Assembly (NCBI GenBank): GCA_024281055.1
Contig: JAMXLF010000087.1
Span: 1 to 64,000 of the forward strand
Direction: 5' to 3'
DNA: 64,000 bases
Source: Geobacteraceae bacterium
GTDB lineage: Bacteria > Desulfobacterota > Desulfuromonadia > Geobacterales > Geobacteraceae
The notes under the pieces are model-generated. The model worked only from the letters and a program-made list of their open reading frames with translations, searched no databases and had not been told where the DNA came from. Of the stretch, positions 1-64,000 are shown piece by piece. The first letter of the stretch is position 1, and every line of letters begins with the position of its first letter. The position numbers and the translations under genes are program-made.

Positions 1-242
1 GGATTTTCCGGGGGGGGGGGCGCGGGCGGGGGCGCCGGAGTTTCCTTGGTTGACTGGGGTTCATAAAGCGGCACTGTTCCGGGGAAGGTCACCGTCAGTC
101 CCCCCATTGCCACCTGCACGATGACCATCGACAACAAGAGAATTACCGTGCTGACAAAAACTTTCCTGCCCATGCTGTCGATCCCTCCTCTGTGCAGCAG
201 CACCTCGTCCACCTTCTGCCCCGGAAATTCCCTCGTATCCAT
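1..242 (-). CDS. Single-pass membrane protein, C-terminus cut by window edge
   Basis: An open frame starts with ATG at 242 and runs off the left edge with about 80 residues visible. A charged N-terminus (MDTREFPGQKVDEVLL) is followed by one hydrophobic segment at about residues 27-50 (VFVSTVILLLSMVIVQVAMGG) and then a proline-rich linker encoded by the G-rich start of the window, which includes a run of 11 G. This suggests a membrane-anchored protein with a periplasmic or cytoplasmic domain outside the window. The gene begins 24 nt after the mazF stop on the same strand. A downstream ATG at 173 is preceded by AGGAGG and could be the true start. I do not recognise the family. Confidence 0.55.
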   Translation of the reverse strand, partial: MDTREFPGQKVDEVLLHRGGIDSMGRKVFVSTVILLLSMVIVQVAMGGLTVTFPGTVPLYEPQSTKETPAPPPAPPPPEN

Positions 243-265
243 CAATACTGCATGACTGCTCCGTT

Positions 266-595
266 TCAGGGGGCAAACATTTCAGCGAGAATTGCCAAGA
301 CTTCTTCTTGTGCCTGTTTGTCGATTTTGCCGAGTTTTTGAACAAGTCGCGACTTGTCGACCGTTCTGAGCTGGTCAAGGACTACCTGCCCATCCTTGCC
401 TTTGAAAGTGCACGACACCCGGGTGGGATAATCTATGCCTTTGGTCGTCATCGGTGCAACGATAACGGTGGCAATGTAACGGTTCATCTCATCGGGCGAA
501 ACAATGAGACATGGTCTGGCCTTACGAATCTCGCTGCCGACAGTTGGGTCCAGGTTGACCAGGTAAACCTCGAATCGCTTGACTACCATTCCCAT
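266..595 (-). CDS. mazF: MazF/PemK-family endoribonuclease toxin
   Basis: This 109-residue protein fits the PemK/MazF toxin family, which cleaves mRNA at short sequences when its antitoxin is lost. The family signatures are visible: the N-terminal strand RFEVYLVNLDPTVGSEIRKARP, the central VIVAPMTT and the segment VLDQLRTVDKSRLVQKLG. It overlaps the end of the antitoxin gene by 13 bp, the usual arrangement for a translationally coupled pair. Two in-frame ATGs lie at 595 and 589. The second has better spacing from AAGGA, so the protein may lack the first two residues. The pair is expected to be transcribed from the promoter at 877-905 and repressed by the MazE-MazF complex. Confidence 0.93.
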   Translation of the reverse strand: MGMVVKRFEVYLVNLDPTVGSEIRKARPCLIVSPDEMNRYIATVIVAPMTTKGIDYPTRVSCTFKGKDGQVVLDQLRTVDKSRLVQKLGKIDKQAQEEVLAILAEMFAP

Positions 596-837
596 TCATC
601 CTTGTCCCACTCGGTCTGGCTGCTCAAATTCTCGTCAATCATCCGGTCGTCGCCGCTCTCGGCCATGAGTTGAAATTTCTCTCCCCAGCCCTGTCGGGGG
701 CGAGAGGCCGAACGAATAACGATCTTTTCGTCTTCCACTTCCAACTCTACGTCGGGACCAAGATGGCTCTGCTCAAGGAGAACCTTGGGAATCCTTATTC
801 CCTGTGAATTGCCTATGCGGATTATATTGGCCCTCAT
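583..837 (-). CDS. mazE: MazE/AbrB-family antitoxin
   Basis: An 84-residue protein with the SpoVT/AbrB DNA-binding fold at its N-terminus: the swapped-hairpin signature IIRIGNSQGIRIPKVLLEQ at residues 4-22, then the strand VELEVEDEKIVIR. The acidic, tryptophan-rich tail (ending EWDKDEWEW) is the type of flexible segment that wraps the toxin. A GGAGG sits 8 nt before the ATG at 837. It is the first gene of the pair, directly downstream of a near-consensus promoter. Known MazE proteins neutralise MazF and autorepress the operon; that role here is inferred from family and gene order. Confidence 0.92.
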   Translation of the reverse strand: MRANIIRIGNSQGIRIPKVLLEQSHLGPDVELEVEDEKIVIRSASRPRQGWGEKFQLMAESGDDRMIDENLSSQTEWDKDEWEW

Positions 838-876
838 CTATGCGTCCTCCGAAGGGAATGATCGACTGGTGTTTAC

Positions 877-905
877 ATTGTAATTACCTGGAGTGGGGGC
901 GTCAA
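877..905 (-). promoter_or_regulatory. Sigma-70-type promoter of mazEF
   Basis: Reading the minus strand, TTGACG (905-900) and TACAAT (882-877) are separated by exactly 17 nt, five of six matches to consensus in each box. The start of transcription would fall near 870, about 30 nt before the mazE ATG. AT-rich sequence between the -10 box and mazE is a reasonable place for a MazE operator. Confidence 0.7.
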
Positions 906-949
906 GGGATTTCTTTGCGGAGATAGTCGCATGCCGGCGACCGGCAACG

Positions 950-1174
950 TCACCGTAACCGGTCGAAGAGGTACTCGAGCCCGTTCACCTTGATTTCGTA
1001 GACCGCGCGGAGCATGTCCCCCAGCTTCCCTTCGGGAAAGCCCTGCCCGGCAAACCAGACGACATAGGGTTCCGGCAGGTCGATCAGGCGGCGCCCCTGG
1101 TATTTGCCGAATGGCATCCGTGTGGCGGCCAGTTCCAGCAACTGTTGGTGATCAAAGGAAGGATATGGTTCCAT
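950..1174 (-). CDS. DUF3820 family protein
   Basis: A 74-residue protein matching the DUF3820 (QSregVF_b) family by its hallmark segment MPFGKYQGRRLIDLPEPYVVWFAG followed by GFPEGKLGDMLRAVYEIK. Members are small, single-domain and of unknown biochemical role; one was annotated as a quorum-sensing-regulated factor, but no activity can be read from the sequence. The start at 1174 has AGGAAATT upstream. It follows the DUF167 gene with a 15-nt gap on the same strand, so the two are probably co-transcribed, and it ends just before the mazEF promoter. Confidence 0.85.
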   Translation of the reverse strand: MEPYPSFDHQQLLELAATRMPFGKYQGRRLIDLPEPYVVWFAGQGFPEGKLGDMLRAVYEIKVNGLEYLFDRLR

Positions 1175-1189
1175 AATTTCCTAATGGGG

Positions 1190-1495
1190 TCAGAGGGCAA
1201 GCTCCTGCTGCCCGATGACCGACGGCAGGCGTTTCGGTGCCTTGATCCGCAGCTGCTTGTTGACATTCATCCGCCCGAACACGACATGGATGTCACCGAC
1301 TGCTACGCCGAATTCCTCGGCCAGGAACCGCACCATGTGGTCAGTTGCCCGCCCGGCGCGGGGGACTGCCGTCACGCTGACACAGAGTTGATGCCCCTTC
1401 ACCTTGCCGATGGCGTCTCGCTTGGCGTTGGGCGTCCCGAGGATATTGAGCACCAGGGTGTCGCCTTCCCACGCATAAAACTGCTTCTTCACCAT
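1190..1495 (-). CDS. DUF167/YggU family protein
   Basis: This 101-residue protein resembles the DUF167 (YggU) family: VLNILGTPNAKRDAIGKVKGHQLCVSVTAVPRAGRATDHMVRFLAEEFGV matches the family pattern of a small alpha/beta protein with conserved P-A-K and G-x-A-N/T motifs, written here in pieces. The function of the family is unknown. The ATG at 1495 lies only one base after GGAGG, so the GTG at 1492, four bases from the same ribosome site, may be the real start. The start region overlaps the end of a decayed acetyltransferase frame by 7 bp, which suggests that the two were once an ordinary overlapping operon. Confidence 0.8.
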   Translation of the reverse strand: MVKKQFYAWEGDTLVLNILGTPNAKRDAIGKVKGHQLCVSVTAVPRAGRATDHMVRFLAEEFGVAVGDIHVVFGRMNVNKQLRIKAPKRLPSVIGQQELAL

Positions 1496-1665
1496 TCCTC
1501 CGGCGACCGGAACTGTTTGCGGTATTTGATGAAGCCCCGCTTGTTGTCTGACGCAAATCCTTGCCGCTCGAAAAAACGATGGGCAGCCTCGCCGCCTCCT
1601 GGCAATCTCTCTTGCCCTTGCAGCGGCTTCAATATCTTTAGAACCAGCTCGTTACTGTTTTATAT
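1489..1665 (-). pseudogene. Remnant of a GNAT N-acetyltransferase gene
   Basis: One minus-strand frame carries a convincing GNAT C-terminus, AAHRFFERQGFASDNKRGFI then KYRKQFRSPEEW and a stop at 1489-1491. Just upstream a second frame carries the preceding GNAT helix, DIEAAARAREIARRR. Normally these two segments are joined by about a dozen residues in one frame. Here the joining part is missing and the frame changes, and a stop codon lies at about 1668 before the helix. The rest of the gene is absent, replaced by the neighbouring lipoprotein gene. This reads as a 5'-deleted, frameshifted acetyltransferase. Confidence 0.6.
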
Positions 1666-1981
1666 ACTTAGATCCAGCTCCTTCTTTGCTAACCAAAGAA
1701 TTCCCTTCAATTTCCATCTCGAACTTTGTTTCAGAATCAAAGATGACGCGATTACCATCTATTACGTATTTTCCACATTTATTTCTTTTTCCGAATTTAT
1801 GGCAAAATGTTCCGTCGCTGTTTAGTTCAATGTAAATATCAGGAGTCATCATGTGCACATACTTACCAGTTACCACTGTCTCTTTTTCACTCACATTCTT
1901 ATCGGTTTTGGCAGGAGCACTGATACATCCCAAAGTAGCCAACATGCCACCTGTTAAAAGTACAAATAAAAGTCGCTTCAT
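1652..1981 (-). CDS. Small lipoprotein of unknown function
   Basis: A 109-residue protein with a lipoprotein signal peptide: MKRLLFVLLTGGMLATLGC, with the lipobox cysteine at residue 19. The mature part is polar and beta-rich (YIELNSDGTFCHKFGKRNKC, VIDGNRVIFDSETKFEMEIEG), like small lipocalin-type or META-like sheets in which a variable is compared with its expected value. Two cysteines (residues about 61 and 69) could form a disulfide. A strong AGGAGG precedes the ATG at 1981, and a good promoter lies at 2009-2037. The 3' end overlaps the acetyltransferase remnant by 14 bp. AT-rich codon use differs from the GC-rich core genes of the window, which fits recent acquisition. Confidence 0.8.
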   Translation of the reverse strand: MKRLLFVLLTGGMLATLGCISAPAKTDKNVSEKETVVTGKYVHMMTPDIYIELNSDGTFCHKFGKRNKCGKYVIDGNRVIFDSETKFEMEIEGNSLVSKEGAGSKYIKQ

Positions 1982-2008
1982 AATGTCCTCCTTTGTGCAC
2001 TATTTAAA

Positions 2009-2037
2009 ATAATAGCGTATGAATATTCTACTAGCAA
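2009..2037 (-). promoter_or_regulatory. Promoter of the small lipoprotein gene
   Basis: On the minus strand TTGCTA (2037-2032) and TATTAT (2014-2009) are 17 nt apart, and transcription would start about 20 nt before the AGGAGG of the lipoprotein gene. The rest of the stretch from about 2038 to 2180 is AT-rich with no recognisable gene. Confidence 0.6.
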
Positions 2038-2182
2038 GACAAAGTGCAAAGATGAAATGAAATAGTGGCCCGGTGAATACTGGCACAAGTTGTAAATACG
2101 TAAATTTTTGTGCTAAGTAAATTAAAATCTCGTTAAATTGCAGGGGGTGGATGTCGCTTTTTGTCCTCGATTGGATGTGGTC

Positions 2183-2299
2183 TTATCGTTGATTTTCAAT
2201 CTTAATCTTTATAACGTCGTAGAGGCGCACCACTTCAACTTCATCGTAAGTTCTGGCATTTAGTTCAGAAACACTTGTGCCACAGAGTTCACATTTCAT
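2183..2299 (-). CDS. 38-residue CxxC mini-protein
   Basis: A short frame begins with ATG at 2299 after AAGGATGGGCA and encodes MKCELCGTSVSELNARTYDE followed by VEVVRLYDVIKIKIENQR and a stop. The single CxxC knuckle at residues 3-6 and the following beta-like pattern suggest half of a zinc ribbon, perhaps completed by dimerisation. No larger frame covers it. It sits alone between the kelch-like lipoprotein gene and the small lipoprotein gene on the same strand. The protein-like composition and ribosome site make it plausible, but its size means it could also be the remains of a longer zinc-ribbon gene. Confidence 0.45.
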   Translation of the reverse strand: MKCELCGTSVSELNARTYDEVEVVRLYDVIKIKIENQR

Positions 2300-2410
2300 T
2301 GCCCATCCTTAAATCATGTTATCTGCTCAACGTTTTTGGGGATCACCGGGAGCCTTATAAGTGTTAGCCTTAATCTACGCTCAGACTCACCCAAGAATTC
2401 CTTCTATGCG

Positions 2411-3799
2411 CTAAGGTTTATAGAGCCAAAGGTCGTTGATAGGTTCCTCGACATAAGAGCCGTTTTCGTCGGTGAAATTTGGAACGTTTCCACCAAACAG
2501 CCAAAAGTTGCCGCTTCCGTCAATCCAGGAAATTGCGTCTCTACGTGCTCCAGGCATGTTGGTGGATGCTGGAGTGCCTTTTGTGCCGTAGGTGCCTGTC
2601 TGATCCGTGATATCTGAACCGCTCACCCAGGTCCAGTTGTTACCGTCGAATTTCCACAAGTCATTGAGAAGACCAAAAGCAGAGCCACCAAAGAGCCATA
2701 GGTTACCGTTCCCATCAACCCAAGAAGCTGCACACCAACGTGCGCCAGGCATGTTGGTGTGCGCTGGAATGCCTTTCGTGCCGTAGATCCCCGCCTGATC
2801 TGTGGTGTTAGCTCCACTCACCCAGGTCCAGTTGCTGCCGTCGAATTTCCATAGGTCGTTGAGATACCCCTCCATGCCGGTGGCGTCGTAGCCCATCCCA
2901 CCGAAAAGCAAGATGTTGCCGCTCCCATCAATCCACGCAACTGCCTCGTTACGTGCTCCGGGCATGTTAGCGGGCGCTGGTGAGCCTTTCGTGCCGTAGG
3001 TACCCGCCTGATTTATGGTGTTTGCCCCACTCACCCAGGTCCAGTTGCTGCCGTCGAATTTCCATAGATCGTTGAGGGTACCACCCACCTTGCCGATGGC
3101 GTCGGGACCAAATCCACCGAAGAGCCATAGGATGCCGCTTCTATCAAGCCAGGAAACAGCACCGACACGTGCTCCAGGCATATTGGTGGGTGCTGGTGCG
3201 CCTTTCGTGCCGTAGGTACCCGCCTGATTTACGGTGTTTGACCCACCCATCCAGGTCCAATTATTGCCGTCGAATTTCCACAGGTCGTTGAGAACACCAC
3301 CCGTGCCGGCGGTATCGTAGCCATATCCACCGAAGAGCCACAGATTGCCGCTTTTGTCAATTTGGCAAACTGCCCCGTCACGTGCTCCGGGCATGTTAGT
3401 GGGCGCTGGTGAGCCTTTCGTGCCGTAGGTGCCCGGCTGGTTTATGATATTAGATCCACCCATCCAGGTCCAGTTGCTGCCGTCGAATTTCCACAAGTCG
3501 TTGAAATAACCACCTACGCCGTTGGCGTCGGTACCATATCCACCGAAAAACCACAGATTGCCATCACTATCAACCCATGAAACAGCTCTGTAACGTGCTC
3601 CGGGCATGTTAGTGGGCGCTGGTGAGCCTTTTGTGCCGTAGCTCCCCGGCTGATTTATGGTATTTGTTCCACTCATCCAGGTCCACTGGCTTTTGCCAGC
3701 AGGGCTTATTCCTCCGACTCCAGGGTTGCCACTGCCACATGCGGCAACAAAGGCTAGTGTAGTAAAGGCTAAAATAATGAAGAAAATATATCGTCTCAT
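2411..3799 (-). CDS. Kelch-like repeat lipoprotein
   Basis: A 462-residue exported protein. The signal peptide ends in a lipobox (TLAFVAAC, cysteine 21). The rest is six tandem repeats of about 65-72 residues, each with WTW(M/V)(S/G)G, YGTKG, NMPGAR, a (S/D)GN(L/I)W(L/F)FGG strand and NDLWKFDG. This is the galactose-oxidase/kelch pattern, so the protein probably folds into a six-bladed propeller on the outer membrane or cell surface. The repeats are very similar at the DNA level too, with a unit of about 213 bp, which indicates recent tandem duplication. Ligand and role are unknown. GAGGTC precedes the ATG at 3799. Confidence 0.85.
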   Translation of the reverse strand: MRRYIFFIILAFTTLAFVAACGSGNPGVGGISPAGKSQWTWMSGTNTINQPGSYGTKGSPAPTNMPGARYRAVSWVDSDGNLWFFGGYGTDANGVGGYFNDLWKFDGSNWTWMGGSNIINQPGTYGTKGSPAPTNMPGARDGAVCQIDKSGNLWLFGGYGYDTAGTGGVLNDLWKFDGNNWTWMGGSNTVNQAGTYGTKGAPAPTNMPGARVGAVSWLDRSGILWLFGGFGPDAIGKVGGTLNDLWKFDGSNWTWVSGANTINQAGTYGTKGSPAPANMPGARNEAVAWIDGSGNILLFGGMGYDATGMEGYLNDLWKFDGSNWTWVSGANTTDQAGIYGTKGIPAHTNMPGARWCAASWVDGNGNLWLFGGSAFGLLNDLWKFDGNNWTWVSGSDITDQTGTYGTKGTPASTNMPGARRDAISWIDGSGNFWLFGGNVPNFTDENGSYVEEPINDLWLYKP

Positions 3800-3962
3800 A
3801 GCTTTGACCTCATAAATTTAGAATTGATAATTTCTTTTCGGAGGACGCTTTGAGGCTGACCGGGCGGGCTTTAGGCCCGGTCGTGCCGATGGTGCCGAAT
3901 GAAATCATAATAATTTTATTCATAGTTTCTCCTTTTTTGTTCTTCCAACGGCTTTAAATCTG

Positions 3963-6284
3963 TCATCTTTTCTTGTATGAACTCCTTTTAAACATATTCA
4001 TCGAAAACAACCTCCGTCCCTGCCGTCCCACAAAGTCTGCGTCAGCAAGCGCTACTGCGTAAAGCACAAGTGTCGTCAGCAGGCTATAGGAGATCATGGT
4101 CATGTCGCCTGGCATTATTTCGGCCGAGCGATCAAGTATTTTCGTGACCGGCATAGTGAGTGCCAGTACTCCGCTGGTAAAACCGATGCTGATGAGGCAG
4201 CCCTTCTTGATTTCACGATTGTAGAACTGCCCAAGGCCGGGATATAAAAGTGATAACAGGAGCGGTTTCCAGTCCTGCTTCTTACTCGTGCGACAATTCG
4301 GGCAACCGGCAGCATCAAGAGGGGAAAAACAGGTTGGACAAAGTACGGAAAACCCGAGTGCTGCCGCTTGATGGAATTTAGACTCCAAAAGTCCTTTGAT
4401 TTGCTCCAGCAACGCGCGGTCAGACCCTATGAACTGCAGCGATGGCATGCCAGCGCCCGCCTTCAAATCCAGTCTGATGCGGAACGACTCTGCTTTCACC
4501 AGCCGGTTAAGAAAGGTACTACCGATCTTCACCGGCTCCAGGGAAATCATGTCGATGTCGCCGTAACCTAGGCGGCTGTATCCCTTGGGGCGCAGTGCGG
4601 CAAAATCAAGCAGCAGCATACGCTCAGTTGTGAGCAGCAGGAAAAATGGTTGTTTCAACCAGGCACTGCGACGCAGCGCAGTACACGCCACAACCTGCTC
4701 GCCAGCGGCAAGCAGCTTTGACAGGCTGGGAACCGCGGCTCGCGCCATTTTCTCGACCAGATCCCGCCGGGAGGGATTATAGATGCCGCTCTCCATGAGG
4801 AAACGCAGCATGCCCAGCAGCAAGATCACATTGCCAATCGTTACGAGCAGCATGAGTGCCCGGTTGGCCCGGATCAGGGGAACACAAAAGAGCATGAACA
4901 TCATTGACAGGATGAGAATGCCCGCTGCATAGGCCAGTTTGCGCCGCTCTATGGCAACTCCCAAAATGGCCGTGCTCGATATGATACTGCCGCAATCTAC
5001 ATTTCCGAGCCGTCGCTCCTCGTTTTGACGGGTTTGATAGTACAGATAGATAACGGGCAGGCAGCAGATCAGTAGTGCAAATAATGCGTTGCCTGCGATG
5101 CGTCCGTAACGGTTTTCAAGACGCGTTGCCTTCTCCCCCATCTGGTCAAGCTCATCACTGAACGATCCCAAACAGGTTCGGTCCGCCGTTGAAAAGACAT
5201 AAACTTTGCGCAGCTTATTATCGCTTACCAGCACTTTCCCGTCCCAGGCAGCGATGTCGCCGGCTTCGTCCAAACGTCGCGGCACCGGGAACTTGCCAAT
5301 CGTCTGTCCGTCATCACTGTAAAGCATTACCACGGCTTGCCTCAGATCAACGGTATGCAGGAAGGCGAACCGGTCGCCGGCCTTTGCCAGAAGAGTGGGG
5401 AATCTGTAGTCATCAATGGCCGCAACATTGGCGATTGTCTTTATGAAGTCACCCTGGCGAGAAAACAGATCGATACGAAAACAGTTCGTATTGACCACGA
5501 TCAGATTGCCGTCCCGGTCGAACAGGATTGAATTGGGAAATTTCAGCTCGCCCGGCTGTTTCCCTTCCCTGCCGAAGCTTCTCACATATGAGCCGTCCGT
5601 CATGAACTTGTGGATGGTATGATTGGATGAGTCCGTCACGAATATCTCGCCGCTTTTCAGATCGACAACAAACTTGAACGCACCGCGGAACCTCTTCCCG
5701 CCATTCACCACCGTTTCCCAGGAACCGTTGCGGAGACGCCGAATGGAGTTGGTCGTATGGTCGGCGTACCAGAGTTCATCGCCGACATAGAGCAACTGGG
5801 TAAGGGTTGTCTCCTTCGGCAGGCTCACTCGGCCCGTCACGTGGCCGGCATGATCTAACAGGACAACTTCATTATCCCAGGAGACCGCCACCCCTTGAGC
5901 AGCTGTCGTGATGAAGTTCGGAAACGGCACACTGCGATTCTTGCCATCGGCCCAGAGACGGACAGCGACCAGCACCACCACCAGCAGGATGAAGAACAGC
6001 AGCAGCGACTTGGCACGGGTTCCCCCCTGCTGCAGCGGCTGTTCCTGAATCGGCACTGGTGGTGGCGGTACAGATTGAGCTGGTAACGTGAGCGCTGCCG
6101 GTGATTCGGGGGCCGCAGCGGGGGACGGGGAGGGAGGAGATTTCGTCTCTTGCCGGACGTCTGCGAACGGGAAGCGCTGCGAACATTTGGGGCAGGTCAC
6201 CATTGTTGTTGCCGGTGGCATGCGTTGCAGCTCACTGTCTTTGCTGAAGCCGCATGATGGGCAGGTGATGCTGATGACAGGCAC
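3963..6284 (-). CDS. Zinc-ribbon, NHL-propeller, TM2-like membrane protein
   Basis: A 773-residue multidomain protein with a GTG start at 6284 (GGGGGG upstream). It opens with an MJ0042-type zinc ribbon (CPSC at 8-11, CPKC at 31-34) and a proline-rich linker, then a membrane segment near residues 93-111. Residues about 115-400 look like an NHL-type propeller (DLKSGEIFVTDSSNHTIHKF, FPNSILFDRDGNLIVVNTN). Several membrane helices follow at about 405-505, then a PH-like stretch (LLLTTERMLLLDF), a second zinc ribbon (CPTC, CPNC) and a C-terminal hydrophobic part starting LYPGLGQFYNREIKKG, as in TM2 proteins. It precedes no recognised pathway; the DUF4424 gene lies 24 bp upstream in the same operon. 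Confidence 0.75.
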   Translation of the reverse strand: MPVISITCPSCGFSKDSELQRMPPATTMVTCPKCSQRFPFADVRQETKSPPSPSPAAAPESPAALTLPAQSVPPPPVPIQEQPLQQGGTRAKSLLLFFILLVVVLVAVRLWADGKNRSVPFPNFITTAAQGVAVSWDNEVVLLDHAGHVTGRVSLPKETTLTQLLYVGDELWYADHTTNSIRRLRNGSWETVVNGGKRFRGAFKFVVDLKSGEIFVTDSSNHTIHKFMTDGSYVRSFGREGKQPGELKFPNSILFDRDGNLIVVNTNCFRIDLFSRQGDFIKTIANVAAIDDYRFPTLLAKAGDRFAFLHTVDLRQAVVMLYSDDGQTIGKFPVPRRLDEAGDIAAWDGKVLVSDNKLRKVYVFSTADRTCLGSFSDELDQMGEKATRLENRYGRIAGNALFALLICCLPVIYLYYQTRQNEERRLGNVDCGSIISSTAILGVAIERRKLAYAAGILILSMMFMLFCVPLIRANRALMLLVTIGNVILLLGMLRFLMESGIYNPSRRDLVEKMARAAVPSLSKLLAAGEQVVACTALRRSAWLKQPFFLLLTTERMLLLDFAALRPKGYSRLGYGDIDMISLEPVKIGSTFLNRLVKAESFRIRLDLKAGAGMPSLQFIGSDRALLEQIKGLLESKFHQAAALGFSVLCPTCFSPLDAAGCPNCRTSKKQDWKPLLLSLLYPGLGQFYNREIKKGCLISIGFTSGVLALTMPVTKILDRSAEIMPGDMTMISYSLLTTLVLYAVALADADFVGRQGRRLFSMNMFKRSSYKKR

Positions 6285-6308
6285 GATAGTATCCCCCCGC
6301 TCTGAATT

Positions 6309-7673
6309 CTAATGACGATGAAAGAGAAGCTTTAAAAGACCCATCTCAAGCGGCATTAACAGGTAAATGCTGACGAGCACTGATGCGACATTACCGCAGA
6401 CTACAGCCATGACCAACGTACGAAGCAACGGGTCAGTAGTATCGTCGGTATGAAACCATGCCAGATTGGTCAACATGAACAGAGTCACAGTCTCAAGAAT
6501 GATGACAATCAGCTTGGCCAACACCAGGTTGCCGGCCACTGCGGGCAGGATTAGCGGAAAGAGCAATTTGAACAAAATGATTGTCACGGCCAAATAGGCG
6601 CATGATAAACGCCACGTTCGCAGGCGATATGACCTCAAAATCAGCAAGGTGACAGCCGTATCGAACAAGCGTTCCAAAAGGACAAAAACAGATAAGAGGG
6701 CAAATCTTTTAACGAGAGAGGTCTTCGATGCCGACTCCGTGGCAACATCTGGCTGATGTCTCAAGAAGTAGACCTTCAACTCACCTTTCGGTATGAAATT
6801 TCTTAATTGCGCCCTGACTTTTGCCGGTCCGACCTTCTCGACGGGGCCGTCCCAGCAGAATGAAAGAAGATCGCCTTGCCTTCCCTCAACCACCAGTTCA
6901 AAGTCATCTATGGGGGTTTGCCAGGTATTCGCAGTTGTCAGGATGTAGCTGACCCATGTTGTGTTGAAGTAGTTGTCCGCATCCTGTCGCTTTACCTCAG
7001 AGAACGTTGCGGGATCGATGCACGCGTCCTTGTACTGTTCTTTGAACTCCTTGATAGCAGCGCCACCAAACCCGGTTACGGGTTTATATTCGTGTTTGAT
7101 CCGCACGATGGTTCCAGTCGGAAATTCCTGACGCCAATGATATTTGATGTGGACATCCCACACTGGCCAATATTCACCACCATCAACCTTCAGCGCGCCT
7201 GCCTTTACCAGTGTTTCACGGACCTCCGGTTTCAACTTGGCAATGGGGCTTTGTTGCTCCGTCGGTTCGAAATCCCCGAACGTCTCGATTGGAAGCTTGG
7301 CTTTTCGAAGAGCTTCTGTGACCTCACGATTTTGGGCGAAAGCACGCACTTCCTTTTCCACTTGCATTGGTACATCGTTAATCCAAGCCTTAAAATCCTG
7401 AAAATCTCTGCTCCCTCCCGGGTCTCCAAAGTCAAATCCTACTGGCGGGATTGGAAAAGCTACTTCGCTGACAACGGTGTTTTTGCTTGTATTCAGAAAT
7501 TCATATTCAACCCGGACTATTTTCTGGGAAATATAAAGTCGCTCCTTTTTCATCAGGACGCTTTGCTCTTTGCGAAGCGTCAGCCCGCCAGCAGCAGTTT
7601 CAACAGCAGAATCATTTGCAGAAGCGCAGACTGTCATGGCAAGTAACAATGCAACAGTCATTATCAGTTTCAT
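6309..7673 (-). CDS. DUF4424 family membrane protein
   Basis: A 454-residue protein with a signal peptide (MKLIMTVALLLAMTVCASA) and an exported domain that resembles DUF4424: it starts NDSAVETAAGGLTLRKEQSV and has the strand VRVEYEFLNTS followed by VAFPIPP. Near residue 330 the exported domain gives way to four or five membrane helices (from FALLSVFVLLERLFDTAVTL to the end), an extension that I do not associate with the basic family. The gene and the NHL-propeller gene form a two-gene operon with a 24-bp gap. A surface or envelope role is inferred from topology only. AGAGAG lies upstream of the ATG at 7673. Confidence 0.65.
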   Translation of the reverse strand: MKLIMTVALLLAMTVCASANDSAVETAAGGLTLRKEQSVLMKKERLYISQKIVRVEYEFLNTSKNTVVSEVAFPIPPVGFDFGDPGGSRDFQDFKAWINDVPMQVEKEVRAFAQNREVTEALRKAKLPIETFGDFEPTEQQSPIAKLKPEVRETLVKAGALKVDGGEYWPVWDVHIKYHWRQEFPTGTIVRIKHEYKPVTGFGGAAIKEFKEQYKDACIDPATFSEVKRQDADNYFNTTWVSYILTTANTWQTPIDDFELVVEGRQGDLLSFCWDGPVEKVGPAKVRAQLRNFIPKGELKVYFLRHQPDVATESASKTSLVKRFALLSVFVLLERLFDTAVTLLILRSYRLRTWRLSCAYLAVTIILFKLLFPLILPAVAGNLVLAKLIVIILETVTLFMLTNLAWFHTDDTTDPLLRTLVMAVVCGNVASVLVSIYLLMPLEMGLLKLLFHRH

Positions 7674-7871
7674 GTTCTTCTCTCTTGACGCCCAACGGCT
7701 GGGCGGTGACCGGCGCGAGTTTATCGGGGGAAGATTCTATCTAGTATTAGATGTTTTTGTGATTTTGGGCTGTTATCCATGGCATCCAATACTATATGCC
7801 ATGCCTAGTGGGAAAACCTTGGGGGACGCGTTGTGACGTTCGTTTCCGACGGCGCATTATAACAGGTGTGT

Positions 7872-7913
7872 AATGAAAAAAACACAACACAAATGTTGTA
7901 TTTTCTCATGAAC
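7872..7913 (-). repeat. 42-nt hairpin repeat, copy 1
   Basis: Read on the minus strand, this 42-nt segment matches 47736-47777 on the plus strand at 41 of 42 positions. It contains 9-nt arms (AATACAACA and TGTTGTGTT) around a TTTG loop, followed by a T-run, so it resembles an AT-rich intrinsic terminator. The only difference from the other copy turns a G-C pair into G-U and so keeps the stem in RNA. It lies about 200 nt upstream of the DUF4424 start on the coding strand. Confidence 0.85.
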
Positions 7914-7948
7914 TGAGCAGGCGATTGCCCCAGTCGATCCTCCCAAAA

Positions 7949-7977
7949 GAAAAAGCCCGCATTGCGCGGGCTTTTTC
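7949..7977 (-). terminator. Rho-independent terminator of the rubrerythrin gene
   Basis: Minus-strand hairpin GCCCGC-loop-GCGGGC with flanking A- and T-runs (AAAAAGCCCGC / GCGGGCTTTTT), starting about 25 nt after the rubrerythrin stop codon. Confidence 0.85.
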
Positions 7978-8002
7978 CGTTTCGATCGTGTCGTAGCGGT
8001 TC

Positions 8003-8575
8003 CTACCAGTTCTCCCCCAGGATCTCGAAGTGCGCCTTGGGGTGGTTGCAGGCCGGGCACCGTTCGAGGGCCTCGCTCCCTTCGTGGAGGTAGCCGCAGT
8101 TGCGGCAGCGCCAGACGACCGGCTCGTCGCGCCGGAAGACCCGGTCGTTCTCGATGTTCGTCAGGAGGCCCAGGTAGCGCTTCTCGTGCTGCTTTTCCGC
8201 GACGGCGATGGCCATGAACACCCCGGCGATCTGGGGGAACCCCTCCTCGCGGGCGATGGCGGCAAAGTCGGGGTACATGGAGGTGTGCTCGTAGTTCTCG
8301 CCGGCAGCGGCTTCCCGGAGGTTTTCCGCGGTGGTGCCGATCTTGCCGGCGGGGAAGGAGGCGGTTATCCTGGCATCGCCCCCTTCGAGGAACTTGAAGA
8401 GGCGCTTGGCGTGCTCCTTCTCCTGGTTGGCCGTCTCCTCGAAGATGTCGGCCATCTGGACGTACCCTTCGTTTCGTGCCTGGCCGGCGAAGTAGGTGTA
8501 GCGGTTGCGGGCCTGGCTCTCCCCGGCGAATGCCGTGAGTAAGTTCGTTTCCGTGCGGGACCCTTTCAAGCTCAT
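8003..8575 (-). CDS. rbr: Rubrerythrin
   Basis: A 190-residue rubrerythrin, the cytoplasmic non-haem diiron peroxidase that reduces hydrogen peroxide in anaerobes. The four-helix ferritin-like domain shows the diiron ligands in their usual motifs ([28 protein letters not shown]...[17 protein letters not shown]). The C-terminal rubredoxin-like domain has CRNC (about 157-160) and CPAC (about 172-175) for the Fe(SCys)4 centre, so the electron-transfer module is complete. I chose the ATG at 8575 because AGGAAGAGAG precedes it and the family begins at MSLKGSRTE. The frame extends further upstream without protein-like content. It is a single-gene unit with its own terminator. Confidence 0.95.
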
Positions 8576-8707
8576 GCGTTCTCTCTTCCTTTCTGATGTG
8601 GAGTAGGGGAAACCGTGACATCCAAAGTCTAACCCGGAAACGGCTGCCGCGCAACCACCTGGTCCGGTTTCTCTCAAATCATGGATGCATGCGTCCGGAA
8701 ACCTGCG

Positions 8708-9898
8708 TCAGGACCGCCTGTCGATTCGGCCGGCCCCCTTGCTGAGACGCGCCAGATGCTCCTGTGCGGTCGCGTCCCCCTGTTGGGCAGCCCGGTAGTA
8801 CCACATCAACGCTTCGCCCAAGTCCCGGGGAACCCCCTTCCCCTTTTCGTACAGATACCCGAGCCAGACCTGCGCTGTGGCGTTGCCCTGTTCGGCAGCC
8901 CGGCGGTACCATGCTGCCGCCTCGCCGAAGTCCCGGGGTACCCCCTTGCCCGTTGCATACAGGTAGCCGAGCCAGGCCTCCGCGGTGACGTCCTTCCGGT
9001 CGGCGGCCAGGCGGTACCATTTCGCCGCCTCGGCCAGGTCCTGCCGGGTACCCTTGCCTGTCGCTGACAGATAGCCGAGCCATGCCTGCGCCGCCTTGTT
9101 CTCCTGGTCGGCGGCCTTGCGGTACCACACCGCCGCCTCGCCGTAATCCTGGCGGACCCCGCTGCCGGCGAAGTAAAGGGAGCCGAGTCGCACCTGGGCC
9201 GCCGCGTCGCCTTCTTCTGCTATCTGTTTGATGCGGGCAGCCTGCGCGGCGGACAACTCATCGGGTTGACCGGCCGGTGCCTGCTGCCGGGGAGCCGGCG
9301 GCGGTGTGCAGCTGACGGCCGGGACGCTCCCGGGCATGGCCGGCTCCTTTTTCGCCACCCGCCGGGAGATGGCGGGCGCTCCGGTATGCTTGCCTTCGGG
9401 TGCGGCCAGCTTCACCGCCGGTCCGGCCAGCGGCGGAGGCGGTGCCATGTTCGGTGCGGCAGGGATGGAAGCTGCAGGTGAGGCGGCAGGGGGGGAGGTG
9501 GGTGCCGAAACGAAAAGGTGGACGGTGGAAATGGCCAGCGGAACGGCGAGAAGGCCAAGGAGAAGCAGCCGGCCGGGGCCGAACGGTTTTCTGCCGTCCG
9601 CGGACTCGACGGCTTTCCATGCGGTTGCGCGGGGGGAGGGGGGTGGGAAACCGGCTTCGTTCCCATCTTCCGGAGAACTCGACGGAGTTCCGGGAGAGAG
9701 GTGGAGCCCCTTTATGGCGCCATACGCCTCGTTGATCTCCCGGACCCTCTCCCGGGCCCTTTTCTGCCGGCGCGGCTCATCGGACAGGCGGTCGGGATGA
9801 AGCTGCGCCAGCGCGTGCACGTATGCCTGGTTGATCTCCTGCGCCGAGGATTCGGGTGTTACCCCAAGGAGCTTGTAGTAATGTTCCTGCGTGTCCAT
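8708..9898 (-). CDS. J-domain and Sel1-repeat membrane protein
   Basis: A 396-residue protein. Residues 5-65 are a J domain with the HPD triplet (AQLHPDRL), the contact site for DnaK-type chaperones. After an acidic, proline-rich linker there is one membrane helix at about 110-130 (LLLLGLLAVPLAISTVHLFV), then a long Pro/Ala-rich region and four to five Sel1-like repeats of 36 residues (for example GDAAAQVRLGSLYFAGSGVR). J domain and repeats are on opposite sides of the membrane by prediction, so the protein may recruit DnaK to the membrane while the repeats bind partners. The ATG at 9898 is preferred over a TTG three codons upstream. The gene lies 21 bp after tldD, in the same direction. Confidence 0.85.
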   Translation of the reverse strand: MDTQEHYYKLLGVTPESSAQEINQAYVHALAQLHPDRLSDEPRRQKRARERVREINEAYGAIKGLHLSPGTPSSSPEDGNEAGFPPPSPRATAWKAVESADGRKPFGPGRLLLLGLLAVPLAISTVHLFVSAPTSPPAASPAASIPAAPNMAPPPPLAGPAVKLAAPEGKHTGAPAISRRVAKKEPAMPGSVPAVSCTPPPAPRQQAPAGQPDELSAAQAARIKQIAEEGDAAAQVRLGSLYFAGSGVRQDYGEAAVWYRKAADQENKAAQAWLGYLSATGKGTRQDLAEAAKWYRLAADRKDVTAEAWLGYLYATGKGVPRDFGEAAAWYRRAAEQGNATAQVWLGYLYEKGKGVPRDLGEALMWYYRAAQQGDATAQEHLARLSKGAGRIDRRS

Positions 9899-9919
9899 GC
9901 TTCTCAACGGTCGTGGCGG

Positions 9920-11302
9920 TCAGGCTGCCCCGCCCACGGTGATCTCCGAAATGAGGAGGGTCGGCTGGGCGTCGGCGACCGGTACCCCCTGGCCGTCCTT
10001 GCCGCAGGTGCCGATGCCGAACCCCAGGTCGGAGCCCACCTGGACGATCTTCTTCAGGACGTCCGGACCGTTGCCGGTAAGGGTAGCCCCCCGCACCGGT
10101 TCGCCGATGGCGCCGTTGTCGATGAGGTACCCCTCGGAGACCTCGAAGACGAAATCGCCGTTCACCGTGTTGACCTGGCCGCCACCCATCTTCCGGACGA
10201 ACAGTCCCTTCGAAACGCCGCGGATGATCGATTCCGGCGCTGAGGCGCCCGGCGCGATGAGGGTGTTGGACATGCGGACGATGGGCTTGGTCTGGTAGGA
10301 CTCCCGCCGGCCGTTGCCGGTGGAGGCGCAGCCGTCCTTCATGGCGGTGAGGCGGTCGTAGAGGTATCCCTTGAGGATGCCGTTTTCCACGAGAATGGTC
10401 TTCTCTCCTGGCGTCCCTTCGTCGTCGAAGGCGAAAGAGCCGCGCACAAAGGGGATGGTGGCGTCGTCGATGACGGTGACCAGCGGCGAGGCGACCTGCT
10501 CGCCGACCTTCCCCGTGTAGACCGACATCCCCGCCTGGGCCAGGTCCGCTTCGAGGCCGTGGCCGATGGCCTCGTGGACCATGGTCCCTCCCGCCTCGGA
10601 GGAGAGGACCACCGGCATCATCCCCCCCGGGGCCTTGCGGGCCGCGAGCATCATGACCGCCCGGTTCGCCGCGGCCAGGGCGATCTCCTCGGGGCTCTTC
10701 TCGGAAAAGATCTCGAACCCCCGCACGCCCCCAAGCGGTTCGTACCCGGTCTGGATCACGTCGCCGTCTGTCGCCACCACCTGGGTGAGGAAGACGGTGC
10801 CGGTGCGGTTCGTTTCGATGAACTCCCCCAGGGAATTGGCGATCTGGGTCCGGACCATGCCGTCCCGGTAGACCACCATGACCTGCCGGACCCGGCTGTC
10901 CACTCCCCGCGCGGTCCGCTCGGCCCGGGTGACGAGGGCGATCTTGTCCTGGAGCGGCACTCCGGCGGGGGGGAGGGCGATGGGAAAACCGGCCGCCACC
11001 AGTTTGGGACGGAGGTCGATGACCCGGTCAAAGGCCTTTCCGGCCACCGCCCGGCTGACCGTGGCCGCCAGTTCGAGGAGGGTGGCTTCGGTCACCTCGT
11101 TGGTGAAGGCGTAGGCGGTCCGCAGGTCGGAGATGACCCGGATGCCGACCCCGCGGTCGGTTCCGGCCAGCACCTTCTCGATCTTGCCGTCCTCGCAGAC
11201 GATGGACGTGCTCGACCCCTCCTCGCAGTAGAGGTCGGCAAACTCGCCGCCGGCGGCCAGCGCCCGGCGCAGGATCCGGGAAACATCGACGGAATCAAGC
11301 AT
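9920..11302 (-). CDS. tldD: TldD metalloprotease subunit
   Basis: A 460-residue TldD-type protein. The metal site motif HEAIGHGLEAD (HExxxH form, about residue 238) and the C-terminal family segments (GIGTCGKDGQGVPV near the end) are present, and the length is typical. TldD pairs with TldE/PmbA to form a protease that trims unfolded peptides in modified-peptide maturation and CcdA degradation; TldE is not in this window. The gene begins 3 nt after the stop of a DUF4911 gene, so the two are translationally linked, and the J-domain gene follows. Confidence 0.95.
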   Translation of the reverse strand: MLDSVDVSRILRRALAAGGEFADLYCEEGSSTSIVCEDGKIEKVLAGTDRGVGIRVISDLRTAYAFTNEVTEATLLELAATVSRAVAGKAFDRVIDLRPKLVAAGFPIALPPAGVPLQDKIALVTRAERTARGVDSRVRQVMVVYRDGMVRTQIANSLGEFIETNRTGTVFLTQVVATDGDVIQTGYEPLGGVRGFEIFSEKSPEEIALAAANRAVMMLAARKAPGGMMPVVLSSEAGGTMVHEAIGHGLEADLAQAGMSVYTGKVGEQVASPLVTVIDDATIPFVRGSFAFDDEGTPGEKTILVENGILKGYLYDRLTAMKDGCASTGNGRRESYQTKPIVRMSNTLIAPGASAPESIIRGVSKGLFVRKMGGGQVNTVNGDFVFEVSEGYLIDNGAIGEPVRGATLTGNGPDVLKKIVQVGSDLGFGIGTCGKDGQGVPVADAQPTLLISEITVGGAA

Positions 11303-11305
11303 GAA

Positions 11306-11545
11306 TCACACCTCCCCGGCGTCAGGCGGAAGCGCCGTTTCAATTATGGGGATTTCTTCGCGGAGGGCCTCGATGAGGGCGTCGACGTCCGCGGCGCACC
11401 ACGGAAAGGTGCTGATCCTGACGAGGGTCGCGTCCTTCTCCACGGTGCTGAGGGTGGACAACCCCTCGTAGGCTTCCAGGATGAACTTCAGGTATACCAG
11501 ATCGCGACGGTCAAGCCGGAAGTATCTCGTGCAGGCGACGGCCAT
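11306..11545 (-). CDS. DUF4911 family protein
   Basis: A small protein that I place in DUF4911, a family I associate with Geobacter relatives, on the segment RYFRLDRRDLVYLKFILEAYEGLSTLSTVE and the acidic C-terminus. I chose the ATG at 11545 (MAVACTRYFRL, 79 residues) because GGAGA lies 6 nt upstream. The open frame continues to a TTG at 11602, with other ATGs at 11578 and 11566, so a longer form cannot be excluded. Function is unknown. It is the first gene of an operon with tldD, which suggests a role related to TldD or simple co-expression. Confidence 0.75.
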   Translation of the reverse strand: MAVACTRYFRLDRRDLVYLKFILEAYEGLSTLSTVEKDATLVRISTFPWCAADVDALIEALREEIPIIETALPPDAGEV

Positions 11546-11852
11546 ATCGTTCTCCACAACAGGCATGGTGAAATTCATACCACGGGGTATCCCAAAAGAC
11601 AATCTAAATGTAAAATAGTAATAAAGTCAGTATGTTGTGAAGAATTGCGCCTGAAGCGCCGAGGGGAGTTGCGGGATAGTGACGAAAAAATTAAAGTAAA
11701 AGTAGATTAATCGACTTGTAATGCCTTGGTTTGTATGGTATTTTTTCGTCATTAGCGTGCCGAATTTGGTCTGCCGGCCATTCGGCAGGTCAGCCTGTCC
11801 GCAGACGTGTTGCAGCAAGGAAACGGCATCTCTTTAACAGTCAAGGGGCAGC
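11546..11852. other. Divergent intergenic region before the PilZ operon
   Basis: About 300 bp between the DUF4911 gene (minus) and the PilZ gene (plus). The middle (11610-11760) is AT-rich and presumably holds promoters for both directions. A candidate plus-strand promoter is at 11716-11744. No further gene was seen. Confidence 0.5.
11716..11744 (+). promoter_or_regulatory. Candidate promoter of the PilZ/HD-GYP operon
   Basis: TTGTAA and TATTTT are separated by 17 nt in the AT-rich part of the intergenic region. The boxes match consensus only partly. Confidence 0.35.
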
Positions 11853-11885
11853 ATGTATAATCTCAACCCCAGTGTACCGAGATAG
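11853..11885 (+). other. In-frame mini-ORF before the PilZ gene
   Basis: AAGGGGCAGC, a good ribosome site, precedes an ATG that opens a 10-codon frame (MYNLNPSVPR) ending in TAG. The PilZ gene start lies one codon further on in the same frame. The mini-ORF could be a leader peptide that couples translation. Alternatively, the TAG could be a mutation or read error that cuts off the true N-terminus of the PilZ protein, whose own ATG has only a weak ribosome site. Confidence 0.4.
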
Positions 11886-11888
11886 AGA

Positions 11889-13940
11889 ATGGGCGTCCCG
11901 AACGGAGTCTCCCATCTCCTTTCTGTCGACACGGGCCATGACCAGGCGCACGGGAAAAGTGTCAGCAGACGGCACCTGGTCAATAGGCTCAATTATCTCA
12001 ATTTCCAGGACCGCTCGATCCAGGTCAACTTCAAGCACAAGAAATACGGCACCATCATCTCCTGCCAGGCGAAACCCCTCCCCTGCGCGGAAGACCGCCT
12101 CGACTGCACCTGGGCAGAGCCCACCGCACCCGGTCTGATCCCGCCAGACTACGCCTTGCACAATCTGTGCGTCGCCGACGATGCCAGGCTCCTCCTCGTC
12201 AAGCCCGAGCTCATCGCCATCAGCGACCGGCTCATAAGCTTCAGGCTGCCGGAGGCGTGTGACGAAGTCGAGCTTCGCAAGATGCGACGATACCCGTGCG
12301 ACGGCATGCCGGTGAAATTCATGCAGCAGAGCGCCCTCTTCGACGGCCGTCTCATGGATTTCAGCGCCCGTGCGTTCCGGGTCGAGATAACGGCAGCCCC
12401 CCCCCAGACCTTCCAATGGGTCAATCCCGACCTTCCGGTGAGTCTCGTCATCAGCGACGGTCCGGAACATCTCTATTCGGGGGAGTGTCGCATCGTGCGG
12501 CAGAGCGGCGGCGAACAAACAAGGACCTTTGTCCTGGAACCGCTCAGCGACCAGATACGCAGGTTCCCCCCGAAGGAATTCCGCAGCTTGCGGCTGCGGC
12601 TCGTCCCGGCTCCGGATGTCGTCTTTCGCCACCCGTTCACGAAGAAGACCGTCAACCTGAAGACCTACGACCTGTCGGGCTCGGGGTTTTCCGTGGTGGA
12701 AGACCGGTACGAGTCGGTGCTGGCGCCAGGGCTGATGATTCCCGTCCTGGAGCTCAATTACGCCAACAGCTTCCGGCTGACGTGCCGTGCCCAGGTCATT
12801 TACCGCAACGTTCCCGAGGAGGGGAGCGACGACTCCCGGGTGAAATGCGGCCTTGCCATTCTCGACATGGACGCCGGGGACCACGTGCGGTACCTGGCGC
12901 TCCTGCACCAGGCGGCGGACGGAAGGTCGTACCTCTGCAACGACGTGGACCTGGATGTCCTGTGGCAGTTCTTCTTCGAATCCGGTTTCATCTATCCGCA
13001 GAAATACGCCTTCCTCCAGGCGAACAAGGAAAAGCTGAAGGATACGTTCGCACGGCTCTACAACCGCCATCCCCGGATCGCCAGGCACTTCGTCTACCAG
13101 GACGGGGGGGTAATCCTCGGCCACATCGCCATGGTCCGCTTTTACACCGATTCATGGCTGATTCACCACCACGCCGCCAGCAAGGCGAGATCCAGCCGGG
13201 CCGGTCTGATGGTCCTGAAGCAGATCAGTGACTACGTCAACGATCTCCACAACCTTTTGTCCGCCCATCTGCGGTACGTGTTCTGTTATTTCCGACCGGA
13301 CAACAAGTTTCCCAACAGGGTCTTCGGCGGGTTTGCCAGGGATTTGAACGATCCCGCAGGCTGCTCCCTGGATTCTTTCGCCTATTTCCACTTCCAGAGG
13401 CCGCTGCAGATGCGGGACGATATGTCCGGTCCGTGGGAGATGGTGCCGACCCGGCCCGAAGACCTGGCGGAACTGGAAAGCTGGTACGCACAGGAGTCGG
13501 GCGGGCTCATGCTCGACGCCCTCGACCTGGCACCGGCGGCGATTGACCGCGAACAGCTCTCGCAGGAGTACCGGGAGCTCGGTTTCAGGCGGGAGAGCCA
13601 CCTCTTTTCCCTGAAGCTGGCCGGCAGCCTCAAGGCGGTCATCATGGTCAACGTTTCGGATCCCGGTTTGAACCTGTCGAACTTCACCAGCTGCACGAAA
13701 GTCATCGTCCTCGATGGCGAGGACCTCCCGGGGGGCATCCTGTCCGCAGCGCTGGCCCGGGTATCCGCAACCTACGAGGAGAACGGGATGCCGGTTCTTC
13801 TCTATCCGGTGCACTACGCGGAACGCACGGGAATCCCCTACGAAAAGATCTATACCATGTGGACGTTGAATCTGCGCTATCTCGACCACTATTTCCGGTT
13901 CTGTGCGGAGCTGTTCCGTCAGAGCGACAGAACCTCTTAG
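11889..13940 (+). CDS. PilZ-domain protein with long C-terminal region
   Basis: A 683-residue protein with a YcgR-like N-terminus (NRLNYLNFQDRSIQVNFK at about 32-50). Two PilZ-like segments follow. The first has RRYPCDG and DFSARAF (about 131-160). The second has the clearer c-di-GMP signature, RLRLVPAP followed by DLSGSGFSVVED (about 232-275). The remaining 340 residues contain no motif that I can name firmly; the organisation of strands and the segments LIHHHAASKARSSRAGLMVL and LLYPVHYAERTGIPY hint at an acetyltransferase-like fold. It is followed after 49 bp by an HD-GYP/PilZ gene, so a c-di-GMP-responsive role is likely. Confidence 0.7.
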   Translation: MGVPNGVSHLLSVDTGHDQAHGKSVSRRHLVNRLNYLNFQDRSIQVNFKHKKYGTIISCQAKPLPCAEDRLDCTWAEPTAPGLIPPDYALHNLCVADDARLLLVKPELIAISDRLISFRLPEACDEVELRKMRRYPCDGMPVKFMQQSALFDGRLMDFSARAFRVEITAAPPQTFQWVNPDLPVSLVISDGPEHLYSGECRIVRQSGGEQTRTFVLEPLSDQIRRFPPKEFRSLRLRLVPAPDVVFRHPFTKKTVNLKTYDLSGSGFSVVEDRYESVLAPGLMIPVLELNYANSFRLTCRAQVIYRNVPEEGSDDSRVKCGLAILDMDAGDHVRYLALLHQAADGRSYLCNDVDLDVLWQFFFESGFIYPQKYAFLQANKEKLKDTFARLYNRHPRIARHFVYQDGGVILGHIAMVRFYTDSWLIHHHAASKARSSRAGLMVLKQISDYVNDLHNLLSAHLRYVFCYFRPDNKFPNRVFGGFARDLNDPAGCSLDSFAYFHFQRPLQMRDDMSGPWEMVPTRPEDLAELESWYAQESGGLMLDALDLAPAAIDREQLSQEYRELGFRRESHLFSLKLAGSLKAVIMVNVSDPGLNLSNFTSCTKVIVLDGEDLPGGILSAALARVSATYEENGMPVLLYPVHYAERTGIPYEKIYTMWTLNLRYLDHYFRFCAELFRQSDRTS

Positions 13941-13989
13941 TTTCTCATCCGGAGTTTCCGGATGGACACCACTTAGCCCCGGAGTTGAC

Positions 13990-16287
13990 ATGGAGCCAAT
14001 ACAGCAGGACAGCGAGCTCTACAATAGCAGGATCATCGATGCATACATCAAGCTGATCAAGAGCAAGTACGGTTTCGTCAATGTCGGCGAGCTTCTGGAC
14101 TACGCCGGCATGAAGGCTTACGAAATCGCCGACCAGGGGCACTGGTTCAACCAGGCGCAGGTCGACCGTTTCTATGAAAAGCTCGTTCACCTGACCGGCA
14201 ATGCGAACATAGCCCGGGAAGCCGGGCGGTATGCGGCATCGCCCGATGCCCTCGGCGTAATGAGGCAGTACGCCCTCGGGTTGATCGACCCCGCCAATGC
14301 CTTTGCCCTGATCGACAAGGCGTCGTCCAACTTCATCCGCTCGGCGGTCTATGAATCGAAGAGAATAGCGGCCAACGGTGTCGAGATCGTGGTGACCCCG
14401 CTGGCAGGCGTGCATGAAAAGCCGTTCCAGTGCGACAACAGGATCGGTTTTTTCGAAGCGATCGTCCTGTTGTTCAACGACAAGCTCCCCGTCATCCGGC
14501 ATACCGAGTGCGTATTCCGTGGAGGGGCACAGTGCCGCTACACCGTTACCTGGGAAGTGCCACAGTCGGTGTACCTGGCGAAGCTCCGCAACCGGTCGGC
14601 GGCGCTCCTCACGGCGGTCAACCTGGGCCTTCTCGCCGGGGGGCGCTGGACGCTCCTGGAGTGGGCCGTTCCGCTCTCCGCCATATTCCTCTCCCTGCAG
14701 GCGTTCGTCGTCGCCAGGAGCGAAAAGAAAGAGCTCCTCAAGAGCCTCGACTGCACCAAGGATTCCATCGACCGACTGCTCGAACAGATCAACATCAACT
14801 ACAACAACGCCCTCATGACCAATGAGATCGGCCAGGCGCTCAGCACCCATACGAGCACGGAGGACATCCTGGCGAATGTCATCCAGATCATGGAGAAACG
14901 GCTCGATTATGATCGCGGCCTGATCCTGCTCGCCAACCCGGAAAGAACCAAGCTGGTGCTCCATGCCGGCTTCGGCTATTCCGACGACCACCAGGGGCTG
15001 TTCGACAAGCCGTCCTTCCACCTGGACCGGCCCGAATCGAAGGGGATATTCATCACCTGTTTCCGGGAACAGAAGCCGTTCCTGATTAACGATCTGAACG
15101 ATATCGAGGAAACCCTGTCGCCGCGCAGCCTGGCCTTCGCGAAAATTCTGGGGACCCGCTCATTCATCTGCTGTCCCATCGTCCGTGAGGACAGCTCCCT
15201 CGGCATCCTCGCCGTCGACAACGTCAAGTCGAAGCGGCCCCTGGTCCAGAGCGACATGAGCTTGCTGATGGGGATAGCCTCCGTTGTCGCGGTGAGCATC
15301 CGCAACGCGGAGCTCATCGAGGCCCGGGTCCGGCAGTTCAATTCCGTCATCCAGGTCCTGGCCGCCAGCATAGATGCCCGCGATTCCCTGACCGCCGGGC
15401 ACTCGGAGAAGGTGACCGAGTATGCGCTCGGCATCAGCACCGAACTGGGGCTGTCCACCGATTACCGCGACATGATCCGGGTGGCGTCGCTGCTCCACGA
15501 CTACGGCAAGATCGGGGTACCCGACGCCATCCTGAAAAAGGAGGGGCGGCTGACGGCCGAGGAGTACGAGATCGTCAAGACCCATTCGGACCGCACCAGG
15601 GAGATCCTGTCCCAGATCGATTTCGAGGGGCTTTACTGCGAGGTCCCGGAGATCGCCGGGTCGCACCATGAAAAGATCGACGGCGGCGGCTACCCCAGGG
15701 GGCTCAAGGGGAAGGACATTCCGTTGGGTGCCAAGATCATCGCGGTGGCGGACTACTTCGAGGCTATCACGGCCAAGCGCCACTATCGCGACCCGATGCC
15801 CGTCGAAGCCGCCTTCGCGCTGCTGCGGGCGGGTAGCGGCACCCATTTCGAGGCCAGGATGGTCGAGGCCCTCATCGCCTACTATACCAAGACCTACCAG
15901 AACAAGAGGCCGAACATCTCCCTCGTTGAGCCGAGACGCCGCCGGGTCAGGGTGCCGTGCCGGACCCCGGTATTCATCCGGCTGAACGGCAAGACCTCAT
16001 CCGCGACCACCGAGGATATCAGTGCCAGCGGCATCTATGTGGCCACCGATCACGAGGCGCGGGAAGGGCTGCCGGTCGACCTCTCCATTGCCCTGCCGGT
16101 CGCCTCGTCGACGATAGTTCAGGCAAAGGGACGGGTCGCCTGGGTGAACAGCAAGCGTTCGCGGCGAAAGCCGGACTTCCCGGCCGGGTTCGGCGTGGAA
16201 TTGCTGGAGTTTAAAGAGGCTACGGAAGAGATATTCAGGACCTTCATGAGCAGCTATCCTTCATCATGCGCCCAGGGGGCTCCCTAG
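13990..16287 (+). CDS. GAF, HD-GYP and PilZ signalling protein
   Basis: A 765-residue protein that starts at ATG 13990 (GGAG five bases upstream). Domains in order: an N-terminal sensory part ending in FRGGAQCRYTVTWE (about 175-190), like V4R-type or haem-NO-binding-associated sensors; two membrane helices at about 200-245; a GAF domain at about 290-440; an HD-GYP phosphodiesterase domain at about 450-630 with HDYGKIGVPD and HHEKIDGGGYP; and a C-terminal PilZ domain (RRRRVRVPCR then DISASGIYV). It probably hydrolyses c-di-GMP or a related cyclic dinucleotide, with the PilZ domain sensing the product or substrate. Its stop codon lies in a palindrome that also holds the stop of the convergent gene. 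Confidence 0.9.
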   Translation: MEPIQQDSELYNSRIIDAYIKLIKSKYGFVNVGELLDYAGMKAYEIADQGHWFNQAQVDRFYEKLVHLTGNANIAREAGRYAASPDALGVMRQYALGLIDPANAFALIDKASSNFIRSAVYESKRIAANGVEIVVTPLAGVHEKPFQCDNRIGFFEAIVLLFNDKLPVIRHTECVFRGGAQCRYTVTWEVPQSVYLAKLRNRSAALLTAVNLGLLAGGRWTLLEWAVPLSAIFLSLQAFVVARSEKKELLKSLDCTKDSIDRLLEQININYNNALMTNEIGQALSTHTSTEDILANVIQIMEKRLDYDRGLILLANPERTKLVLHAGFGYSDDHQGLFDKPSFHLDRPESKGIFITCFREQKPFLINDLNDIEETLSPRSLAFAKILGTRSFICCPIVREDSSLGILAVDNVKSKRPLVQSDMSLLMGIASVVAVSIRNAELIEARVRQFNSVIQVLAASIDARDSLTAGHSEKVTEYALGISTELGLSTDYRDMIRVASLLHDYGKIGVPDAILKKEGRLTAEEYEIVKTHSDRTREILSQIDFEGLYCEVPEIAGSHHEKIDGGGYPRGLKGKDIPLGAKIIAVADYFEAITAKRHYRDPMPVEAAFALLRAGSGTHFEARMVEALIAYYTKTYQNKRPNISLVEPRRRRVRVPCRTPVFIRLNGKTSSATTEDISASGIYVATDHEAREGLPVDLSIALPVASSTIVQAKGRVAWVNSKRSRRKPDFPAGFGVELLEFKEATEEIFRTFMSSYPSSCAQGAP

Positions 16288-16323
16288 TGTCACGTGCGGC
16301 GAACTAACCGCACGGGACACTAG
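16284..16323. repeat. CTAG palindrome holding both convergent stop codons
   Basis: Arms of 16 nt (16284-16299 and 16308-16323) match at 15 positions around an 8-nt loop CGAACTAA. The TAG stop of the HD-GYP gene (16285-16287) lies in the left arm, and the TAG stop of the convergent methyltransferase gene (minus strand 16322-16320) lies in the right arm. It can act as a bidirectional terminator hairpin, although it lacks T-runs. Confidence 0.75.
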
Positions 16324-17171
16324 AGGGGGTTCCGTCCCCGGCAGCAGATGACGGGGGTGTAGGTGAACCTTCGGGGGGAAGCGAAAAAGGCGCTGAATTC
16401 CTCGTGGAACTCATCGTACCCGCCGCTGTACTCGGTAAACGCGTCGCTGGCCTTTCGCGCCGCGACCTCCACCTTCTTCAGCCAGTTGAAGGCGTCTTTT
16501 TCGTGCAATTCCCCGAAAATCAGGTGGTGGGGCGAGATATCCACGTCGATGTCGCCGTAGCCCAGGTCATAGAGATACGAGTAGAGTTTTCTCCCCGCGT
16601 AGGGGTCGAAGTCGCTGTCCCGTTCCAGGGCGGCCGTTACCGCGTGGATGGCCCTTTCCAGGCGCGGCGAAAGGCCGAAGTGAGTCAGGCTGTTATAGTC
16701 CAGGTCGATCAGGCAGAGGATGCCGCCGGGCTTGAGGAGCCTGGCGAGGTTGCGGACGACGTCGAAGCTGTTCGAGCGGTGGTATTCGAGGACAAAGCGG
16801 ACCCAGACGAAATCGAAGGCCCCGAGGTCGTCCAGGGGCTCGCAGATGTCACGGCAGGTGAACTCAATGCCGGCATCGGTGTAATGCCCCCTTGCATAGT
16901 CGATCCTCTCCGCGGAAACATCCACACCCACCACAGTGCCGCCCGGCTGCGTCAGGGCGTGCAGGCACGATGTCGTCTTGCCGGTCCCGCAGCCTATATC
17001 CGCAACCCGCATGCCCGGCCCGATGCCGGCCCACAACGCCTGCCGCCGGATGCTGCCGCAGTCGGTCTTCATTTCCAGCCGCAGAACTTCGTCGTCATGT
17101 TCCATCAGGTAAGAGCTGCGCTGCTGCATGGGAATCCTTCGGCCCCCTTCGCCGCAACCGACGGATGTCAT
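16320..17171 (-). CDS. SAM-dependent methyltransferase at the end of the arn cluster
   Basis: A 283-residue class I methyltransferase. Motif I is VADIGCGTGKTT (about 55-66), followed by VVGVDVSAERI and the post-motif LLKPGGILCLIDLDYN. The start at 17171 (MTSVGC) comes 4 nt after the arnD stop with AGGGAT upstream; an internal ATG at MQQRSS is an alternative. The tight linkage puts it in the Ara4N operon, but no methylation step is known in that pathway. It may modify a lipid A sugar, the Ara4N unit or an unrelated substrate. No close family name can be given from sequence alone. Confidence 0.8.
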   Translation of the reverse strand: MTSVGCGEGGRRIPMQQRSSYLMEHDDEVLRLEMKTDCGSIRRQALWAGIGPGMRVADIGCGTGKTTSCLHALTQPGGTVVGVDVSAERIDYARGHYTDAGIEFTCRDICEPLDDLGAFDFVWVRFVLEYHRSNSFDVVRNLARLLKPGGILCLIDLDYNSLTHFGLSPRLERAIHAVTAALERDSDFDPYAGRKLYSYLYDLGYGDIDVDISPHHLIFGELHEKDAFNWLKKVEVAARKASDAFTEYSGGYDEFHEEFSAFFASPRRFTYTPVICCRGRNPL

Positions 17172-17175
17172 ACGT

Positions 17176-18069
17176 TTATCCCTGCGTCGCCACCCGCCCA
17201 GCCCGGCCCGGAATTTCTCCCATGGCAAGGGGGGCGTCGGGGGCATGCCGGCCGAACTCTTCAGCGGCCTGGGCCAGGGTGACGAAACGGGCACTCCTGG
17301 CCCTGAGCCGTTCGAGGAGATCGGCGAACTGGGGGGCGAGAGCCATCCCTTCCAACTCGGCGTGGATGGTATGAACGTTCAGCCCCGGGCGGATAAGGGA
17401 CAGGTAGTGGTCATTGATGGTGTCGGCGGTGATGCCGTTTTCGCCGAGGAGTTCGTCCATGGTGGGAAGCGTGGTGGGGACCTGGAGGGTCCGGAAGGCG
17501 CGGCCGTCGAAGACCGGGAAGAAAGGGGCACTTCCGCGGCTGTCGCTGCAGTACGAAAGGCCCATGGCATCCTGGATCTCGAGGGAATCGGCGCTGACCG
17601 TCCATCCGGGCGCCGCGGTGGTCCTTGTCCGCCGGCCGAATATCTCCTCGAACAGGGCACTGGCCCGTCCCAGCTCCATGAGGGTGACCGGTTTCGGCAT
17701 CCAGGGGAGATAGTCGTGCCATTTCACGTGGTCCCAGCAGTGGATGCCGACCTCGTGTCCCATCTCCTCGGTCTTGCGCAGGACGCCGGGAAACGACTCG
17801 GCGATCATCGGCGGGGGAAGGAGGGTGCCGTAGAGGAGGGTCCTGATGCCGTACATGGAGGGGGCCTTGGTGCGCAGCATCTTCCGGAGGAACCCCTTGC
17901 GGGTGAAGATGCGGCGGATCGCCTTCCCCGAGTTGTCGGGACCCATGGAGAAGTAGAAGGTGGCCTTTATCCCGGCCCGCTCCAGGGTATCCAGGAGGTG
18001 GGGGACACCGTCACGGGTGCCGACGTAGGTATCGACGTCGACTTTGAGGGCAATGGTTGGTTGGGTCAT
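17176..18069 (-). CDS. arnD: ArnD, undecaprenyl-phosphate-Ara4FN deformylase
   Basis: A 297-residue NodB-fold deacetylase that matches ArnD, which removes the formyl group from undecaprenyl-phosphate-4-formamido-arabinose at the inner membrane. Visible signatures are VDVDTYVGTRDGVPHLL with the metal-binding aspartates, then GHEVGIHCWDHVKWH with the metal histidines and TAAPGWTVS. Its position after the formyltransferase and decarboxylase genes fits. The ATG at 18069 is preceded directly by GTTGAAC heptads and shows no ribosome site, so translation may be weak, may depend on structure in the heptad array, or may be coupled from upstream. Confidence 0.93.
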   Translation of the reverse strand: MTQPTIALKVDVDTYVGTRDGVPHLLDTLERAGIKATFYFSMGPDNSGKAIRRIFTRKGFLRKMLRTKAPSMYGIRTLLYGTLLPPPMIAESFPGVLRKTEEMGHEVGIHCWDHVKWHDYLPWMPKPVTLMELGRASALFEEIFGRRTRTTAAPGWTVSADSLEIQDAMGLSYCSDSRGSAPFFPVFDGRAFRTLQVPTTLPTMDELLGENGITADTINDHYLSLIRPGLNVHTIHAELEGMALAPQFADLLERLRARSARFVTLAQAAEEFGRHAPDAPLAMGEIPGRAGRVATQG

Positions 18070-18072
18070 AAA

Positions 18073-18145
18073 GGTTCAACGTTCAACGTTCAACGTTCAA
18101 TGTTGAAGTATCAAACCCCGAACATTGAACCTTGAACATTGAACG
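18073..18145. repeat. Inverted heptad array between the decarboxylase gene and arnD
   Basis: Four units of the 7-mer GTTCAAC/GTTCAAT run in one direction, and the complementary GAACATT/GAACCTT units follow in inverted order after about 15 nt of spacer. The two halves can pair into a long AT-rich hairpin. The array ends 3 nt before the arnD start codon. Confidence 0.85.
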
Positions 18146-18150
18146 GTTTG

Positions 18151-19191
18151 TTATAAGAGGTGTTCGATCTTTTCTTTTTCCTCGACCAGATAGAAATCGA
18201 GCGTCTTCCGCAGCGCCTCGTCGATGCCGGTGGTGGGAGTCCAGCCGAGCCGCTCCCGGGCGTTCTTCACCGAGGGGACGCGGGTCAGCATGTCCTGGTA
18301 TCCCTTGCCGTAGAAGGTGTCCGAGGTGGTCTCGACGATCCGGCACTTCTCGGCCTTTTCCCGGTAGGCGGGATATTCCTTGACGAGGGCGACGAGCTTC
18401 TCGGCCAGCTCTTTTACCGACAGGTCGTTCCCCGGGTTGCCGATGTTGAAGATACCCCGGTCGGCCTTGCCGTCCCTGTTTTCGATGATCCGCATGAGGC
18501 AGTCGATGCCGTCCTCGATGAAGGTGAAGGAGCGGCGCTGCTGGCCGCCGTCCACCAGCTGGATCGGCTCGCCGGCGAGGATGTCGTAGAGGAACTGGGT
18601 GAGGACCCGGGAGCTTCCCTCCTTGGCGGTGGAGATGGAGTCGAGCTTGGGGCCGATCCAGTTGAAGGGGCGGAACAGGGTGTAGCGGAGACCCTCGTGT
18701 TCGCCGTAGGCATAGATGACCCGGTCGAGCATCTGCTTGGCGCAGGAGTAGATCCAGCGCTCCTTGTTGATGGGGCCCAGCATGAGCGGCGAGCTCTCCT
18801 CGTCGAACTCCCGGTCGGGGCTCATGCCATAGACCTCGGAGGTTGACGGGAAGATGACCCGTTTCCTGTGCTTCACGCACTGGCGGATGATCTTCAGGTT
18901 CTCCTCGAAATCGAGCTCGAAGACCCGCAGCGGGTCCTTCACGTAGGTGACGGGGGTGGCGATGGCAACCAGCGGCAGCACCACATCGCACTTCTTGATG
19001 TGGTACTCGATCCACTCCTTGTTGATGGTGATGTCCCCCTCCAGGAAATGGAAGCGGGGGTGGCCGATGGAGTGTTCGAGCTTGTTGTCGCTCATGTCGA
19101 GGCCGTAGACCTCCCAGTCGGTGGTGTCGAGGATGCGTTTGGTTAAAGCGTTGCCGATGAAACCATTAACGCCCAGGATCAGTACTTTCAT
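18151..19191 (-). CDS. arnA: UDP-glucuronate oxidative decarboxylase (ArnA C-terminal type)
   Basis: A 346-residue short-chain dehydrogenase equivalent to the C-terminal half of E. coli ArnA, which oxidises UDP-glucuronate and releases CO2 to give UDP-4-keto-pentose. It has the NAD-binding GVNGFIG motif, the active-site STSEVYGM and the YSCAK (YxxxK) catalytic pair, all as in ArnA. The ATG at 19191 has GGAG nearby; the frame upstream is not protein-like. ArnA is a single fused protein in enterobacteria. Here the decarboxylase and formyltransferase are separate genes divided by a 149-bp gap that holds a palindromic repeat. Confidence 0.93.
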   Translation of the reverse strand: MKVLILGVNGFIGNALTKRILDTTDWEVYGLDMSDNKLEHSIGHPRFHFLEGDITINKEWIEYHIKKCDVVLPLVAIATPVTYVKDPLRVFELDFEENLKIIRQCVKHRKRVIFPSTSEVYGMSPDREFDEESSPLMLGPINKERWIYSCAKQMLDRVIYAYGEHEGLRYTLFRPFNWIGPKLDSISTAKEGSSRVLTQFLYDILAGEPIQLVDGGQQRRSFTFIEDGIDCLMRIIENRDGKADRGIFNIGNPGNDLSVKELAEKLVALVKEYPAYREKAEKCRIVETTSDTFYGKGYQDMLTRVPSVKNARERLGWTPTTGIDEALRKTLDFYLVEEKEKIEHLL

Positions 19192-19210
19192 TGCTCCGTT
19201 CTCCTTGGTA

Positions 19211-19330
19211 CGGCTCCGATAAACGGCCGTCTGCGGCGTTGCGTTGCGGGCCGTGAGGCTCAACGTAGCGCTGCTACGCCTCGCCTCCCGGTCCTCACGC
19301 GCCTTGCATACGACTCCTTTCTCGAAGCCG
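19211..19330. repeat. Long palindrome with GTAGCGCTGCTAC core (type D)
   Basis: An imperfect inverted repeat of about 120 bp centred on the core CGTAGCGCTGCTACGCC at about 19264-19280. Outer arms CGGCTCCGA and TCGAAGCCG pair at the ends, and GCGTTGC...GGGCCGTGAGG pairs with CCTCAC...GCAT segments in between. It fills the gap between the two ArnA-type genes. Confidence 0.75.
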
Positions 19331-19340
19331 GTTGGTTTTT

Positions 19341-20264
19341 TTATGAATTTTGAAACTTCGCTTCGTTAAGCCTCATGTTGGCAGCAAAAGTATTTATCGA
19401 CTTTTCTTCTTCACCCTCAATTTGCAACGATCTTATCTCCAGGAGTCCCTCACCGGTGCCGACCAGGAGCGGCTCCGTGGAGACGATGCTGCCCGGCTCG
19501 CCCTTCCCTTCAACCGGCCAGGCTTGCCAGATGACGACCTTCGTGCCGTTCAGATACGTGAAGGCCCCGGGGTAGGGGTGGGTGACGCCGCGAATCAGGT
19601 TGTAAATCGTTACGGCCGGCTTGCTCCAGTCGATGAGGCCGTCGGTCGGCTTTCTGCCGCCGAAGTAGCTCCCCGCTTTCAGGTCCATGGGGATGCGTGC
19701 AGCGGTGCCTGCCGCCAGCCGCGGCCAGGCGCGGGCAATGACCTGCACCGCCGCCTCGGTCACCTTGGTGAAGATGTCGAAGGCGGTGTCGGTGAAGAGG
19801 ACCGGAACCTTCTCCTGGTCGACGATGTCGCCGGCGTCTGGCTTCTCCACCATGTAGTGGAGGGTGGCGCCGGTTTCGGTCTCGCCGTTGATGACAACCC
19901 AGTTGACCGGCACCCGCCCCCGGTATTTGGGGAGATACGAGCCGTGGAGGTTGAAGGCGCCGCGCCGCGGGATGTCCAGCACCACCGGCTTGATCATGTT
20001 GCGGTAGTAGAAGGAGAAGATGAAGTCGGGGGCGATGGTCCGCACCAGATCGACGTTTTCCGGGTCGTTGATGTCGCCCGTGCGCCAGGGAATGCTCTCC
20101 CGCTCGGCCAGGGCGCGCACCGACTCGAACCAGATCTGCTCGCCGGGAGAGTCCTCGTGGGTGAAGATCAGGGCGATCTCCGCCCCCTGGCGCAGCAACT
20201 CCTCGATGCAGCGGTAGCCGACGTTGTGATAGGCGCAGACGACGATTTTTTGATTTGTGGACAA
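19341..20264 (-). CDS. UDP-Ara4N formyltransferase (ArnA N-terminal type)
   Basis: A 307-residue 10-formyltetrahydrofolate-dependent formyltransferase equivalent to the N-terminal half of ArnA. The catalytic asparagine and histidine are in NLHGSYLPKYRGR, and the aspartate is in KPDAGDIV; VNWVVINGETETGATLHYM also matches ArnA. It formylates UDP-Ara4N before transfer to undecaprenyl phosphate. The start is TTG at 20264, 9 nt after AGAGGAA. The open frame runs far upstream on the antisense of arnC, which is not coding. It lies between arnC and the decarboxylase gene, with repeats on both sides. Confidence 0.92.
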   Translation of the reverse strand: MSTNQKIVVCAYHNVGYRCIEELLRQGAEIALIFTHEDSPGEQIWFESVRALAERESIPWRTGDINDPENVDLVRTIAPDFIFSFYYRNMIKPVVLDIPRRGAFNLHGSYLPKYRGRVPVNWVVINGETETGATLHYMVEKPDAGDIVDQEKVPVLFTDTAFDIFTKVTEAAVQVIARAWPRLAAGTAARIPMDLKAGSYFGGRKPTDGLIDWSKPAVTIYNLIRGVTHPYPGAFTYLNGTKVVIWQAWPVEGKGEPGSIVSTEPLLVGTGEGLLEIRSLQIEGEEEKSINTFAANMRLNEAKFQNS

Positions 20265-20287
20265 GGGTATTAATTCCTCTGGTCGAA

Positions 20288-20348
20288 CGTAGGGGCAACC
20301 CCATGTGGTTGCCCAAAACCAGGGCGGCCACACGGGGCCGCCCCTACA
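20288..20348 (-). repeat. Paired TGTAGGGG hairpin element, copy 1
   Basis: On the minus strand the element begins TGTAGGGGC and ends GCCCCTACG, and holds two stems, GGGCGGCC/GGCCGCCC and GGGCAACC/GGTTGCCC. It matches the element at 32706-32762 apart from a spacer of several bases. It lies between arnC and the formyltransferase gene, in the same orientation relative to transcription as the other copy. Confidence 0.8.
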
Positions 20349-20359
20349 TTGAAAAACAA

Positions 20360-21298
20360 TTATTCCTCGAAGCCATGGACGTTTCTCACCACATACCGCG
20401 GCCGCCGCCGCACCTCCTGATAGATCCTCCCCACGTACTCCCCGACGATGCCGATGCCGAAGATGGTGATGCCGATGAAGAAGAAAAGGATGGCGAAGAG
20501 GGTGAAGACCCCTTCCACCTCGGCGCCGACGATGAAACGGCGCACCAGGAGAAAAACGGCAAAGGCGACGGCAAAGAGGGAGGTGAGGATGCCGAGGAGT
20601 GCGAAGATCTGGAGCGGCACCACCGAAAAACCGGTCATCAGGTCGAAGTTGAGACGAACGAGCTTGTAGAGCGAGTACTTGCTCTCTCCCTCGGCCCGCT
20701 CGGCGTGGGCTACCGGCACCTCCGAGGGGGTGGAGGAGAAGGTCTGGGCCAGGGCCGGGATGAAGGTGGTCGTTTCCTGGCAGCGGTTGATGTTGTCGAC
20801 CACGTTGCGGTGGTAGGCGCGCAGCATGCAGCCGTAGTCGCTCATCCGCATGCCGGTTATCTTGCGGGTGACGACATTCACCATGAGCGAAGCGGTCTTG
20901 CGGAAGAAGGTGTCCTGCCGCTTCTGGCGGATGCTCCCCACCACGTCGTGTCCCTTCTCCATCTCCGCCACGAGCTTGGGGATCTCTTCCGGCGGGTTCT
21001 GCAGGTCGGCATCGATAGTGACGACGATCTCGCCGGAGCTCTTCTCGAAGGCGGCGAGGATCGCCATGTGCTGGCCGAAGTTGCCGTTGAACTCGATGAC
21101 CTTCACCTCCGGATACTGTGCGGCAAGTTCCTTGAGGATCGCGAGAGAGCGGTCGCGGGAGCCGTCGTCGGTGAAGATGATCTCGAAGGGCCGGCCGATC
21201 TTCTGCATGACCGGGTAGAGGCGCTCGAAGAGGGGGCGGAGGTTGCCTTCCTCGTTGTAGACCGGAACGACAATGGTGATGTAGGGCTTGTCCTGCAT
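20360..21298 (-). CDS. arnC: ArnC, undecaprenyl-phosphate Ara4FN transferase
   Basis: A 312-residue GT2 glycosyltransferase matching ArnC, which moves 4-formamido-arabinose from UDP to undecaprenyl phosphate at the inner membrane. Visible elements: the GT2 start ITIVVPVYNEEGNL, the DDGS motif, IDADLQNPPEEIPKL (DxD), the MSDYGCMLRAY segment and two C-terminal membrane helices (about 235-260 and 268-295). The start at 21298 has AAGGA at a long spacing of about 13 nt. The gene follows arnB after a palindromic repeat. Confidence 0.93.
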   Translation of the reverse strand: MQDKPYITIVVPVYNEEGNLRPLFERLYPVMQKIGRPFEIIFTDDGSRDRSLAILKELAAQYPEVKVIEFNGNFGQHMAILAAFEKSSGEIVVTIDADLQNPPEEIPKLVAEMEKGHDVVGSIRQKRQDTFFRKTASLMVNVVTRKITGMRMSDYGCMLRAYHRNVVDNINRCQETTTFIPALAQTFSSTPSEVPVAHAERAEGESKYSLYKLVRLNFDLMTGFSVVPLQIFALLGILTSLFAVAFAVFLLVRRFIVGAEVEGVFTLFAILFFFIGITIFGIGIVGEYVGRIYQEVRRRPRYVVRNVHGFEE

Positions 21299-21315
21299 GG
21301 ATTTGATTATTCCTT

Positions 21316-21440
21316 AGGGGCGGGTGCGGTCTTCCGACCATCTCGCCGCCGTGTCCTCAAAGCCCCGCTTCGACGTAGCGCTGCTACGCCTCAGCGAAGC
21401 TTCTGCGGGCCAGCGACGATCTGGCCGAAATCTCGCGCCC
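21316..21440. repeat. Long palindrome with GTAGCGCTGCTAC core (type A, copy 1)
   Basis: The 125-bp element starts GGGG...TGCGGTCTTCCGACCATCTCG, has the core CGTAGCGCTGCTACGCC in the middle, and ends GATCTGGCCGAAATCTCGCG then CCC. Arms GGGTGCG and CGCGCCC pair. It is similar along its length to 37365-37485 and 40104-40226. It fills the gap between arnB and arnC. Confidence 0.85.
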
Positions 21441-21453
21441 GGTTGGCCAAATA

Positions 21454-22617
21454 TTATTTTCGATTTCTCGCAATCACCGCTTTCACCGCCTCCACCACGT
21501 CCCGCGCGTCGTCCATGGTCATTTTCGGGAAGAGGGGAAGCGACAGGATCCGGTCCGAGGCGTAGTCGGCGTTGGGAAGCTCACCTGCCGGCACGGGGAG
21601 GTTTTCCCGGTACCAGGCGTGATGGTGGATCGCCTTGTAGTGGAGACCGGTGCCGATGTTCTCTTTCTTCAATTCCGCCATGAACCCGTCCCGGTCGAGG
21701 GTGAGCCGCTCGATCCGGACCAGGGGGGTGTAGAGGTGCCAGGCATGGCGCTGCTCATAGGGGGCCAGAGCCGGGACGGCGATCTCCGCCACATCGGCGA
21801 AGGCCGCGTTGTAAAACTCCGCGATCTCCGTGCGCCGGTCGATGAAGGCGTCCAGCTTCGGCAACTGGTGGAGGCCGATGGCCGCCTGGATGTCCATCAT
21901 GTTGTATTTGTAGCCGGGGAGCATGATGTCGTAGTTGGGTGTACCGCTGGCGGCGAAGCGTTTCCACGCCTCGCGGCTCATGCCGTGGAACTTGAGCAGC
22001 GACACCTCCTCGGCGAAGGCCTCGTCGGGAGAACAGACCATCCCCCCCTCGCCGGTGGTGATGTTTTTGTTGGGGTGGAAGGAAAAGATGGAGATAGTGT
22101 CGAAGGAGCCGATCCGGCGTCCCTTGTATTCGGTCCCGGCGGCGTGGGCCGCGTCCTCGATCACGGTGAGGCCAAACTCCTTTGCCAGGGCGAAAATGGG
22201 GTCCATGTCGCACGACTGGCCGGCGAAGTGGACCGGAATGACCGCCCGGGTCCGGTCGGTGACCTTCTCGCGGATCTTTGCGGGATCGATGTTGAGGGTG
22301 CCGGGCTCGATGTCCGCCAGGACCGGCTTTGCCCCGCAGAGGACGATCATGCTCACGGTGGACGCGAAGGTCATGGGCGTGGTGATAATCTCGTCACCCT
22401 CCTTGATGCCGAGGGCGAGGAGCGTCAGGTGGAGGCCGGCGGTGGCCGAACTGAGCGGCACGGCGAAGGGCGCCCCGACATAGGCCTTGAACGCCTCCTC
22501 GAAGCGCTTCACCTTGGGGCCGGTCGTGATCCACCCTGATTTCAGGGAATCGACCACCTCGTTTATCTCGTCGTCACCGATGGTAGGAGTCGAAAAGGGG
22601 AGAAATTCTGTGCGCAC
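21454..22617 (-). CDS. arnB: ArnB, UDP-4-keto-pentose aminotransferase
   Basis: A 387-residue PLP-dependent DegT/DnrJ/EryC1 aminotransferase matching ArnB, which converts UDP-4-keto-pentose to UDP-Ara4N with glutamate. The Schiff-base lysine lies in HPNKNITTGEGG, and the substrate-binding segments SATAGLHLTLLALGI and EDAAHAAGTEYKG are typical. I chose the GTG at 22617 because GGAGG stands 4-5 nt upstream; the frame continues further into non-conserved sequence. It follows arnT after 71 bp in the same operon. Confidence 0.93.
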   Translation of the reverse strand: MRTEFLPFSTPTIGDDEINEVVDSLKSGWITTGPKVKRFEEAFKAYVGAPFAVPLSSATAGLHLTLLALGIKEGDEIITTPMTFASTVSMIVLCGAKPVLADIEPGTLNIDPAKIREKVTDRTRAVIPVHFAGQSCDMDPIFALAKEFGLTVIEDAAHAAGTEYKGRRIGSFDTISIFSFHPNKNITTGEGGMVCSPDEAFAEEVSLLKFHGMSREAWKRFAASGTPNYDIMLPGYKYNMMDIQAAIGLHQLPKLDAFIDRRTEIAEFYNAAFADVAEIAVPALAPYEQRHAWHLYTPLVRIERLTLDRDGFMAELKKENIGTGLHYKAIHHHAWYRENLPVPAGELPNADYASDRILSLPLFPKMTMDDARDVVEAVKAVIARNRK

Positions 22618-22688
22618 GGAACCTCCGGGAAGGTGGAATAACCCTCTATATATGGCACAAAACCCGGACGGCTGCAAACAATTTTCGG

Positions 22689-24350
22689 TTACTTATTGGT
22701 GACGAGGAACTTTTCATTCTCCTGACCGACGATGCGCACGGAGTCCAGCCCAAATGCCCGCAACAATTCCAGTTCCGCTTTGTGGATGACCATGAATATC
22801 CGCACCGGCGAGTGCCAGAGGGCGTTGAACCGGGCGGGTTCGATAAACCACGCCTCGTTGTCTCCCTGGTGGCTGCCGAACTCCAGTTCTCCCCGTCCCC
22901 CGATGAGAACCGTCCGCCTTCCCGTGTAGAAGGCGAGTCCCTGCTCATAATCGCCGAAACTGGCAATGAGGTCATCCGGTCCGGCTTTTTCCCGGGCGAG
23001 CAACGCCAGCTCCCTGCAGTTTCTCGGCTCGGTCACCCGGGCAAGGATGGTCGTCGTGGCAACGAGTCCCAGAAGGTAGAAGGAGAGGCAGAGGGTCAGG
23101 AAAAGGGCAGCTGTCTTGCCCACGCGGGTGAAGACGAAACTCAGCGCTGACGCGCCGAGGAACAGAAGGCCGGGGAGGAGGAGGTCGGTGCCGGTGAGTT
23201 CCTCCCCGCGCATCAGATGGGGATACAGCAAAAGCCCACCCCCCGTCAGGGCAAGACAGACGGCGACGGTGTATGACTGCCAGCGGGGCAAACTTTTTTC
23301 TTCCATGGCCCGGGCAAAGCTTCGGCCCGCGAGTAGCGCCAGGGGAGGAAAAACCGGCAGGATGTACGGAATCAGCTTGGAGTCCGACTTGGAAAAGAAC
23401 AGAAAAATGACTGCCGCCCACAACACCAGGTAGAGCCGCGCATCATGGCCGCTTTCCCGCCGTTCCCGCCAGAAATCGCGGGCGGCAGTGGGAAGGAACA
23501 GCGACCAGGGGAGCATGCAGCCGATCAGAACCGGGACAAAGAACCAGAAGGGCTGGTAGCGGCCGTGTACCTTGGTGAGAAAACGTTCGAAATGCTCATG
23601 GATGAAGAAAAAGCGTGCGAATTCGGGATTGCGCAGGGAGACCAGGATGAACCAGGGGGAGGCGGCCAGAAGAAAGAGGGGGATGCCGGTTGCCAGGCGC
23701 ATTTCCCGGAGTAGCCGCCATCGTTTGGTGAAGAGGAGATAGAGAAAGATGATGGCACCGGGGAGGACGATGCCGATCAGCCCCTTGGCCAGGACCGCCA
23801 TGGCGGAAAAGAGATAGAAGAGGTGATACCAGCTTCCTTTCCGCGTCTCATCGTCCCGCGTCGCCAGGATGAAGGAGCCGAGGCATGCCGTCATGCAGAA
23901 GGTGAGGGTCATGTCGGTGAAATTGATCCTGCTCATCACCAGGTAACCCACGGAGGTACCCAGAATGAGGGCGGCGAACAGTGCACTCCTGCGGTCGAAC
24001 AGCTTGCGCCCCAGGTAATAGGTGAGAAGAACGCCGAGAAACCCCAGGAGTGTGCCGGGAAAGCGGGCCGCGAATTCGTTTTGTCCGAAAACGCTGAACG
24101 AGAGGGCGTTCAGCCAGTAGTGGAGCGGCGGTTTTTCGAAATATTTTACATAATTAAGGTAGGGGGTGATGAAGTCGCCGCGCGCCAGCATCTCGCGCGG
24201 GATCTCCGCGTAGCGGCCTTCATCCGGCTCCAGCAGGGGGAGCCGGCCGAGGGTCTGGAAAAAAGCGATGCCGAAGAGCACAAAGAGAAAGAGGACGTCT
24301 TTGCAGGAACGGCCTTCCTTCCGCGTGAGGAAGTCGAAAATGGTATGCAT
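22689..24350 (-). CDS. arnT: ArnT, lipid A Ara4N transferase
   Basis: A 553-residue GT83 integral membrane protein. ArnT moves Ara4N from undecaprenyl phosphate to lipid A phosphates on the periplasmic face and so lowers the negative charge of the outer membrane. Family marks are LLEPDEGRYAEIPREML (catalytic acidic loop), the YFEKPPLHYWLNALS segment and about a dozen membrane helices followed by a soluble C-terminal domain. The gene starts 36 nt after the U32 peptidase gene stop, with AAGGA in between, so the peptidase gene may be the first gene of the transcript. ArnE/ArnF flippase genes were not seen. Confidence 0.9.
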   Translation of the reverse strand: MHTIFDFLTRKEGRSCKDVLFLFVLFGIAFFQTLGRLPLLEPDEGRYAEIPREMLARGDFITPYLNYVKYFEKPPLHYWLNALSFSVFGQNEFAARFPGTLLGFLGVLLTYYLGRKLFDRRSALFAALILGTSVGYLVMSRINFTDMTLTFCMTACLGSFILATRDDETRKGSWYHLFYLFSAMAVLAKGLIGIVLPGAIIFLYLLFTKRWRLLREMRLATGIPLFLLAASPWFILVSLRNPEFARFFFIHEHFERFLTKVHGRYQPFWFFVPVLIGCMLPWSLFLPTAARDFWRERRESGHDARLYLVLWAAVIFLFFSKSDSKLIPYILPVFPPLALLAGRSFARAMEEKSLPRWQSYTVAVCLALTGGGLLLYPHLMRGEELTGTDLLLPGLLFLGASALSFVFTRVGKTAALFLTLCLSFYLLGLVATTTILARVTEPRNCRELALLAREKAGPDDLIASFGDYEQGLAFYTGRRTVLIGGRGELEFGSHQGDNEAWFIEPARFNALWHSPVRIFMVIHKAELELLRAFGLDSVRIVGQENEKFLVTNK

Positions 24351-24386
24351 GGGGTTCGTTGTATCCTTATGGATGGAATCAATGGG

Positions 24387-25610
24387 TCAGGAGGGCGATG
24401 GCTCTTTTGCCCGGCGGATGAGGTCGTACTTCTCTGTCGGAAAGGGCAAGCGCAGCCGGATTCGGCTGTTCGGATGCGCAACGCCGAGGGGTTCCCCTTC
24501 TCCGCTCTCCATCTCCGCGAGGACCAGGGTGGTGCATGACATGCCGCGGCCGATGAATTCGAGGGTATCTCCGGTCTCCAGCCGGTTTCTCACGCCGACG
24601 ACGATGGAGCCATCCGGCAGCGTGTCGTCGACGATGCCGACGAAGTCATAGCTTCTTATATAGCGGGAATGGTATTCGTGGTCAAGCTCTTTGGGCGGAC
24701 CGAGGAAAAAGCCGGTTGTATAGCCGCGATGGCTGATTTTGCGAAGCTCGTCGAGCCATTCGGGTCGGAAGCGGTATCCCGCCGGGTCGGCGCAGAAGCA
24801 GTCGATGGCTTCGCGGTAGACCCGCACGGTCGTGGCCAGATAGAAGATACCCTTCATCCGTCCCTCGATCTTCAGGGCGTCCACGCCGCTTCCCACCAGT
24901 TCCGGCAGGTACTGGACGAGGCAGAGATCCTTGGAATTGAAAATGAAAGTGCCCCGCTCGTCCTCCAGCACCGGGAAATACTCTCCGGGCCGCGTCTCCT
25001 CCACCAGAGCATAGTTCCAGCGGCAGGGGTGGGCACATTCTCCACGGTTGGCCGACCTCCCGGTCATGACGCTGGAAAGGAGGCAGCGCCCGGAATAGGA
25101 GATGCACATGGCCCCATGGGCAAAAACTTCCAGCTCGACCTCGGTCCGTTCGCGAACCTCGCGGAGGTCATCGAGGGACATCTCCCGCGCCAGGTTGATA
25201 CGCCGGATCCCCTGTTTCTCCCAGAACTGGACGCTTTTCCAGTTGGTGGTGTTGGCCTGGGTGGAAAGGTGTATCGTGCGTTCCGGCGATACCTCGCGAA
25301 TCATTGCGATCACCCCGGGGTCGGCGACGATATAGGCATCGAAGGGGATCGTCGCCATCGCTTCCAGGTAGCGGTACAGTTCAGCGATGTCGCGGTTGTC
25401 CGGATAGATGTTGACCGTCAGGTACGTCTTTACCTTGTGGCTGTGGGCGTAGTCGACGGCTTGCTCCAGACCGGCGGAGGTGAAATTGTCCGCCAGGTTT
25501 CTCAGGCCGTATGCCTTCCCCCCCAGGTAGACGGCATCGGCCCCGTAATGGATCGCAACCCGCAGCTTTTCCATATTGCCGGCAGGAGCGAGGAGTTCGG
25601 GTTTCTTCAT
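24387..25610 (-). CDS. U32 peptidase / TrhP-like tRNA hydroxylation protein
   Basis: A 407-residue U32-family protein. KPELLAPAGNMEKLRVAIHYGADAVYLGG is the family N-terminus. The four-cysteine motif is present in GRCLLSS...CAHPCRWNYALVEE, and the C-terminal barrel domain (GDTLEFIGRGM) closes the protein. Close relatives such as TrhP/YegQ take part in prephenate-dependent hydroxyuridine formation in tRNA, so a tRNA modification role is more likely than proteolysis. I chose ATG 25610, where the conserved sequence begins. An ATG at 25724 with GGAG five bases upstream would add 38 non-conserved residues. Confidence 0.85.
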   Translation of the reverse strand: MKKPELLAPAGNMEKLRVAIHYGADAVYLGGKAYGLRNLADNFTSAGLEQAVDYAHSHKVKTYLTVNIYPDNRDIAELYRYLEAMATIPFDAYIVADPGVIAMIREVSPERTIHLSTQANTTNWKSVQFWEKQGIRRINLAREMSLDDLREVRERTEVELEVFAHGAMCISYSGRCLLSSVMTGRSANRGECAHPCRWNYALVEETRPGEYFPVLEDERGTFIFNSKDLCLVQYLPELVGSGVDALKIEGRMKGIFYLATTVRVYREAIDCFCADPAGYRFRPEWLDELRKISHRGYTTGFFLGPPKELDHEYHSRYIRSYDFVGIVDDTLPDGSIVVGVRNRLETGDTLEFIGRGMSCTTLVLAEMESGEGEPLGVAHPNSRIRLRLPFPTEKYDLIRRAKEPSPS

Positions 25611-26031
25611 GGGGATGGTCGTTTCCTCCGGACAGACACCCCTGGCACGTTTACGGGCAGCCCCATGGGGCGATGTTCCGGTTTGTGTCACTGATGCCGT
25701 TTTCTGTCGCTCGTCTATATTCATTGATGCTCCGGCCTGACCATCACCAAGCTTAAGGCCGGCTCTTCTCACTCCTGTGTCAACAAGAGCGCGTGAAGGA
25801 TGAATTAAAAATATTTCTTTAAAAACAGTAGGTTGCGGCCCCATTTCGGCGAGCCCCCATCACAGGGGAGAACGTGTTCCGGGAATTGGGGAAGATTAGT
25901 CATTATCGGCATACTCAATGCTACCATATTCAGTTTGGCAAGCAAACCCCCAAACTCGCTTTCTCCTTGACAAAAGGAGGGGAAAGGCATTAATTATGCT
26001 GAGCTTACACTTTCCAGGGGGAGGAGAGACG
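25611..26031. other. Divergent intergenic region between U32 peptidase and cpoB
   Basis: About 420 bp between divergent genes. The left part may encode the alternative longer N-terminus of the U32 protein (to 25724). The centre (25800-25960) is AT-rich. A candidate promoter for cpoB lies at 25967-25995. No other gene or repeat was recognised. Confidence 0.5.
25967..25995 (+). promoter_or_regulatory. Candidate promoter of the cpoB operon
   Basis: TTGACA (perfect -35) is followed after 17 nt by TTAATT, a weak -10 box within TTAATTATG. Transcription would start about 30 nt before cpoB. Confidence 0.45.
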
Positions 26032-26739
26032 ATGCGGCCTCGTGATATGCTTGCAATCATCATCGGGTGTTTAGCTCTCAGTGCCTGCGCCAACAACGAT
26101 GTTATCGTGAAAAAACAGGCGGAGATGGAAGCGAGACTGGAACAGTTGGTTCAGGGTAATGCGGCTGCCACAGCGCGGCTTGCAGAAATGGCCAATGAAG
26201 TGAAGGACTTGCAGGCGCAGGTCAAGGCCAATTCCACGGTCCTGGAAGAGTTGAAATCTGCGTCCAAGCGGCAGGATGCCCTTCCGGCAGCCGCTCCTTC
26301 GCGGAGCGCCCCCCAAAGTCCCAGGATCGAGGTGGTGAACACCGACGCAGTGCCGGCAGACCGGGAAACTACTGCCCAGGACGCCTACATGAAGGCGTTC
26401 GGGCTGTTCAGTGCTAACAGTTACAACGATGCAGTCATGGCGTTCGAATCCTTCATCAGAAGTTATCCCAACAGCGAATATGCCGGTAACGCCCAGTATT
26501 GGATCGGCGAGTGCTACTATACCCAGCACGATTTCCCCCAGGCCATGGAGGCGTTCAACAAGGTTATTGAAAAATATCCGACGGGGAACAAGGTTCCCGA
26601 TGCCATGCTGAAAATCGGTTTGACCTACATCAGCATGAATGATCCGGCAAAAGCCCGTGTTGCCCTCCAGTCGCTGCTGGACAAGTATCCTCGCAGTCAG
26701 GCTGCCGCAAAGGCACGGGAGAGGCTGGGCCACAACTAA
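26032..26739 (+). CDS. cpoB: CpoB/YbgF-type Tol-Pal coordinator, lipoprotein form
   Basis: A 235-residue exported protein with a lipoprotein signal (LALSAC, cysteine about residue 18), an N-terminal coiled coil (KKQAEMEARLEQLV, MANEVKDLQAQVK) and three TPR-like repeats at about 125-230 (AYMKAFGLFSANSYNDAVMAF and so on). CpoB coordinates peptidoglycan synthesis with outer-membrane constriction through Tol-Pal. The enterobacterial protein has a cleaved, not lipidated, signal; the lipobox here is a difference. GGAGGAGAGACG stands before the ATG. It is followed closely by a LysM protein gene. Confidence 0.88.
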   Translation: MRPRDMLAIIIGCLALSACANNDVIVKKQAEMEARLEQLVQGNAAATARLAEMANEVKDLQAQVKANSTVLEELKSASKRQDALPAAAPSRSAPQSPRIEVVNTDAVPADRETTAQDAYMKAFGLFSANSYNDAVMAFESFIRSYPNSEYAGNAQYWIGECYYTQHDFPQAMEAFNKVIEKYPTGNKVPDAMLKIGLTYISMNDPAKARVALQSLLDKYPRSQAAAKARERLGHN

Positions 26740-26757
26740 CTACATTGTGAGGTGTCT

Positions 26758-27759
26758 ATGAGACGGATACAGTTAGTCGCGTTCCTGCTGGTACTGTCGG
26801 CGGTCAGTTCGGTTTTCGCGCAGACGGGTGAACCGACCGTCTATGTGATCAAGAAGGGGGACACCCTGTGGGGGCTCTCGGCACGGTTTCTCAACGACCC
26901 CTTTTACTGGCCGAACCTGTGGGGCCGCAACCAGAGCATTACCAACCCCCATTTCATCTTCCCCGGCCAGAAGGTGAAGGTCTATCCTGACCGGATCGTG
27001 ATCGAGGAGGCGGCTGCCAAGCCAGCGGAAACCCCGGCGCCTGAGGCCAAGGTGCCAGCCGAGGTGTCAGCCGAGGAGAAGATGTTCACCGTCAGTGGGG
27101 CCGAAGGGTTTCTGCAGGAGAAGGACCTGAAGCCGGCCGGCTTTATCATCGCAACCAACCAGAACCGGCAGATAGTGGGTGAGGACGATGTCGTCTATAC
27201 TGATGTCGGCAGGGACTCCGGTGCCAAGGTCGGTGGGTTTTTGAGCGTCTACCGGGAGGGGGAATCTGTGAGCCACCCGGTGACCAACGTCATCCTCGGC
27301 CACAAGGTTATCCCCCTTGGGGTGGTGCAGTTGTCCGAGGTTGAGGACAAGGTTTCCCGCGGCATCGTGACCGAGTCGTACCTCGAAATTAGCCCCGGTT
27401 CTTACCTCATGCCGTACCGGGACAGGAGACGGGAAATCTCCCTGAAAGCAGCCGAGCGGGATATGACGGGGTATATCGTGGATACCCAGATGGGGAACAA
27501 GACGATTGGCGCAGGCGATATCGTCTTTCTCGACCTGGGGAGGGCTCACGGTGTTGTGCCCGGCAACCTGCTCTACGTTGTCCGCAATGTGGTCCCGGAC
27601 CAGCAGTACGTGACCGGGTCGATCGACAAGTTGCCGGTGGAACTCCTGGGCGCGGTGGTGGTCGTGAACACCGGCGAACATACCTCGACGGCCCTGGTCG
27701 TCAAGAGTATCGACGCCATCTACCGGGGGGACATGGTGGAGCTGAGAAAGAGCAAGTAG
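26758..27759 (+). CDS. LysM-domain exported protein
   Basis: A 333-residue protein with a signal peptide (MRRIQLVAFLLVLSAVSSVFA) and an N-terminal LysM domain at about 27-75 (VYVIKKGDTLWGLSARFLND, FIFPGQKVKVYP), which binds peptidoglycan. The remaining 230 residues form an all-beta region with repeated D(V/L)GR-type turns (VYTDVGRDSGAKVGGFL, VFLDLGRAHGVVPGNLL) that suggest two related domains. I chose ATG 26758 with GAGGTG upstream over the GTG two codons earlier. The gene follows cpoB by 18 bp, so an envelope function alongside cpoB is likely. A strong terminator follows. Confidence 0.85.
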   Translation: MRRIQLVAFLLVLSAVSSVFAQTGEPTVYVIKKGDTLWGLSARFLNDPFYWPNLWGRNQSITNPHFIFPGQKVKVYPDRIVIEEAAAKPAETPAPEAKVPAEVSAEEKMFTVSGAEGFLQEKDLKPAGFIIATNQNRQIVGEDDVVYTDVGRDSGAKVGGFLSVYREGESVSHPVTNVILGHKVIPLGVVQLSEVEDKVSRGIVTESYLEISPGSYLMPYRDRRREISLKAAERDMTGYIVDTQMGNKTIGAGDIVFLDLGRAHGVVPGNLLYVVRNVVPDQQYVTGSIDKLPVELLGAVVVVNTGEHTSTALVVKSIDAIYRGDMVELRKSK

Positions 27760-27779
27760 GATCACCGCAACGGAGAGGA

Positions 27780-27811
27780 GGGATTGGCCGGACGGCCGGT
27801 CCCTTTTTTTT
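27780..27811 (+). terminator. Terminator after the LysM gene, abutting dprA
   Basis: GGGATTGGCCG pairs with CGGCCGGTCCC (two G-U pairs) in a GC-rich hairpin, followed by eight T. The T-run ends five bases before the dprA start codon. Confidence 0.8.
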
Positions 27812-27816
27812 GCCCT

Positions 27817-28899
27817 ATGAACGAAGCGTATTACTGGTTCGCCCTGAAATCGGTGCCCCTCGTGGGAAACGTGACTTTCCGCCGGCTCCTGGCCTATTTC
27901 GACACGCCGCAACGGGTGCTCGCGGCAACGGAATCGGAACTGGCAGCGGTTCCGGGGATCAACCGTACGGTAATTGCCGCCATCAAGTCCCATGACGCCC
28001 GGGAATTCGCGCAACGGGAGTGTGAGCGGGTCAGGCGGAGCGGCGTCCGGATTGTAACTTTCCTCGCCGAGGAGTATCCGAAAGTCCTTTTCGAGATTCC
28101 CGACCCTCCCCCGTTACTCTACGTCAAAGGGAGTCTGGGGGGAATCGGTTCTGCCATTGCCGTTGTCGGTTCGCGGCGCGCCTCAACCTACGGCCTCTTG
28201 ACAACGGGGCGACTGGCGCGGGAACTGGCCGGCCACGGAATCACGGTCATCTCGGGAATGGCGCGTGGGATCGATACTGCAGCCCATCGGGGTGCATTGG
28301 ATGGCGACGGCCGGAGCGTCGGCGTTCTCGGTTGCGGCGTCGACGTGGTCTATCCCCCGGAAAACCGCCGACTGTTCGACGAGATGGCCGAGAAGGGGGC
28401 CCTCGTCTCCGAGTTTCCCATGGGAACCCTCCCCCTTTCCGAGAATTTCCCCCGACGTAACAGGATCATCAGCGGGATGTCTCGCGGGGTGCTCGTGGTG
28501 GAGGCGATGGAGAACAGCGGTTCGCTCATCACGGTCCAGTATGCCCTGGAACAGGGGCGGGAAGTGTTCGCCGTGCCGGGCAACATCACCAGCGCCGGAA
28601 GTCGCGGCACGAACCGCCTCATAAGGGAGGGAGCGAAACTGGTCGCGGGAGTGGAGGATATCCTCGACGAGCTTCCGCACCGGCAGAGGACGGGAGCCGG
28701 CCACGCCGAAACGGCACGTTTCGACCTGACGCCGCAGGAAGCCGTCGCCTATGCCCTGCTGGCCGAAGCGCCGCTCCATATCGACGACATCATCGTGAAA
28801 AGCGCATTGACAGTGGGGGAGGTTTCCGCTATTTTACTTCGCCTGGAACTCAAGGGAGCTGTAATGCAGCTCCCGGGCAAATACTTTACCATTGCATAG
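27817..28899 (+). CDS. dprA: DNA processing protein DprA
   Basis: A 360-residue DprA (Smf) protein, which loads RecA on incoming single-stranded DNA in transformation. After an N-terminal helix-hairpin-helix part (AAVPGINRTVIAAI) comes the Rossmann-like domain with the signatures AVVGSRRAS, ISGMARGIDTAAHRGAL, LGCGVDVVYPPEN, LSENFPRRNRIISG and SGSLITVQYALEQGREVFAVPG. A C-terminal winged-helix-like region ends the protein. The start at 27817 fits the conserved start but has no ribosome site: the terminator of the LysM gene ends right before it. Expression may be low, leaderless or from an internal promoter. Confidence 0.95.
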   Translation: MNEAYYWFALKSVPLVGNVTFRRLLAYFDTPQRVLAATESELAAVPGINRTVIAAIKSHDAREFAQRECERVRRSGVRIVTFLAEEYPKVLFEIPDPPPLLYVKGSLGGIGSAIAVVGSRRASTYGLLTTGRLARELAGHGITVISGMARGIDTAAHRGALDGDGRSVGVLGCGVDVVYPPENRRLFDEMAEKGALVSEFPMGTLPLSENFPRRNRIISGMSRGVLVVEAMENSGSLITVQYALEQGREVFAVPGNITSAGSRGTNRLIREGAKLVAGVEDILDELPHRQRTGAGHAETARFDLTPQEAVAYALLAEAPLHIDDIIVKSALTVGEVSAILLRLELKGAVMQLPGKYFTIA

Positions 28900-29025
28900 C
28901 GAACGACAGTAGAATTGGGTCTCAGGAGGCACAGGGCACGTTGGGGCTTTTTTCTGTGCCGTTTGTTTTTTGCATGAAATGAATTAAATTTATACGGAAC
29001 ACACCAATTCCGTACGGATGGGTAT

Positions 29026-31305
29026 ATGTCAAAGCACCTCGTCATCGTTGAATCGCCGGCCAAGGCGAAGACCATCGAGAAGTTCCTCGGCAGGGACTAC
29101 CAGGTTCTCGCCTCGTTCGGCCATGTGCGCGCCCTTCCGAGCAAGCAGGGGTCGGTGGACATCGAGCACGACTTCACCCCCAAGTATGCCGTTCTCCCCG
29201 AGAGCCGCAAGCATATCGACGCCATCAAGAAGGCGTTGAAGGAGGCCGATGACCTTCTCCTCGCCACTGACCCGGACCGGGAAGGGGAGGCCATTTCATG
29301 GCATCTCCTGGCGGCGCTGGGGTTGGACAAGAAAAAAACGGCCATGCCGGTCCGGCGTGTGGTGTTCCACGAGATCACCAAGGATGCCATCGTCCACGCC
29401 GTGAACCACCCCCGCGACATCTCCCTCGACCTGGTGGACGCCCAGCAGGCCCGCTCTGTCCTCGATTACCTGGTTGGCTTCAACCTCTCGCCATTTCTCT
29501 GGAAAAAGATCCGGTACGGCCTCTCCGCCGGCCGGGTGCAGTCGGTGGCCCTGCGCCTCGTCTGCGAACGGGAAAAGGAGATTCAGGCCTTCCGGGAGCA
29601 GGAATACTGGACCATCGCTGCCCAGCTCGCCACCGGCAAGAAGCAGAACTTCACCGCCAACCTTGTGGAGGTGCGGGGGAAGAAGCTCGGAAAGTTCGAC
29701 ATTCCCGACCAGCCGGCCGCCAACGAGATCGTCAGCGCCCTGGAGCGATGCCAGGGGAACCCCGCCTGTGCCTTCCGGGTGGAGAAGGTCACCCGCAGCG
29801 AGCGCCGACGCCTTCCGGCGCCCCCATTCACCACCTCCACCCTCCAGCAGGAGGCGTCCCGCAAGCTCGGCTTTTCCGCCAAGAAGACCATGGCCACCGC
29901 CCAGAAGCTCTACGAGGGGATCAACATCGGTGAGGGTGCGGTCGGTCTCATCACCTATATGAGGACAGACAGTGTGGTTCTGTCCGAGCAGGCGAAGGCC
30001 GAGGCGAAGGAGCTGATCACCGCCCTCTACGGCAAGGAGTACGCCCTGACCAAGCCGCGGGTCTTCAAGAATCGCGCAAAAAACGCCCAGGAGGCCCACG
30101 AGGCGATCCGCCCCACCCTGATGGCCAAGACCCCGGCGGAGCTCAAGCAGTACCTTACCCCGGACCAGTTCAAGCTGTACGATCTCATCTGGAAGCGGGC
30201 GGTCGCCTCCCAGATGGCCGAGGCGCTCCTCGACCAGACCTCGGTGGAGATCAGCGCCGGCGAGGACTTCCGGTTCCGGGCCGCCGGGACGGTCGTCCGC
30301 TTCCCGGGCTTCATGAAACTCTATACCGAAGGGGTTGACGACGAGGCCGAGGAGAAAGAGGGCGTCCTTCCCCCCTTGGAGGAGGGGGATCCGCTCGCGC
30401 TGACGAAACTCCTCCCCGAGCAGCATTTCACCCAGCCGCCTCCCCGCTACACCGAGGCGACCCTGGTCAAGACCCTTGAGGAGTACGGCATCGGCAGGCC
30501 GTCCACCTACGCGAGCATCATGAACACCCTCGTCGAGCGCAAATATGCCCGTCTCGACAAGAAACGCTTCGTGCCCGAGGACGTGGGGATGGTGGTGAGC
30601 GACCTCCTCGTGAACCATTTCACCCGCTACGTTGATTACAACTTTACCGCCACTCTTGAGGAGGAGCTGGACCAGGTTTCCCGCGGGGAGAAGAACTGGA
30701 AGCCCCTCATCCACGAGTTCTGGGGGCCCTTCTTTTCTCTCCTCAAGCAGAAGGAAGGAGAGATCAGCAAGGCCGACCTCACCACCGAGGCGACGAACGA
30801 AAGCTGCCCGGACTGCGGCAAGCCCCTCGTGGTTAAGCTGGGGAGGTTCGGCAAGTTCTACGCCTGCTCGGGCTACCCGGAGTGCAAGTACATCCGCAAG
30901 CTGGAAAAGGAGGGGGCCGAGCCGCAGGAACCGGTCTACTCCGAGGAGAAGTGCGAGAAGTGCGGCAGCCCCATGCTCATCAAGGATGGGCGCTACGGCA
31001 AGTATCTGGCCTGCTCGGGATACCCCGGCTGCAAGAACATCCAACCCCTCGTGAAGCCCAAGGGCACCGGTGTCACCTGTCCGGAGTGTCGCGAGGGTGA
31101 GCTCACCGAAAAGAAATCCCGCTATGGCAAGATGTTCTACTCCTGCAACCGTTATCCCCAGTGCAAGTTCGCTCTCTGGGACCCGCCGGTGGAGAAGCCC
31201 TGCCCGAAATGCGGCTTCCCGCTCCTCGTGAAGAAGGTCTACAAGCGGGAGGGGGAGTTCCTCAAGTGTCCGAAGGAGGGGTGCGATTACCAGAGCAACA
31301 AGTGA
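29026..31305 (+). CDS. topA: DNA topoisomerase I
   Basis: A 759-residue type IA topoisomerase, which relaxes negative supercoils. The Toprim start is HLVIVESPAKAKTIEKFLG, with ATDPDREGEAISWHL carrying the acidic metal site. The catalytic tyrosine lies in LITYMRTDSVVLS, and the SAGRVQSVALRLVCERE segment is typical. The C-terminus carries four C4 zinc-finger modules (CPDC..., CEKC..., CPEC..., CPKC...), which bind single-stranded DNA and RNA polymerase. Start ATG 29026 with GGATGG upstream. It lies between dprA and trmFO, a common order in deltaproteobacteria and firmicutes. Confidence 0.98.
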   Translation: MSKHLVIVESPAKAKTIEKFLGRDYQVLASFGHVRALPSKQGSVDIEHDFTPKYAVLPESRKHIDAIKKALKEADDLLLATDPDREGEAISWHLLAALGLDKKKTAMPVRRVVFHEITKDAIVHAVNHPRDISLDLVDAQQARSVLDYLVGFNLSPFLWKKIRYGLSAGRVQSVALRLVCEREKEIQAFREQEYWTIAAQLATGKKQNFTANLVEVRGKKLGKFDIPDQPAANEIVSALERCQGNPACAFRVEKVTRSERRRLPAPPFTTSTLQQEASRKLGFSAKKTMATAQKLYEGINIGEGAVGLITYMRTDSVVLSEQAKAEAKELITALYGKEYALTKPRVFKNRAKNAQEAHEAIRPTLMAKTPAELKQYLTPDQFKLYDLIWKRAVASQMAEALLDQTSVEISAGEDFRFRAAGTVVRFPGFMKLYTEGVDDEAEEKEGVLPPLEEGDPLALTKLLPEQHFTQPPPRYTEATLVKTLEEYGIGRPSTYASIMNTLVERKYARLDKKRFVPEDVGMVVSDLLVNHFTRYVDYNFTATLEEELDQVSRGEKNWKPLIHEFWGPFFSLLKQKEGEISKADLTTEATNESCPDCGKPLVVKLGRFGKFYACSGYPECKYIRKLEKEGAEPQEPVYSEEKCEKCGSPMLIKDGRYGKYLACSGYPGCKNIQPLVKPKGTGVTCPECREGELTEKKSRYGKMFYSCNRYPQCKFALWDPPVEKPCPKCGFPLLVKKVYKREGEFLKCPKEGCDYQSNK

Positions 31306-31358
31306 AAGAACGAAGTCCGGGGTGTGCGACCCGGGCTTCGCATACCTTTCCATGCCAG

Positions 31359-31387
31359 GCGGGATATTCTGCGATCCCGCTTTTCTT
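31359..31387 (+). terminator. Terminator of topA
   Basis: GCGGGAT pairs with ATCCCGC, followed by TTTTCTT. It lies between topA and trmFO. Confidence 0.7.
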
Positions 31388-31405
31388 GTATGAAGACAGC
31401 CAACC

Positions 31406-32710
31406 ATGACTGAAACGATCACCATCATCGGCGCCGGTCTCGCCGGCTGCGAGGCGGCCTGGCAGGCGGTTCAGCGGGGAGTGCGGGTCACCCTCCACGA
31501 GATGAAGCCGGAGAGATTTTCGCCGGCCCACCATTTGCCCGGCTTCGCGGAGCTGGTCTGCTCCAATTCCTTGCGGGGAGAGTCGCTGGAGAACGCCGTT
31601 GGTCTCCTCAAGGCGGAACTGCGCCGGGCGGGCTCCCTGTTCATGGCGGCGGCCGACGCCACCCGCGTTCCGGCTGGCGGAGCGCTCGCCGTGGACCGGG
31701 AGGAGTTCTCCCGGTACGTGACTGCGCAGATCGAGGGGCATCCGCTCATCGAGGTCCGCCGCGGCGAGGTGACGGAGATTCCCGCCGAGGGGCTCGTCGT
31801 CATCGCCTCCGGCCCCCTGACGAGCGATGCCCTGGCGGAGAGGATCAGCGCCCTCACCGGCGACTACCTTTATTTCTACGATGCCATCGCTCCCATCGTC
31901 GCGGCGGATTCCATCGACATGGCCAGGGTCTTCCGCGCCTCCCGCTACGGCAAGGGGGATGGGGACGACTACCTCAACTCCCCCCTCGACGCCGAGGAGT
32001 ATGCGGCGTTCGTCGCGGCGCTACGCTCCGGGGAGAAGGTGCCGGCCAAAGCGTTCGAAAAGGTGGTACACTTTGAGGGGTGCATGCCGATCGAGGAGCT
32101 GGCGGAGCGCGGTGAGGACACGCTACGCTTCGGTCCCATGAAGCCGGTCGGGCTCGTCGATCCCGCGACCGGTCGCGAACCGTATGCGGTGGTGCAGCTG
32201 CGCCTGGAGAACCGGCAGGGGACCATGTACAACCTGGTCGGGTTTCAGACCAAGCTCACCTATCCCGCCCAGCAGCGCATCTTCAGGATGCTCTCGGGAC
32301 TGGAAAGGGCCGACTTCGTCCGGCTCGGCTCCATGCATCGGAACACCTTCATCAATGCGCCGCAGCTTTTGCTGCCAACTTTTCAGCTGCGGGCCGAGCC
32401 GCGTATCCTTTTCGCGGGCCAGATCACGGGGGTGGAAGGGTATGTGGAGTCGGCGGCGAGCGGCTTCCTCGCCGGGGTGAACGTGGCACGACTCGCCACC
32501 GGGAGAGAGACAACAGTCCCTCCGGGAACGACCGCCTTCGGGGCGCTGGCCCGCCACATCACCGATACCGATGCCCGGCATTTCCAGCCGATGAACGTGA
32601 ACTACGGGCTCTTTCCCGAGCTGACGGGGAAGGTGAAGAAGAAGGAGCGGCGGGCGCGACTTGCCGAACGTGCGTTGGAAGCGCTGGAAGAATGGATGCA
32701 AAATCTGTAG
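31406..32710 (+). CDS. trmFO: TrmFO, folate-dependent tRNA m5U54 methyltransferase
   Basis: A 434-residue FAD protein that makes 5-methyluridine at position 54 of tRNA from methylenetetrahydrofolate. The N-terminal FAD motif [14 protein letters not shown], the conserved [12 protein letters not shown] with its cysteine, [11 protein letters not shown] with the second catalytic cysteine, and [16 protein letters not shown] are all present. Length is normal. Its TAG stop (32708-32710) is part of the repeat element TGTAGGGG at 32706-32762, so the element forms the end of the reading frame. Confidence 0.97.
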
Positions 32711-32762
32711 GGGCGGCCCCATGTGGCCGCCCCAAGGGCAACCACATGGGGTTGCCCCTACA
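32706..32762 (+). repeat. Paired TGTAGGGG hairpin element, copy 2
   Basis: Flanked by TGTAGGGGC and GCCCCTACA, with two internal stems (GGGGCGGCC/GGCCGCCCC and GGGCAACC/GGTTGCCC). Its TAG is the stop codon of trmFO. It ends 11 nt before the next gene, whose ribosome site AAGGGGAA follows immediately. Related to 20288-20348 and, in part, to 38859-38935. Confidence 0.85.
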
Positions 32763-32772
32763 AGGGGAATAC

Positions 32773-33057
32773 ATGAGCAAGGACAAGGAAAAGCAGGAAA
32801 TATCGCTCATCGGCAGGCTCTTTACCGTCGAGGTGCTGATCATCCTCATGGGGATTGTTTCCCTCGTCTATGGAATCGTCAACGGGACGGAAATCAACAT
32901 CTTCTGGGGGGTCATCATCCTGGTCGGGGCGGTTGCGCTTCACTTCGTCCGGAAGAAGGACTGGAAGGCCCACTGGGAGGAGCAGGAGCGCAAGCAGCAG
33001 GCGTATCAGGAAATGAAGCGGCGGGAAAAGGAGCAGCAGGATGAACGCAAGGGATAG
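32773..33057 (+). CDS. Small membrane protein with charged C-terminus
   Basis: A 94-residue protein with two hydrophobic segments at about 12-35 (LFTVEVLIILMGIVSLVYGIV) and 42-58 (IFWGVIILVGAVALHFV), followed by a highly charged, coiled-coil-like tail (EEQERKQQAYQEMKRREKEQ). It starts at ATG 32773 (AGGGGAATAC upstream) and its end overlaps the maf gene by 17 bp, so the two are translationally coupled. I do not recognise the family; the overlap suggests co-expression with Maf. The frame upstream of the ATG runs through the repeat and is not coding. Confidence 0.75.
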   Translation: MSKDKEKQEISLIGRLFTVEVLIILMGIVSLVYGIVNGTEINIFWGVIILVGAVALHFVRKKDWKAHWEEQERKQQAYQEMKRREKEQQDERKG

Positions 33058-33622
33058 GATCGTTCTTGCCTCGGCGTCCCCGCGGCGGCTCGAGCTCCTG
33101 ACTTCGGCCGGGATCGAGTTCGAGGTCTTTGCCGGTGATGTGGACGAGACGGTACTTCCCGGGGAAGTGCCCGAGGACCATGTGGTGCGGCTTGCCCGGG
33201 AAAAAGCGTTCTACGTGGCGGCGCAGGTCGAAGGTCGTTTCTTCGTCGGGGCCGATACCGTGGTGGTCTGTGACGGCGAGATCATGGGGAAACCGCGGGA
33301 CGCAGCTGATGCGGAGCGGATGCTGAAAAAGCTCTCCGGGGTCGCCCACGAGGTGATCACCGGCTACGCGGTCTTCGACCGGGAACGGGAGGGTGCCGTC
33401 AGCGCCGCGGTCACGACCCGCGTCTTTTTCAAGCGCCTGCGCGACGAGGAGATCCGCGACTACATCGCCACCGGCTGCCCCTTCGACAAGGCGGGGGCTT
33501 ACGCCATCCAGGGCGGAGCGGCCTACATGGTTGAGCGGATCGAGGGCTCCTACACCAACGTGGTGGGGCTCCCCCTCTGCGAGGTGGTGGAGACGCTGCG
33601 CAGGATCGGGGCGATTGCTTGA
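33041..33622 (+). CDS. maf: Maf-like nucleoside triphosphate pyrophosphatase
   Basis: A 193-residue Maf/HAM1-superfamily protein that hydrolyses dTTP, UTP or modified nucleotides. Signatures: IVLASASPRRLELL at the start, the acidic SFDEDVDET-equivalent (AGDVDETVLPGE), VGADTVVVCDGEIMGKP and GAYAIQGGAAYMVERIEGSY. The substrate group (dTTP/UTP type) is suggested by the motif order but not proven. It overlaps the preceding small membrane protein gene by 17 bp. A long inverted repeat follows before the YggS gene. Confidence 0.95.
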   Translation: MNARDRIVLASASPRRLELLTSAGIEFEVFAGDVDETVLPGEVPEDHVVRLAREKAFYVAAQVEGRFFVGADTVVVCDGEIMGKPRDAADAERMLKKLSGVAHEVITGYAVFDREREGAVSAAVTTRVFFKRLRDEEIRDYIATGCPFDKAGAYAIQGGAAYMVERIEGSYTNVVGLPLCEVVETLRRIGAIA

Positions 33623-33626
33623 AGCT

Positions 33627-33755
33627 AAATCACAAATTCCAAATTCCAAATCTCAAACAGCTGATACAAACCCCAATTGTTAATTTTTTCGCAAGGTAAT
33701 CGTGATTTAATTGGCGAGATTTGTTTGAAATTTGAACTTTGAGATTTGGAGTTTT
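33627..33755. repeat. Inverted heptad array between maf and yggS
   Basis: AAATTCC/AAATCTC heptads (33627-33657) face complementary GATTTG/AAATTTG/TTTGAG units (33705-33755) across an AT-rich spacer. The right half contains GGAG 11 nt before the yggS ATG, so the repeat may provide its ribosome site. Confidence 0.7.
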
Positions 33756-33762
33756 TGTTGTC

Positions 33763-34446
33763 ATGTCCATTGCCGATAACCTGAAAATCATCCATGAAAG
33801 AATCGCTGTCGCCGCCCGCAAGGCCGGCCGTGACCCGGCCGCCGTGCGACTGGTGGCGGTATCGAAGACCAAGCCGGCCGCTGCCGTGGACGAGGCGGCC
33901 CGGGCCGGGCAGCGGCTGTTCGGCGAGAACTACGTGCAGGAACTGGTGGCCAAGGCGGGGGAAATATCCGGGCCGCTGGAGTGGCATTTCATCGGCCACC
34001 TGCAGAGCAACAAGGTCCGGCAGATCGCCGGCCAAGTCACCATGATCCACTCTGTGGACCGCTTGTCGCTGGCGCAGGAGATCGACCGGCAGTGGGGGAA
34101 GCTGGGGCGGGCCTGCGACGTGCTGGTCGAGGTGAACATAGCCTGCGAAGAGAGTAAGTGCGGCACCACCTCTGCCGACGTGTTCGGACTGGTCCGCCAG
34201 GTGGCTGTGCTTCCCCACGTGCGGATTCGCGGCCTCATGACCATGCCCCCCTTCTTCGACGACCCGGAAGGGGCGCGCCCCTATTTCCGGGAGTTGCGGC
34301 GCATTGCCGACGAGATCGCCGCGCTGGCCATTCCCCGTGTGGAGATGGCGGAGCTTTCCATGGGGATGTCCGGCGATTTCGAGGTGGCGATCGCCGAGGG
34401 GGCGACTCTCGTGCGGGTCGGATCTGCCATCTTCGGGTACCGGTAG
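33763..34446 (+). CDS. YggS/PLPBP family PLP homeostasis protein
   Basis: A 227-residue YggS-type protein, which binds pyridoxal phosphate and helps balance vitamin B6 and amino acid pools. The lysine that forms the Schiff base lies in LVAVSKTKP, and the family motifs GENYVQEL, WHFIGHLQSNKVR, MGMSGDFEVAIAEGATLVRVGSAIFG are present. I start at ATG 33763 (MSIADNL); the eight codons before it derive from the heptad repeat. Neighbour proC lies 2 kb downstream on the other strand, not adjacent as in many genomes. Confidence 0.96.
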   Translation: MSIADNLKIIHERIAVAARKAGRDPAAVRLVAVSKTKPAAAVDEAARAGQRLFGENYVQELVAKAGEISGPLEWHFIGHLQSNKVRQIAGQVTMIHSVDRLSLAQEIDRQWGKLGRACDVLVEVNIACEESKCGTTSADVFGLVRQVAVLPHVRIRGLMTMPPFFDDPEGARPYFRELRRIADEIAALAIPRVEMAELSMGMSGDFEVAIAEGATLVRVGSAIFGYR

Positions 34447-34572
34447 CAGCTCCGGTGACCTCATTGCATTTCCTTCACATTGCGCACGGATGTGGCCAAA
34501 TTCTTGTTTCCTCTTTGCGTTATCTCTGTTATAACTATCCCCAGAAAATCGATTACGGAGGTTGTACCCCTG

Positions 34573-35406
34573 ATGAAGTTCCGCCTGCTGTTGTTCGTCC
34601 TTCTGTCTGCTACCCTTGTCACCATTCCCGCTCTCGCCGCAAAATCCGATAAGCCCGAATTGAAGCAAAACGTGCCGGCCCTCAGCCAGGGGGTGAATGT
34701 CCCGATTCTCCTCTACCACCGCATGGGTCCCACCGTTGCCGACGGGATGACCATGAAGACGACCGTCTTCGAGGAACACCTGAAATACCTGCGGGACAAC
34801 GGCTACCGGGTCATTCCCCTGCGCCAGCTGGTGGACTGGTACCTGAAGAAGGGACCGCCCCCTCCCGCCAAGTCGGTGGTGATCGTGGAGGACGACGCCC
34901 ATAAATCCGTGTACACCGACATGCTGCCGCTGGTGAAGAAGTACAACGTGCCGGTGACGGTCTTCGTCTACCCCTCCGCCATCTCCAACGCCAAGTACGC
35001 CATGACCTGGGACCAGATCCGGGAGCTGAAGAAGACGGGGCTCTTCGAATTTCAGTCCCACACCTACTGGCACCCCAACTTCAAGAAGGACCGGCGGAAG
35101 ATGTCGCCGGCGGAATTCGACAAGTCAACGACGATGCAGCTCACCAAGTCAAAGGCGCGGATCGAGAAGGAGTTGGGGGTGAAGGTGGATATGCTCGCCT
35201 GGCCCTTCGGCATTTACGACGACGATCTTCTGCGCAGGGCCGCTGCTGCCGGGTATAGCGCCACATTCACCATTGAGCGCCACCATGCGAGCGCTTCGGA
35301 CAGCGTCACGAAACTGCCGCGGTATCTCCTGATCAACGCCGACCAGGGGAAGGCGTTCGCTCAGATACTCCAGGGAATGGCGCCGAAGCGGAACGTCGTC
35401 TTTTGA
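34573..35406 (+). CDS. Exported NodB-fold polysaccharide deacetylase
   Basis: A 277-residue protein with a signal peptide (MKFRLLLFVLLSATLVTIPALAA) and a NodB homology domain like IcaB/PgaB, which deacetylate poly-N-acetylglucosamine at the surface. VPILLYHRM starts the domain. The metal aspartates are in VEDDAHKSVY (the usual TFDDG is altered to VEDDA but keeps two aspartates), and QSHTYWHPNF holds the histidine pair. WPFGIYDDDL is the later active-site motif. The altered first motif makes activity slightly uncertain. GGAGG stands 11 nt before ATG 34573. Confidence 0.87.
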   Translation: MKFRLLLFVLLSATLVTIPALAAKSDKPELKQNVPALSQGVNVPILLYHRMGPTVADGMTMKTTVFEEHLKYLRDNGYRVIPLRQLVDWYLKKGPPPPAKSVVIVEDDAHKSVYTDMLPLVKKYNVPVTVFVYPSAISNAKYAMTWDQIRELKKTGLFEFQSHTYWHPNFKKDRRKMSPAEFDKSTTMQLTKSKARIEKELGVKVDMLAWPFGIYDDDLLRRAAAAGYSATFTIERHHASASDSVTKLPRYLLINADQGKAFAQILQGMAPKRNVVF

Positions 35407-35411
35407 AACCT

Positions 35412-35446
35412 GTGAATGGTGAACGGTGAATGGTGAAAGGTGAATC
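35412..35446. repeat. Heptad repeat GTGAATG
   Basis: Five units GTGAATG / GTGAACG / GTGAATG / GTGAAAG / GTGAATC without an inverted partner. The start codon of the next small gene (35430) lies inside it. Confidence 0.8.
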
Positions 35447-35621
35447 TCCCGGCAAGAAGCATCCCTGTCCGGACTGCCGCTTCTGTCAGTGGTGCGGCGA
35501 TGACCGATGCCATCTGTGTCTCGGAGGAACATGCAGACCGGCCAGGAAGCTTTCCCTGGCGGAGCAGGTGGCGCTGTACGATGCCTTGAACGGTGGCAAG
35601 GCGGATGCAGATTCCGGTTGA
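35430..35621 (+). CDS. Cysteine-rich small protein
   Basis: A 63-residue protein with seven cysteines in the first 35 residues (CPDC, CQWC, CHLC, TC), followed by a short helix (KLSLAEQVALYDALN). The pattern suggests two zinc or iron-sulfur knuckles. It is clearly not random: cysteine spacing is regular and the helix is amphipathic. The ATG used (35430) is inside a GTGAATG heptad array, so the first ten or so residues (MVKGESPGKK) come from repeat DNA. No better start is visible. The gene follows the deacetylase by 23 bp and ends before the shared terminator. Confidence 0.6.
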   Translation: MVKGESPGKKHPCPDCRFCQWCGDDRCHLCLGGTCRPARKLSLAEQVALYDALNGGKADADSG

Positions 35622-35661
35622 ACGTATCGCCCATCGATCGCTGCACCAAAATCAGTGGATG

Positions 35662-35692
35662 AAAAAGGCGGGGAGACATCCCCGCCTTTTTC
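35662..35692. terminator. Bidirectional terminator between Cys-rich gene and proC
   Basis: AAAAAGGCGGGG / CCCCGCCTTTTT perfect 12-nt arms around AGACAT; A- and T-runs on both sides let it stop transcription from either direction. Confidence 0.9.
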
Positions 35693-35714
35693 ATTTAGCT
35701 GCTACGAGCTTAAT

Positions 35715-36527
35715 CTACTTCGCGCCCAACTCCTTCGAGCGGGCCGTGGCCGCATCGACCGCGTTGATGACGGTGCCGCGGAAGCCTCCCTGCTCCAGGG
35801 CGTGCAGCCCGGCTATGGTGGTGCCACCGGGGGAGGTCACCCTGTCCCGCAGGACGGCCGGGTGGTCGTGGGTCTCCAGGAGAAGCTTGGCCGTGCCGAA
35901 TACGGTCTGGGCGGCAAGACCGAGGGCGGCGTCGCGGGGAAGACCATTCTTCACGCCGGCATCGGCAAGAGCCTCGATGAAGGTCAGCACATAGGCCGGG
36001 CCGCTCCCGGAAAGCCCGGTAACGGCGTCCATGAGCTTCTCGTCCACCTGCCAGGTCTTCCCCGTCAGCTCGAAGATGCGGCGGGTGAGGGAGATGTCCT
36101 CGGCGGTGGCATTCGCCCCGGGCGCGATGGCCGAGGCCGCTTCGAGGATCAGTGCCGGCGTATTGGGCATCACCCGCACCACACGGGTCCCGCCGGGGAA
36201 AGCCGCCTCGATGGTCGCGGTTTTTACACCCGCCATGATGGAGATGAGAAGCTTCCCCGAGGAAACCGACCCTTCCAGCTCCCTCGTGACCGCTCCTGCC
36301 ACCTGGGGCTTGATGGCCAGGATGATGATGTCGCAGCCTGCGGCGATGGCCGTGTTGTCCGCGACGCATTTGACCCCATAGCGTTCGGACAGGAAAGTGC
36401 GACGCGCCGCCAGAGGTTCGGCCACGACAAGGTCGGCGGCCGGCACCCCCCCCGCAAGTAACCCCCGTATCAATGCTTCGGCCATGTTCCCGCCGCCCAG
36501 GAACCCGATGGTTTTGTCTTGCAGCAT
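35715..36527 (-). CDS. proC: Pyrroline-5-carboxylate reductase
   Basis: A 270-residue ProC that makes proline from pyrroline-5-carboxylate with NAD(P)H. The dinucleotide motif is IGFLGGGNMAEALIRGLL; VRVMPNTPALI, the catalytic region MDAVTGLSGSGPAYV and SPGGTTIAGLHALE complete the family pattern. I start at ATG 36527 because GGGGGG precedes it and the family starts here; the open frame runs on upstream through non-coding sequence. The divergent gene encodes an XRE-cupin regulator, and the shared 286-bp region holds its operator array. Confidence 0.97.
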   Translation of the reverse strand: MLQDKTIGFLGGGNMAEALIRGLLAGGVPAADLVVAEPLAARRTFLSERYGVKCVADNTAIAAGCDIIILAIKPQVAGAVTRELEGSVSSGKLLISIMAGVKTATIEAAFPGGTRVVRVMPNTPALILEAASAIAPGANATAEDISLTRRIFELTGKTWQVDEKLMDAVTGLSGSGPAYVLTFIEALADAGVKNGLPRDAALGLAAQTVFGTAKLLLETHDHPAVLRDRVTSPGGTTIAGLHALEQGGFRGTVINAVDAATARSKELGAK

Positions 36528-36680
36528 GTGTACCCCCCTCTGCGACCGTGTCGTAAGTTGCATCCGGCCGCGTGTCCCTTGATAGGTAATAAATCCACGG
36601 TGAAAAGTCAATAGAATTGCGTGCCGGCCGGTGACGGTTGCCGGACGCCGGCAGGAATGCAAAGAGGTATCTGACAAAAA

Positions 36681-36765
36681 GTTTACCATAGCTAAACTTT
36701 CTTCTTGACAAAAAGTTTAGAATAACTAAACTAGCTTTGAAACAAAAAGTTTACTATTACTAAAC
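36681..36765 (+). promoter_or_regulatory. Array of three 17-bp operators with 34-bp period
   Basis: Three palindromes GTTTA-N7-TAAAC begin at 36681, 36715 and 36749, spaced by exactly 34 bp. Each is preceded by ACAAAAA, and the first two by TGACAAAAA, so the full repeat unit is longer than the palindrome. They lie in the gap between divergent proC and the XRE-cupin regulator gene. The likely ligand is that regulator (autoregulation). No copy was seen before the polyamine genes downstream. Confidence 0.75.
36705..36732 (+). promoter_or_regulatory. Promoter overlapping operator 2
   Basis: TTGACA at 36705-36710 and TAAACT at 36727-36732, 16 nt apart. The palindrome at 36715-36731 fills the spacer, so a bound regulator would block polymerase. 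A similar but weaker pair (CTGACA, TAAACT) surrounds operator 1. Confidence 0.5.
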
Positions 36766-36790
36766 CCGCGTGCAGGTGCGGGCTTTTTTT
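36764..36790 (+). terminator. Terminator-like hairpin before the regulator gene
   Basis: CCCGC pairs with GCGGG around an 8-nt loop and is followed by C and seven T. It lies between the operator/promoter array and the ribosome site of the XRE-cupin gene, so it may act as an attenuator. Confidence 0.55.
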
Positions 36791-36813
36791 CGGCCGAAAT
36801 TCGGAGGTTTTGC

Positions 36814-37362
36814 TTGAAGATCGGTGAGAGGTTGAAGCGGCTCAGGATGATTAATTCCCTGACCCAGGAAGAGTTGGCCAGTCGCGCCGACCTGACCAAA
36901 GGTTTTATCTCCCAGCTGGAGAACGATGCCACGTCGCCTTCCATCGCCACCCTGAAGGATATCCTCGATGTGTTCGGGGTGAGCATGCAGGAGTTCTTCA
37001 GCGACACCACCGACGAGGAGAGCGTGGTGTTCGGCAAGGAGGCCCGGGTGCAGCCCACCGGTGACGACGACAGGATCCGGGTCGAGCTTCTCGTGCCGGG
37101 AGCCCAGAACCGGGAGATGGACCCGGTGCTCGTGACACTGGAGCCGGGCGAGGAGATGGACGAACAGCCGTTTCACGAGGGGGAGGAGTTCGGCTTTGTC
37201 CTTCTCGGCAAGGTGCAGCTCAAGCTCGACGACAGGGTGCACGCGGTGAAGAAGGACGAGTGCTTCTACTTCACTTCCGACAAGCGGCATTCGGTGAAGA
37301 ATATCGGGAAGACGACGGCGAAAATACTGTGGGTGGTCACCCCCCCCACTTTTTACTACTAA
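36814..37362 (+). CDS. XRE-family regulator with cupin domain
   Basis: A 182-residue regulator. An N-terminal HTH (residues about 7-60: RLKRLRMINSLTQEELASRA, GFISQLENDATSPSIATL) is joined to a C-terminal cupin sensor (VLVTLEPGEEMDEQPFHEGE, FGFVLLGKVQLKL, CFYFTSDKRHSVKN). The start is TTG at 36814 with GGAGG six bases before. This is the PuuR-type architecture used for polyamine and amino acid catabolism. Its place just upstream of the carboxyspermidine genes and the operator array in front of it suggest that it senses a polyamine or amino acid. The element immediately after the TAA stop is a long palindrome. Confidence 0.92.
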   Translation: MKIGERLKRLRMINSLTQEELASRADLTKGFISQLENDATSPSIATLKDILDVFGVSMQEFFSDTTDEESVVFGKEARVQPTGDDDRIRVELLVPGAQNREMDPVLVTLEPGEEMDEQPFHEGEEFGFVLLGKVQLKLDDRVHAVKKDECFYFTSDKRHSVKNIGKTTAKILWVVTPPTFYY

Positions 37363-37364
37363 TA

Positions 37365-37485
37365 GGGGTGCGGTCTTCCGACCATCTCGACGCCGTCCTC
37401 GGAAGCCTCGTTGTGCGGCGTAGCGCTGCTACGCCTCCGCCGGGCTTCCTGCGGGTGCGCCGATCTGGCCGAAATCTCGCGCCCC
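37365..37485. repeat. Long palindrome with GTAGCGCTGCTAC core (type A, copy 2)
   Basis: Starts GGGGTGCG right after the regulator stop (TAATAGGGG) and ends CGCGCCCC; these ends pair. The inner parts CCATCTCGACGCC and GGCGCCGATCTGG also pair, and the core CGTAGCGCTGCTACGCC is in the middle. Confidence 0.85.
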
Positions 37486-37517
37486 GCTTGAGAGAGCGTT
37501 TAAAAACATCACTACTA

Positions 37518-37637
37518 GCGGCGCCAGATTTGCGATGATTATGGCGACGGAGAGGAGGAAGGCCCGCAGGCGTAGCAGCGCTACGTCGAGGAGCGTTCCG
37601 ACGAGCCGGCGTCGTCAGGGCGCAAATATGACGCCGC
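37518..37637. repeat. Long palindrome with inverted core (type B, copy 1)
   Basis: Ends GCGGCGCCAGATTTGCG and CGCAAATATGACGCCGC pair. The centre holds GGCGTAGCAGCGCTACGTC, the reverse complement of the type A core. It follows the type A element by about 30 bp and ends 18 nt before the next start codon. Confidence 0.85.
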
Positions 37638-37655
37638 TCTCCGGAGGATGAAATT

Positions 37656-38849
37656 ATGAGCAAAGTACTGATCATAGGCGCCGGTGGGGTCGGTCAGGTC
37701 GTCGCCCACAAGTGCGCCCAGCGCAGAGATATCTTTTCTGAAATCACCCTCGCTTCGCGCACCAAGAGCAAGTGCGACGCCATCGCCGCGCAGCTGGGGG
37801 GGAGCATCGCGACCGCCCAGGTCGATGCCGACAACGTCCCCGAACTGGTGGCGCTCATCAAAAAGGTCCAGCCGAAGCTGGTGATCAACGTGGCGCTCCC
37901 GTACCAGGATCTGCACATCATGGACGCGTGTCTCGCGACCGGCGTGGACTACCTGGACACTGCCAACTACGAGCCCCTCGACACCGCTCATTTCGAGTAC
38001 TCCTGGCAGTGGGCCTACCAGGACCGCTTCAAGAACGCCGGGATCATGGCGCTCCTCGGTTCCGGCTTCGACCCGGGGGTGACCAACGTCTACACGGCGC
38101 TTGCGGCCAAGAAGTACCTGGATGTGGTGGAGGAGATCGACATCATCGACGCCAACGCCGGCTCCCACGGCCAGCCCTTCGCCACCAACTTCAACCCGGA
38201 GATCAACATCCGCGAGGTGACCGCCACCTGCCGCCACTGGGAGAACGGCGCCTTCGTCGAGAGCCCGGCGCTTGCCACCAGGCGGGTCTTCGACTTCCCC
38301 GAGGGGATCGGCCCCATGAACGTCTACCGCCTCTACCACGAGGAGATGGAGTCGATCGTCAGACACATCCCGACCATCAGGAAGGCCCAGTTCTGGATGA
38401 CGTTCTCCGACAACTACCTGAAGCACCTGGAGGTGCTCCAGAACGTGGGGATGACCCGCATCGACGAGGTGGAGTTCCAGGGGCAGAAGATCGTGCCGAT
38501 CCAGTTCCTGAAGGCGCTTCTCCCCGACCCGGGGAGCCTGGGGCCGCTCACCAAGGGAAAGACCTGCATCGGCGTCATCGCCCGGGGAATCAAGGACGGG
38601 AAACGGAAGCAGGTCTATATTTACAACATCTGCGACCACGAGGCGTGCTACAAAGAGGTCCAGTCCCAGGCGATCAGCTACACCACCGGCGTGCCGGCCG
38701 TGGTCGGCGGCATCATGATGATGACCGGGAAGTGGCATGCGCCGGGGGTCTGGAACATGGAGCAGTTCGACCCGGAGGTGTTCCTCGCAGAACTCGGTCC
38801 GATGGGGCTGCCGACGGTCGTGGTCGAAGGAGAATGGCCGGAATTATAA
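37656..38849 (+). CDS. Carboxy(nor)spermidine dehydrogenase
   Basis: A 397-residue saccharopine-dehydrogenase-like enzyme. In the alternative spermidine route it condenses putrescine (or diaminopropane) with aspartate semialdehyde and reduces the product with NADPH to carboxyspermidine. The nucleotide motif IIGAGGVGQVVAHKCA, the LVINVALPYQDL segment and GFDPGVTNVYTALAAKKYLD support this, and the neighbour nspC makes the assignment firm. ATG 37656 with GGAGGATG upstream. It sits between type A/B palindromes and a TGTAGGGG element. Confidence 0.93.
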   Translation: MSKVLIIGAGGVGQVVAHKCAQRRDIFSEITLASRTKSKCDAIAAQLGGSIATAQVDADNVPELVALIKKVQPKLVINVALPYQDLHIMDACLATGVDYLDTANYEPLDTAHFEYSWQWAYQDRFKNAGIMALLGSGFDPGVTNVYTALAAKKYLDVVEEIDIIDANAGSHGQPFATNFNPEINIREVTATCRHWENGAFVESPALATRRVFDFPEGIGPMNVYRLYHEEMESIVRHIPTIRKAQFWMTFSDNYLKHLEVLQNVGMTRIDEVEFQGQKIVPIQFLKALLPDPGSLGPLTKGKTCIGVIARGIKDGKRKQVYIYNICDHEACYKEVQSQAISYTTGVPAVVGGIMMMTGKWHAPGVWNMEQFDPEVFLAELGPMGLPTVVVEGEWPEL

Positions 38850-38858
38850 CATCGAAAT

Positions 38859-38935
38859 GCGGGCGAGGCGCCCCTCGCCCCTACGCGGACCATGACTGAT
38901 AATGTAGGGGCGACCGGCGGGTCGCCCTGGTTTTG
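38859..38935 (+). repeat. TGTAGGGG-family hairpins, partial copy
   Basis: Two back-to-back stems: GCGGGCGAGG...CCTCGCCC ending CCCCTACG, then TGTAGGGGCGACC...GGTCGCCC followed by TGGTTTTG. The tail matches the spacer of the 20288-20348 element (GCCCTGGTTTTG). It fills the gap between the dehydrogenase gene and nspC. Confidence 0.7.
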
Positions 38936-38949
38936 AGGAACAGAAAATC

Positions 38950-40104
38950 TTGACCGGTATCGACATCGACAAAATCCTGGAGCTTGCCCCGTCTCCCGCT
39001 TACGTGGTGGACCTGGGAAGGCTGCGTCACAACCTCGCCATCCTGGACGAGGTGCAGCGGCGCAGCGGGGCGAAGATCCTGATGGCGCTGAAGGCCTTTA
39101 CCATGTGGAGCCTCTTCCCGCTCATCCGGGAAACCCTCCACGGGGTCTGCGCCAGCTCCCCCTGGGAGGCGCGACTGGGGCGGGAGGAGTTTGGCCGCGA
39201 GGTGCACAGCTTCGCCGCCGCCTTCAAGGAGAGCGACGTCCGGGAGTTGCTTACGCTCTCGAACCACCTGGTCTTCAATTCCTTCGCCCAGTTGGAGCGC
39301 TTCCGGCCGCTCTGGGAGAAGGAGCGGGGACGGGTGTCGGTGGGCTTGCGGGTGAACCCGGAACACTCCGAGGGGCACACCGCCATCTACGATCCGTGCG
39401 CCCCCAACTCGCGCCTCGGCATCCCGGTGCGGCACTTCGAGGGGAAATCGCTGGAGGGTGTCGAGGGGCTCCACTTCCATACCCTGTGCGAGCAGCTCTT
39501 CGAGCCCCTGGAGCGGACCGCCGCGGTATTCGAGGAAAAGTTCGGGAAGCTCCTCCCTGGCATGCGCTGGCTGAACCTGGGGGGCGGCCACCACATCACC
39601 CGGGAGGGGTACGACATCGATGCCCTGGTGGAGCTGGTGCGCTATTTTCGGGAGAAGTACAACGTCACGGTCTACCTGGAGCCGGGGGAGGCGATCGCCA
39701 TCGGCACCGGCATCCTGGTGGGAGAAGTCCTCGATGTGGTGGAAAACGGGATGGAGACCGCCATCTTGGACGTCTCTGCCACCTGCCACATGCCGGACGT
39801 GCTGGAGATGCCGTACCGTCCCGGCATCACGGGAGGCTTCGATCCGGGCGTTAAGGCCCACACCTACCGGCTAGGCGGGCCGTCCTGCCTCGCGGGGGAC
39901 GTGATCGGCGACTGGTCGTTCGAAAAGCCGCTCACGGCGGGGCACCGGCTCTGTTTCGAGGACATGGCGCACTACACCATGGTGAAGACCACCACCTTCA
40001 ACGGCATCCAGCACCCGGCCATCTGTACGTATGAGCCGGAGACGGGGGAACTGAAGGTGGTACGCAGGTTCGGGTACGAGGATTTCAAGAGCAGACTGTC
40101 TTAG
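38950..40104 (+). CDS. nspC: Carboxynorspermidine/carboxyspermidine decarboxylase
   Basis: A 384-residue PLP enzyme of the alanine-racemase fold that decarboxylates carboxyspermidine to spermidine. The PLP lysine is in ILMALKAFTMWSLF; EGLHFHTLCEQ, the glycine motif LNLGGGHHIT and SATCHMPDVLEMPYRP with the catalytic cysteine are typical. The start is TTG at 38950 with GAGGAA nine bases before. Its stop codon TAG is the first part of the type A palindrome that follows (TAGGGGGG). Confidence 0.96.
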   Translation: MTGIDIDKILELAPSPAYVVDLGRLRHNLAILDEVQRRSGAKILMALKAFTMWSLFPLIRETLHGVCASSPWEARLGREEFGREVHSFAAAFKESDVRELLTLSNHLVFNSFAQLERFRPLWEKERGRVSVGLRVNPEHSEGHTAIYDPCAPNSRLGIPVRHFEGKSLEGVEGLHFHTLCEQLFEPLERTAAVFEEKFGKLLPGMRWLNLGGGHHITREGYDIDALVELVRYFREKYNVTVYLEPGEAIAIGTGILVGEVLDVVENGMETAILDVSATCHMPDVLEMPYRPGITGGFDPGVKAHTYRLGGPSCLAGDVIGDWSFEKPLTAGHRLCFEDMAHYTMVKTTTFNGIQHPAICTYEPETGELKVVRRFGYEDFKSRLS

Positions 40105-40226
40105 GGGGGCGATATCTTCCGACCATCTCGACGCCGTGTCCTCGAAACCCTGCCTCGACGTAGCGCTGCTACGCCTCGGCACGGTTTCTGCGGGCCGGCG
40201 CCGATCTGGCCGAAATCTCTCGCCCC
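40104..40226. repeat. Long palindrome with GTAGCGCTGCTAC core (type A, copy 3)
   Basis: Begins at the last base of the nspC stop with GGGGGGCGA and ends TCGCCCC. The ends pair, and differ from copy 2 (GGGGTGCG/CGCGCCCC) on both sides, a compensatory change. The core is CGTAGCGCTGCTACGCC. Confidence 0.85.
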
Positions 40227-40260
40227 TTTGGTAAAACCTATTTTGCCCATTACTTAACTA

Positions 40261-40379
40261 CGGTGTCAGATTTGCGATGATTCCGTCGGATGTGACGAGG
40301 AAGGCCCGTAGGCGTAGCAGCGCTACGTCGAGGAGCATGACGAGGAGCAGACGGTGGAAGGGCGCAAATATGACGCCGC
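40261..40379. repeat. Long palindrome with inverted core (type B, copy 2)
   Basis: Ends GGTGTCAGATTTGCG and CGCAAATATGACGCC pair fully (one G-U). The centre holds GGCGTAGCAGCGCTACGTCG. It stops right before the ribosome site of speA. Confidence 0.85.
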
Positions 40380-40391
40380 CCGAGGGATACC

Positions 40392-42299
40392 ATGGAACGC
40401 TGGTCGATCAATGATTCCGCAAAAGTATACAACCTGGACAACTGGGGTGCCGACCTCTTCTCCATCAACAAGAAGGGGAACGTCTGTGTCCATCCCTCCC
40501 CCACCTCCAAGTACTCTATCGACCTTCGGGCGCTGGTGGACGACCTGATCAAGCGCAAGATCAAGCCCCCCATCCTGCTCCGCTTCATGGACATCCTTGA
40601 AGGGCGGATAGCCGCCATCAACCGCGCCTTCCGGAGCGCCATCCAGGAGAACGACTACCCGGCCCGGTACCAGACTTTCTACCCGATCAAGGTGAACCAG
40701 CAGCGCCAGGTGGTGGAGGCGATCGCCAAGTTCGGAAAGCGCTACAACATCGGCCTGGAGGTGGGCTCCAAGGCGGAGTTGGTGGCGGCCATCTCGTTTG
40801 CCACCGGCAACAGCGTGCCCCTCATCTGCAACGGCTACAAGGACAGCGAATTCATCGAGACGGTCCTCTACGCCACCAAGATCGGCTACGATATCACCAT
40901 CGTCGTCGAGAAGATGTTCGAGCTCGAAAAGATCATCAAGCTGGCGAAGAAGACCGGAATCGTGCCGAAGATGGGAATCCGGGTGAAGCTCTCCTCCAAG
41001 GGGACCGGTAAGTGGGCCACTTCGGGTGGCGAGGACGCCAAGTTCGGCCTGCGCATCTCCGAACTCATCGCCGCCATCGACATCCTGAAGAAGGAGGAGA
41101 TGATCGACCGCCTGAAACTCCTCCATTTTCATATCGGCTCCCAGATCACCAAGATCGACAAGATCAAGAACGCGCTCATCGAGGGGACCCGTATCTACGC
41201 CGAGATGCGGAAGCTGGGGGTGGGGCTCGAGTTCGTGGACATCGGCGGCGGCCTCGGGGTGGACTACGACGGCTCCAAGTCGAGCTACTTCTCCAGTGTC
41301 AACTACTCCATCGAAGAGTACGCCAACGACGTGGTCTACCAGGTGAAGAACATCTGCGACGAGGCGGGGGTTCCCTGCCCGAACATCATCTCGGAGTCTG
41401 GGCGGGCCATCGTCGCCCACTATTCGGTGCTGGTCACCAACGCCCTCAACACCACCACCCAGAACCATACGCTCGACTTCGAGGAGACCCTCGAGCAGGC
41501 GGAGAAGCTCTCACCGACGGTAAAGAAGCTGGTGGACATCTACAAGAGCCTCGATCGCTATTCACTCCGGGAGGATTATCACGATACCCTCCAGCTCATC
41601 CAGGAGGCGGTAAGCCTCTTCAACCTGGGGTACCTGAACCTCCACGACCGGGCCAGCGCCGAGTGGCTCTGCAGCAGGATCTTCAAGAAGATCAACAGCA
41701 TCGTCGAGAAGATCAAGCCGATCCCCGAGGAGCTGCAGAACTTCCAGCTTGCGCTCCGGCAGACCTACTTCGCCAACTTTTCCCTCTTCCAGTCGGTGCC
41801 GGACTCCTGGGCCATCGATCAGCTCTTCCCCATCGTGCCCATCCAGCGCCTCAACCAGAAGCCGGACGTGATGGCGACCATCGCGGACATCACCTGCGAT
41901 TCGGACGGCGAGATCACCAGCTTCGTCGGCGAGAACGGCCGTACCAAGTTCCTGCCGCTCCACAAGATACGCAAGGACGAGGACTACTACATCGGCTTTT
42001 TCCTGATCGGTGCCTACCAGGAGATCCTCGGGGACATGCACAACCTGTTCGGCGACACCAACGCGGTCCACATCACCTTCACCAAGAAGACCAACTACAA
42101 GATCGACACGGTGATCCAGGGGGACGCAATCTGGGAGAGCCTCAAGTACGTGCAGTACAAGGGGCCCGAGATTCTCAAACACGTCCGCGACACCCTGGAG
42201 AAGAGCGTGGCTCTCAGGAAGATCTCCATCGAGGAGACGAGTCATTTTCTGGAACTGCTCGACAAGGCGCTGGTGTCATACACATATTTGGGCGAATAG
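40392..42299 (+). CDS. speA: Biosynthetic arginine decarboxylase
   Basis: A 635-residue SpeA that makes agmatine from arginine, the first step to putrescine. PLP-binding lysine is in QTFYPIKVNQQRQVVEAI, the HFHIGSQI motif, the glycine loop FVDIGGGLGVDYDGS and the C-terminal DITCDSDG with the catalytic cysteine are all present, and the length is normal. GAGGGATACC comes before the ATG. With the dehydrogenase and NspC it forms the route arginine-agmatine-putrescine-carboxyspermidine-spermidine; agmatine-to-putrescine enzymes are not in the window. Its TAG stop runs into another long palindrome. Confidence 0.98.
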   Translation: MERWSINDSAKVYNLDNWGADLFSINKKGNVCVHPSPTSKYSIDLRALVDDLIKRKIKPPILLRFMDILEGRIAAINRAFRSAIQENDYPARYQTFYPIKVNQQRQVVEAIAKFGKRYNIGLEVGSKAELVAAISFATGNSVPLICNGYKDSEFIETVLYATKIGYDITIVVEKMFELEKIIKLAKKTGIVPKMGIRVKLSSKGTGKWATSGGEDAKFGLRISELIAAIDILKKEEMIDRLKLLHFHIGSQITKIDKIKNALIEGTRIYAEMRKLGVGLEFVDIGGGLGVDYDGSKSSYFSSVNYSIEEYANDVVYQVKNICDEAGVPCPNIISESGRAIVAHYSVLVTNALNTTTQNHTLDFEETLEQAEKLSPTVKKLVDIYKSLDRYSLREDYHDTLQLIQEAVSLFNLGYLNLHDRASAEWLCSRIFKKINSIVEKIKPIPEELQNFQLALRQTYFANFSLFQSVPDSWAIDQLFPIVPIQRLNQKPDVMATIADITCDSDGEITSFVGENGRTKFLPLHKIRKDEDYYIGFFLIGAYQEILGDMHNLFGDTNAVHITFTKKTNYKIDTVIQGDAIWESLKYVQYKGPEILKHVRDTLEKSVALRKISIEETSHFLELLDKALVSYTYLGE

Positions 42300-42422
42300 G
42301 GGGAACGCCGCTTTTCCGCCATGCCGGCGTTGGCCTTCGGCTCGCTCTTGTGCGGCGTAGCGCCGCTACGCCTCCGCAGCTCGCCTTGGCCGCCTTGGCC
42401 TGACGAAAAATCGACGTTCCCC
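42299..42422. repeat. Long palindrome with GTAGCGCCGCTAC core (type C)
   Basis: Starts GGGGAACG right at the speA stop (TAGGGGGAACG) and ends CGTTCCCC; the core is CGTAGCGCCGCTACGCC, a one-base variant of the type A core. Inner CTTTTCCG-like and GAAAAATCG segments also pair. Confidence 0.8.
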
Positions 42423-42463
42423 ATAAACGCGAATCGTTGACAGTAAAACAAAAATCCGGATAC

Positions 42464-42504
42464 AAAAAAACGCCGCACTCTGATATTCAGGGTGCGGCGT
42501 TTTT
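42464..42504. terminator. Bidirectional terminator between speA and pgi
   Basis: ACGCCGCACTC pairs with GGGTGCGGCGT (one wobble) around TGATATTCA, with A- and T-runs outside. It serves speA (plus) and pgi (minus). Confidence 0.9.
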
Positions 42505-42596
42505 CGTTGGATCAATCCCGACAGGCTTCTGCCGTTAAGCTTCTGGATTATCCGTGTGAATCCGTATAATCCGTGTTCATCCGTGCCCGATTGCCT

Positions 42597-44189
42597 TTAT
42601 GCCTTCGCTTGAAATCTGCTGGCCCAGAGGTTCTCTTCCCGCTGGATGGCGATGCCGTGGTCCATGTTGGATGCGGCGTGGAGGAGGACCTTGAACACGG
42701 TTTCCGCCTCGTCCGGGGCACCCACGGCCGCGGCGATCTCCTCGGCGGTCATTGCCCGGTCCTTTTCCTGGCGCAGTTGCCTGAGGATCGCTTCCTGTAG
42801 CTGCAATACCGCTCCGGCCGCCTTTTTCCCCGCCTCGACCCCCGGCTGGTGGTAGGCGTTGATGTTGACGAGGGAGGCGTAGAGGCCGACGGCCCGCTCG
42901 TAGAGGGCGATGAGGATCCCCACGGTGCGCGGGTCGAGTTTATCGACGGTGATGGTTACCGATTCCCGCCCCTTTTCATAAAGCGCCCGGCGGGTCCCCT
43001 GGAGAAAGCCCGAGAGGTAGTCGCCGGAGGTCGCCCCCGGCTCAACCGCCATGGACGCACCTTCGCGGTCCCGGAGCACTTCGATGAAGGTGACGAAAAA
43101 ATTGAGGACCCCCTCCCGCAGCTGTTGCACATAGGCGTGCTGATCGGTGGACCCCTTGTTGCCGTAGACGGCGATCCCCTGGTTGACGACATTCCCGTCC
43201 CGATCCAGCTCCTTCCCCAGGGATTCCATGACGAGCTGCTGGAGGTAGCGGGAGAAGAGGAGGAGGCGGTCCTTGTAGGGAAGGACCACCATGTCTTTCA
43301 TGCCCCGGCCGTCGGTGGCATGGTACCACATGAGCGCCAGGAGCGCCGCCGGGTTGGTGAGGGTGTCGGGCCTGCGGGTGGCAGTATCGCAGCGGCGTGC
43401 TCCGTCCAGGAGTGCCTCGATGTTGACCCCCTGGAGGGCCGCCGGCAGGAGCCCCACCGCCGAGGTCTCCGAGGTGCGGCCGCCGACCCAGTCCCACATG
43501 GGGAAGCGGGCGAGCCATCCTTCCGCGACCGCCACCCGGTCGAGCTCGCTGTCGCGGCCGGTTACCGCTACCGCATGGCGGGCGAAGACAAGTCCCGCCC
43601 CCTCGTAAGCCCTTTTCGCCTCCAGCATGCCGTTGCGCGTCTCCTTGGTCCCGCCGCTCTTGGAGATGACGATGGTCAGGGTCTCGGTGAGATGGACGCC
43701 AATCGTGTTCAGAACGCGGTCCATACCGTCCGGGTCGGTGTTGTCGAAGAAGTGGGGGACAAGCCGGTCCGCCGGGGAACCGAGGGCATCGGCCACGAAC
43801 TGGGGACCCAGGGCCGAGCCGCCGATCCCCACCACGAGGAGCCGGGTGAAGCGCCGTCCGCCTGGGGAGGTGATCCTCCCTGCGTGGATGTTGTCGGCGA
43901 ACTCCCGAATCGCCCGGACGGTGAACTCGATCTCCGCCGTGATCTTCTCGTTGGGGGCCAGGGCCGGGTCCCGTAGCCAGTAGTGTCCCACCATCCGGTT
44001 CTCGTCCGGGTTGGCAACAGCTCCCGCCTCCAGGTCCGCCATCTCGGCGAAAGCCTTCTGCATACGGGGCTCCATCTCTCGGAGATAGCCGTCGCTGAAG
44101 TTCATCCGGCTGATGTCGAGCATGAGGCCGAGGTCGGGACAGGTACAAAGGTACTTCTTGTAGCGTTCCCACAGCTTGAGGTTGTCCAT
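42597..44189 (-). CDS. pgi: Glucose-6-phosphate isomerase
   Basis: A 530-residue phosphoglucose isomerase, which interconverts glucose-6-phosphate and fructose-6-phosphate. [27 protein letters not shown], the active-site region [18 protein letters not shown] and the lysine segment near the end ([17 protein letters not shown]) are typical. The last 60 residues are an extra helical part ([20 protein letters not shown]) that resembles a winged-helix tail found in some bacterial forms. GGAGG precedes ATG 44189. It ends just after the shared terminator region and is otherwise alone. Confidence 0.97.
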
Positions 44190-44219
44190 GATAATCCTCC
44201 GAAAAAGTGCGGGTGTGTT

Positions 44220-44253
44220 AACTCAAAACTCAGAACTCAGAACTCAAAACTTA
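44220..44253. repeat. Heptad repeat AACTCAG
   Basis: Units AACTCAA / AACTCAG / AACTCAG / AACTCAA / AACTTAG, one-sided, between arsS and pgi. Confidence 0.75.
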
Positions 44254-44258
44254 GGCAG

Positions 44259-45215
44259 CTAGGTCAAGGCTCCGGTACAACTGGACCCTTCGCCTGCTGT
44301 GCAGCAATAACAGTGCTGGGCCAGGAAGAGCTCGTTCCCCTCCCGTGCCGCTTCCTCCAGATCGTCGATCTTGAGGATCCGGCCGTCCTCCCCGGTGATG
44401 GGGAGTCCGGCTGCCTGGTTGAAGTCGCAGTTGTAGAGAAACCCCTTCCAGTCCACGCTCACCAAGGTTCGACACATGATGCTGCCGGCCGTGTCCGGGT
44501 TGAAGCTGGTGGCGAGGAGGTTGAGGTAGCGCTCGAAAGCCCCCTTTGCCTCCAGGTATTCCCGGAAGCGGCCGAGGGGGGCGTTGGCGATGGTGTACAG
44601 GTGATTGAAGCGGATGCCGTGCCGCGCCCGGAGTTCTTCCCGGTAGGCGGCTTCCAGGTCCCGCTGGGAGCCGGGGATGAAGGCACCCCCCGGGTTGTAG
44701 ACGAGGTCGAGCTCAAGTTTGTCGCCGTAGCCGAGGGCATTGAGCCGCTTGAGCGCGGCAATGCACCGGGCGTATACCCCCTCCCCCCGCTGCCGGTCCA
44801 CGTTTTCCTCCTGGTAGCAGGGAAGTGAGGCTACCACGATGAGTCCCTGCTCCCGGCAGAATTCCGGCAGCCACGTCATCCCCTGCTCTACCATGATGGC
44901 TAAGTTGCTCCGGAGCAGTCGGCGCGGCGAGAGCCCCATTGTCGCCTCGACCAGGTAGCGGAAATGGGGGTTCAGCTCCGGGCAGCCACCGGTGATGTCG
45001 AGGGTCACCCCGCTCTTCCGGGCAAGAAGGGCGGCGATCTTCGCCATTACCTCCCGGTCCATCACCCTGGTTCCCTGTGGTGATGCTCCGACGTGACAGT
45101 GGTTGCAGGCAAGGTTGCAGAGGTTTCCCAGGTTAACCTGGAGGGTCTGGAGGGTCTCGAACCGCACGTAGACCGGGTTGAGCTTCTGCAGCAGTTCCTT
45201 GAAAGCGGCGACCAT
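44259..45215 (-). CDS. arsS: ArsS-type radical SAM protein
   Basis: A 318-residue radical SAM enzyme of the ArsS (DUF3641) family, linked to arsenosugar biosynthesis. The SAM cluster motif is CNLACNHCHVGAS (CxxxCxxC, about 33-40), DITGGCPELNPHFRYLV follows, and the C-terminus has the family pattern HCYCCTAGEGSSCTGALT. AAGGAG lies five bases before ATG 45215. It is downstream of a TVP38 membrane protein gene and a flavoprotein disulfide reductase gene on the same strand. The product in this organism is not shown by the sequence. Confidence 0.9.
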   Translation of the reverse strand: MVAAFKELLQKLNPVYVRFETLQTLQVNLGNLCNLACNHCHVGASPQGTRVMDREVMAKIAALLARKSGVTLDITGGCPELNPHFRYLVEATMGLSPRRLLRSNLAIMVEQGMTWLPEFCREQGLIVVASLPCYQEENVDRQRGEGVYARCIAALKRLNALGYGDKLELDLVYNPGGAFIPGSQRDLEAAYREELRARHGIRFNHLYTIANAPLGRFREYLEAKGAFERYLNLLATSFNPDTAGSIMCRTLVSVDWKGFLYNCDFNQAAGLPITGEDGRILKIDDLEEAAREGNELFLAQHCYCCTAGEGSSCTGALT

Positions 45216-45232
45216 CTTTTCTCCTTAAATCT

Positions 45233-45298
45233 GTTCAACGTTCAATGTTCAACGTTCGAAGTTGAAAACCTAGAACATTGAACCTTGAACTTCGAACG
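45233..45298. repeat. Inverted heptad array between TVP38 gene and arsS
   Basis: GTTCAAC/GTTCAAT units (45233-45255) face GAACATT/GAACCTT/GAACTTC units (45272-45298). Closely related in sequence to the arrays at 18073-18145 and 63207-63284. Confidence 0.85.
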
Positions 45299-45304
45299 GA
45301 TTTC

Positions 45305-45982
45305 CTAATTCCTTGCTCCCTTTAACTTCCTGTACACAACCGGCACCAGGGCGAACGCCCCGAGCAGGGCGAATGAGCCGAGGACCCGCGGAGTGGCGAT
45401 CTCCCTTATGCTGGTGATGCTGGCAAGGCTCGCCCCTGCGTTCACATACACGAAGCCGCCCGGGATGATGCCGATCAGGGTCCCGAGGAAGAAGGTGCGG
45501 AGCGGCATCCGCGTGAGCCCGGCGGCCAGATTGATGAGAAAGAACGGGAAGATCGGGACGAGACGGAGGAAGAGGAGGTAGTTGAGCCCCGCCTGGTCCA
45601 GCTCCCGGTTGAGTTTCGTAAGCTTCGCGCCGAACTTCCGCTCCACCGCGTCGTGGAAGAGGTAACGGGTGACGAGAAAGGCGAGGATCGCGCCGGCGGT
45701 GGCGCCGACGACCGCATAGGCCGTCCCCATCACCGCGCCGAAGATCGCCCCGGCGGCAAGCGACAGGATCGCCGCGCCGGGGAGCGACAGCGCCGTCTGG
45801 ACCACGTACACCGCGATGAATCCAGCCACCGTCGCCGCCCGGTGCCTGGCGTAGAAGCCGAGTAGCCCATCCCGGTTTGCCTTGAGCGTCTCCAGGGTGA
45901 GGTAGCGGCCGAGGTCGAACCAGAAGAAGAGGGCGACCGCCACCACTCCCACGAGAAGTATGAAGAGCTTTTTCCAGATCAT
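45305..45982 (-). CDS. TVP38/TMEM64 (DedA-like) membrane protein
   Basis: A 225-residue integral membrane protein with five to six helices. The SNARE-associated/VTT core is visible as LSLPGAAILSLAAGAIFG, GATAGAILAFLVTRYLF and FLRLVPIFPFFLINLAAGLT with the re-entrant loop proline-glycine pattern, followed by GTLIGIIPGGFVYVNAGASL. Family members take part in lipid scrambling or export. I chose ATG 45982; the frame upstream lies in heptad repeat DNA and shows no ribosome site. It sits between the flavoprotein reductase and arsS genes, a grouping often seen in bacteria. Confidence 0.88.
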   Translation of the reverse strand: MIWKKLFILLVGVVAVALFFWFDLGRYLTLETLKANRDGLLGFYARHRAATVAGFIAVYVVQTALSLPGAAILSLAAGAIFGAVMGTAYAVVGATAGAILAFLVTRYLFHDAVERKFGAKLTKLNRELDQAGLNYLLFLRLVPIFPFFLINLAAGLTRMPLRTFFLGTLIGIIPGGFVYVNAGASLASITSIREIATPRVLGSFALLGAFALVPVVYRKLKGARN

Positions 45983-45996
45983 GATAGCTTTGCTGG

Positions 45997-46090
45997 TTCT
46001 TAGTTTTGAGTTTTGAGTTGAAACCCGAAGACACCAAAACATAACTCTCGACTAACTGAAACTCAGAACTAAGAACTCAAAACTCAAAAC
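45997..46090. repeat. Inverted heptad array between flavoprotein gene and TVP38 gene
   Basis: TTCTTAG/TTTTGAG units (45997-46018) face AACTCAG/AACTAAG/AACTCAA units (46060-46090). It ends directly at the stop codon of the flavoprotein gene (minus strand). Confidence 0.8.
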
Positions 46091-46091
46091 T

Positions 46092-47612
46092 TCATAGCTG
46101 CCATTTCAGCCATACTTCCAACAACTTCTTGACGAAAGGCGTGAGCCGGGTCCGGTTCCAGGCGTCGGCGAGCTTTTTCAGCGCCTCCGCCTGGGTTGGG
46201 TAGGGGTGGATCGTTCGGCCGATGGCGCCCAGCCCCACCCCGGCGGTCATGGCGAGGGTGAGCTCGCTGATCATCTCCCCGGCGTGGCGGGCGACGATGG
46301 TGGCGCCGAGGATCGTGTCCGTTCCTTTCTTCAGGTGGACCCGGGCAAACCCTTCCGCCTCCCCGTCGAGGAGCGCCCGGTCCACCTCATTGAGCGCCAT
46401 GGTGAGGGTCGTGACCTCCAGTCCCTTCACCTGTGCCTCTTTCTCGTACATCCCCACGTGGGCAATCTCCGGGTCGGTGTAGGTGCACCAGGGGACGACC
46501 AGGGCCGAGGTCCGCTGCCGCCCCCTGAAAAGGGCGTTGGCAATGAGGATGCGGGCCAGGGCGTCGGCGGTGTGGGTGAACTTGTATGGAAAGCAGACGT
46601 CGCCGGCGGCGAAGACCCGCGGGTTTGAGGTCCGCAGGTGCTCGTCCACCCGTACTCCCTGCTGCGGGTCGAAGCCGACTCCGGCCGCCTCCAGCCCGAG
46701 TCCCTCAATGTTCGGCGCCCGGCCGACCCCGACGAGGATGGCGTCGCAGGCGATCTCGAAGGTCTCGCCCCCCCGCTCGGCGGTTATGATTTTCTCCGCT
46801 CCCTGCCGGGTCGTGCCGACGGTTTTCGTCTCCAGGCAGAGCCGGACCCCGTCCCGGACGAAGGCCCTCTGGAGAAGCTCCGCCGCGTCCCGTTCCTCGC
46901 GGGGGAGGATGTGGCTCCCCCGTTCGAGGAGGGTGACCGTGCTCCCCAGCCGGGCGAAGGTCTGGGCGAGCTCGCAGCCGACGGGGCCGCTCCCGATCAC
47001 TACGAAACGTTTCGGCAGCTCGGTCAGGGCGAAGACCGTCTCGTTGGTGAGGTAGCCCGACTCCTCGATCCCCGGGATGGGGGGGGCGGCGGCCCGTGCG
47101 CCGGTGCAGACGGCGGCCCGCTTGAAGCGGAGGCTTTTCCCTGCCACCTCCATCGTGTCCGGCCCGGTGAAGCGGCCGTCACCGAAGAAGACGTCTACCC
47201 CCAGCTCGTCGCGGAAGCGGCGGGCCGAATCGTGGGGGGCGATTTCCGCGCGGATCTTCCGCATCCGCGCCATGGCGGCGCCGAAGTCGATGGCGAGCCC
47301 CTCGCCCCCGCTGATGCCGAATTCTCCCCCGTGTCGGGCATCATGGATGGCGCGGGCGGCCCGGATGATCCCCTTGGAGGGGACGCAGCCGTAATTGAGG
47401 CAGTCACCCCCCAGGAGGTGGCGCTCCACGAGGGCGACCCGCGCCCCCAGCCCGGCGGCCCCGGCCGCGCAGACGAGCCCCGCGGTGCCGGCGCCGATTA
47501 CGACGAGGTTGTAGCAAGGGGCGGGCTCCGGATTCACCCAGCCCGCCGGGTGAACGTTCTCCTCCAGGAGGCGGTTCTCCTCGGTCTGCGGCAGGATCAG
47601 CGGCTTCTCCAT
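46092..47612 (-). CDS. FAD-dependent pyridine nucleotide-disulfide reductase
   Basis: A 506-residue class I disulfide reductase. FAD motif VVIGAGTAGLVCAAGAAGLG, the redox-active pair in GGDCLNYGCVPSK, the NAD(P)H motif VVIGSGPVGCELAQTFARLG, VFAAGDV and the C-terminal HPYPTQAEALKK are present. It resembles mercuric reductase and dihydrolipoamide dehydrogenase, but lacks the N-terminal HMA domain and the C-terminal cysteine pair of MerA, so mercury reduction is unlikely. I start at ATG 47612 with GGGAG five bases before; the GTG five codons upstream is an alternative. First gene of an operon with the TVP38 protein and ArsS. Confidence 0.9.
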   Translation of the reverse strand: MEKPLILPQTEENRLLEENVHPAGWVNPEPAPCYNLVVIGAGTAGLVCAAGAAGLGARVALVERHLLGGDCLNYGCVPSKGIIRAARAIHDARHGGEFGISGGEGLAIDFGAAMARMRKIRAEIAPHDSARRFRDELGVDVFFGDGRFTGPDTMEVAGKSLRFKRAAVCTGARAAAPPIPGIEESGYLTNETVFALTELPKRFVVIGSGPVGCELAQTFARLGSTVTLLERGSHILPREERDAAELLQRAFVRDGVRLCLETKTVGTTRQGAEKIITAERGGETFEIACDAILVGVGRAPNIEGLGLEAAGVGFDPQQGVRVDEHLRTSNPRVFAAGDVCFPYKFTHTADALARILIANALFRGRQRTSALVVPWCTYTDPEIAHVGMYEKEAQVKGLEVTTLTMALNEVDRALLDGEAEGFARVHLKKGTDTILGATIVARHAGEMISELTLAMTAGVGLGAIGRTIHPYPTQAEALKKLADAWNRTRLTPFVKKLLEVWLKWQL

Positions 47613-47923
47613 GGGAGCTCCCGGCACAATACACTACTTCCGCGCGCTCTTCAAGGGCTGGTGGCGGGTGATGATAATCAAAAGTTTACCCGAGAATCGG
47701 CAGTTGACAAATGGCAATGAGGTTGTCGCCGCTCCGTTCATGAGAAAACACAACATTTGTGTTGTGTTTTTTTCATTATTTTACTGTTATACTTTTGTCG
47801 GCGAAAGAGGGAGGAGTTTGTGGCGAACGCCATCAGTAACGATGGCAGAAAGGTCTTTGACCGGAAATTTGTCAGAATTATCTTGCGTTGTCTGTCTATA
47901 TATTGATTTGAGGAGGAGATGTC
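47613..47923. other. Divergent intergenic region before the M4 protease gene
   Basis: About 310 bp between divergent genes. It contains the 42-nt hairpin repeat copy 2 (47736-47777), a small hairpin (GCCATC...GATGGC, about 47829-47846) and an AT-rich stretch (47860-47910) where the protease promoter probably lies; TTGACC at 47857 is a possible -35 box without a convincing -10 box. No gene or riboswitch was recognised. Confidence 0.5.
47736..47777 (+). repeat. 42-nt hairpin repeat, copy 2
   Basis: Matches 7872-7913 (reverse strand) at 41 of 42 bases. AACACAACA and TGTTGTGTT form a perfect 9-bp stem with a TTTG loop and are followed by a T-run. It lies about 147 nt upstream of the M4 protease start in the same orientation as the gene. 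Confidence 0.85.
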
Positions 47924-50900
47924 ATGTCAAGATTCAGGGCCTTGCTTTGTCAGGTAATGTTATGGACGGTAGTGGGTTGCATGCTCTCATGCCCAGCCTG
48001 GGGAGCGATGGACAAGGATCCGCGCCTCAGCGAGCTGGAACAAGGCTCCGGAACGAAGCTTCATTACTCCCGCAACGCCCGGACCGGTGCAGTCCGGTCC
48101 CTCTGGACCGAGCCCGGCCAGGCAATTCTCTCGCACGCAATAAGCCCCGGCTTGCCCCCCGAGGTTGCGGCGGCGATGACGCCGCAAACGGCGGCGATGA
48201 ATTTCATGGGAAAGTACGGCGCTCTCTTCGGCATAAAGAACCCTGACAGAGAACTTGCCGTGAAGCGCACGAAAGTGGCGGACCAGGGGCGGTCGTTCAT
48301 CAGACTCCAGCAACTCCACGAGGGATTGCCGGTCATCGGCGGCGAACTGGTGGTACAACTTGATGCCGACAACGGTGTCATGAGCGCGCATGGCAAGACG
48401 TCACCCGATGCGGCGCTCGACGCAGCGCCGAGAGTCAGTGCGGCGCAGGCCAAGGAAGCCGCCCTGAGGATCGTTGCCGGCCAGACAGGTGCCGACCCCG
48501 CGACCTTGTTTGCCACCGAACCCGAGTTGTCCGTGTATGACCCGGGACTGCTCGATCACCGGGAAGGATTCGCCAGGATACTGGTCTGGCGACTGGAGGT
48601 GAAAGCCGCGGGCTTGTCGCCGATCAACGAATTCGTCCTGATCGATGCAACAAACGGACGCCCTTCGCTGCATTTCAACCAGATTGCCGATGCAAAGAAC
48701 AGGACGATCTACGACAGCAACAACGTCAGGACCAGTGACAATGCCCTGCCCGGCACGGTGCCGGTACGGACCGAAGGGGGAGCGCCAAGCGGCATTGCCG
48801 ACGCCGACTTGGCCTACGACTATCTCGGTGATACCTACGATTTCTATTACAGCAATTTCGGGCGGGACAGCCTGGACGGACTGGGCCTTAATCTGGTTGC
48901 GACGGTCCGCTACTGCCCGAACGACTCCACTTCACCCTGTCCTTATACGAACGCATTCTGGAACGGTACGCAGATGGTATTCGGCCAGGGTTATGCGGCG
49001 GCAGACGATGTCGTGGGACACGAACTGACCCACGGCGTAACCCAGTACACGTCGGGGCTGTTCTACTACATGCAGTCGGGGGCCATCAGTGAATCCCTGT
49101 CCGATATCTTCGGGGAGTTCGTCGACCTTACCAACGGCAGAGGCACCGATACCGCCGCGTTACGCTGGAAGATGGGAGAAGACCTGCCCGGCGGAGCGGT
49201 CCGCGACATGAAGGACCCACCGTCCATGAGCACTATGTTCGGCCCCTATCCGGACCGGATGACGAGCGGCAATTTTTTCTGCGGCAGCTCCGACAACGGT
49301 GGAGTCCATATCAACAGCTCGGTCGGCAACAAGGCTGCCTACCTTATGACCGACGGGGGGACGTTCAACGGCAAGAATGTCACGGGCCTCGGGATCGCCA
49401 AGGCGGCGAAGATCTTTTACGAGGCGCAGGTTCATCTTATCACCTCCGCCAGCGACTATGCCGACCTCTACGACGACCTGATCCTCGCCTGCAATAACCT
49501 GACCGGCACGGCCGGCATCACTGCGGCCGACTGCCAGGAGGTGCAGAACGCGTTGGACGCCGTGGAAATGAACCGGCAGCCCACGTTCTGTGCGGCTCCC
49601 GAAGCTCCTCTCTGCCCGGCAGGGACAACGCCGGTCAATGTCTTTTTCGATAACCTCGAATCGGGGAGCGGTAACTGGAGCTTCGGAGCCTCTAGCGGCG
49701 GCAATCTCTGGACAATTGGAACCGGTTACGCCGAAAGCGGCAACCACTCCCTTTGGGGCCAGGACCTCGGCACTACGGCAGACTCTTATGCGGCCAACAA
49801 TACCACTATTGCCATTCCGGCGAACGCCTATCTCTATTTCAGGCACAGCTATGATTTCAAGAGGGCGGTGACAACCACACAGCAGGCAGTCAATCTGGAC
49901 GGCGGCGTGATCGAGTACAGCACGAACGGTGGCGCCACCTGGCTGGATGCCGGATCGCTGATACTCAACAACGGCTACTCGCAGACAATAACACCGGGAT
50001 TAAGCGGCGTCCCCAATCCCCTTGCCGGAAGGAATGCCTTCACGGGGAGCAGCAACGGCTACATGTCAACCCGGCTCAGCCTGGCGTCTCTGGCCGGGGC
50101 CGGTGCCCGCTTCCGGTTCCGCTACGGCACACGTGCCTTTTCGTACACGTCGTTGGGGTGGTTCGTTGACGATGTGCGCGTCTATACCTGCTCCGACACC
50201 GTTCCGCCGTCGGTCACCGTCACCGTACCGACTGACGGCGCGATCGGCATTCCGGTCAACAGTAAAGTAACGGCAACCTTTACCGAGGCGATGAATGCCG
50301 GGACGATCACCGGCACGACGTTCACCGTCATCAACAGGAACACCGGTGGTGCCGTTGCCGGCGTTGTCACCTACAATGCGTCGACCTTGACTGCGACGTT
50401 CTCCCCTTCGGCAAACCTGTCCCCGGACACCCCTTACCTGGCAACGGTCACCATCGGCGCGACTGACACGACGGGGCATGCGCTGGCGTCAGCCAAGACC
50501 TGGCGGTTCAGGACGTCCGCCGGGACCGACGTCGCGGCGCCGACGGTCACGAGCCGGTCGCCGGCCGCCTCCGCCACCGGGGTGTCGCTGACAACACCGG
50601 TCATCGCCTGTTTCAGCAAGGCTATGGACGCCTTATCGATAAGTGCCGCAACCTTCATCCTGAGTAACGGCGTTACCGGCACGGTGAACTACAATGCAGT
50701 CACGAACTGCGCCGTCTTCACCCCCTCGGCGAGTCTGGCGCCGTCCACCACGTATACCGCCACCATCACCGCCGGTGTGAAGGATGCAGCGGGGAACGCC
50801 TTTGCCGGTACAACTTGGAGCTTCACCACCACTGCCAGCGGAGCGCCGGCTGAGGCTGTTTACAACGGCGGCTTTGAAATAGACGGCACGTACGTGCTCG

Positions 50901-52162
50901 GTTGGTACGGGTACAGCAGTGCCGGAGCTGCTCTTTTCAGCAAGACTCCGGGGGCCGGCCATAACGGCTCCAGCATCTACGGATACCTCGGCAAGACGGA
51001 CAGTACGCTCGAATACATCTTCCAGCCGATTACGATCCCTGCCGATGCGACCGCGGCTTACGCGCAGTTCTGGTACAGAATATCCACCAGTGAATACCCG
51101 AACATAACCCCTTACGATTATCTCTATGCCGTCATCACGGATGCCGACGGCCTGCCCCTGAAGACACTCGCTACGAAATCCAACCTGGACGCATCGTCAA
51201 CGTGGCTGCAGAGCGCGCAGTATGACCTGAAGGAATTCAGGGGGAGAACGGTCAACGTTCAGTTTTTTGCCATAAACGACAGCTCAGCTCCCACCACGTT
51301 CCTGATCGACGACGTCTCGGTCATGGTGACCACCCCTCCGGCCGACGCTGCCGCGCCCGCGGTGGTGGCGACCGGGCCGGTGGCCGGCGTCTCAGGTGTG
51401 CCCGCCGGCGGCAGAATCGGCGCCACCTTCAGTGAGGCGATGGATGCCGCGACGTTGACGAACGCGACATTCACCCTGAACAACGGGGGCACCGGCACGG
51501 TCGGCTATGACAAAGCGACCTGTACCGCCATCCTGACCCCGTCGGCAAGCCTGGCCCCGAACACTGCTTATACGGCAACCATCACCAACGGGGCAAAGGA
51601 CCTGAAAGGCAATCCCTTGCCGACCAAGACCTGGAGCTTCACGACATCAGCGCTGACTCAGGTTGTTTCCGTAACCATAACAGGCACCGGCGCCGGCACC
51701 GTGAATAGCGACCCGGCAGGGATTGCCTGTGGTTCAGGGTCCTGCTCGGCTCCCTTCTACTACGATACGCAGGCGACCCTTCTGGCAACTCCGTCCGCCG
51801 GCTCGGTCTTTGCCGGCTGGACAGGCGCCTGTACCGGCAGCGTTTCCGATTGCAGTACGACCATGGATAGCAACAAGACGGTTAGTGCCAACTTCACCAC
51901 ATGCCCGCCCGTGCGCATCGCCGGCACGACGCCCGCTTACTACCCGTCGCTGCACGATGCGTATGCCGCCGCAGCGGGGGGGAGTGTCATCCAGGCCGAA
52001 GCGATCAATTTCATTGAGAGCCTCGCTCTTAACCGTGCCATCGCCTTTACCCTGCAGGGGGGATTCGACAGCGCCTTCAGCACCCGGGCGGGAAACACCA
52101 CTCTTCAAGGCCTGACCATCCAGAGCGGCTCCGTTACCATCGACGGGGTGACGATCCACTGA
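47924..52162 (+). CDS. Secreted M4 (thermolysin-type) metalloprotease with repeats
   Basis: A 1412-residue exported protease. Signal peptide (about 1-28) and FTP/PepSY-type propeptide (to about 250) lead to the thermolysin domain: HELTH at 366-370, E390 in GAISE, and DNGGVHINSSVGNKAAYL with H462, all catalytic. Then follow a jelly-roll region (about 560-760), two Ig-like (Big_5) repeats (about 760-965), a second jelly-roll-like region (about 970-1130), a third Ig-like repeat, a bacterial repeat (GWTGAC...) and the terminal PPVRIAGTTPAYY module. The last module and the terminator after it are shared with the next gene. AGGAGGAG precedes the ATG. A secreted or surface role in protein degradation is likely. 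Confidence 0.93.
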   Translation: MSRFRALLCQVMLWTVVGCMLSCPAWGAMDKDPRLSELEQGSGTKLHYSRNARTGAVRSLWTEPGQAILSHAISPGLPPEVAAAMTPQTAAMNFMGKYGALFGIKNPDRELAVKRTKVADQGRSFIRLQQLHEGLPVIGGELVVQLDADNGVMSAHGKTSPDAALDAAPRVSAAQAKEAALRIVAGQTGADPATLFATEPELSVYDPGLLDHREGFARILVWRLEVKAAGLSPINEFVLIDATNGRPSLHFNQIADAKNRTIYDSNNVRTSDNALPGTVPVRTEGGAPSGIADADLAYDYLGDTYDFYYSNFGRDSLDGLGLNLVATVRYCPNDSTSPCPYTNAFWNGTQMVFGQGYAAADDVVGHELTHGVTQYTSGLFYYMQSGAISESLSDIFGEFVDLTNGRGTDTAALRWKMGEDLPGGAVRDMKDPPSMSTMFGPYPDRMTSGNFFCGSSDNGGVHINSSVGNKAAYLMTDGGTFNGKNVTGLGIAKAAKIFYEAQVHLITSASDYADLYDDLILACNNLTGTAGITAADCQEVQNALDAVEMNRQPTFCAAPEAPLCPAGTTPVNVFFDNLESGSGNWSFGASSGGNLWTIGTGYAESGNHSLWGQDLGTTADSYAANNTTIAIPANAYLYFRHSYDFKRAVTTTQQAVNLDGGVIEYSTNGGATWLDAGSLILNNGYSQTITPGLSGVPNPLAGRNAFTGSSNGYMSTRLSLASLAGAGARFRFRYGTRAFSYTSLGWFVDDVRVYTCSDTVPPSVTVTVPTDGAIGIPVNSKVTATFTEAMNAGTITGTTFTVINRNTGGAVAGVVTYNASTLTATFSPSANLSPDTPYLATVTIGATDTTGHALASAKTWRFRTSAGTDVAAPTVTSRSPAASATGVSLTTPVIACFSKAMDALSISAATFILSNGVTGTVNYNAVTNCAVFTPSASLAPSTTYTATITAGVKDAAGNAFAGTTWSFTTTASGAPAEAVYNGGFEIDGTYVLGWYGYSSAGAALFSKTPGAGHNGSSIYGYLGKTDSTLEYIFQPITIPADATAAYAQFWYRISTSEYPNITPYDYLYAVITDADGLPLKTLATKSNLDASSTWLQSAQYDLKEFRGRTVNVQFFAINDSSAPTTFLIDDVSVMVTTPPADAAAPAVVATGPVAGVSGVPAGGRIGATFSEAMDAATLTNATFTLNNGGTGTVGYDKATCTAILTPSASLAPNTAYTATITNGAKDLKGNPLPTKTWSFTTSALTQVVSVTITGTGAGTVNSDPAGIACGSGSCSAPFYYDTQATLLATPSAGSVFAGWTGACTGSVSDCSTTMDSNKTVSANFTTCPPVRIAGTTPAYYPSLHDAYAAAAGGSVIQAEAINFIESLALNRAIAFTLQGGFDSAFSTRAGNTTLQGLTIQSGSVTIDGVTIH

Positions 52163-52184
52163 CCGGCCTGGCATCGGATCATGG

Positions 52185-52216
52185 AACGGGGTGAGGCGTC
52201 TCACCCCGTTTTTTTT
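52185..52216 (+). terminator. Terminator of the M4 protease gene
   Basis: AACGGGGTGAG / CTCACCCCGTT 11-bp stem, loop GCGT, followed by a T-run. Nearly the same hairpin ends the subtilase gene (55957-55985). Confidence 0.9.
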
Positions 52217-52294
52217 GCGCCATCAGGTGTAAGAGCAAAGGCTGAAGAAACAAATTAGAAACAAAAAATTAAAATAAAATATGAGAGACGAGCA

Positions 52295-52323
52295 TTGACA
52301 AGTGATTTTTTAAAACATAGTAT
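52295..52323 (+). promoter_or_regulatory. Promoter of the subtilase transcript
   Basis: TTGACA and TAGTAT with a 17-nt spacer in AT-rich DNA, about 37 nt before the riboswitch aptamer. Confidence 0.6.
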
Positions 52324-52359
52324 TACTCAATAAATTTCACGCCAGAAACAGCAGTGATT

Positions 52360-52443
52360 TTCCGATAAGAGCAAACCCGGGGTAACCCGGGGACGCAGAG
52401 CCACGGGTCCGCAACGGAGCGGACAGCCGGGTCGCCGAAGAAA
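52360..52443 (+). promoter_or_regulatory. GEMM-I riboswitch, A20 form (cyclic AMP-GMP type)
   Basis: The aptamer signatures of the GEMM-I class are present in order: GCAAACC (52371), a stem CCCGGG-GTAA-CCCGGG with a GNRA loop, GGGACGCAGAGCCACGGG with the tetraloop receptor, a second stem GTCCGC...GCGGAC and the closing AGCCGGGTCGCCGA. The base right before GCAAACC (position 20 in Vc2 numbering, 52370) is A instead of the G of c-di-GMP riboswitches. In published work A20 marks the GEMM-Ib subclass of Geobacter, which prefers 3',3'-cyclic AMP-GMP. The ligand here is inferred from that base. Confidence 0.88.
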
Positions 52444-52457
52444 GTTCCTGGTCTGAG

Positions 52458-52488
52458 CCCCCGCTTCAGTACCGAGGCGGGGGTTTTT
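52458..52488 (+). terminator. Expression-platform terminator of the riboswitch
   Basis: CCCCCGCTTC / GAGGCGGGGG 10-bp stem with loop AGTACC and five T, 15 nt after the aptamer. It lies about 75 nt before the subtilase gene, so ligand binding would control readthrough. Confidence 0.85.
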
Positions 52489-52562
52489 GTATTTGTGATG
52501 ACACGGGCTATGACAAATCGGTTCGCAGTCATTTGTATGTAGAAATCGAGGGGGGGCGGATT

Positions 52563-55500
52563 ATGAAAAGAGGCTATGGCTCAGAGAGATTCATCTTAAG
52601 TGTCACTGCGCTTCTGCTGTTGCTGATGACGGTGGCCTTGCCGGCAGGTGCAGAGCAGGTTGATGGTGTTGTGGTGGCTAATTTGCGGGCCAACGCAAAA
52701 CTTCATGCTCCTGACGACATTCTTGCCGACTTCACAAACGGCAAGACTGAAACTGCGGTGATTGTACTGTTGCAGCCGACTGCCGCTGCCCAGGCCCTTG
52801 CCGACCATTCGAGAATGTCAGCAGAGGTCCCGGCTGATTTTAAGGCATCCGGAGCGCCCGCCTATTACAATCTTCGTGATGAGTCTGTTAAGGCGCAACT
52901 TCGGGCAACGGTCACCGACACAGTCGGCCGGGCCATCGGGCGCCTGGCCGCATCGGGGATGATGGTGCACCAGAGGTTTTCCTATCAGTTCGGTTTCGCG
53001 GCCAAGGTAACACCGGAGGCCCTGCAGCGAATCGTCAATTCCCCGGATGTCCTGGCAGTTGAAAAGGATGCCGTTCTCGAACCCCATCTCGCCCAAGGCA
53101 TCCCCCTGATGAATGCCACCGCCGTCCGAAGCACCTATACCGGCGCCGGGGTAAGCATCGCCATCTGTGATACCGGGATCGACACCTCCCATCCCAGACT
53201 GGGGGGAGGCGGCTTCCCCAATGCGAAAGTGATAGGTGGGTATGACACCGGTGATAACGATGCCGACCCGCGGCCAGACAGTGTGAATCCGGCTACTCAT
53301 GGTACGAACTGCGCCGGAATCGCGGCCGGTGACCTGGGAACGTCCGGAGACTATATCGGCGGAGTCGCTCCTGGGGCCAAACTCTATTCCATCAAGATTT
53401 CAAGCGGCACGAATCAGACCGCTTCGTCAGCTGCCATGATTGCCGGATGGGAATGGGCTGTCACCCACCAGAATGATGACCCCAACAACCCGATCATGAT
53501 CATCAGCACCAGCTTTGGCGGATCGCCGTTTACTTCTGCATGCGACTCGGCATCTACCTCGATGACGACGGCCGCGGCCAACGCCGTGGCAGCGGGGATC
53601 GCGATTTTTGCCTCCTCCGGAAATGACGGCTACTGTGGTTCCATTGCCTGGCCAGCCTGCATCAGCTATGTAAACTCGGTCGGAGCGGTGTACGATGCCG
53701 GTTTCGGCACGTATTATCCCTGTATCAATGCCGCGTCGTGTGCCGTATCAAAGACGGCAACGGCAGGATGCGGAACCGGTTACTATGCGACGGACAACTC
53801 CGCTCCTGACATGGTTACATCATACTCCAACAGCGCCTCGTTCCTGACCATTTTTGCCCCCTCCAATCAAGCCTATACGACCACTATCGTCGGCATGGGA
53901 GATGATGCCACGGGAAACTATGACACGACCTTCGGCGGGACCTCGGCGGCCTGTCCGTACGCTGCGGGCTCGGCAGCATTGCTGCAACAGGCCGCCAGGG
54001 CCAAGACCGGTTCCTATCTGACGCCGGCACAGGTCAGAAGCTATCTGGTCAGCAACGGTGACAACGTCACCGACAGCAAGGTTGCGGTCACCAAGCCGCG
54101 GATAAACCTGGGAAAGGCGGTTAATGCCCTGCCTTCGGCACCGGGTTTCACGATAGCGGCGTCGCCGACGTCGGTCATGATTGCTCCGGGTGGGACGGCG
54201 ACTACCACCATCACAACGACCGCATCCGGCGGATTCAATAACGCTCTTTCCCTCAGCGCCACCGGCCTCCCGACGGGAGTTACGGCTGCCTTCAGCCCGA
54301 CGTCAATCGTCGCGCCCGGCTCCGGCAGCTCCGCCGTGACGCTGACCGCGACTGCGGCCGCCCCGGCCGGCAGCTATACCGTAACGGTCACCGGCACGGG
54401 TGGCGGCGTGACGCATACGACTACCTTTACCCTTACCGTAACGAACGGATCAACGGGGAGCGGCAGCATCACGACGACCTTTGCGGGCACCACCACCCAG
54501 AGTGGGAACATGTTCGACGTGACGGCGGTGAGCGGTGCGCTGACGATAACCAAGTTTGATCTAAACCTTGCGGATGCTGCGGGAACTGTGTCCATTCCCG
54601 TGAACGTTTACTACAAGAGCGGGACGTATGTGGGTTCCGAAGCTACATCGAGCGCCTGGACCCTGCTGAACAGCTATACTGTGACCAGTGCCGGCCTCGG
54701 GAACGCGACGCCGATGCCCGTCGACAGCCTGACCATACCGGCCGGGCAGGTCTACGGCCTTTACATCACCCGGACGGACGGCAATTATCTGACCTATACG
54801 AGTGGTGCAAACACCTATTCCGATGCAAACAGTAAAGTTACCCTGGGGGCCGGCCTGGCTTATCCGTTCGGAACACTGTACACGCCGAGGACCTGGAACG
54901 GTACGATCTACTATACGACCGGTACCGCACCAACCACACTGCTCAACCAGAGTTTTGACGGCGGGGTCCTGCCAACGGGCTGGACCGTCACCGACAACGC
55001 CGGGACCGGGGTAAAATGGGCATTCAACGACCCGGGCAGCGAGGGTAATCAGACCGGCGGCGCCGGCGGTTTTGCCATCGCTGACAGCTACCATGCGGGA
55101 AATGTCAACATGGATACGGAACTCCGCACGCCGCCTCTCAATCTCTCCGGCTATACGACCGTCACCCTGTCGTTCAGGACCGACTTCTACCACTGGAGCA
55201 GTGAAATCGCCGACGTGGATGTGAGCAGCAACGGGTCAGCCGGGCCGTGGACCAACGTCTGGCACAAGTCCGGTGGCAATGATACGGACAGGAAATTAAT
55301 CGACATCTCTGCACTAGCCGCCGGTAAGTCTAACGTCATGATCCGGTTTCACTATTACAACGCCAATTGGGATTACTTCTGGCAGGTCGATGACGTGGCC
55401 GTGGTGGCAAGCGGGGGCGGCACAACGAAGCCCACCTTAACCGTTACGGTCGCGGGGAGCGGTTCGGGTAACGTCAACAGCGATCCGGCCGGAATTGCCT

Positions 55501-55934
55501 GCACGACGGGAACCTGTACGGCGCAGTTCACAAACAATTCGTCCGTCACCCTCATGGCCACGCCGGGTGCCACTTCCCTGTTCAGCGGCTGGAGCGGCGC
55601 ATGTTCGAATGCGAGCGGCGATTGCGTGGTGACCATGAGCAGCGACAAGGCGGTAACTGCTACCTTCAATACCATGCCGCCGGTTCGCATCGCCGGCACG
55701 ACGCCCGCTTACTACTCCTCTCTGGAGGCAGCATACACAGCGGCAGCGGAGGGAAACATCATCCAGGCCGAAGCGATCGCTTTCATCGAGAGCCTCACTC
55801 TCAATCGTGGTATCGATTTCACCCTGAAGGGGGGATTCGACAATTCTTTCAGCACCCAGTCGGGAAGCACCACCCTTCAGGGGCTGACCATCCAGAACGG
55901 TTCAGTAACAACCGACAGGGTGACGATCCACTGA
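52563..55934 (+). CDS. Secreted S8 subtilisin-like protease
   Basis: A 1123-residue exported protease under riboswitch control. Signal peptide at 1-31, an inhibitor-type propeptide (about 50-175), then the catalytic triad D203 (AICDTGID), H246 (THGTNCAGIAAG) and S461 (GGTSAACPYAAGSAAL) with oxyanion N354. Later regions are a bacterial Ig-like stretch (about 540-640), sheet-rich domains to about 900, a jelly-roll-like part, a GWSGAC repeat and the terminal PPVRIAGTTPAYY module also present in the M4 protease. ATG 52563 with GAGGGGGGG upstream. It is probably secreted and acts on proteins outside the cell. Confidence 0.93.
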   Translation: MKRGYGSERFILSVTALLLLLMTVALPAGAEQVDGVVVANLRANAKLHAPDDILADFTNGKTETAVIVLLQPTAAAQALADHSRMSAEVPADFKASGAPAYYNLRDESVKAQLRATVTDTVGRAIGRLAASGMMVHQRFSYQFGFAAKVTPEALQRIVNSPDVLAVEKDAVLEPHLAQGIPLMNATAVRSTYTGAGVSIAICDTGIDTSHPRLGGGGFPNAKVIGGYDTGDNDADPRPDSVNPATHGTNCAGIAAGDLGTSGDYIGGVAPGAKLYSIKISSGTNQTASSAAMIAGWEWAVTHQNDDPNNPIMIISTSFGGSPFTSACDSASTSMTTAAANAVAAGIAIFASSGNDGYCGSIAWPACISYVNSVGAVYDAGFGTYYPCINAASCAVSKTATAGCGTGYYATDNSAPDMVTSYSNSASFLTIFAPSNQAYTTTIVGMGDDATGNYDTTFGGTSAACPYAAGSAALLQQAARAKTGSYLTPAQVRSYLVSNGDNVTDSKVAVTKPRINLGKAVNALPSAPGFTIAASPTSVMIAPGGTATTTITTTASGGFNNALSLSATGLPTGVTAAFSPTSIVAPGSGSSAVTLTATAAAPAGSYTVTVTGTGGGVTHTTTFTLTVTNGSTGSGSITTTFAGTTTQSGNMFDVTAVSGALTITKFDLNLADAAGTVSIPVNVYYKSGTYVGSEATSSAWTLLNSYTVTSAGLGNATPMPVDSLTIPAGQVYGLYITRTDGNYLTYTSGANTYSDANSKVTLGAGLAYPFGTLYTPRTWNGTIYYTTGTAPTTLLNQSFDGGVLPTGWTVTDNAGTGVKWAFNDPGSEGNQTGGAGGFAIADSYHAGNVNMDTELRTPPLNLSGYTTVTLSFRTDFYHWSSEIADVDVSSNGSAGPWTNVWHKSGGNDTDRKLIDISALAAGKSNVMIRFHYYNANWDYFWQVDDVAVVASGGGTTKPTLTVTVAGSGSGNVNSDPAGIACTTGTCTAQFTNNSSVTLMATPGATSLFSGWSGACSNASGDCVVTMSSDKAVTATFNTMPPVRIAGTTPAYYSSLEAAYTAAAEGNIIQAEAIAFIESLTLNRGIDFTLKGGFDNSFSTQSGSTTLQGLTIQNGSVTTDRVTIH

Positions 55935-55956
55935 TCGGTCTGGCATCGCATAACGG

Positions 55957-55985
55957 AACGGGGTGAGGCTCTCACCCCGTTTTTT
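55957..55985 (+). terminator. Terminator of the subtilase gene
   Basis: AACGGGGTGAG / CTCACCCCGTT with loop GCT and a T-run, the same stem as at 52185-52216. Confidence 0.9.
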
Positions 55986-56024
55986 GTGCGTTCAAGGAAT
56001 AACTCCTCGACCGCGAACTTGCAT

Positions 56025-56053
56025 TTGACAATCCCCGGCATATTCTCTATAAA
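56025..56053 (+). promoter_or_regulatory. Sigma-70-type promoter of the quinone oxidoreductase gene
   Basis: TTGACA, 17-nt spacer, TATAAA: a near-perfect match, ending about 77 nt before the start codon. Confidence 0.8.
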
Positions 56054-56130
56054 TCAGGAACCCGGCAGATCGAGGAAAACGGTGCATTCCTGTACTGATG
56101 CGATATCATTTCACGTGGGAGGAAACGACT

Positions 56131-57123
56131 ATGAAAGCGGTGCTGCTCGAAGGGTTCGGCGGGCTGGAAGTACTCAAGGTGGGGGAGGCGGCGAAGCCGG
56201 CCCCGCTGGAAGGACAGGTACTGGTGCGGGTGGTGGCAACTTCCATCAACCGTCCCGATCTGGTCCAGCGGGAGGGGAAATACCCGCCGCCGCCGGGCGA
56301 CTCGGAGATCCTCGGCCTGGAGGTGGCGGGGTATGTCGAAGAGGTGGGCCCCGGGGTGACCGGCTGGCAGAAGGGTGAGCGGGTCATGTCGCTGGCTGGC
56401 GGGGGTGGCTACGCCGAGTACGCGGTGGCCTACGCCAGCCACCTCATGCGCATCCCGGACTCCATGAGCTTCTTTGAGGCGGCCTGTGTCTGCGAGTCGT
56501 ACATCACCGCCTTTCTCAACGTCTTCATGATCGGCGGGCTCAGGGACAACAACACCGTCATCCTCCACGGCGGCGGCGGCGGGGTGAACACCGCCGGCAT
56601 CCAGCTCGCGAAGGCCCTCACGCCCAACACGAAAATCGTCGTTACTGCCAGTCCCGCCAAGATGGCGCGGGTGAAGGAGCTGGGCGCCGACCTCGTGATC
56701 GACTTCACCACGACACCTGACTTCTCTGACGCGGTCAAGGAGTTCACCAACAAGAAGGGGGTGGACGTGATCCTCGACCACGTGGGGGCCAAGTACCTGG
56801 CGCCGAACATGAACTCGCTGGGCTACGCCGGCCGGCTCGTGATCATCGGCGTGATCAGCGGCATCAAGGCGGAATTGAACCTGGCGCTGATGATGGTCAA
56901 GCGCCAGCAGATCATCGGCTCAGTGCTCCGCTCCCGGCCGGTGAAGGACAAGGGGGAGATCGTCGCCGAGTTCACGCGCACGGCGCTTCCCAAATTCGCC
57001 GACCGGAACGTCGTGCCGATCATCGAGAAGATCTTCCCCATCGACCAGGTGGTGGAGGCCCACCGGATGATGGAGGAGGACAAGCACTTCGGCAAGATCG
57101 TGCTGCAGATCGGCAACGAGTGA
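56131..57123 (+). CDS. NAD(P)H quinone oxidoreductase, zinc-type MDR family
   Basis: A 330-residue medium-chain reductase of the quinone oxidoreductase group. N-terminal GroES-like part (MKAVLLEGFGGLEVLKVGEA, SINRPDLVQREGKYPPPPG), the nucleotide motif as VILHGGGGGVNTAGIQLAKAL and the GVDVILDHVGAKYL segment are typical; zinc-binding cysteines of alcohol dehydrogenases are absent. The true substrate is not shown. I start at ATG 56131 (GGGAGG 8 nt before) and not at the ATG eleven codons upstream. The gene has its own strong promoter and a terminator shared with the convergent aminotransferase gene. Confidence 0.9.
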   Translation: MKAVLLEGFGGLEVLKVGEAAKPAPLEGQVLVRVVATSINRPDLVQREGKYPPPPGDSEILGLEVAGYVEEVGPGVTGWQKGERVMSLAGGGGYAEYAVAYASHLMRIPDSMSFFEAACVCESYITAFLNVFMIGGLRDNNTVILHGGGGGVNTAGIQLAKALTPNTKIVVTASPAKMARVKELGADLVIDFTTTPDFSDAVKEFTNKKGVDVILDHVGAKYLAPNMNSLGYAGRLVIIGVISGIKAELNLALMMVKRQQIIGSVLRSRPVKDKGEIVAEFTRTALPKFADRNVVPIIEKIFPIDQVVEAHRMMEEDKHFGKIVLQIGNE

Positions 57124-57193
57124 TACATAGACAAGAACCTTTTTTAGCCACAGATAAAGGCGGATAAAATCGGATTCTGGTTATCTGCTTTTT

Positions 57194-57228
57194 GAGAAAG
57201 GCCCGCACGCAGCGGGCCTTTCTCGTTT
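57194..57228. terminator. Bidirectional terminator between oxidoreductase and aminotransferase genes
   Basis: GAGAAAGGCCCGC / GCGGGCCTTTCTC perfect 13-nt arms around ACGCA. Confidence 0.9.
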
Positions 57229-57235
57229 GGCAGCG

Positions 57236-58405
57236 TTACGCCGCGAACGCCCGGAACCGCTCCGCGGCCTCGGGGAACGTCTCCTCCCTGATATTGCCGA
57301 AGGCGAGCCGCAGGTAGTCGGTGAGCCCCGGGCCGAACACCTCGCCGGGGAGGGTGAGGATCCCGGCCTCTTCCACCAGTCGCCGCGCCGCATATCGGCC
57401 GCTCTTTCCCGGCCAGGGATGGCGCACCCAGGCGAAGAAGGTGCCGCTCGCCGCGAGGGTGAAAGGGTTGCCCGGTCGGGTGAATTCGGCGACGAAGCGG
57501 TCGTGGCGACGCTCCATTATGCGTCGGTTCTCCGCCACCCAGCGGTCGAGGTTGTCTGCGCCGAACTTGACGGCGTGCTGGGTGATCCGCGGCTGGCAGA
57601 CCGCCATGGTGTCCTGGGCCTTGAGGGCGTGGTGGATGAACTCCTCCGAGGCGGCGAGGCAGCCGGCCCGGTAGCCGGTCAGGGCGTAGGTCTTGCCGAA
57701 GGACATGATGTGGACGAAGTGGTCCACCCAGTTGGGGGCGGTGAACAGGTCGTGGGGACGGATTCCGCCGGCGATGAAGTCGCTGTATGTCTCGTCGAGC
57801 ACCAGGGCGATACGGTGCCGCTCGGCAAGGTGGTAGAGCTTGTGGATGGTGGCGGGCGGGGTGACGACACCGGTGGGGTTGGACGGGGTGACGAGGAGGA
57901 TGGCCCGGGTGCGCGGGGAGATGAGGGCCGAGATCCCCTCCACGGACGGTACCCCGCCGGTCGTCTCGATGAACGGGGCATAGACGCAGCGGATGCCGAG
58001 GATGTCGAGGGCCATGGGGTGATCGAAGTAGCAGGGGAGCTGGACGATCACCTCGTCCCCCGCGCGGCAGAGAGTGACCATGGCGAGCCAGAACGCCTGG
58101 CTGGCGCCGATGGTGAGGCAGAGCCGGGCGGGGGAGATGTTGGCGCCGTAGGTTCGCCCGTAACGGGCGCAGACCGCCTCGCGCACCTCGGGGAGCCCCT
58201 CGTCGGGGGAGTACTTTGCCAGAAGCGGGTCGTCGAGGAGCCCCTTCAGATGGTCGGTCAGCTCCCGGGCCGGCGGGTAGTCGGGAACCGCCTGGCAGAG
58301 GTCGATAAGGGGGCGCCCCGGGGGGGCGCCGGCCACCCACCCCTTCACTTCGGAGATGGGGGGAAAGTGGACCCCGCGGATATGTGGGGAGACGGGAAAT
58401 TTCAT
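57236..58405 (-). CDS. Class I/II PLP aminotransferase
   Basis: A 389-residue fold-type I aminotransferase. The PLP lysine is in SFGKTYALTGYRAG, TPSNPTGVV and VLDETYSDF bind the cofactor, and the C-terminal arginine is in YLRLAFGNI. Starting MKFPVSPHIRGV, the protein resembles aspartate or aromatic aminotransferases, and the true substrate cannot be told from the sequence. The convergent partner is a quinone oxidoreductase gene; upstream by 13 bp is a DUF6485 gene in the same direction, so the two form an operon. Confidence 0.9.
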   Translation of the reverse strand: MKFPVSPHIRGVHFPPISEVKGWVAGAPPGRPLIDLCQAVPDYPPARELTDHLKGLLDDPLLAKYSPDEGLPEVREAVCARYGRTYGANISPARLCLTIGASQAFWLAMVTLCRAGDEVIVQLPCYFDHPMALDILGIRCVYAPFIETTGGVPSVEGISALISPRTRAILLVTPSNPTGVVTPPATIHKLYHLAERHRIALVLDETYSDFIAGGIRPHDLFTAPNWVDHFVHIMSFGKTYALTGYRAGCLAASEEFIHHALKAQDTMAVCQPRITQHAVKFGADNLDRWVAENRRIMERRHDRFVAEFTRPGNPFTLAASGTFFAWVRHPWPGKSGRYAARRLVEEAGILTLPGEVFGPGLTDYLRLAFGNIREETFPEAAERFRAFAA

Positions 58406-58418
58406 GGGAATCGCGGCG

Positions 58419-58619
58419 TCAGTCCCTGGTCCCGCAATCCTTCACGAAATTGTCCCGCGAGCGGTCGTAGCTTTTCTCCCCGGCGGGGGTGAAGAAACAG
58501 CCGGGGATCTCCCCCCGGTCGCGGTGGAACATGACGCACTTGCAGCAGTTACCCCGCTTGTCGCAGGCGGTGTAGGTGCAGGTGCAGTGGGCGGTGCTGC
58601 GGGTCGAAACGCATTCCAT
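58419..58619 (-). CDS. DUF6485 cysteine-rich protein
   Basis: A 66-residue protein with eight cysteines in the pattern MEC-x8-HCTCTYTACDKRGNCCKC..CFF..DC, which I recognise as DUF6485, a small family of anaerobes with a presumed metal or iron-sulfur site. A conserved YDRSRDNFVKDC tail is present. ATG 58619 has AGGAG ten bases before; the frame upstream is not conserved. It precedes the aminotransferase gene. Function unknown. Confidence 0.8.
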   Translation of the reverse strand: MECVSTRSTAHCTCTYTACDKRGNCCKCVMFHRDRGEIPGCFFTPAGEKSYDRSRDNFVKDCGTRD

Positions 58620-58709
58620 GCCGGGCTGGCTCCTTTCAGGGTAATGGATCGTCGCCGATAGTACCACAGCAGGATGCGGGATGCAGCGGAAATTTTCGTC
58701 CCGGAAAGG

Positions 58710-59468
58710 TCATGCCGGCAAGAGGAGCGACGGCGGAGGGGGTGTGGCTTCGGGCGCCACCAGGACCACGGAGACGTTGTCGTACCCGCCGCGGGCGTTC
58801 GCCTCATCCACCAGGGTTGTGGCGGCAGCCTCCAGGTCATCACGCCCGCGAGCCACGACCCCTTCCATGTCCCGGTCCGCCAGCATGCCGGTGAGCCCGT
58901 CGGAACAGAGGAGGAGGATGTCGTCCGGCGACAGTTCCAGGGTCCGGATCTCGGGTATGAGCTCGTCGGATGCTCCCACCGCCTGGGTGAGGATGTTCCG
59001 GTAGCCGGGAGGGACTTCTGCCGGGTCAAGGTGCTCGCGGGCCACGAGGTAGGCGGCCATGTTGTCGTCCTCGGTAACCTGGGAGAGTGCTCCCTCCCTG
59101 AAGAGGTAGATGCGGCTGTCACCCACGTGGCAGAGATGGGCCTCCCGCTCCCTGACGACCAGGATCTCCAGAGTGGTCCCCATCCCTTCGAGCCCGGGAT
59201 TGCCCATCCCCTGCTTTGACACTGCTGAATGGGCTTTTGCCAAGACCTCGGCCAGAAGACGCGGTACCTCTGTGCCGGGGGTCGTGCCGAGCCGCTCCAT
59301 GAGGAAGTCGTGGACTGTCCGGACCGCCAGCGCGCTTGCCACCTCTCCGCCCCGCTGTCCCCCCATCCCGTCCGCGAGGAGAAATATTCCCCGGTCGACA
59401 TCGGCGAGCACGGCATCCTCGTTGTTCTCCCGCACTTTCCCCTGATCGCTCTTCCAGGCCGCTTTCAT
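58710..59468 (-). CDS. PP2C-family protein phosphatase
   Basis: A 252-residue metal-dependent Ser/Thr phosphatase. Motifs: SDQGKVRENNEDAVLAD, FLLADGMGGQRGGEVAS (metal aspartates), GTTLEILVV, CHVGDSRIYLFR, LCSDGLTGMLAD and GGYDNVSVVLV. Length matches the single-domain PrpC/Stp type that opposes serine/threonine kinases; no kinase gene is next to it here. GACAGGAGAA precedes ATG 59468. A strong hairpin lies 38-87 nt upstream. Confidence 0.95.
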   Translation of the reverse strand: MKAAWKSDQGKVRENNEDAVLADVDRGIFLLADGMGGQRGGEVASALAVRTVHDFLMERLGTTPGTEVPRLLAEVLAKAHSAVSKQGMGNPGLEGMGTTLEILVVREREAHLCHVGDSRIYLFREGALSQVTEDDNMAAYLVAREHLDPAEVPPGYRNILTQAVGASDELIPEIRTLELSPDDILLLCSDGLTGMLADRDMEGVVARGRDDLEAAATTLVDEANARGGYDNVSVVLVAPEATPPPPSLLLPA

Positions 59469-59505
59469 GGATTTCTCCTGTCAATAACGCCGAAGTCGAA
59501 GAAAC

Positions 59506-59555
59506 GTCGCAGACCGCCGAGGTTTCCGAAACCTCGGAAGTCTGCTGGAAGCGAC
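59506..59555. repeat. Hairpin upstream of the PP2C gene
   Basis: Nested arms GTCGCAGAC...CCGAGGTTTC / GAAACCTCGG...GTCT...GCGAC form a stem over about 50 nt. It lies between the DUF4350-like gene and the PP2C gene, which are in the same direction, and has no T-run. Confidence 0.65.
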
Positions 59556-59633
59556 ATTGCCGGTAGCTCCAATTAAAGCGCCAAAGGAGGGGATGTCAAG
59601 GTGGGGTAAGGAAGGTGCGGCAAAGGGATATGC

Positions 59634-60398
59634 TTACTTGAGCCAGTCCGCGAGGTTTCCGGCGAGCTGCCGGTTGTCGGCGTCGAGGAAATGGTTCTGG
59701 AACACGGCATCGTCGCCGAACACGACGAACCTGCCGCGGCCGTAATGACCGGCTACTGCCACTCCATACTGCCAGCCGGCATCGACGATGGGAATCTGCC
59801 GGTTGCCGCCAAGATCGATCCATGCTCCCGGGCTCGTAAACGCGACGACGGTTGCATTGTTCCCCGTGTTCGTTACCGCCCAGACTCCGTACATGCTGAA
59901 CCGCTCAAGGCCGGCGCAGAGACGGTGGGGGGCAAACCGCGTCACCCGGAAGTTGAGCGGCTTTCCGTCGATTGCCTCAGCCGGGTCGTGAATGACGCCG
60001 GGGGAAACACCGACGCGGAGTTCCGTGAGCAGCCCTGTCAAAGGCTGGCTGAAATGAAGCATGGCGGCGAGTCTTCCCCCCCTATCGATGAACTCGCAGA
60101 TGGCGGTGACCTCGTCGGCGGAATAGGGGCGAAATGGGCCGGAGAGGATGAGGACGTCGACGTTTGCCAGGGATGCTTCTGTGAGTGGCTCGGACCGGCC
60201 GGTGACGCGGAAACCCCGGTCGCGGAATATTTCCGCAAGCCCGGCAAGTTGCAGTTCCCCTTTGCTTTCAATCAGGAACTTCTGGCCGTGCCCCTGATCG
60301 AACAGCACGACCGGACCCCCCTCCCCCCGTGCCATCCCTGTGAAGACGAAAAGCATCGCAAGTACCACTACCGGGATGACGGACGCCACTCTTCTCAT
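59634..60398 (-). CDS. Exported DUF4350-like protein
   Basis: A 254-residue protein with a signal peptide (MRRVASVIPVVVLAMLFVFTGMARG). The mature part has a Rossmann-like, glutamine-amidotransferase-type pattern (VVLFDQGHGQKFLIE, VDVLILSGPFRPYSADEVTAICEFIDRGGRLAAML) that I place near DUF4350. The C-terminus contains GRFVVFGDDAVFQNHFLDADNRQL, common in that fold. Known DUF4350 proteins are components of uncharacterised gliding-type ABC systems, but none is here. I start at ATG 60398 (GGAGG upstream); the open frame runs further without protein-like sequence. Confidence 0.7.
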   Translation of the reverse strand: MRRVASVIPVVVLAMLFVFTGMARGEGGPVVLFDQGHGQKFLIESKGELQLAGLAEIFRDRGFRVTGRSEPLTEASLANVDVLILSGPFRPYSADEVTAICEFIDRGGRLAAMLHFSQPLTGLLTELRVGVSPGVIHDPAEAIDGKPLNFRVTRFAPHRLCAGLERFSMYGVWAVTNTGNNATVVAFTSPGAWIDLGGNRQIPIVDAGWQYGVAVAGHYGRGRFVVFGDDAVFQNHFLDADNRQLAGNLADWLK

Positions 60399-60590
60399 GC
60401 CGCTTACCTCCATTATTGAAAAACCAGATATAAGATTAAAAAGGTCTTTTTTGTTACTTATATCAGCGTAATGGTGCTGATGCAACACTTTTTTTGCGGT
60501 GCAACGAAAGTGTATTCCCGTCATGACAGCTGTCGGAGCGGCCAATTCGCCGAATGGCGGGACAGTGTGGCTGTCGTGGCCAGAAAAGCT

Positions 60591-60618
60591 TTGACAAAGC
60601 GGGCGTCCTTCCTATAGT
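60591..60618 (+). promoter_or_regulatory. Sigma-70-type promoter of the polyprenyl synthase gene
   Basis: TTGACA (60591-60596) and TATAGT (60613-60618) with a 16-nt spacer; the start of transcription would be about 22 nt before the ATG. Confidence 0.8.
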
Positions 60619-60646
60619 ATGCCGTTTTATTATCAAGGGGTTGGCA

Positions 60647-61615
60647 ATGGAATCCGCACTTGCCCTCATCGGGGAAGACCTGAAAAACGTCGAGCTGCAG
60701 TTCAAGCAGGACCTCCAGTCCGATGTCCCGCTGATTCGCAAGGTGGGCGAATATGTCCTCTCAAGCGGCGGGAAACGGATCCGGCCGGCACTCCTGCTCC
60801 TTGCGGCACGACTTTGCGGCTATGAGGGAAGCCGGCATGTGCCCCTGGCCAGTGTCATCGAGTTCATTCACACTGCAACTCTTCTTCACGACGATGTGGT
60901 GGACAACGCCAATCTGCGCCGCGGCATCGCCTCCGCCAACACCCTTTGGGGAAACGAAGCCTCCGTCCTCGTGGGCGATTTCCTCTTCTCCAAATCCTTC
61001 TCCCTCATGGTGGCCGACGGCGACCTGCGTGTCCTCGGGGTCCTCTCCAACGCCACCACCGTCATCGCCGAGGGAGAGGTTCTCCAACTCGTCTGCACCA
61101 GCGACCTGGACATTACCGAAGAGCGTTACGTGGAGGTGGTCAAGAGCAAGACCGCCATTCTTCTCTCCGCCGCTTGCCAGGCCGGGGCCATTCTTGGCAA
61201 GGCCTCGCCGGAGCGGGAGGCAGCGCTCCGGGATTACGGCATGATGCTCGGTATCGCCTTCCAGATCGTTGACGATACCCTCGATTACGTGGCGAGTGAG
61301 GAGCAGTTCGGCAAGAGCATCGGCCATGACCTGGAGGAGGGGAAAATCACCCTTCCCCTCATCCATACGCTGAAACGGTGTTCAGCCGCCGAGAGAGCGC
61401 AGATTGCCGAGATTGTCGACAAGGATATCCTCGACAAGTGCGACTTCCAGACGGTGTTCGACCTTGTCCGTGCTTATGACGGCATTGCCTACGCGACGGC
61501 CACGGCCGCCAGGTACATCGCCGGTGCCAAGGATCACCTGGCCGTGTTCGAGAAATCGCTGGGGAAGACAGCCCTCGCAAACCTCGCCGATTACGTGCTG
61601 ACCCGCGTTAAATAG
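60647..61615 (+). CDS. Long-chain trans-polyprenyl diphosphate synthase
   Basis: A 322-residue isoprenyl synthase related to IspB, which makes the side chain of menaquinone or ubiquinone. First aspartate-rich motif LLHDDVVDNANLRRG (DDxxD), SSGGKRIRPALLLL, and second motif IVDDTLDYVASEEQFGK (DDxxD) are complete. The chain length of the product cannot be deduced. I start at ATG 60647 because AAGGGG precedes it; the frame upstream overlaps the promoter. The strong promoter shows that it is the first gene of its transcript, possibly with the small protein and the two-component genes downstream. Confidence 0.95.
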   Translation: MESALALIGEDLKNVELQFKQDLQSDVPLIRKVGEYVLSSGGKRIRPALLLLAARLCGYEGSRHVPLASVIEFIHTATLLHDDVVDNANLRRGIASANTLWGNEASVLVGDFLFSKSFSLMVADGDLRVLGVLSNATTVIAEGEVLQLVCTSDLDITEERYVEVVKSKTAILLSAACQAGAILGKASPEREAALRDYGMMLGIAFQIVDDTLDYVASEEQFGKSIGHDLEEGKITLPLIHTLKRCSAAERAQIAEIVDKDILDKCDFQTVFDLVRAYDGIAYATATAARYIAGAKDHLAVFEKSLGKTALANLADYVLTRVK

Positions 61616-61756
61616 CAGCCCCCTTCCGCTAAATGGCATTTCTTTAACCTTGTCCCTCGCCGTCTCTCCGCTGTCTGCGGCCATTCTCGTCTTGGCGCGT
61701 AACTTGCTAGTGATTTTGCGATGCTGTTATTCAATGCAATGTCCGGGTAGTGCGCC

Positions 61757-62014
61757 ATGAACGACGACAGACTGGTTCACAAGACAGATATCGAACTTCA
61801 CGGAGACCGTTACCAGATCATGGTTTACTGCCGTGAAGACGGCCGGCACTTTGCCAAGACCCTTTTTGCCGATGACGACGTCATCATCAATGATGGCTCG
61901 ACCCTGGAAGATGCTCTGGCCAAGCACGAAAAGCTCCTCCCGCTTGCCATAAGCTCGCGCAAGCTTCTCCAGGAGTTCAGGGGAAGGATCGGGAAAAGAC
62001 TGGTCCGCCCGTAA
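61757..62014 (+). CDS. Conserved-looking small protein of unknown function
   Basis: An 85-residue protein without signal peptide or membrane segment (MNDDRLVHKTDIELHGDRYQ...). It is acidic at the start and basic at the end, with a beta-rich first half (VYCREDGRHFAKTLFADDDVIINDG) and a helical second half (LEDALAKHEKLLPLAISSRKLLQEF). I do not recognise the family. The codon use agrees with real genes of the region and it sits between a polyprenyl synthase gene and a histidine kinase gene on the same strand. The ribosome site is weak. Confidence 0.7.
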   Translation: MNDDRLVHKTDIELHGDRYQIMVYCREDGRHFAKTLFADDDVIINDGSTLEDALAKHEKLLPLAISSRKLLQEFRGRIGKRLVRP

Positions 62015-62099
62015 CCCGGTAAGTGTTGCTGCGCCCTCTCCCCGCGACTCCTCCAAAATATCCTTGCATTCCTCCCCTTCCTGGACTACAAGTGTCACC

Positions 62100-63203
62100 A
62101 TGAAGCGATCAAACCTCCTGCGCATCCTGTTGCTCGCACTTTTCATCATCGGCATCAGCCTTTCCCATTACCTGACCCCGCTGCGTCTGCCGATGCTCCA
62201 CGATATTCTCCAGCGGCTCTATTACCTGCCGATCATCCTGGCCGCGTTCTGGTTCGGGGTGCGGGGCGGCCTCGTTTCATCCATCGTGGTGAGCATCCTC
62301 TATGCGCCCCACATCATTTTTCAATGGGGGATGCACCCATCCCTGGAGCTGGAGAAGTATCTCGAGATCGTAATGTACAACGTTGTCGGCGGGGTGACCG
62401 GTTTTCTCTCCGAGCGGGAGGAGGCGCGCCGGGAAGAGGTTCAGCGGAGCGCGAAAGGGCTCGAGGAGTCCTTCCGGAAGCTGCAGAGCCAGGCAGACCT
62501 CATCATCCGGATCGAGGAACAGCTGCGTCGCGCGGAAAGGCTCTCTGCCCTCGGCGAGCTCTCCGCCGTGCTGGCCCATGAAATACGCAACCCCCTCGGA
62601 TCCATCCGGGGGACTGCCGAGATCCTGAAGGACGACTTCCGCCCGGGTGACCGGAAGTACGAGTTCCTGGAGATCCTCCTCAAGGAGACCGACCGCTTGA
62701 ACCGGGTTGTGGAGGATTTTCTCGGCCTGGCCCGGCCGATAGAGGTGGAGCGTGAGAGCTGCGATCTCATGGCCGAGCTCCGGGAAGTCGTCTCCCTGGC
62801 CGAAGGCGAGGCAGCGTCCCGCGGGGTCCGCCTGAACCTGGTGCCGACGCAGCTTCCTCTCGTGCGTGGAGATCGGGAGAAGCTCCGGCAGGTGTTTCTG
62901 AATCTTGTCCTGAACGGGATCCAGGCGACCGGACGCGGCGGGAGCCTGACGATCACCGCAGCTGCCGTCCCGCCCGGGAACGGCGCATCCGCGGCTGTCG
63001 AGCTTTCCTTCACCGACACCGGGGCGGGAATGACGCCGGAAGTGCTGGGGCGGATTTTCGAGCCGTTCTACACCACCAAGCCCGGGGGAACCGGTCTCGG
63101 CCTGGCCATCACCCAGAAGATCGTCGAGAGTCATGGCGGCGGCATCGAGGTGGCGAGCGAGGCGGGGAAGGGAACGACGTTCCGGGTGAGACTGCCGGTT
63201 TGA
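62100..63203 (+). CDS. Membrane sensor histidine kinase
   Basis: A 367-residue kinase. Three membrane helices in the first 110 residues (LLRILLLALFIIGISLSHYL, LPIILAAFWFGVRGGLVSSI, IVMYNVVGGVTGFLS), a coiled coil, the H-box VLAHEIRNPLGSIRGTAE and the ATPase domain with QVFLNLVLNGIQA (N-box), FTDTGAGMTPEVLGRIFEPFYTTKPGGTGLGLAITQKIVESHGG split into its G-boxes. No periplasmic sensor domain is visible, so the signal is probably in the membrane or cytoplasm. It precedes an NtrC-type regulator gene, its likely partner; a heptad array lies in between. Confidence 0.93.
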   Translation: MKRSNLLRILLLALFIIGISLSHYLTPLRLPMLHDILQRLYYLPIILAAFWFGVRGGLVSSIVVSILYAPHIIFQWGMHPSLELEKYLEIVMYNVVGGVTGFLSEREEARREEVQRSAKGLEESFRKLQSQADLIIRIEEQLRRAERLSALGELSAVLAHEIRNPLGSIRGTAEILKDDFRPGDRKYEFLEILLKETDRLNRVVEDFLGLARPIEVERESCDLMAELREVVSLAEGEAASRGVRLNLVPTQLPLVRGDREKLRQVFLNLVLNGIQATGRGGSLTITAAAVPPGNGASAAVELSFTDTGAGMTPEVLGRIFEPFYTTKPGGTGLGLAITQKIVESHGGGIEVASEAGKGTTFRVRLPV

Positions 63204-63206
63204 AGC

Positions 63207-63284
63207 GGTTCAATGTTCAACGTTCAACGTTGAAATCCAAACTTCGAACCTCGATCCTCGAACCTCGAACATTGAACCTTGAAC
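63207..63284. repeat. Inverted heptad array between kinase and regulator genes
   Basis: GTTCAAT/GTTCAAC units (63207-63231) face GAACATT/GAACCTT units (63263-63284), with CGAACCT/CGATCCT units in between. It lies inside a two-component operon and ends 13 nt before the regulator ATG. Confidence 0.85.
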
Positions 63285-63297
63285 GGGGTTTCAAAAT

Positions 63298-64000
63298 ATG
63301 GCCCAGAAGATCCTGATCATCGACGACGACGCGTCGCTGCGCCGGGTACTGGAGTACAACCTCCAGGAGGCGGGGTACGAGGTCCTGGCTGCAGCCGACG
63401 GAGCGAACGGGCTTCTCCTCTTCGAGGAGCACCGTCCTCCCCTCGTCATCACCGACCTGAAGATGCCCGGCATGGGGGGATTTCAGGTGCTGGCGGCCGT
63501 CAAGGACCGTTCGCCGGACACCCTGGTCATCGTCATCACCGCCTTCGGGGCGGTCGAGACGGCGGTGGAGGCGATGAAGCTCGGTGCCTACGACTACATC
63601 ACCAAGCCCTTCAACCGTGACGAGCTCCGGCTCGTGGTGCAGAAGGCCATGGAGATGCAGGGACTGTCCGAGGAAAACCGGCGCCTCAGGGAAGAACTGG
63701 CGGAGCGGGCGGAGTTCCGCAGCATCGTCGGCATCTCCCGGGCAATGGAACGGGTATTCGCCACGGTTCGCAAGGTGGCCGACACCGAGGCGGCGGTCCT
63801 CATCACCGGCGAATCGGGGACCGGCAAGGAACTCGTGGCCCGTGCGATCCATTCCCTCAGCAGCCGTCGCAACGGAGCATTCGTTGCCGTCAACTGCGCC
63901 GCCATTCCGCGTGACCTCCTGGAGAGCGAGCTGTTCGGCCACGTCAGGGGGGCGTTCACCGGGGCGGTGCGGGACAAGGCCGGTAAATTCCAGCTGGCGG
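63298..64000 (+). CDS. NtrC-family sigma-54 response regulator, C-terminus cut
   Basis: About 234 residues are visible before the window end. An N-terminal receiver domain ([19 protein letters not shown], phosphoacceptor aspartate in [31 protein letters not shown]) leads into the AAA+ domain with Walker A in [13 protein letters not shown] and the start of the GAFTGA motif (HVRGAFTGA), which contacts sigma-54. The DNA-binding domain must lie outside the window. The ATG at 63298 follows the heptad array; only a distant GGGG acts as a ribosome site. Likely partner of the kinase encoded before it. Confidence 0.95.

Follow-up and report, generated by a model that had tools for sequence, protein, structure and literature searches.

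In G. sulfurreducens, deletion of gacA is reported to lower all genes that lie behind GEMM-Ib riboswitches, which marks these as ON switches (PMC6456294), and the pilM riboswitch is described as an ON switch in which aptamer and terminator are mutually exclusive (PMC9262584). The key recognition bases of the aptamer were given as G20, C92, A47 and A48, with position 20 in contact with the ligand (PMC3764141). A molecular dynamics study of a cGAMP (cyclic AMP-GMP) aptamer lists A42 among the ligand contacts (PMC6274999), and in our own alignment this base falls at position 48. Control of a secreted protease is reported from C. difficile, where PPEP-1, an enzyme that releases adhesins, is under a class I c-di-GMP riboswitch of the OFF type (PMC11477304). 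Finally, an aptamer from Desulfobacca acetoxidans is highly similar to neighbouring c-di-GMP-I aptamers apart from one key pocket change, with which it gained cGAMP affinity while c-di-GMP binding was kept (PMC9481103). The change lies at position 20 by our reading, and the aptamer belongs to tandem logic gates with AdoCbl riboswitches (PMC9481103).

The RNA described here comes from a Geobacteraceae bacterium and lies within a stretch of 64,000 nucleotides, the whole of which is called the window. An earlier note on this DNA had claimed a GEMM-I aptamer with a terminator platform at 52360-52488, and the covariance-model search bears out the aptamer. The RF01051 profile scores 65.4 bits against a gathering score of 35, with a match at 52360-52439 that spans model positions 1-87, the full length of the model. 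When the whole window was compared with Rfam by cmscan, the single match above its gathering score was to RF03167, c-di-GMP-I-GGC (52361-52440, + strand; 62.4 bits, gathering 59, E 2.5e-12). The coordinates given by the note are right overall, but P1 begins about 4 bases earlier on its 5' side, so that the aptamer extends over 52356-52446 (+). The A that it saw in front of GCAAACC is indeed in place, and so is the terminator platform, with 13 pairs and -24.1 kcal/mol, beginning 15 bases past the aptamer end. The features are collected in Table 1.

Table 1. Features of the riboswitch locus, by window position. Bases 20, 47, 48 and 92 follow V. cholerae numbering.
Feature	Position	Strand	Remarks
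Terminator-like hairpin and T run past the upstream gene	52185..52216	+	seen by eye; missing from the output of the terminator scan
Sigma-70-type promoter-like site, TTGACA-17-TAGTAT	52295..52323	+	consensus match only; expected start near 52330
P1 helix, 5' strand	52356..52364	+	pairs with 52436-52446
A20	52370	+	contacts the alpha base of the ligand; directly 5' of GCAAACC
P2 helix	52371..52396	+	GUAA tetraloop 52382-52385; G21-C46 pair
A47 and G48	52397..52398	+	G48 (52398) is the variant base of the subgroup
P3 helix	52400..52432	+	covariance-model match, fold, covariation
C92 (52435) and P1 3' strand	52435..52446	+	candidate antiterminator strand in the subgroup
Intrinsic terminator, separate from the aptamer	52455..52488	+	hairpin 52455-52486, T run to 52488
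Subtilase, 1123 aa	52563..55934	+	Peptidase_S8 (PF00082) at aa 194-502, E 1.4e-38

P1 of the window copy has 9 pairs, three of the outer ones being weak. In an alignment of 42 A20/G48 elements, made up of 37 of the 38 found by the pattern scan described below and 5 from the bacterium's own genome, the window's included, changes on both sides of a pair were seen at 19 of the 25 named pairs and 18 of the 24 predicted pairs (5 of the 8 counted in P1). Pairing cells came to 92.1%; shuffled alignments gave 78.0%, and sliding the partners gave no more than 47.9%. Since pairs change on both sides and pairing is above that of the shuffled and slid controls, the fold is not a product of chance, and the window RNA is confirmed as a GEMM-I riboswitch of a variant type. 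Around it, the scan for promoter-like sites found 1 where 0.4 were expected from shuffles, and the terminator scan found 2 sites against 0.7, the second being the P2 hairpin read on the minus strand. The hairpin past the upstream gene would, by eye, separate the two transcripts. The G-rich ribosome-binding region of the subtilase gene (52549-52562) resembles the 3' arm of the terminator and could pair with its 5' arm, also as judged by eye.

The host genome (4.44 Mb in 103 contigs) has 41 GEMM-I matches, 40 of them above the cut-off. These comprise 24 ordinary GEMM-Ib elements (A20, C21-U22, A48), 11 with G20 (for C31:25845, C72 and C43 this base was set by eye from the AAACC alignment), 5 with A20, G21-C22 and G48, and 1 degenerate element. 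The five are the window's own, C90:39267, C19:46748, C77:25341 and C54:553. Besides the subtilase, they stand before a giant Kelch protein that shares its C-terminal module, a small secreted protein with a DUF11 protein next in line, a FlgT/CsgG-like protein and a sigma-factor-like protein. Among the targets of the GEMM-Ib elements are PilM, a multihaem cytochrome, outer-membrane barrels, an L,D-transpeptidase and an NlpC/P60 protein. The terminator overlaps the aptamer in 22 of the 24 GEMM-Ib elements, starting 14-21 bases before the aptamer end, and is separate in all 5 A20/G48 elements, starting 15-56 bases past it. For these counts it should be kept in mind that the terminator finder returned none for 4 of the 41 host elements (C26:76820, C70, C72, C31:12815) and that its pick for C29:17617 is the hairpin of a neighbour.

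With the Geobacter GEMM-Ib riboswitches of pgcA and pilM, the window element shares the GEMM-I fold, A20, A47, C92, a GacA-like enzyme in the host and terminator-based transcriptional control. However, it has G48 and not A48, a G21-C46 and not a C21-G46 pair, a subtilase as its target, and a separate terminator where theirs is built from the 3' strand of the aptamer. The same contrast is found at home, as its core of G21, C22, C46 and G48 stands against C21-U22/G46 and A48 in the 24 host GEMM-Ib elements. The assignment to GEMM-Ib proposed in the earlier note thus keeps A20 on its side, but is at odds with G48, the G21-C46 core and the lack of the usual terminator overlap. Membership of ordinary GEMM-Ib was rejected on the core bases and the platform, and because the pocket also has G48, at a second ligand-contact position. 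The c-di-GMP-I-GGC label was rejected as well. RF03167 is the best-ranked family in cmscan and its name presumably refers to consensus bases that include G20 and G47, but the alignment shows A at both places, with G48 next to the second. Since the bases of the model are absent, we take the label to express overall similarity only, and it should not serve to infer the ligand.

Two further host loci are of note. One (G000:C26:76341-76910) has three GEMM-I elements in tandem, two GEMM-Ib with A20 and then one of the G20 type, in front of a secreted protein that runs off the contig after 523 aa and begins much like the fn3/InlB-repeat protein behind the G20 aptamer on C70; it is possible that this tandem acts as a two-signal gate. 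At the other (G000:C24:25710-25786), a GEMM-Ib backbone with G20 and an overlapping terminator precedes a fibronectin-type lipoprotein-like gene and, judged by base 20, should sense c-di-GMP with an ON platform.

To see how bases 20 and 48 go together in relatives, 192 rows were read, 42 from 141 genomes of the order and 150 among the matches listed from 277 genomes of the class. Among the matches listed, G20/A48 occurs in 73 rows, A20/A48 in 70, A20/G48 in 44 and G20/G48 in 0, or 57, 61, 41 and 0 when counted as distinct sequences; as many of the neighbouring bases were set in the pattern used for searching, other backbones lie outside this sample. The minor classes, again among the matches listed, are C20/A48 (3), A20/C48 (1) and T20/G48 (1), the last being a lone row with P2 unpaired that is probably there by chance. 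G48 is therefore all but confined to A20 in the rows read, being present, among the matches listed, in 44 of the 115 rows with A20 and in 0 of the 73 with G20; the Fisher p of 8e-12 overstates this and is indicative only, because the rows share ancestry. Among the same matches G48 goes with G19 in 33 rows and with T19 in 11, and A20/G48 is found together with G20/A48 in 13 genomes and with A20/A48 in 14.

When GTDB genomes were scanned for a strict A20/G48 pattern, 38 elements turned up at 36 loci, and a GEMM-I match was present in all 19 of the 36 loci that were submitted. The records, which are metagenome bins in which stray contigs are possible, are titled Desulfuromonadales or Desulfuromonas (24), Deltaproteobacteria (7), Geobacter (1), Nitrospirota or Nitrospirae (2), Ca. 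Eisenbacteria (1) and Longimicrobiaceae (1). Surface, adhesin or export-type Pfam domains (DUF11, DUF7933, PATR, cadherin, YadA head, GEVED, bacterial Ig, ShlB and chitobiase C-terminal) were found in 14 of 27 downstream proteins, a count that covers targets of A20/G48 elements only. The remaining 13 comprise 4 with other known domains (TonB receptor, rotamase, ankyrin, cytochrome c), 2 with weak matches and 7 with none; the genes were chosen by an ORF script, and the long proteins of the 36-locus set were scanned over their first 900 residues. A limited search of the literature found no published naming of an A20/G48 subclass. The more interesting result is this group: in the rows listed a G48 pocket is seen only with A20, and it comes with a separate terminator and many surface-protein targets.

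What would such a pocket bind? The earlier note had taken A20 as an indication of cyclic AMP-GMP rather than c-di-GMP. Two host GGDEF-type proteins carry the motif GHLVGS, which we take to fall at the Hypr serine place. One is a receiver protein in which GGDEY replaces GGDEF (G000:C95:2553-3011) and the other has an N-terminal region that matches GAF-type domains (G000:C8:68037-68507). Both find their best PDB match in 6d9m (E 1.1e-71 and E 1.3e-47, respectively), an entry whose description fits the GacA-type construct of PMC6456294. As the host encodes GacA-like enzymes with GHLVGS and with 6d9m as the closest structure, it probably makes cGAMP, which is a plausible ligand. This favours the earlier reading, but the Desulfobacca precedent tells against drawing it from A20 alone, because a similarly altered pocket there still bound c-di-GMP (PMC9481103). 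In the ligand's alpha position, adenine may be tolerated by the 2-amino group of G48 and guanine not, and a clash with an alpha guanine would favour cGAMP and disfavour c-di-GMP. We consider it likely, from these sequence features, that the window aptamer prefers 3',3'-cGAMP. It might instead bind c-di-GMP or both dinucleotides and so report c-di-GMP, as would be in keeping with its G21-C46 backbone, which is that of the G20 relatives, with the similar change in Desulfobacca and with the omcST switch of G. sulfurreducens, reported to respond to both (PMC9481103; PMC6456294). We regard this as unlikely, the absence of G48 from the 73 G20 rows among the matches listed being odd for a c-di-GMP pocket. 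Still less probable, and indeed only faintly so, is a shift to another ligand such as a different cyclic dinucleotide: two of the four key recognition positions (20 and 48; PMC3764141) differ from c-di-GMP aptamers and 14 genomes among the matches listed hold both A20/G48 and A20/A48 elements, but A47 and C92 are unchanged and the host has a GacA-like enzyme.

The direction of the switch was approached through the terminator. In GEMM-Ib, overlap of aptamer and terminator makes them mutually exclusive and the switch ON, a wiring not to be assumed for the window element since its terminator lies outside the aptamer. In the wider set, among elements with a detected terminator, it is separate in 29 of 34 A20/G48 (with doubtful picks at L150, L168, L171 and L178 of the 36-locus set), 20 of 22 A20/A48 and 25 of 25 G20/A48 elements. 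As both A48 classes have it too, a separate terminator goes with the backbone and not with G48. The arrangement resembles the c-di-GMP-I OFF switches of C. difficile (Cd1, PPEP-1), where aptamer and terminator can coexist and where, as is likely at the level of the subgroup here, the 3' strand of P1 is the antiterminator partner; the PPEP-1 switch further shares a secreted protease as its target. The window element differs from these in its A20/G48 pocket, its probable cGAMP ligand, its subtilase in place of a metalloprotease, and its phylum. In complementarity to the 5' arm and loop of the terminator, the 3' strand of P1, CCGAAGAG, is among the best tenth of sequence windows for 13 of 29 A20/G48 elements, and equally ranked pairing is seen in 9 of 20 A20/A48 and 8 of 25 G20/A48 elements. 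A shuffle test is weaker for the group than this window-ranking test, with 7 of 26 relatives passing at p 0.05 (window element, p 0.025). Such complementarity suggests an OFF layout for the variant group, in which the ligand would hold P1 and release the terminator.

In the window copy this pairing is ordinary (percentile 0.62, dG -7.1), which makes OFF no more than a probable direction for it; in the sister elements C77:25341 and C90:39267 the pairing is clearer. The terminator of the window copy is compatible with the folded aptamer, as in Cd1-type switches, and its arm pairs best with the P3 region (dG -13.6). In the free fold of the transcript to 52467, 52457-52460 and 52463-52466 (8 arm bases) pair with 52398-52408, which would exclude P3. 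This fold reaches -45.7 kcal/mol, as against -45.1 with the aptamer imposed, a difference of 0.6, and once the transcript reaches 52480 both computed states contain the terminator. A clear antiterminator was sought by folding, shuffle and window-ranking tests, and none was convincing. In the proposed mechanism, the GacA-like enzyme would make 3',3'-cGAMP to be sensed by the window riboswitch, and binding would keep P1 and P3 together; without ligand, the strands of P1 and P3 would become available to the terminator's 5' arm, which lies downstream of the aptamer, and could pair with it. High ligand would then lead to termination (OFF) and low ligand to expression of the protease, as for PPEP-1 in C. 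difficile.

The evidence from the group leans towards OFF, and the direction of the window switch is probably opposite to that of the ordinary Geobacter cGAMP switches. The same riboswitch and ligand could act as an ON switch if termination were prevented by a route invisible to simple folding, a reading that is unlikely but the strongest of the rivals. The known Geobacter switches are ON (PMC6456294; pilM, PMC9262584), the antiterminator of the window copy is weak, and the aptamer fold lies within about 1.5 kcal/mol of one with an anti-aptamer hairpin (52426-52452), but the pilM type needs mutual exclusion and the arms of the window terminator are outside the aptamer. It could also be that the switch has decayed, with the aptamer kept and the terminator almost constitutive. 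A terminator as strong as -24.1 kcal/mol, present in both computed states, and the sister elements' antiterminator, not evident here, would fit this, whereas P1, P2 and P3 are all able to form and the pocket bases match the subgroup; we rate decay as rather improbable and nonetheless a real possibility. OFF is likelier than ON for the window copy, and to the whole reading of an A20/G48 transcriptional switch that prefers cGAMP, is OFF and controls a secreted subtilase we give a probability of about 0.48.

The subtilase itself agrees with the secreted subtilase claimed by the earlier note, given its Peptidase_S8 match (Table 1), its D/H/S motifs (DTGID, HGT, GTSAACP) and its signal-peptide-like N-terminus, the last two seen by eye. 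Its start was picked by a ribosome-binding-like sequence, the ORF list having a TTG start at 52533. The C-terminal module is common to other large proteins. It consists of an InlB-B-like repeat and about 90 residues without a Pfam match, and it recurs in the genome (contigs C49, C79, C62, C58, C54, C98, C83 and C39) and in the family; the module-bearing Kelch giant on C54 also sits behind an A20/G48 riboswitch. The upstream neighbour (47924-52162) encodes 1412 aa of a thermolysin-like M4 metalloprotease, and over its final 166 residues it has 64% identity with the module of the subtilase, so two adjoining, unrelated proteases have one C-terminal module in common. Five loci in five family genomes (G003, G030, G034, G036, G047) combine an S8 region of 27-30% identity with a module of 33-55%. 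A GEMM-I match was found in 0 of 15 upstream regions of family subtilases, these five loci included and two regions being partial as the contig ends there, and a peptidase domain in 0 of the 27 other A20/G48 downstream proteins scanned. Conserved riboswitch control of subtilases was therefore rejected, and the present case is a single one on these data. The earlier view of the protease as an unusual target holds in that related subtilases go without the riboswitch, but PPEP-1 is a precedent (PMC11477304); the subtilase is an unusual, not an unprecedented, kind of GEMM-I target.

The GEMM-I fold, A20 cGAMP switches and GEMM-I in front of a secreted protease were already known, and what is new here is the A20/G48 variant. 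For prediction, it is a warning that ligand and direction cannot be read from base 20 alone. It is possible, if doubtful at present, that A20/G48 elements form a separate GEMM-I subclass, strictly cGAMP-selective because G48 would keep out an alpha guanine, and OFF for giant surface proteins and the secreted protease, with the ordinary GEMM-Ib switches of the same cell being ON for cytochrome and pilus genes. If this is true, ligand prediction from sequence would have to consult base 48 as a further specificity position beside base 20. Several amino acids are reported to raise cGAMP in G. sulfurreducens (PMC8835794), so amino-acid feedback on the secreted protease is a testable idea. A rise in cGAMP would, if the proposition holds, bring the electron-transfer surface up and shut a second surface-protein programme, and should A20/G48 elements respond to cGAMP in the reverse direction, a single messenger would split the surface proteins of the cell into two opposed programmes.
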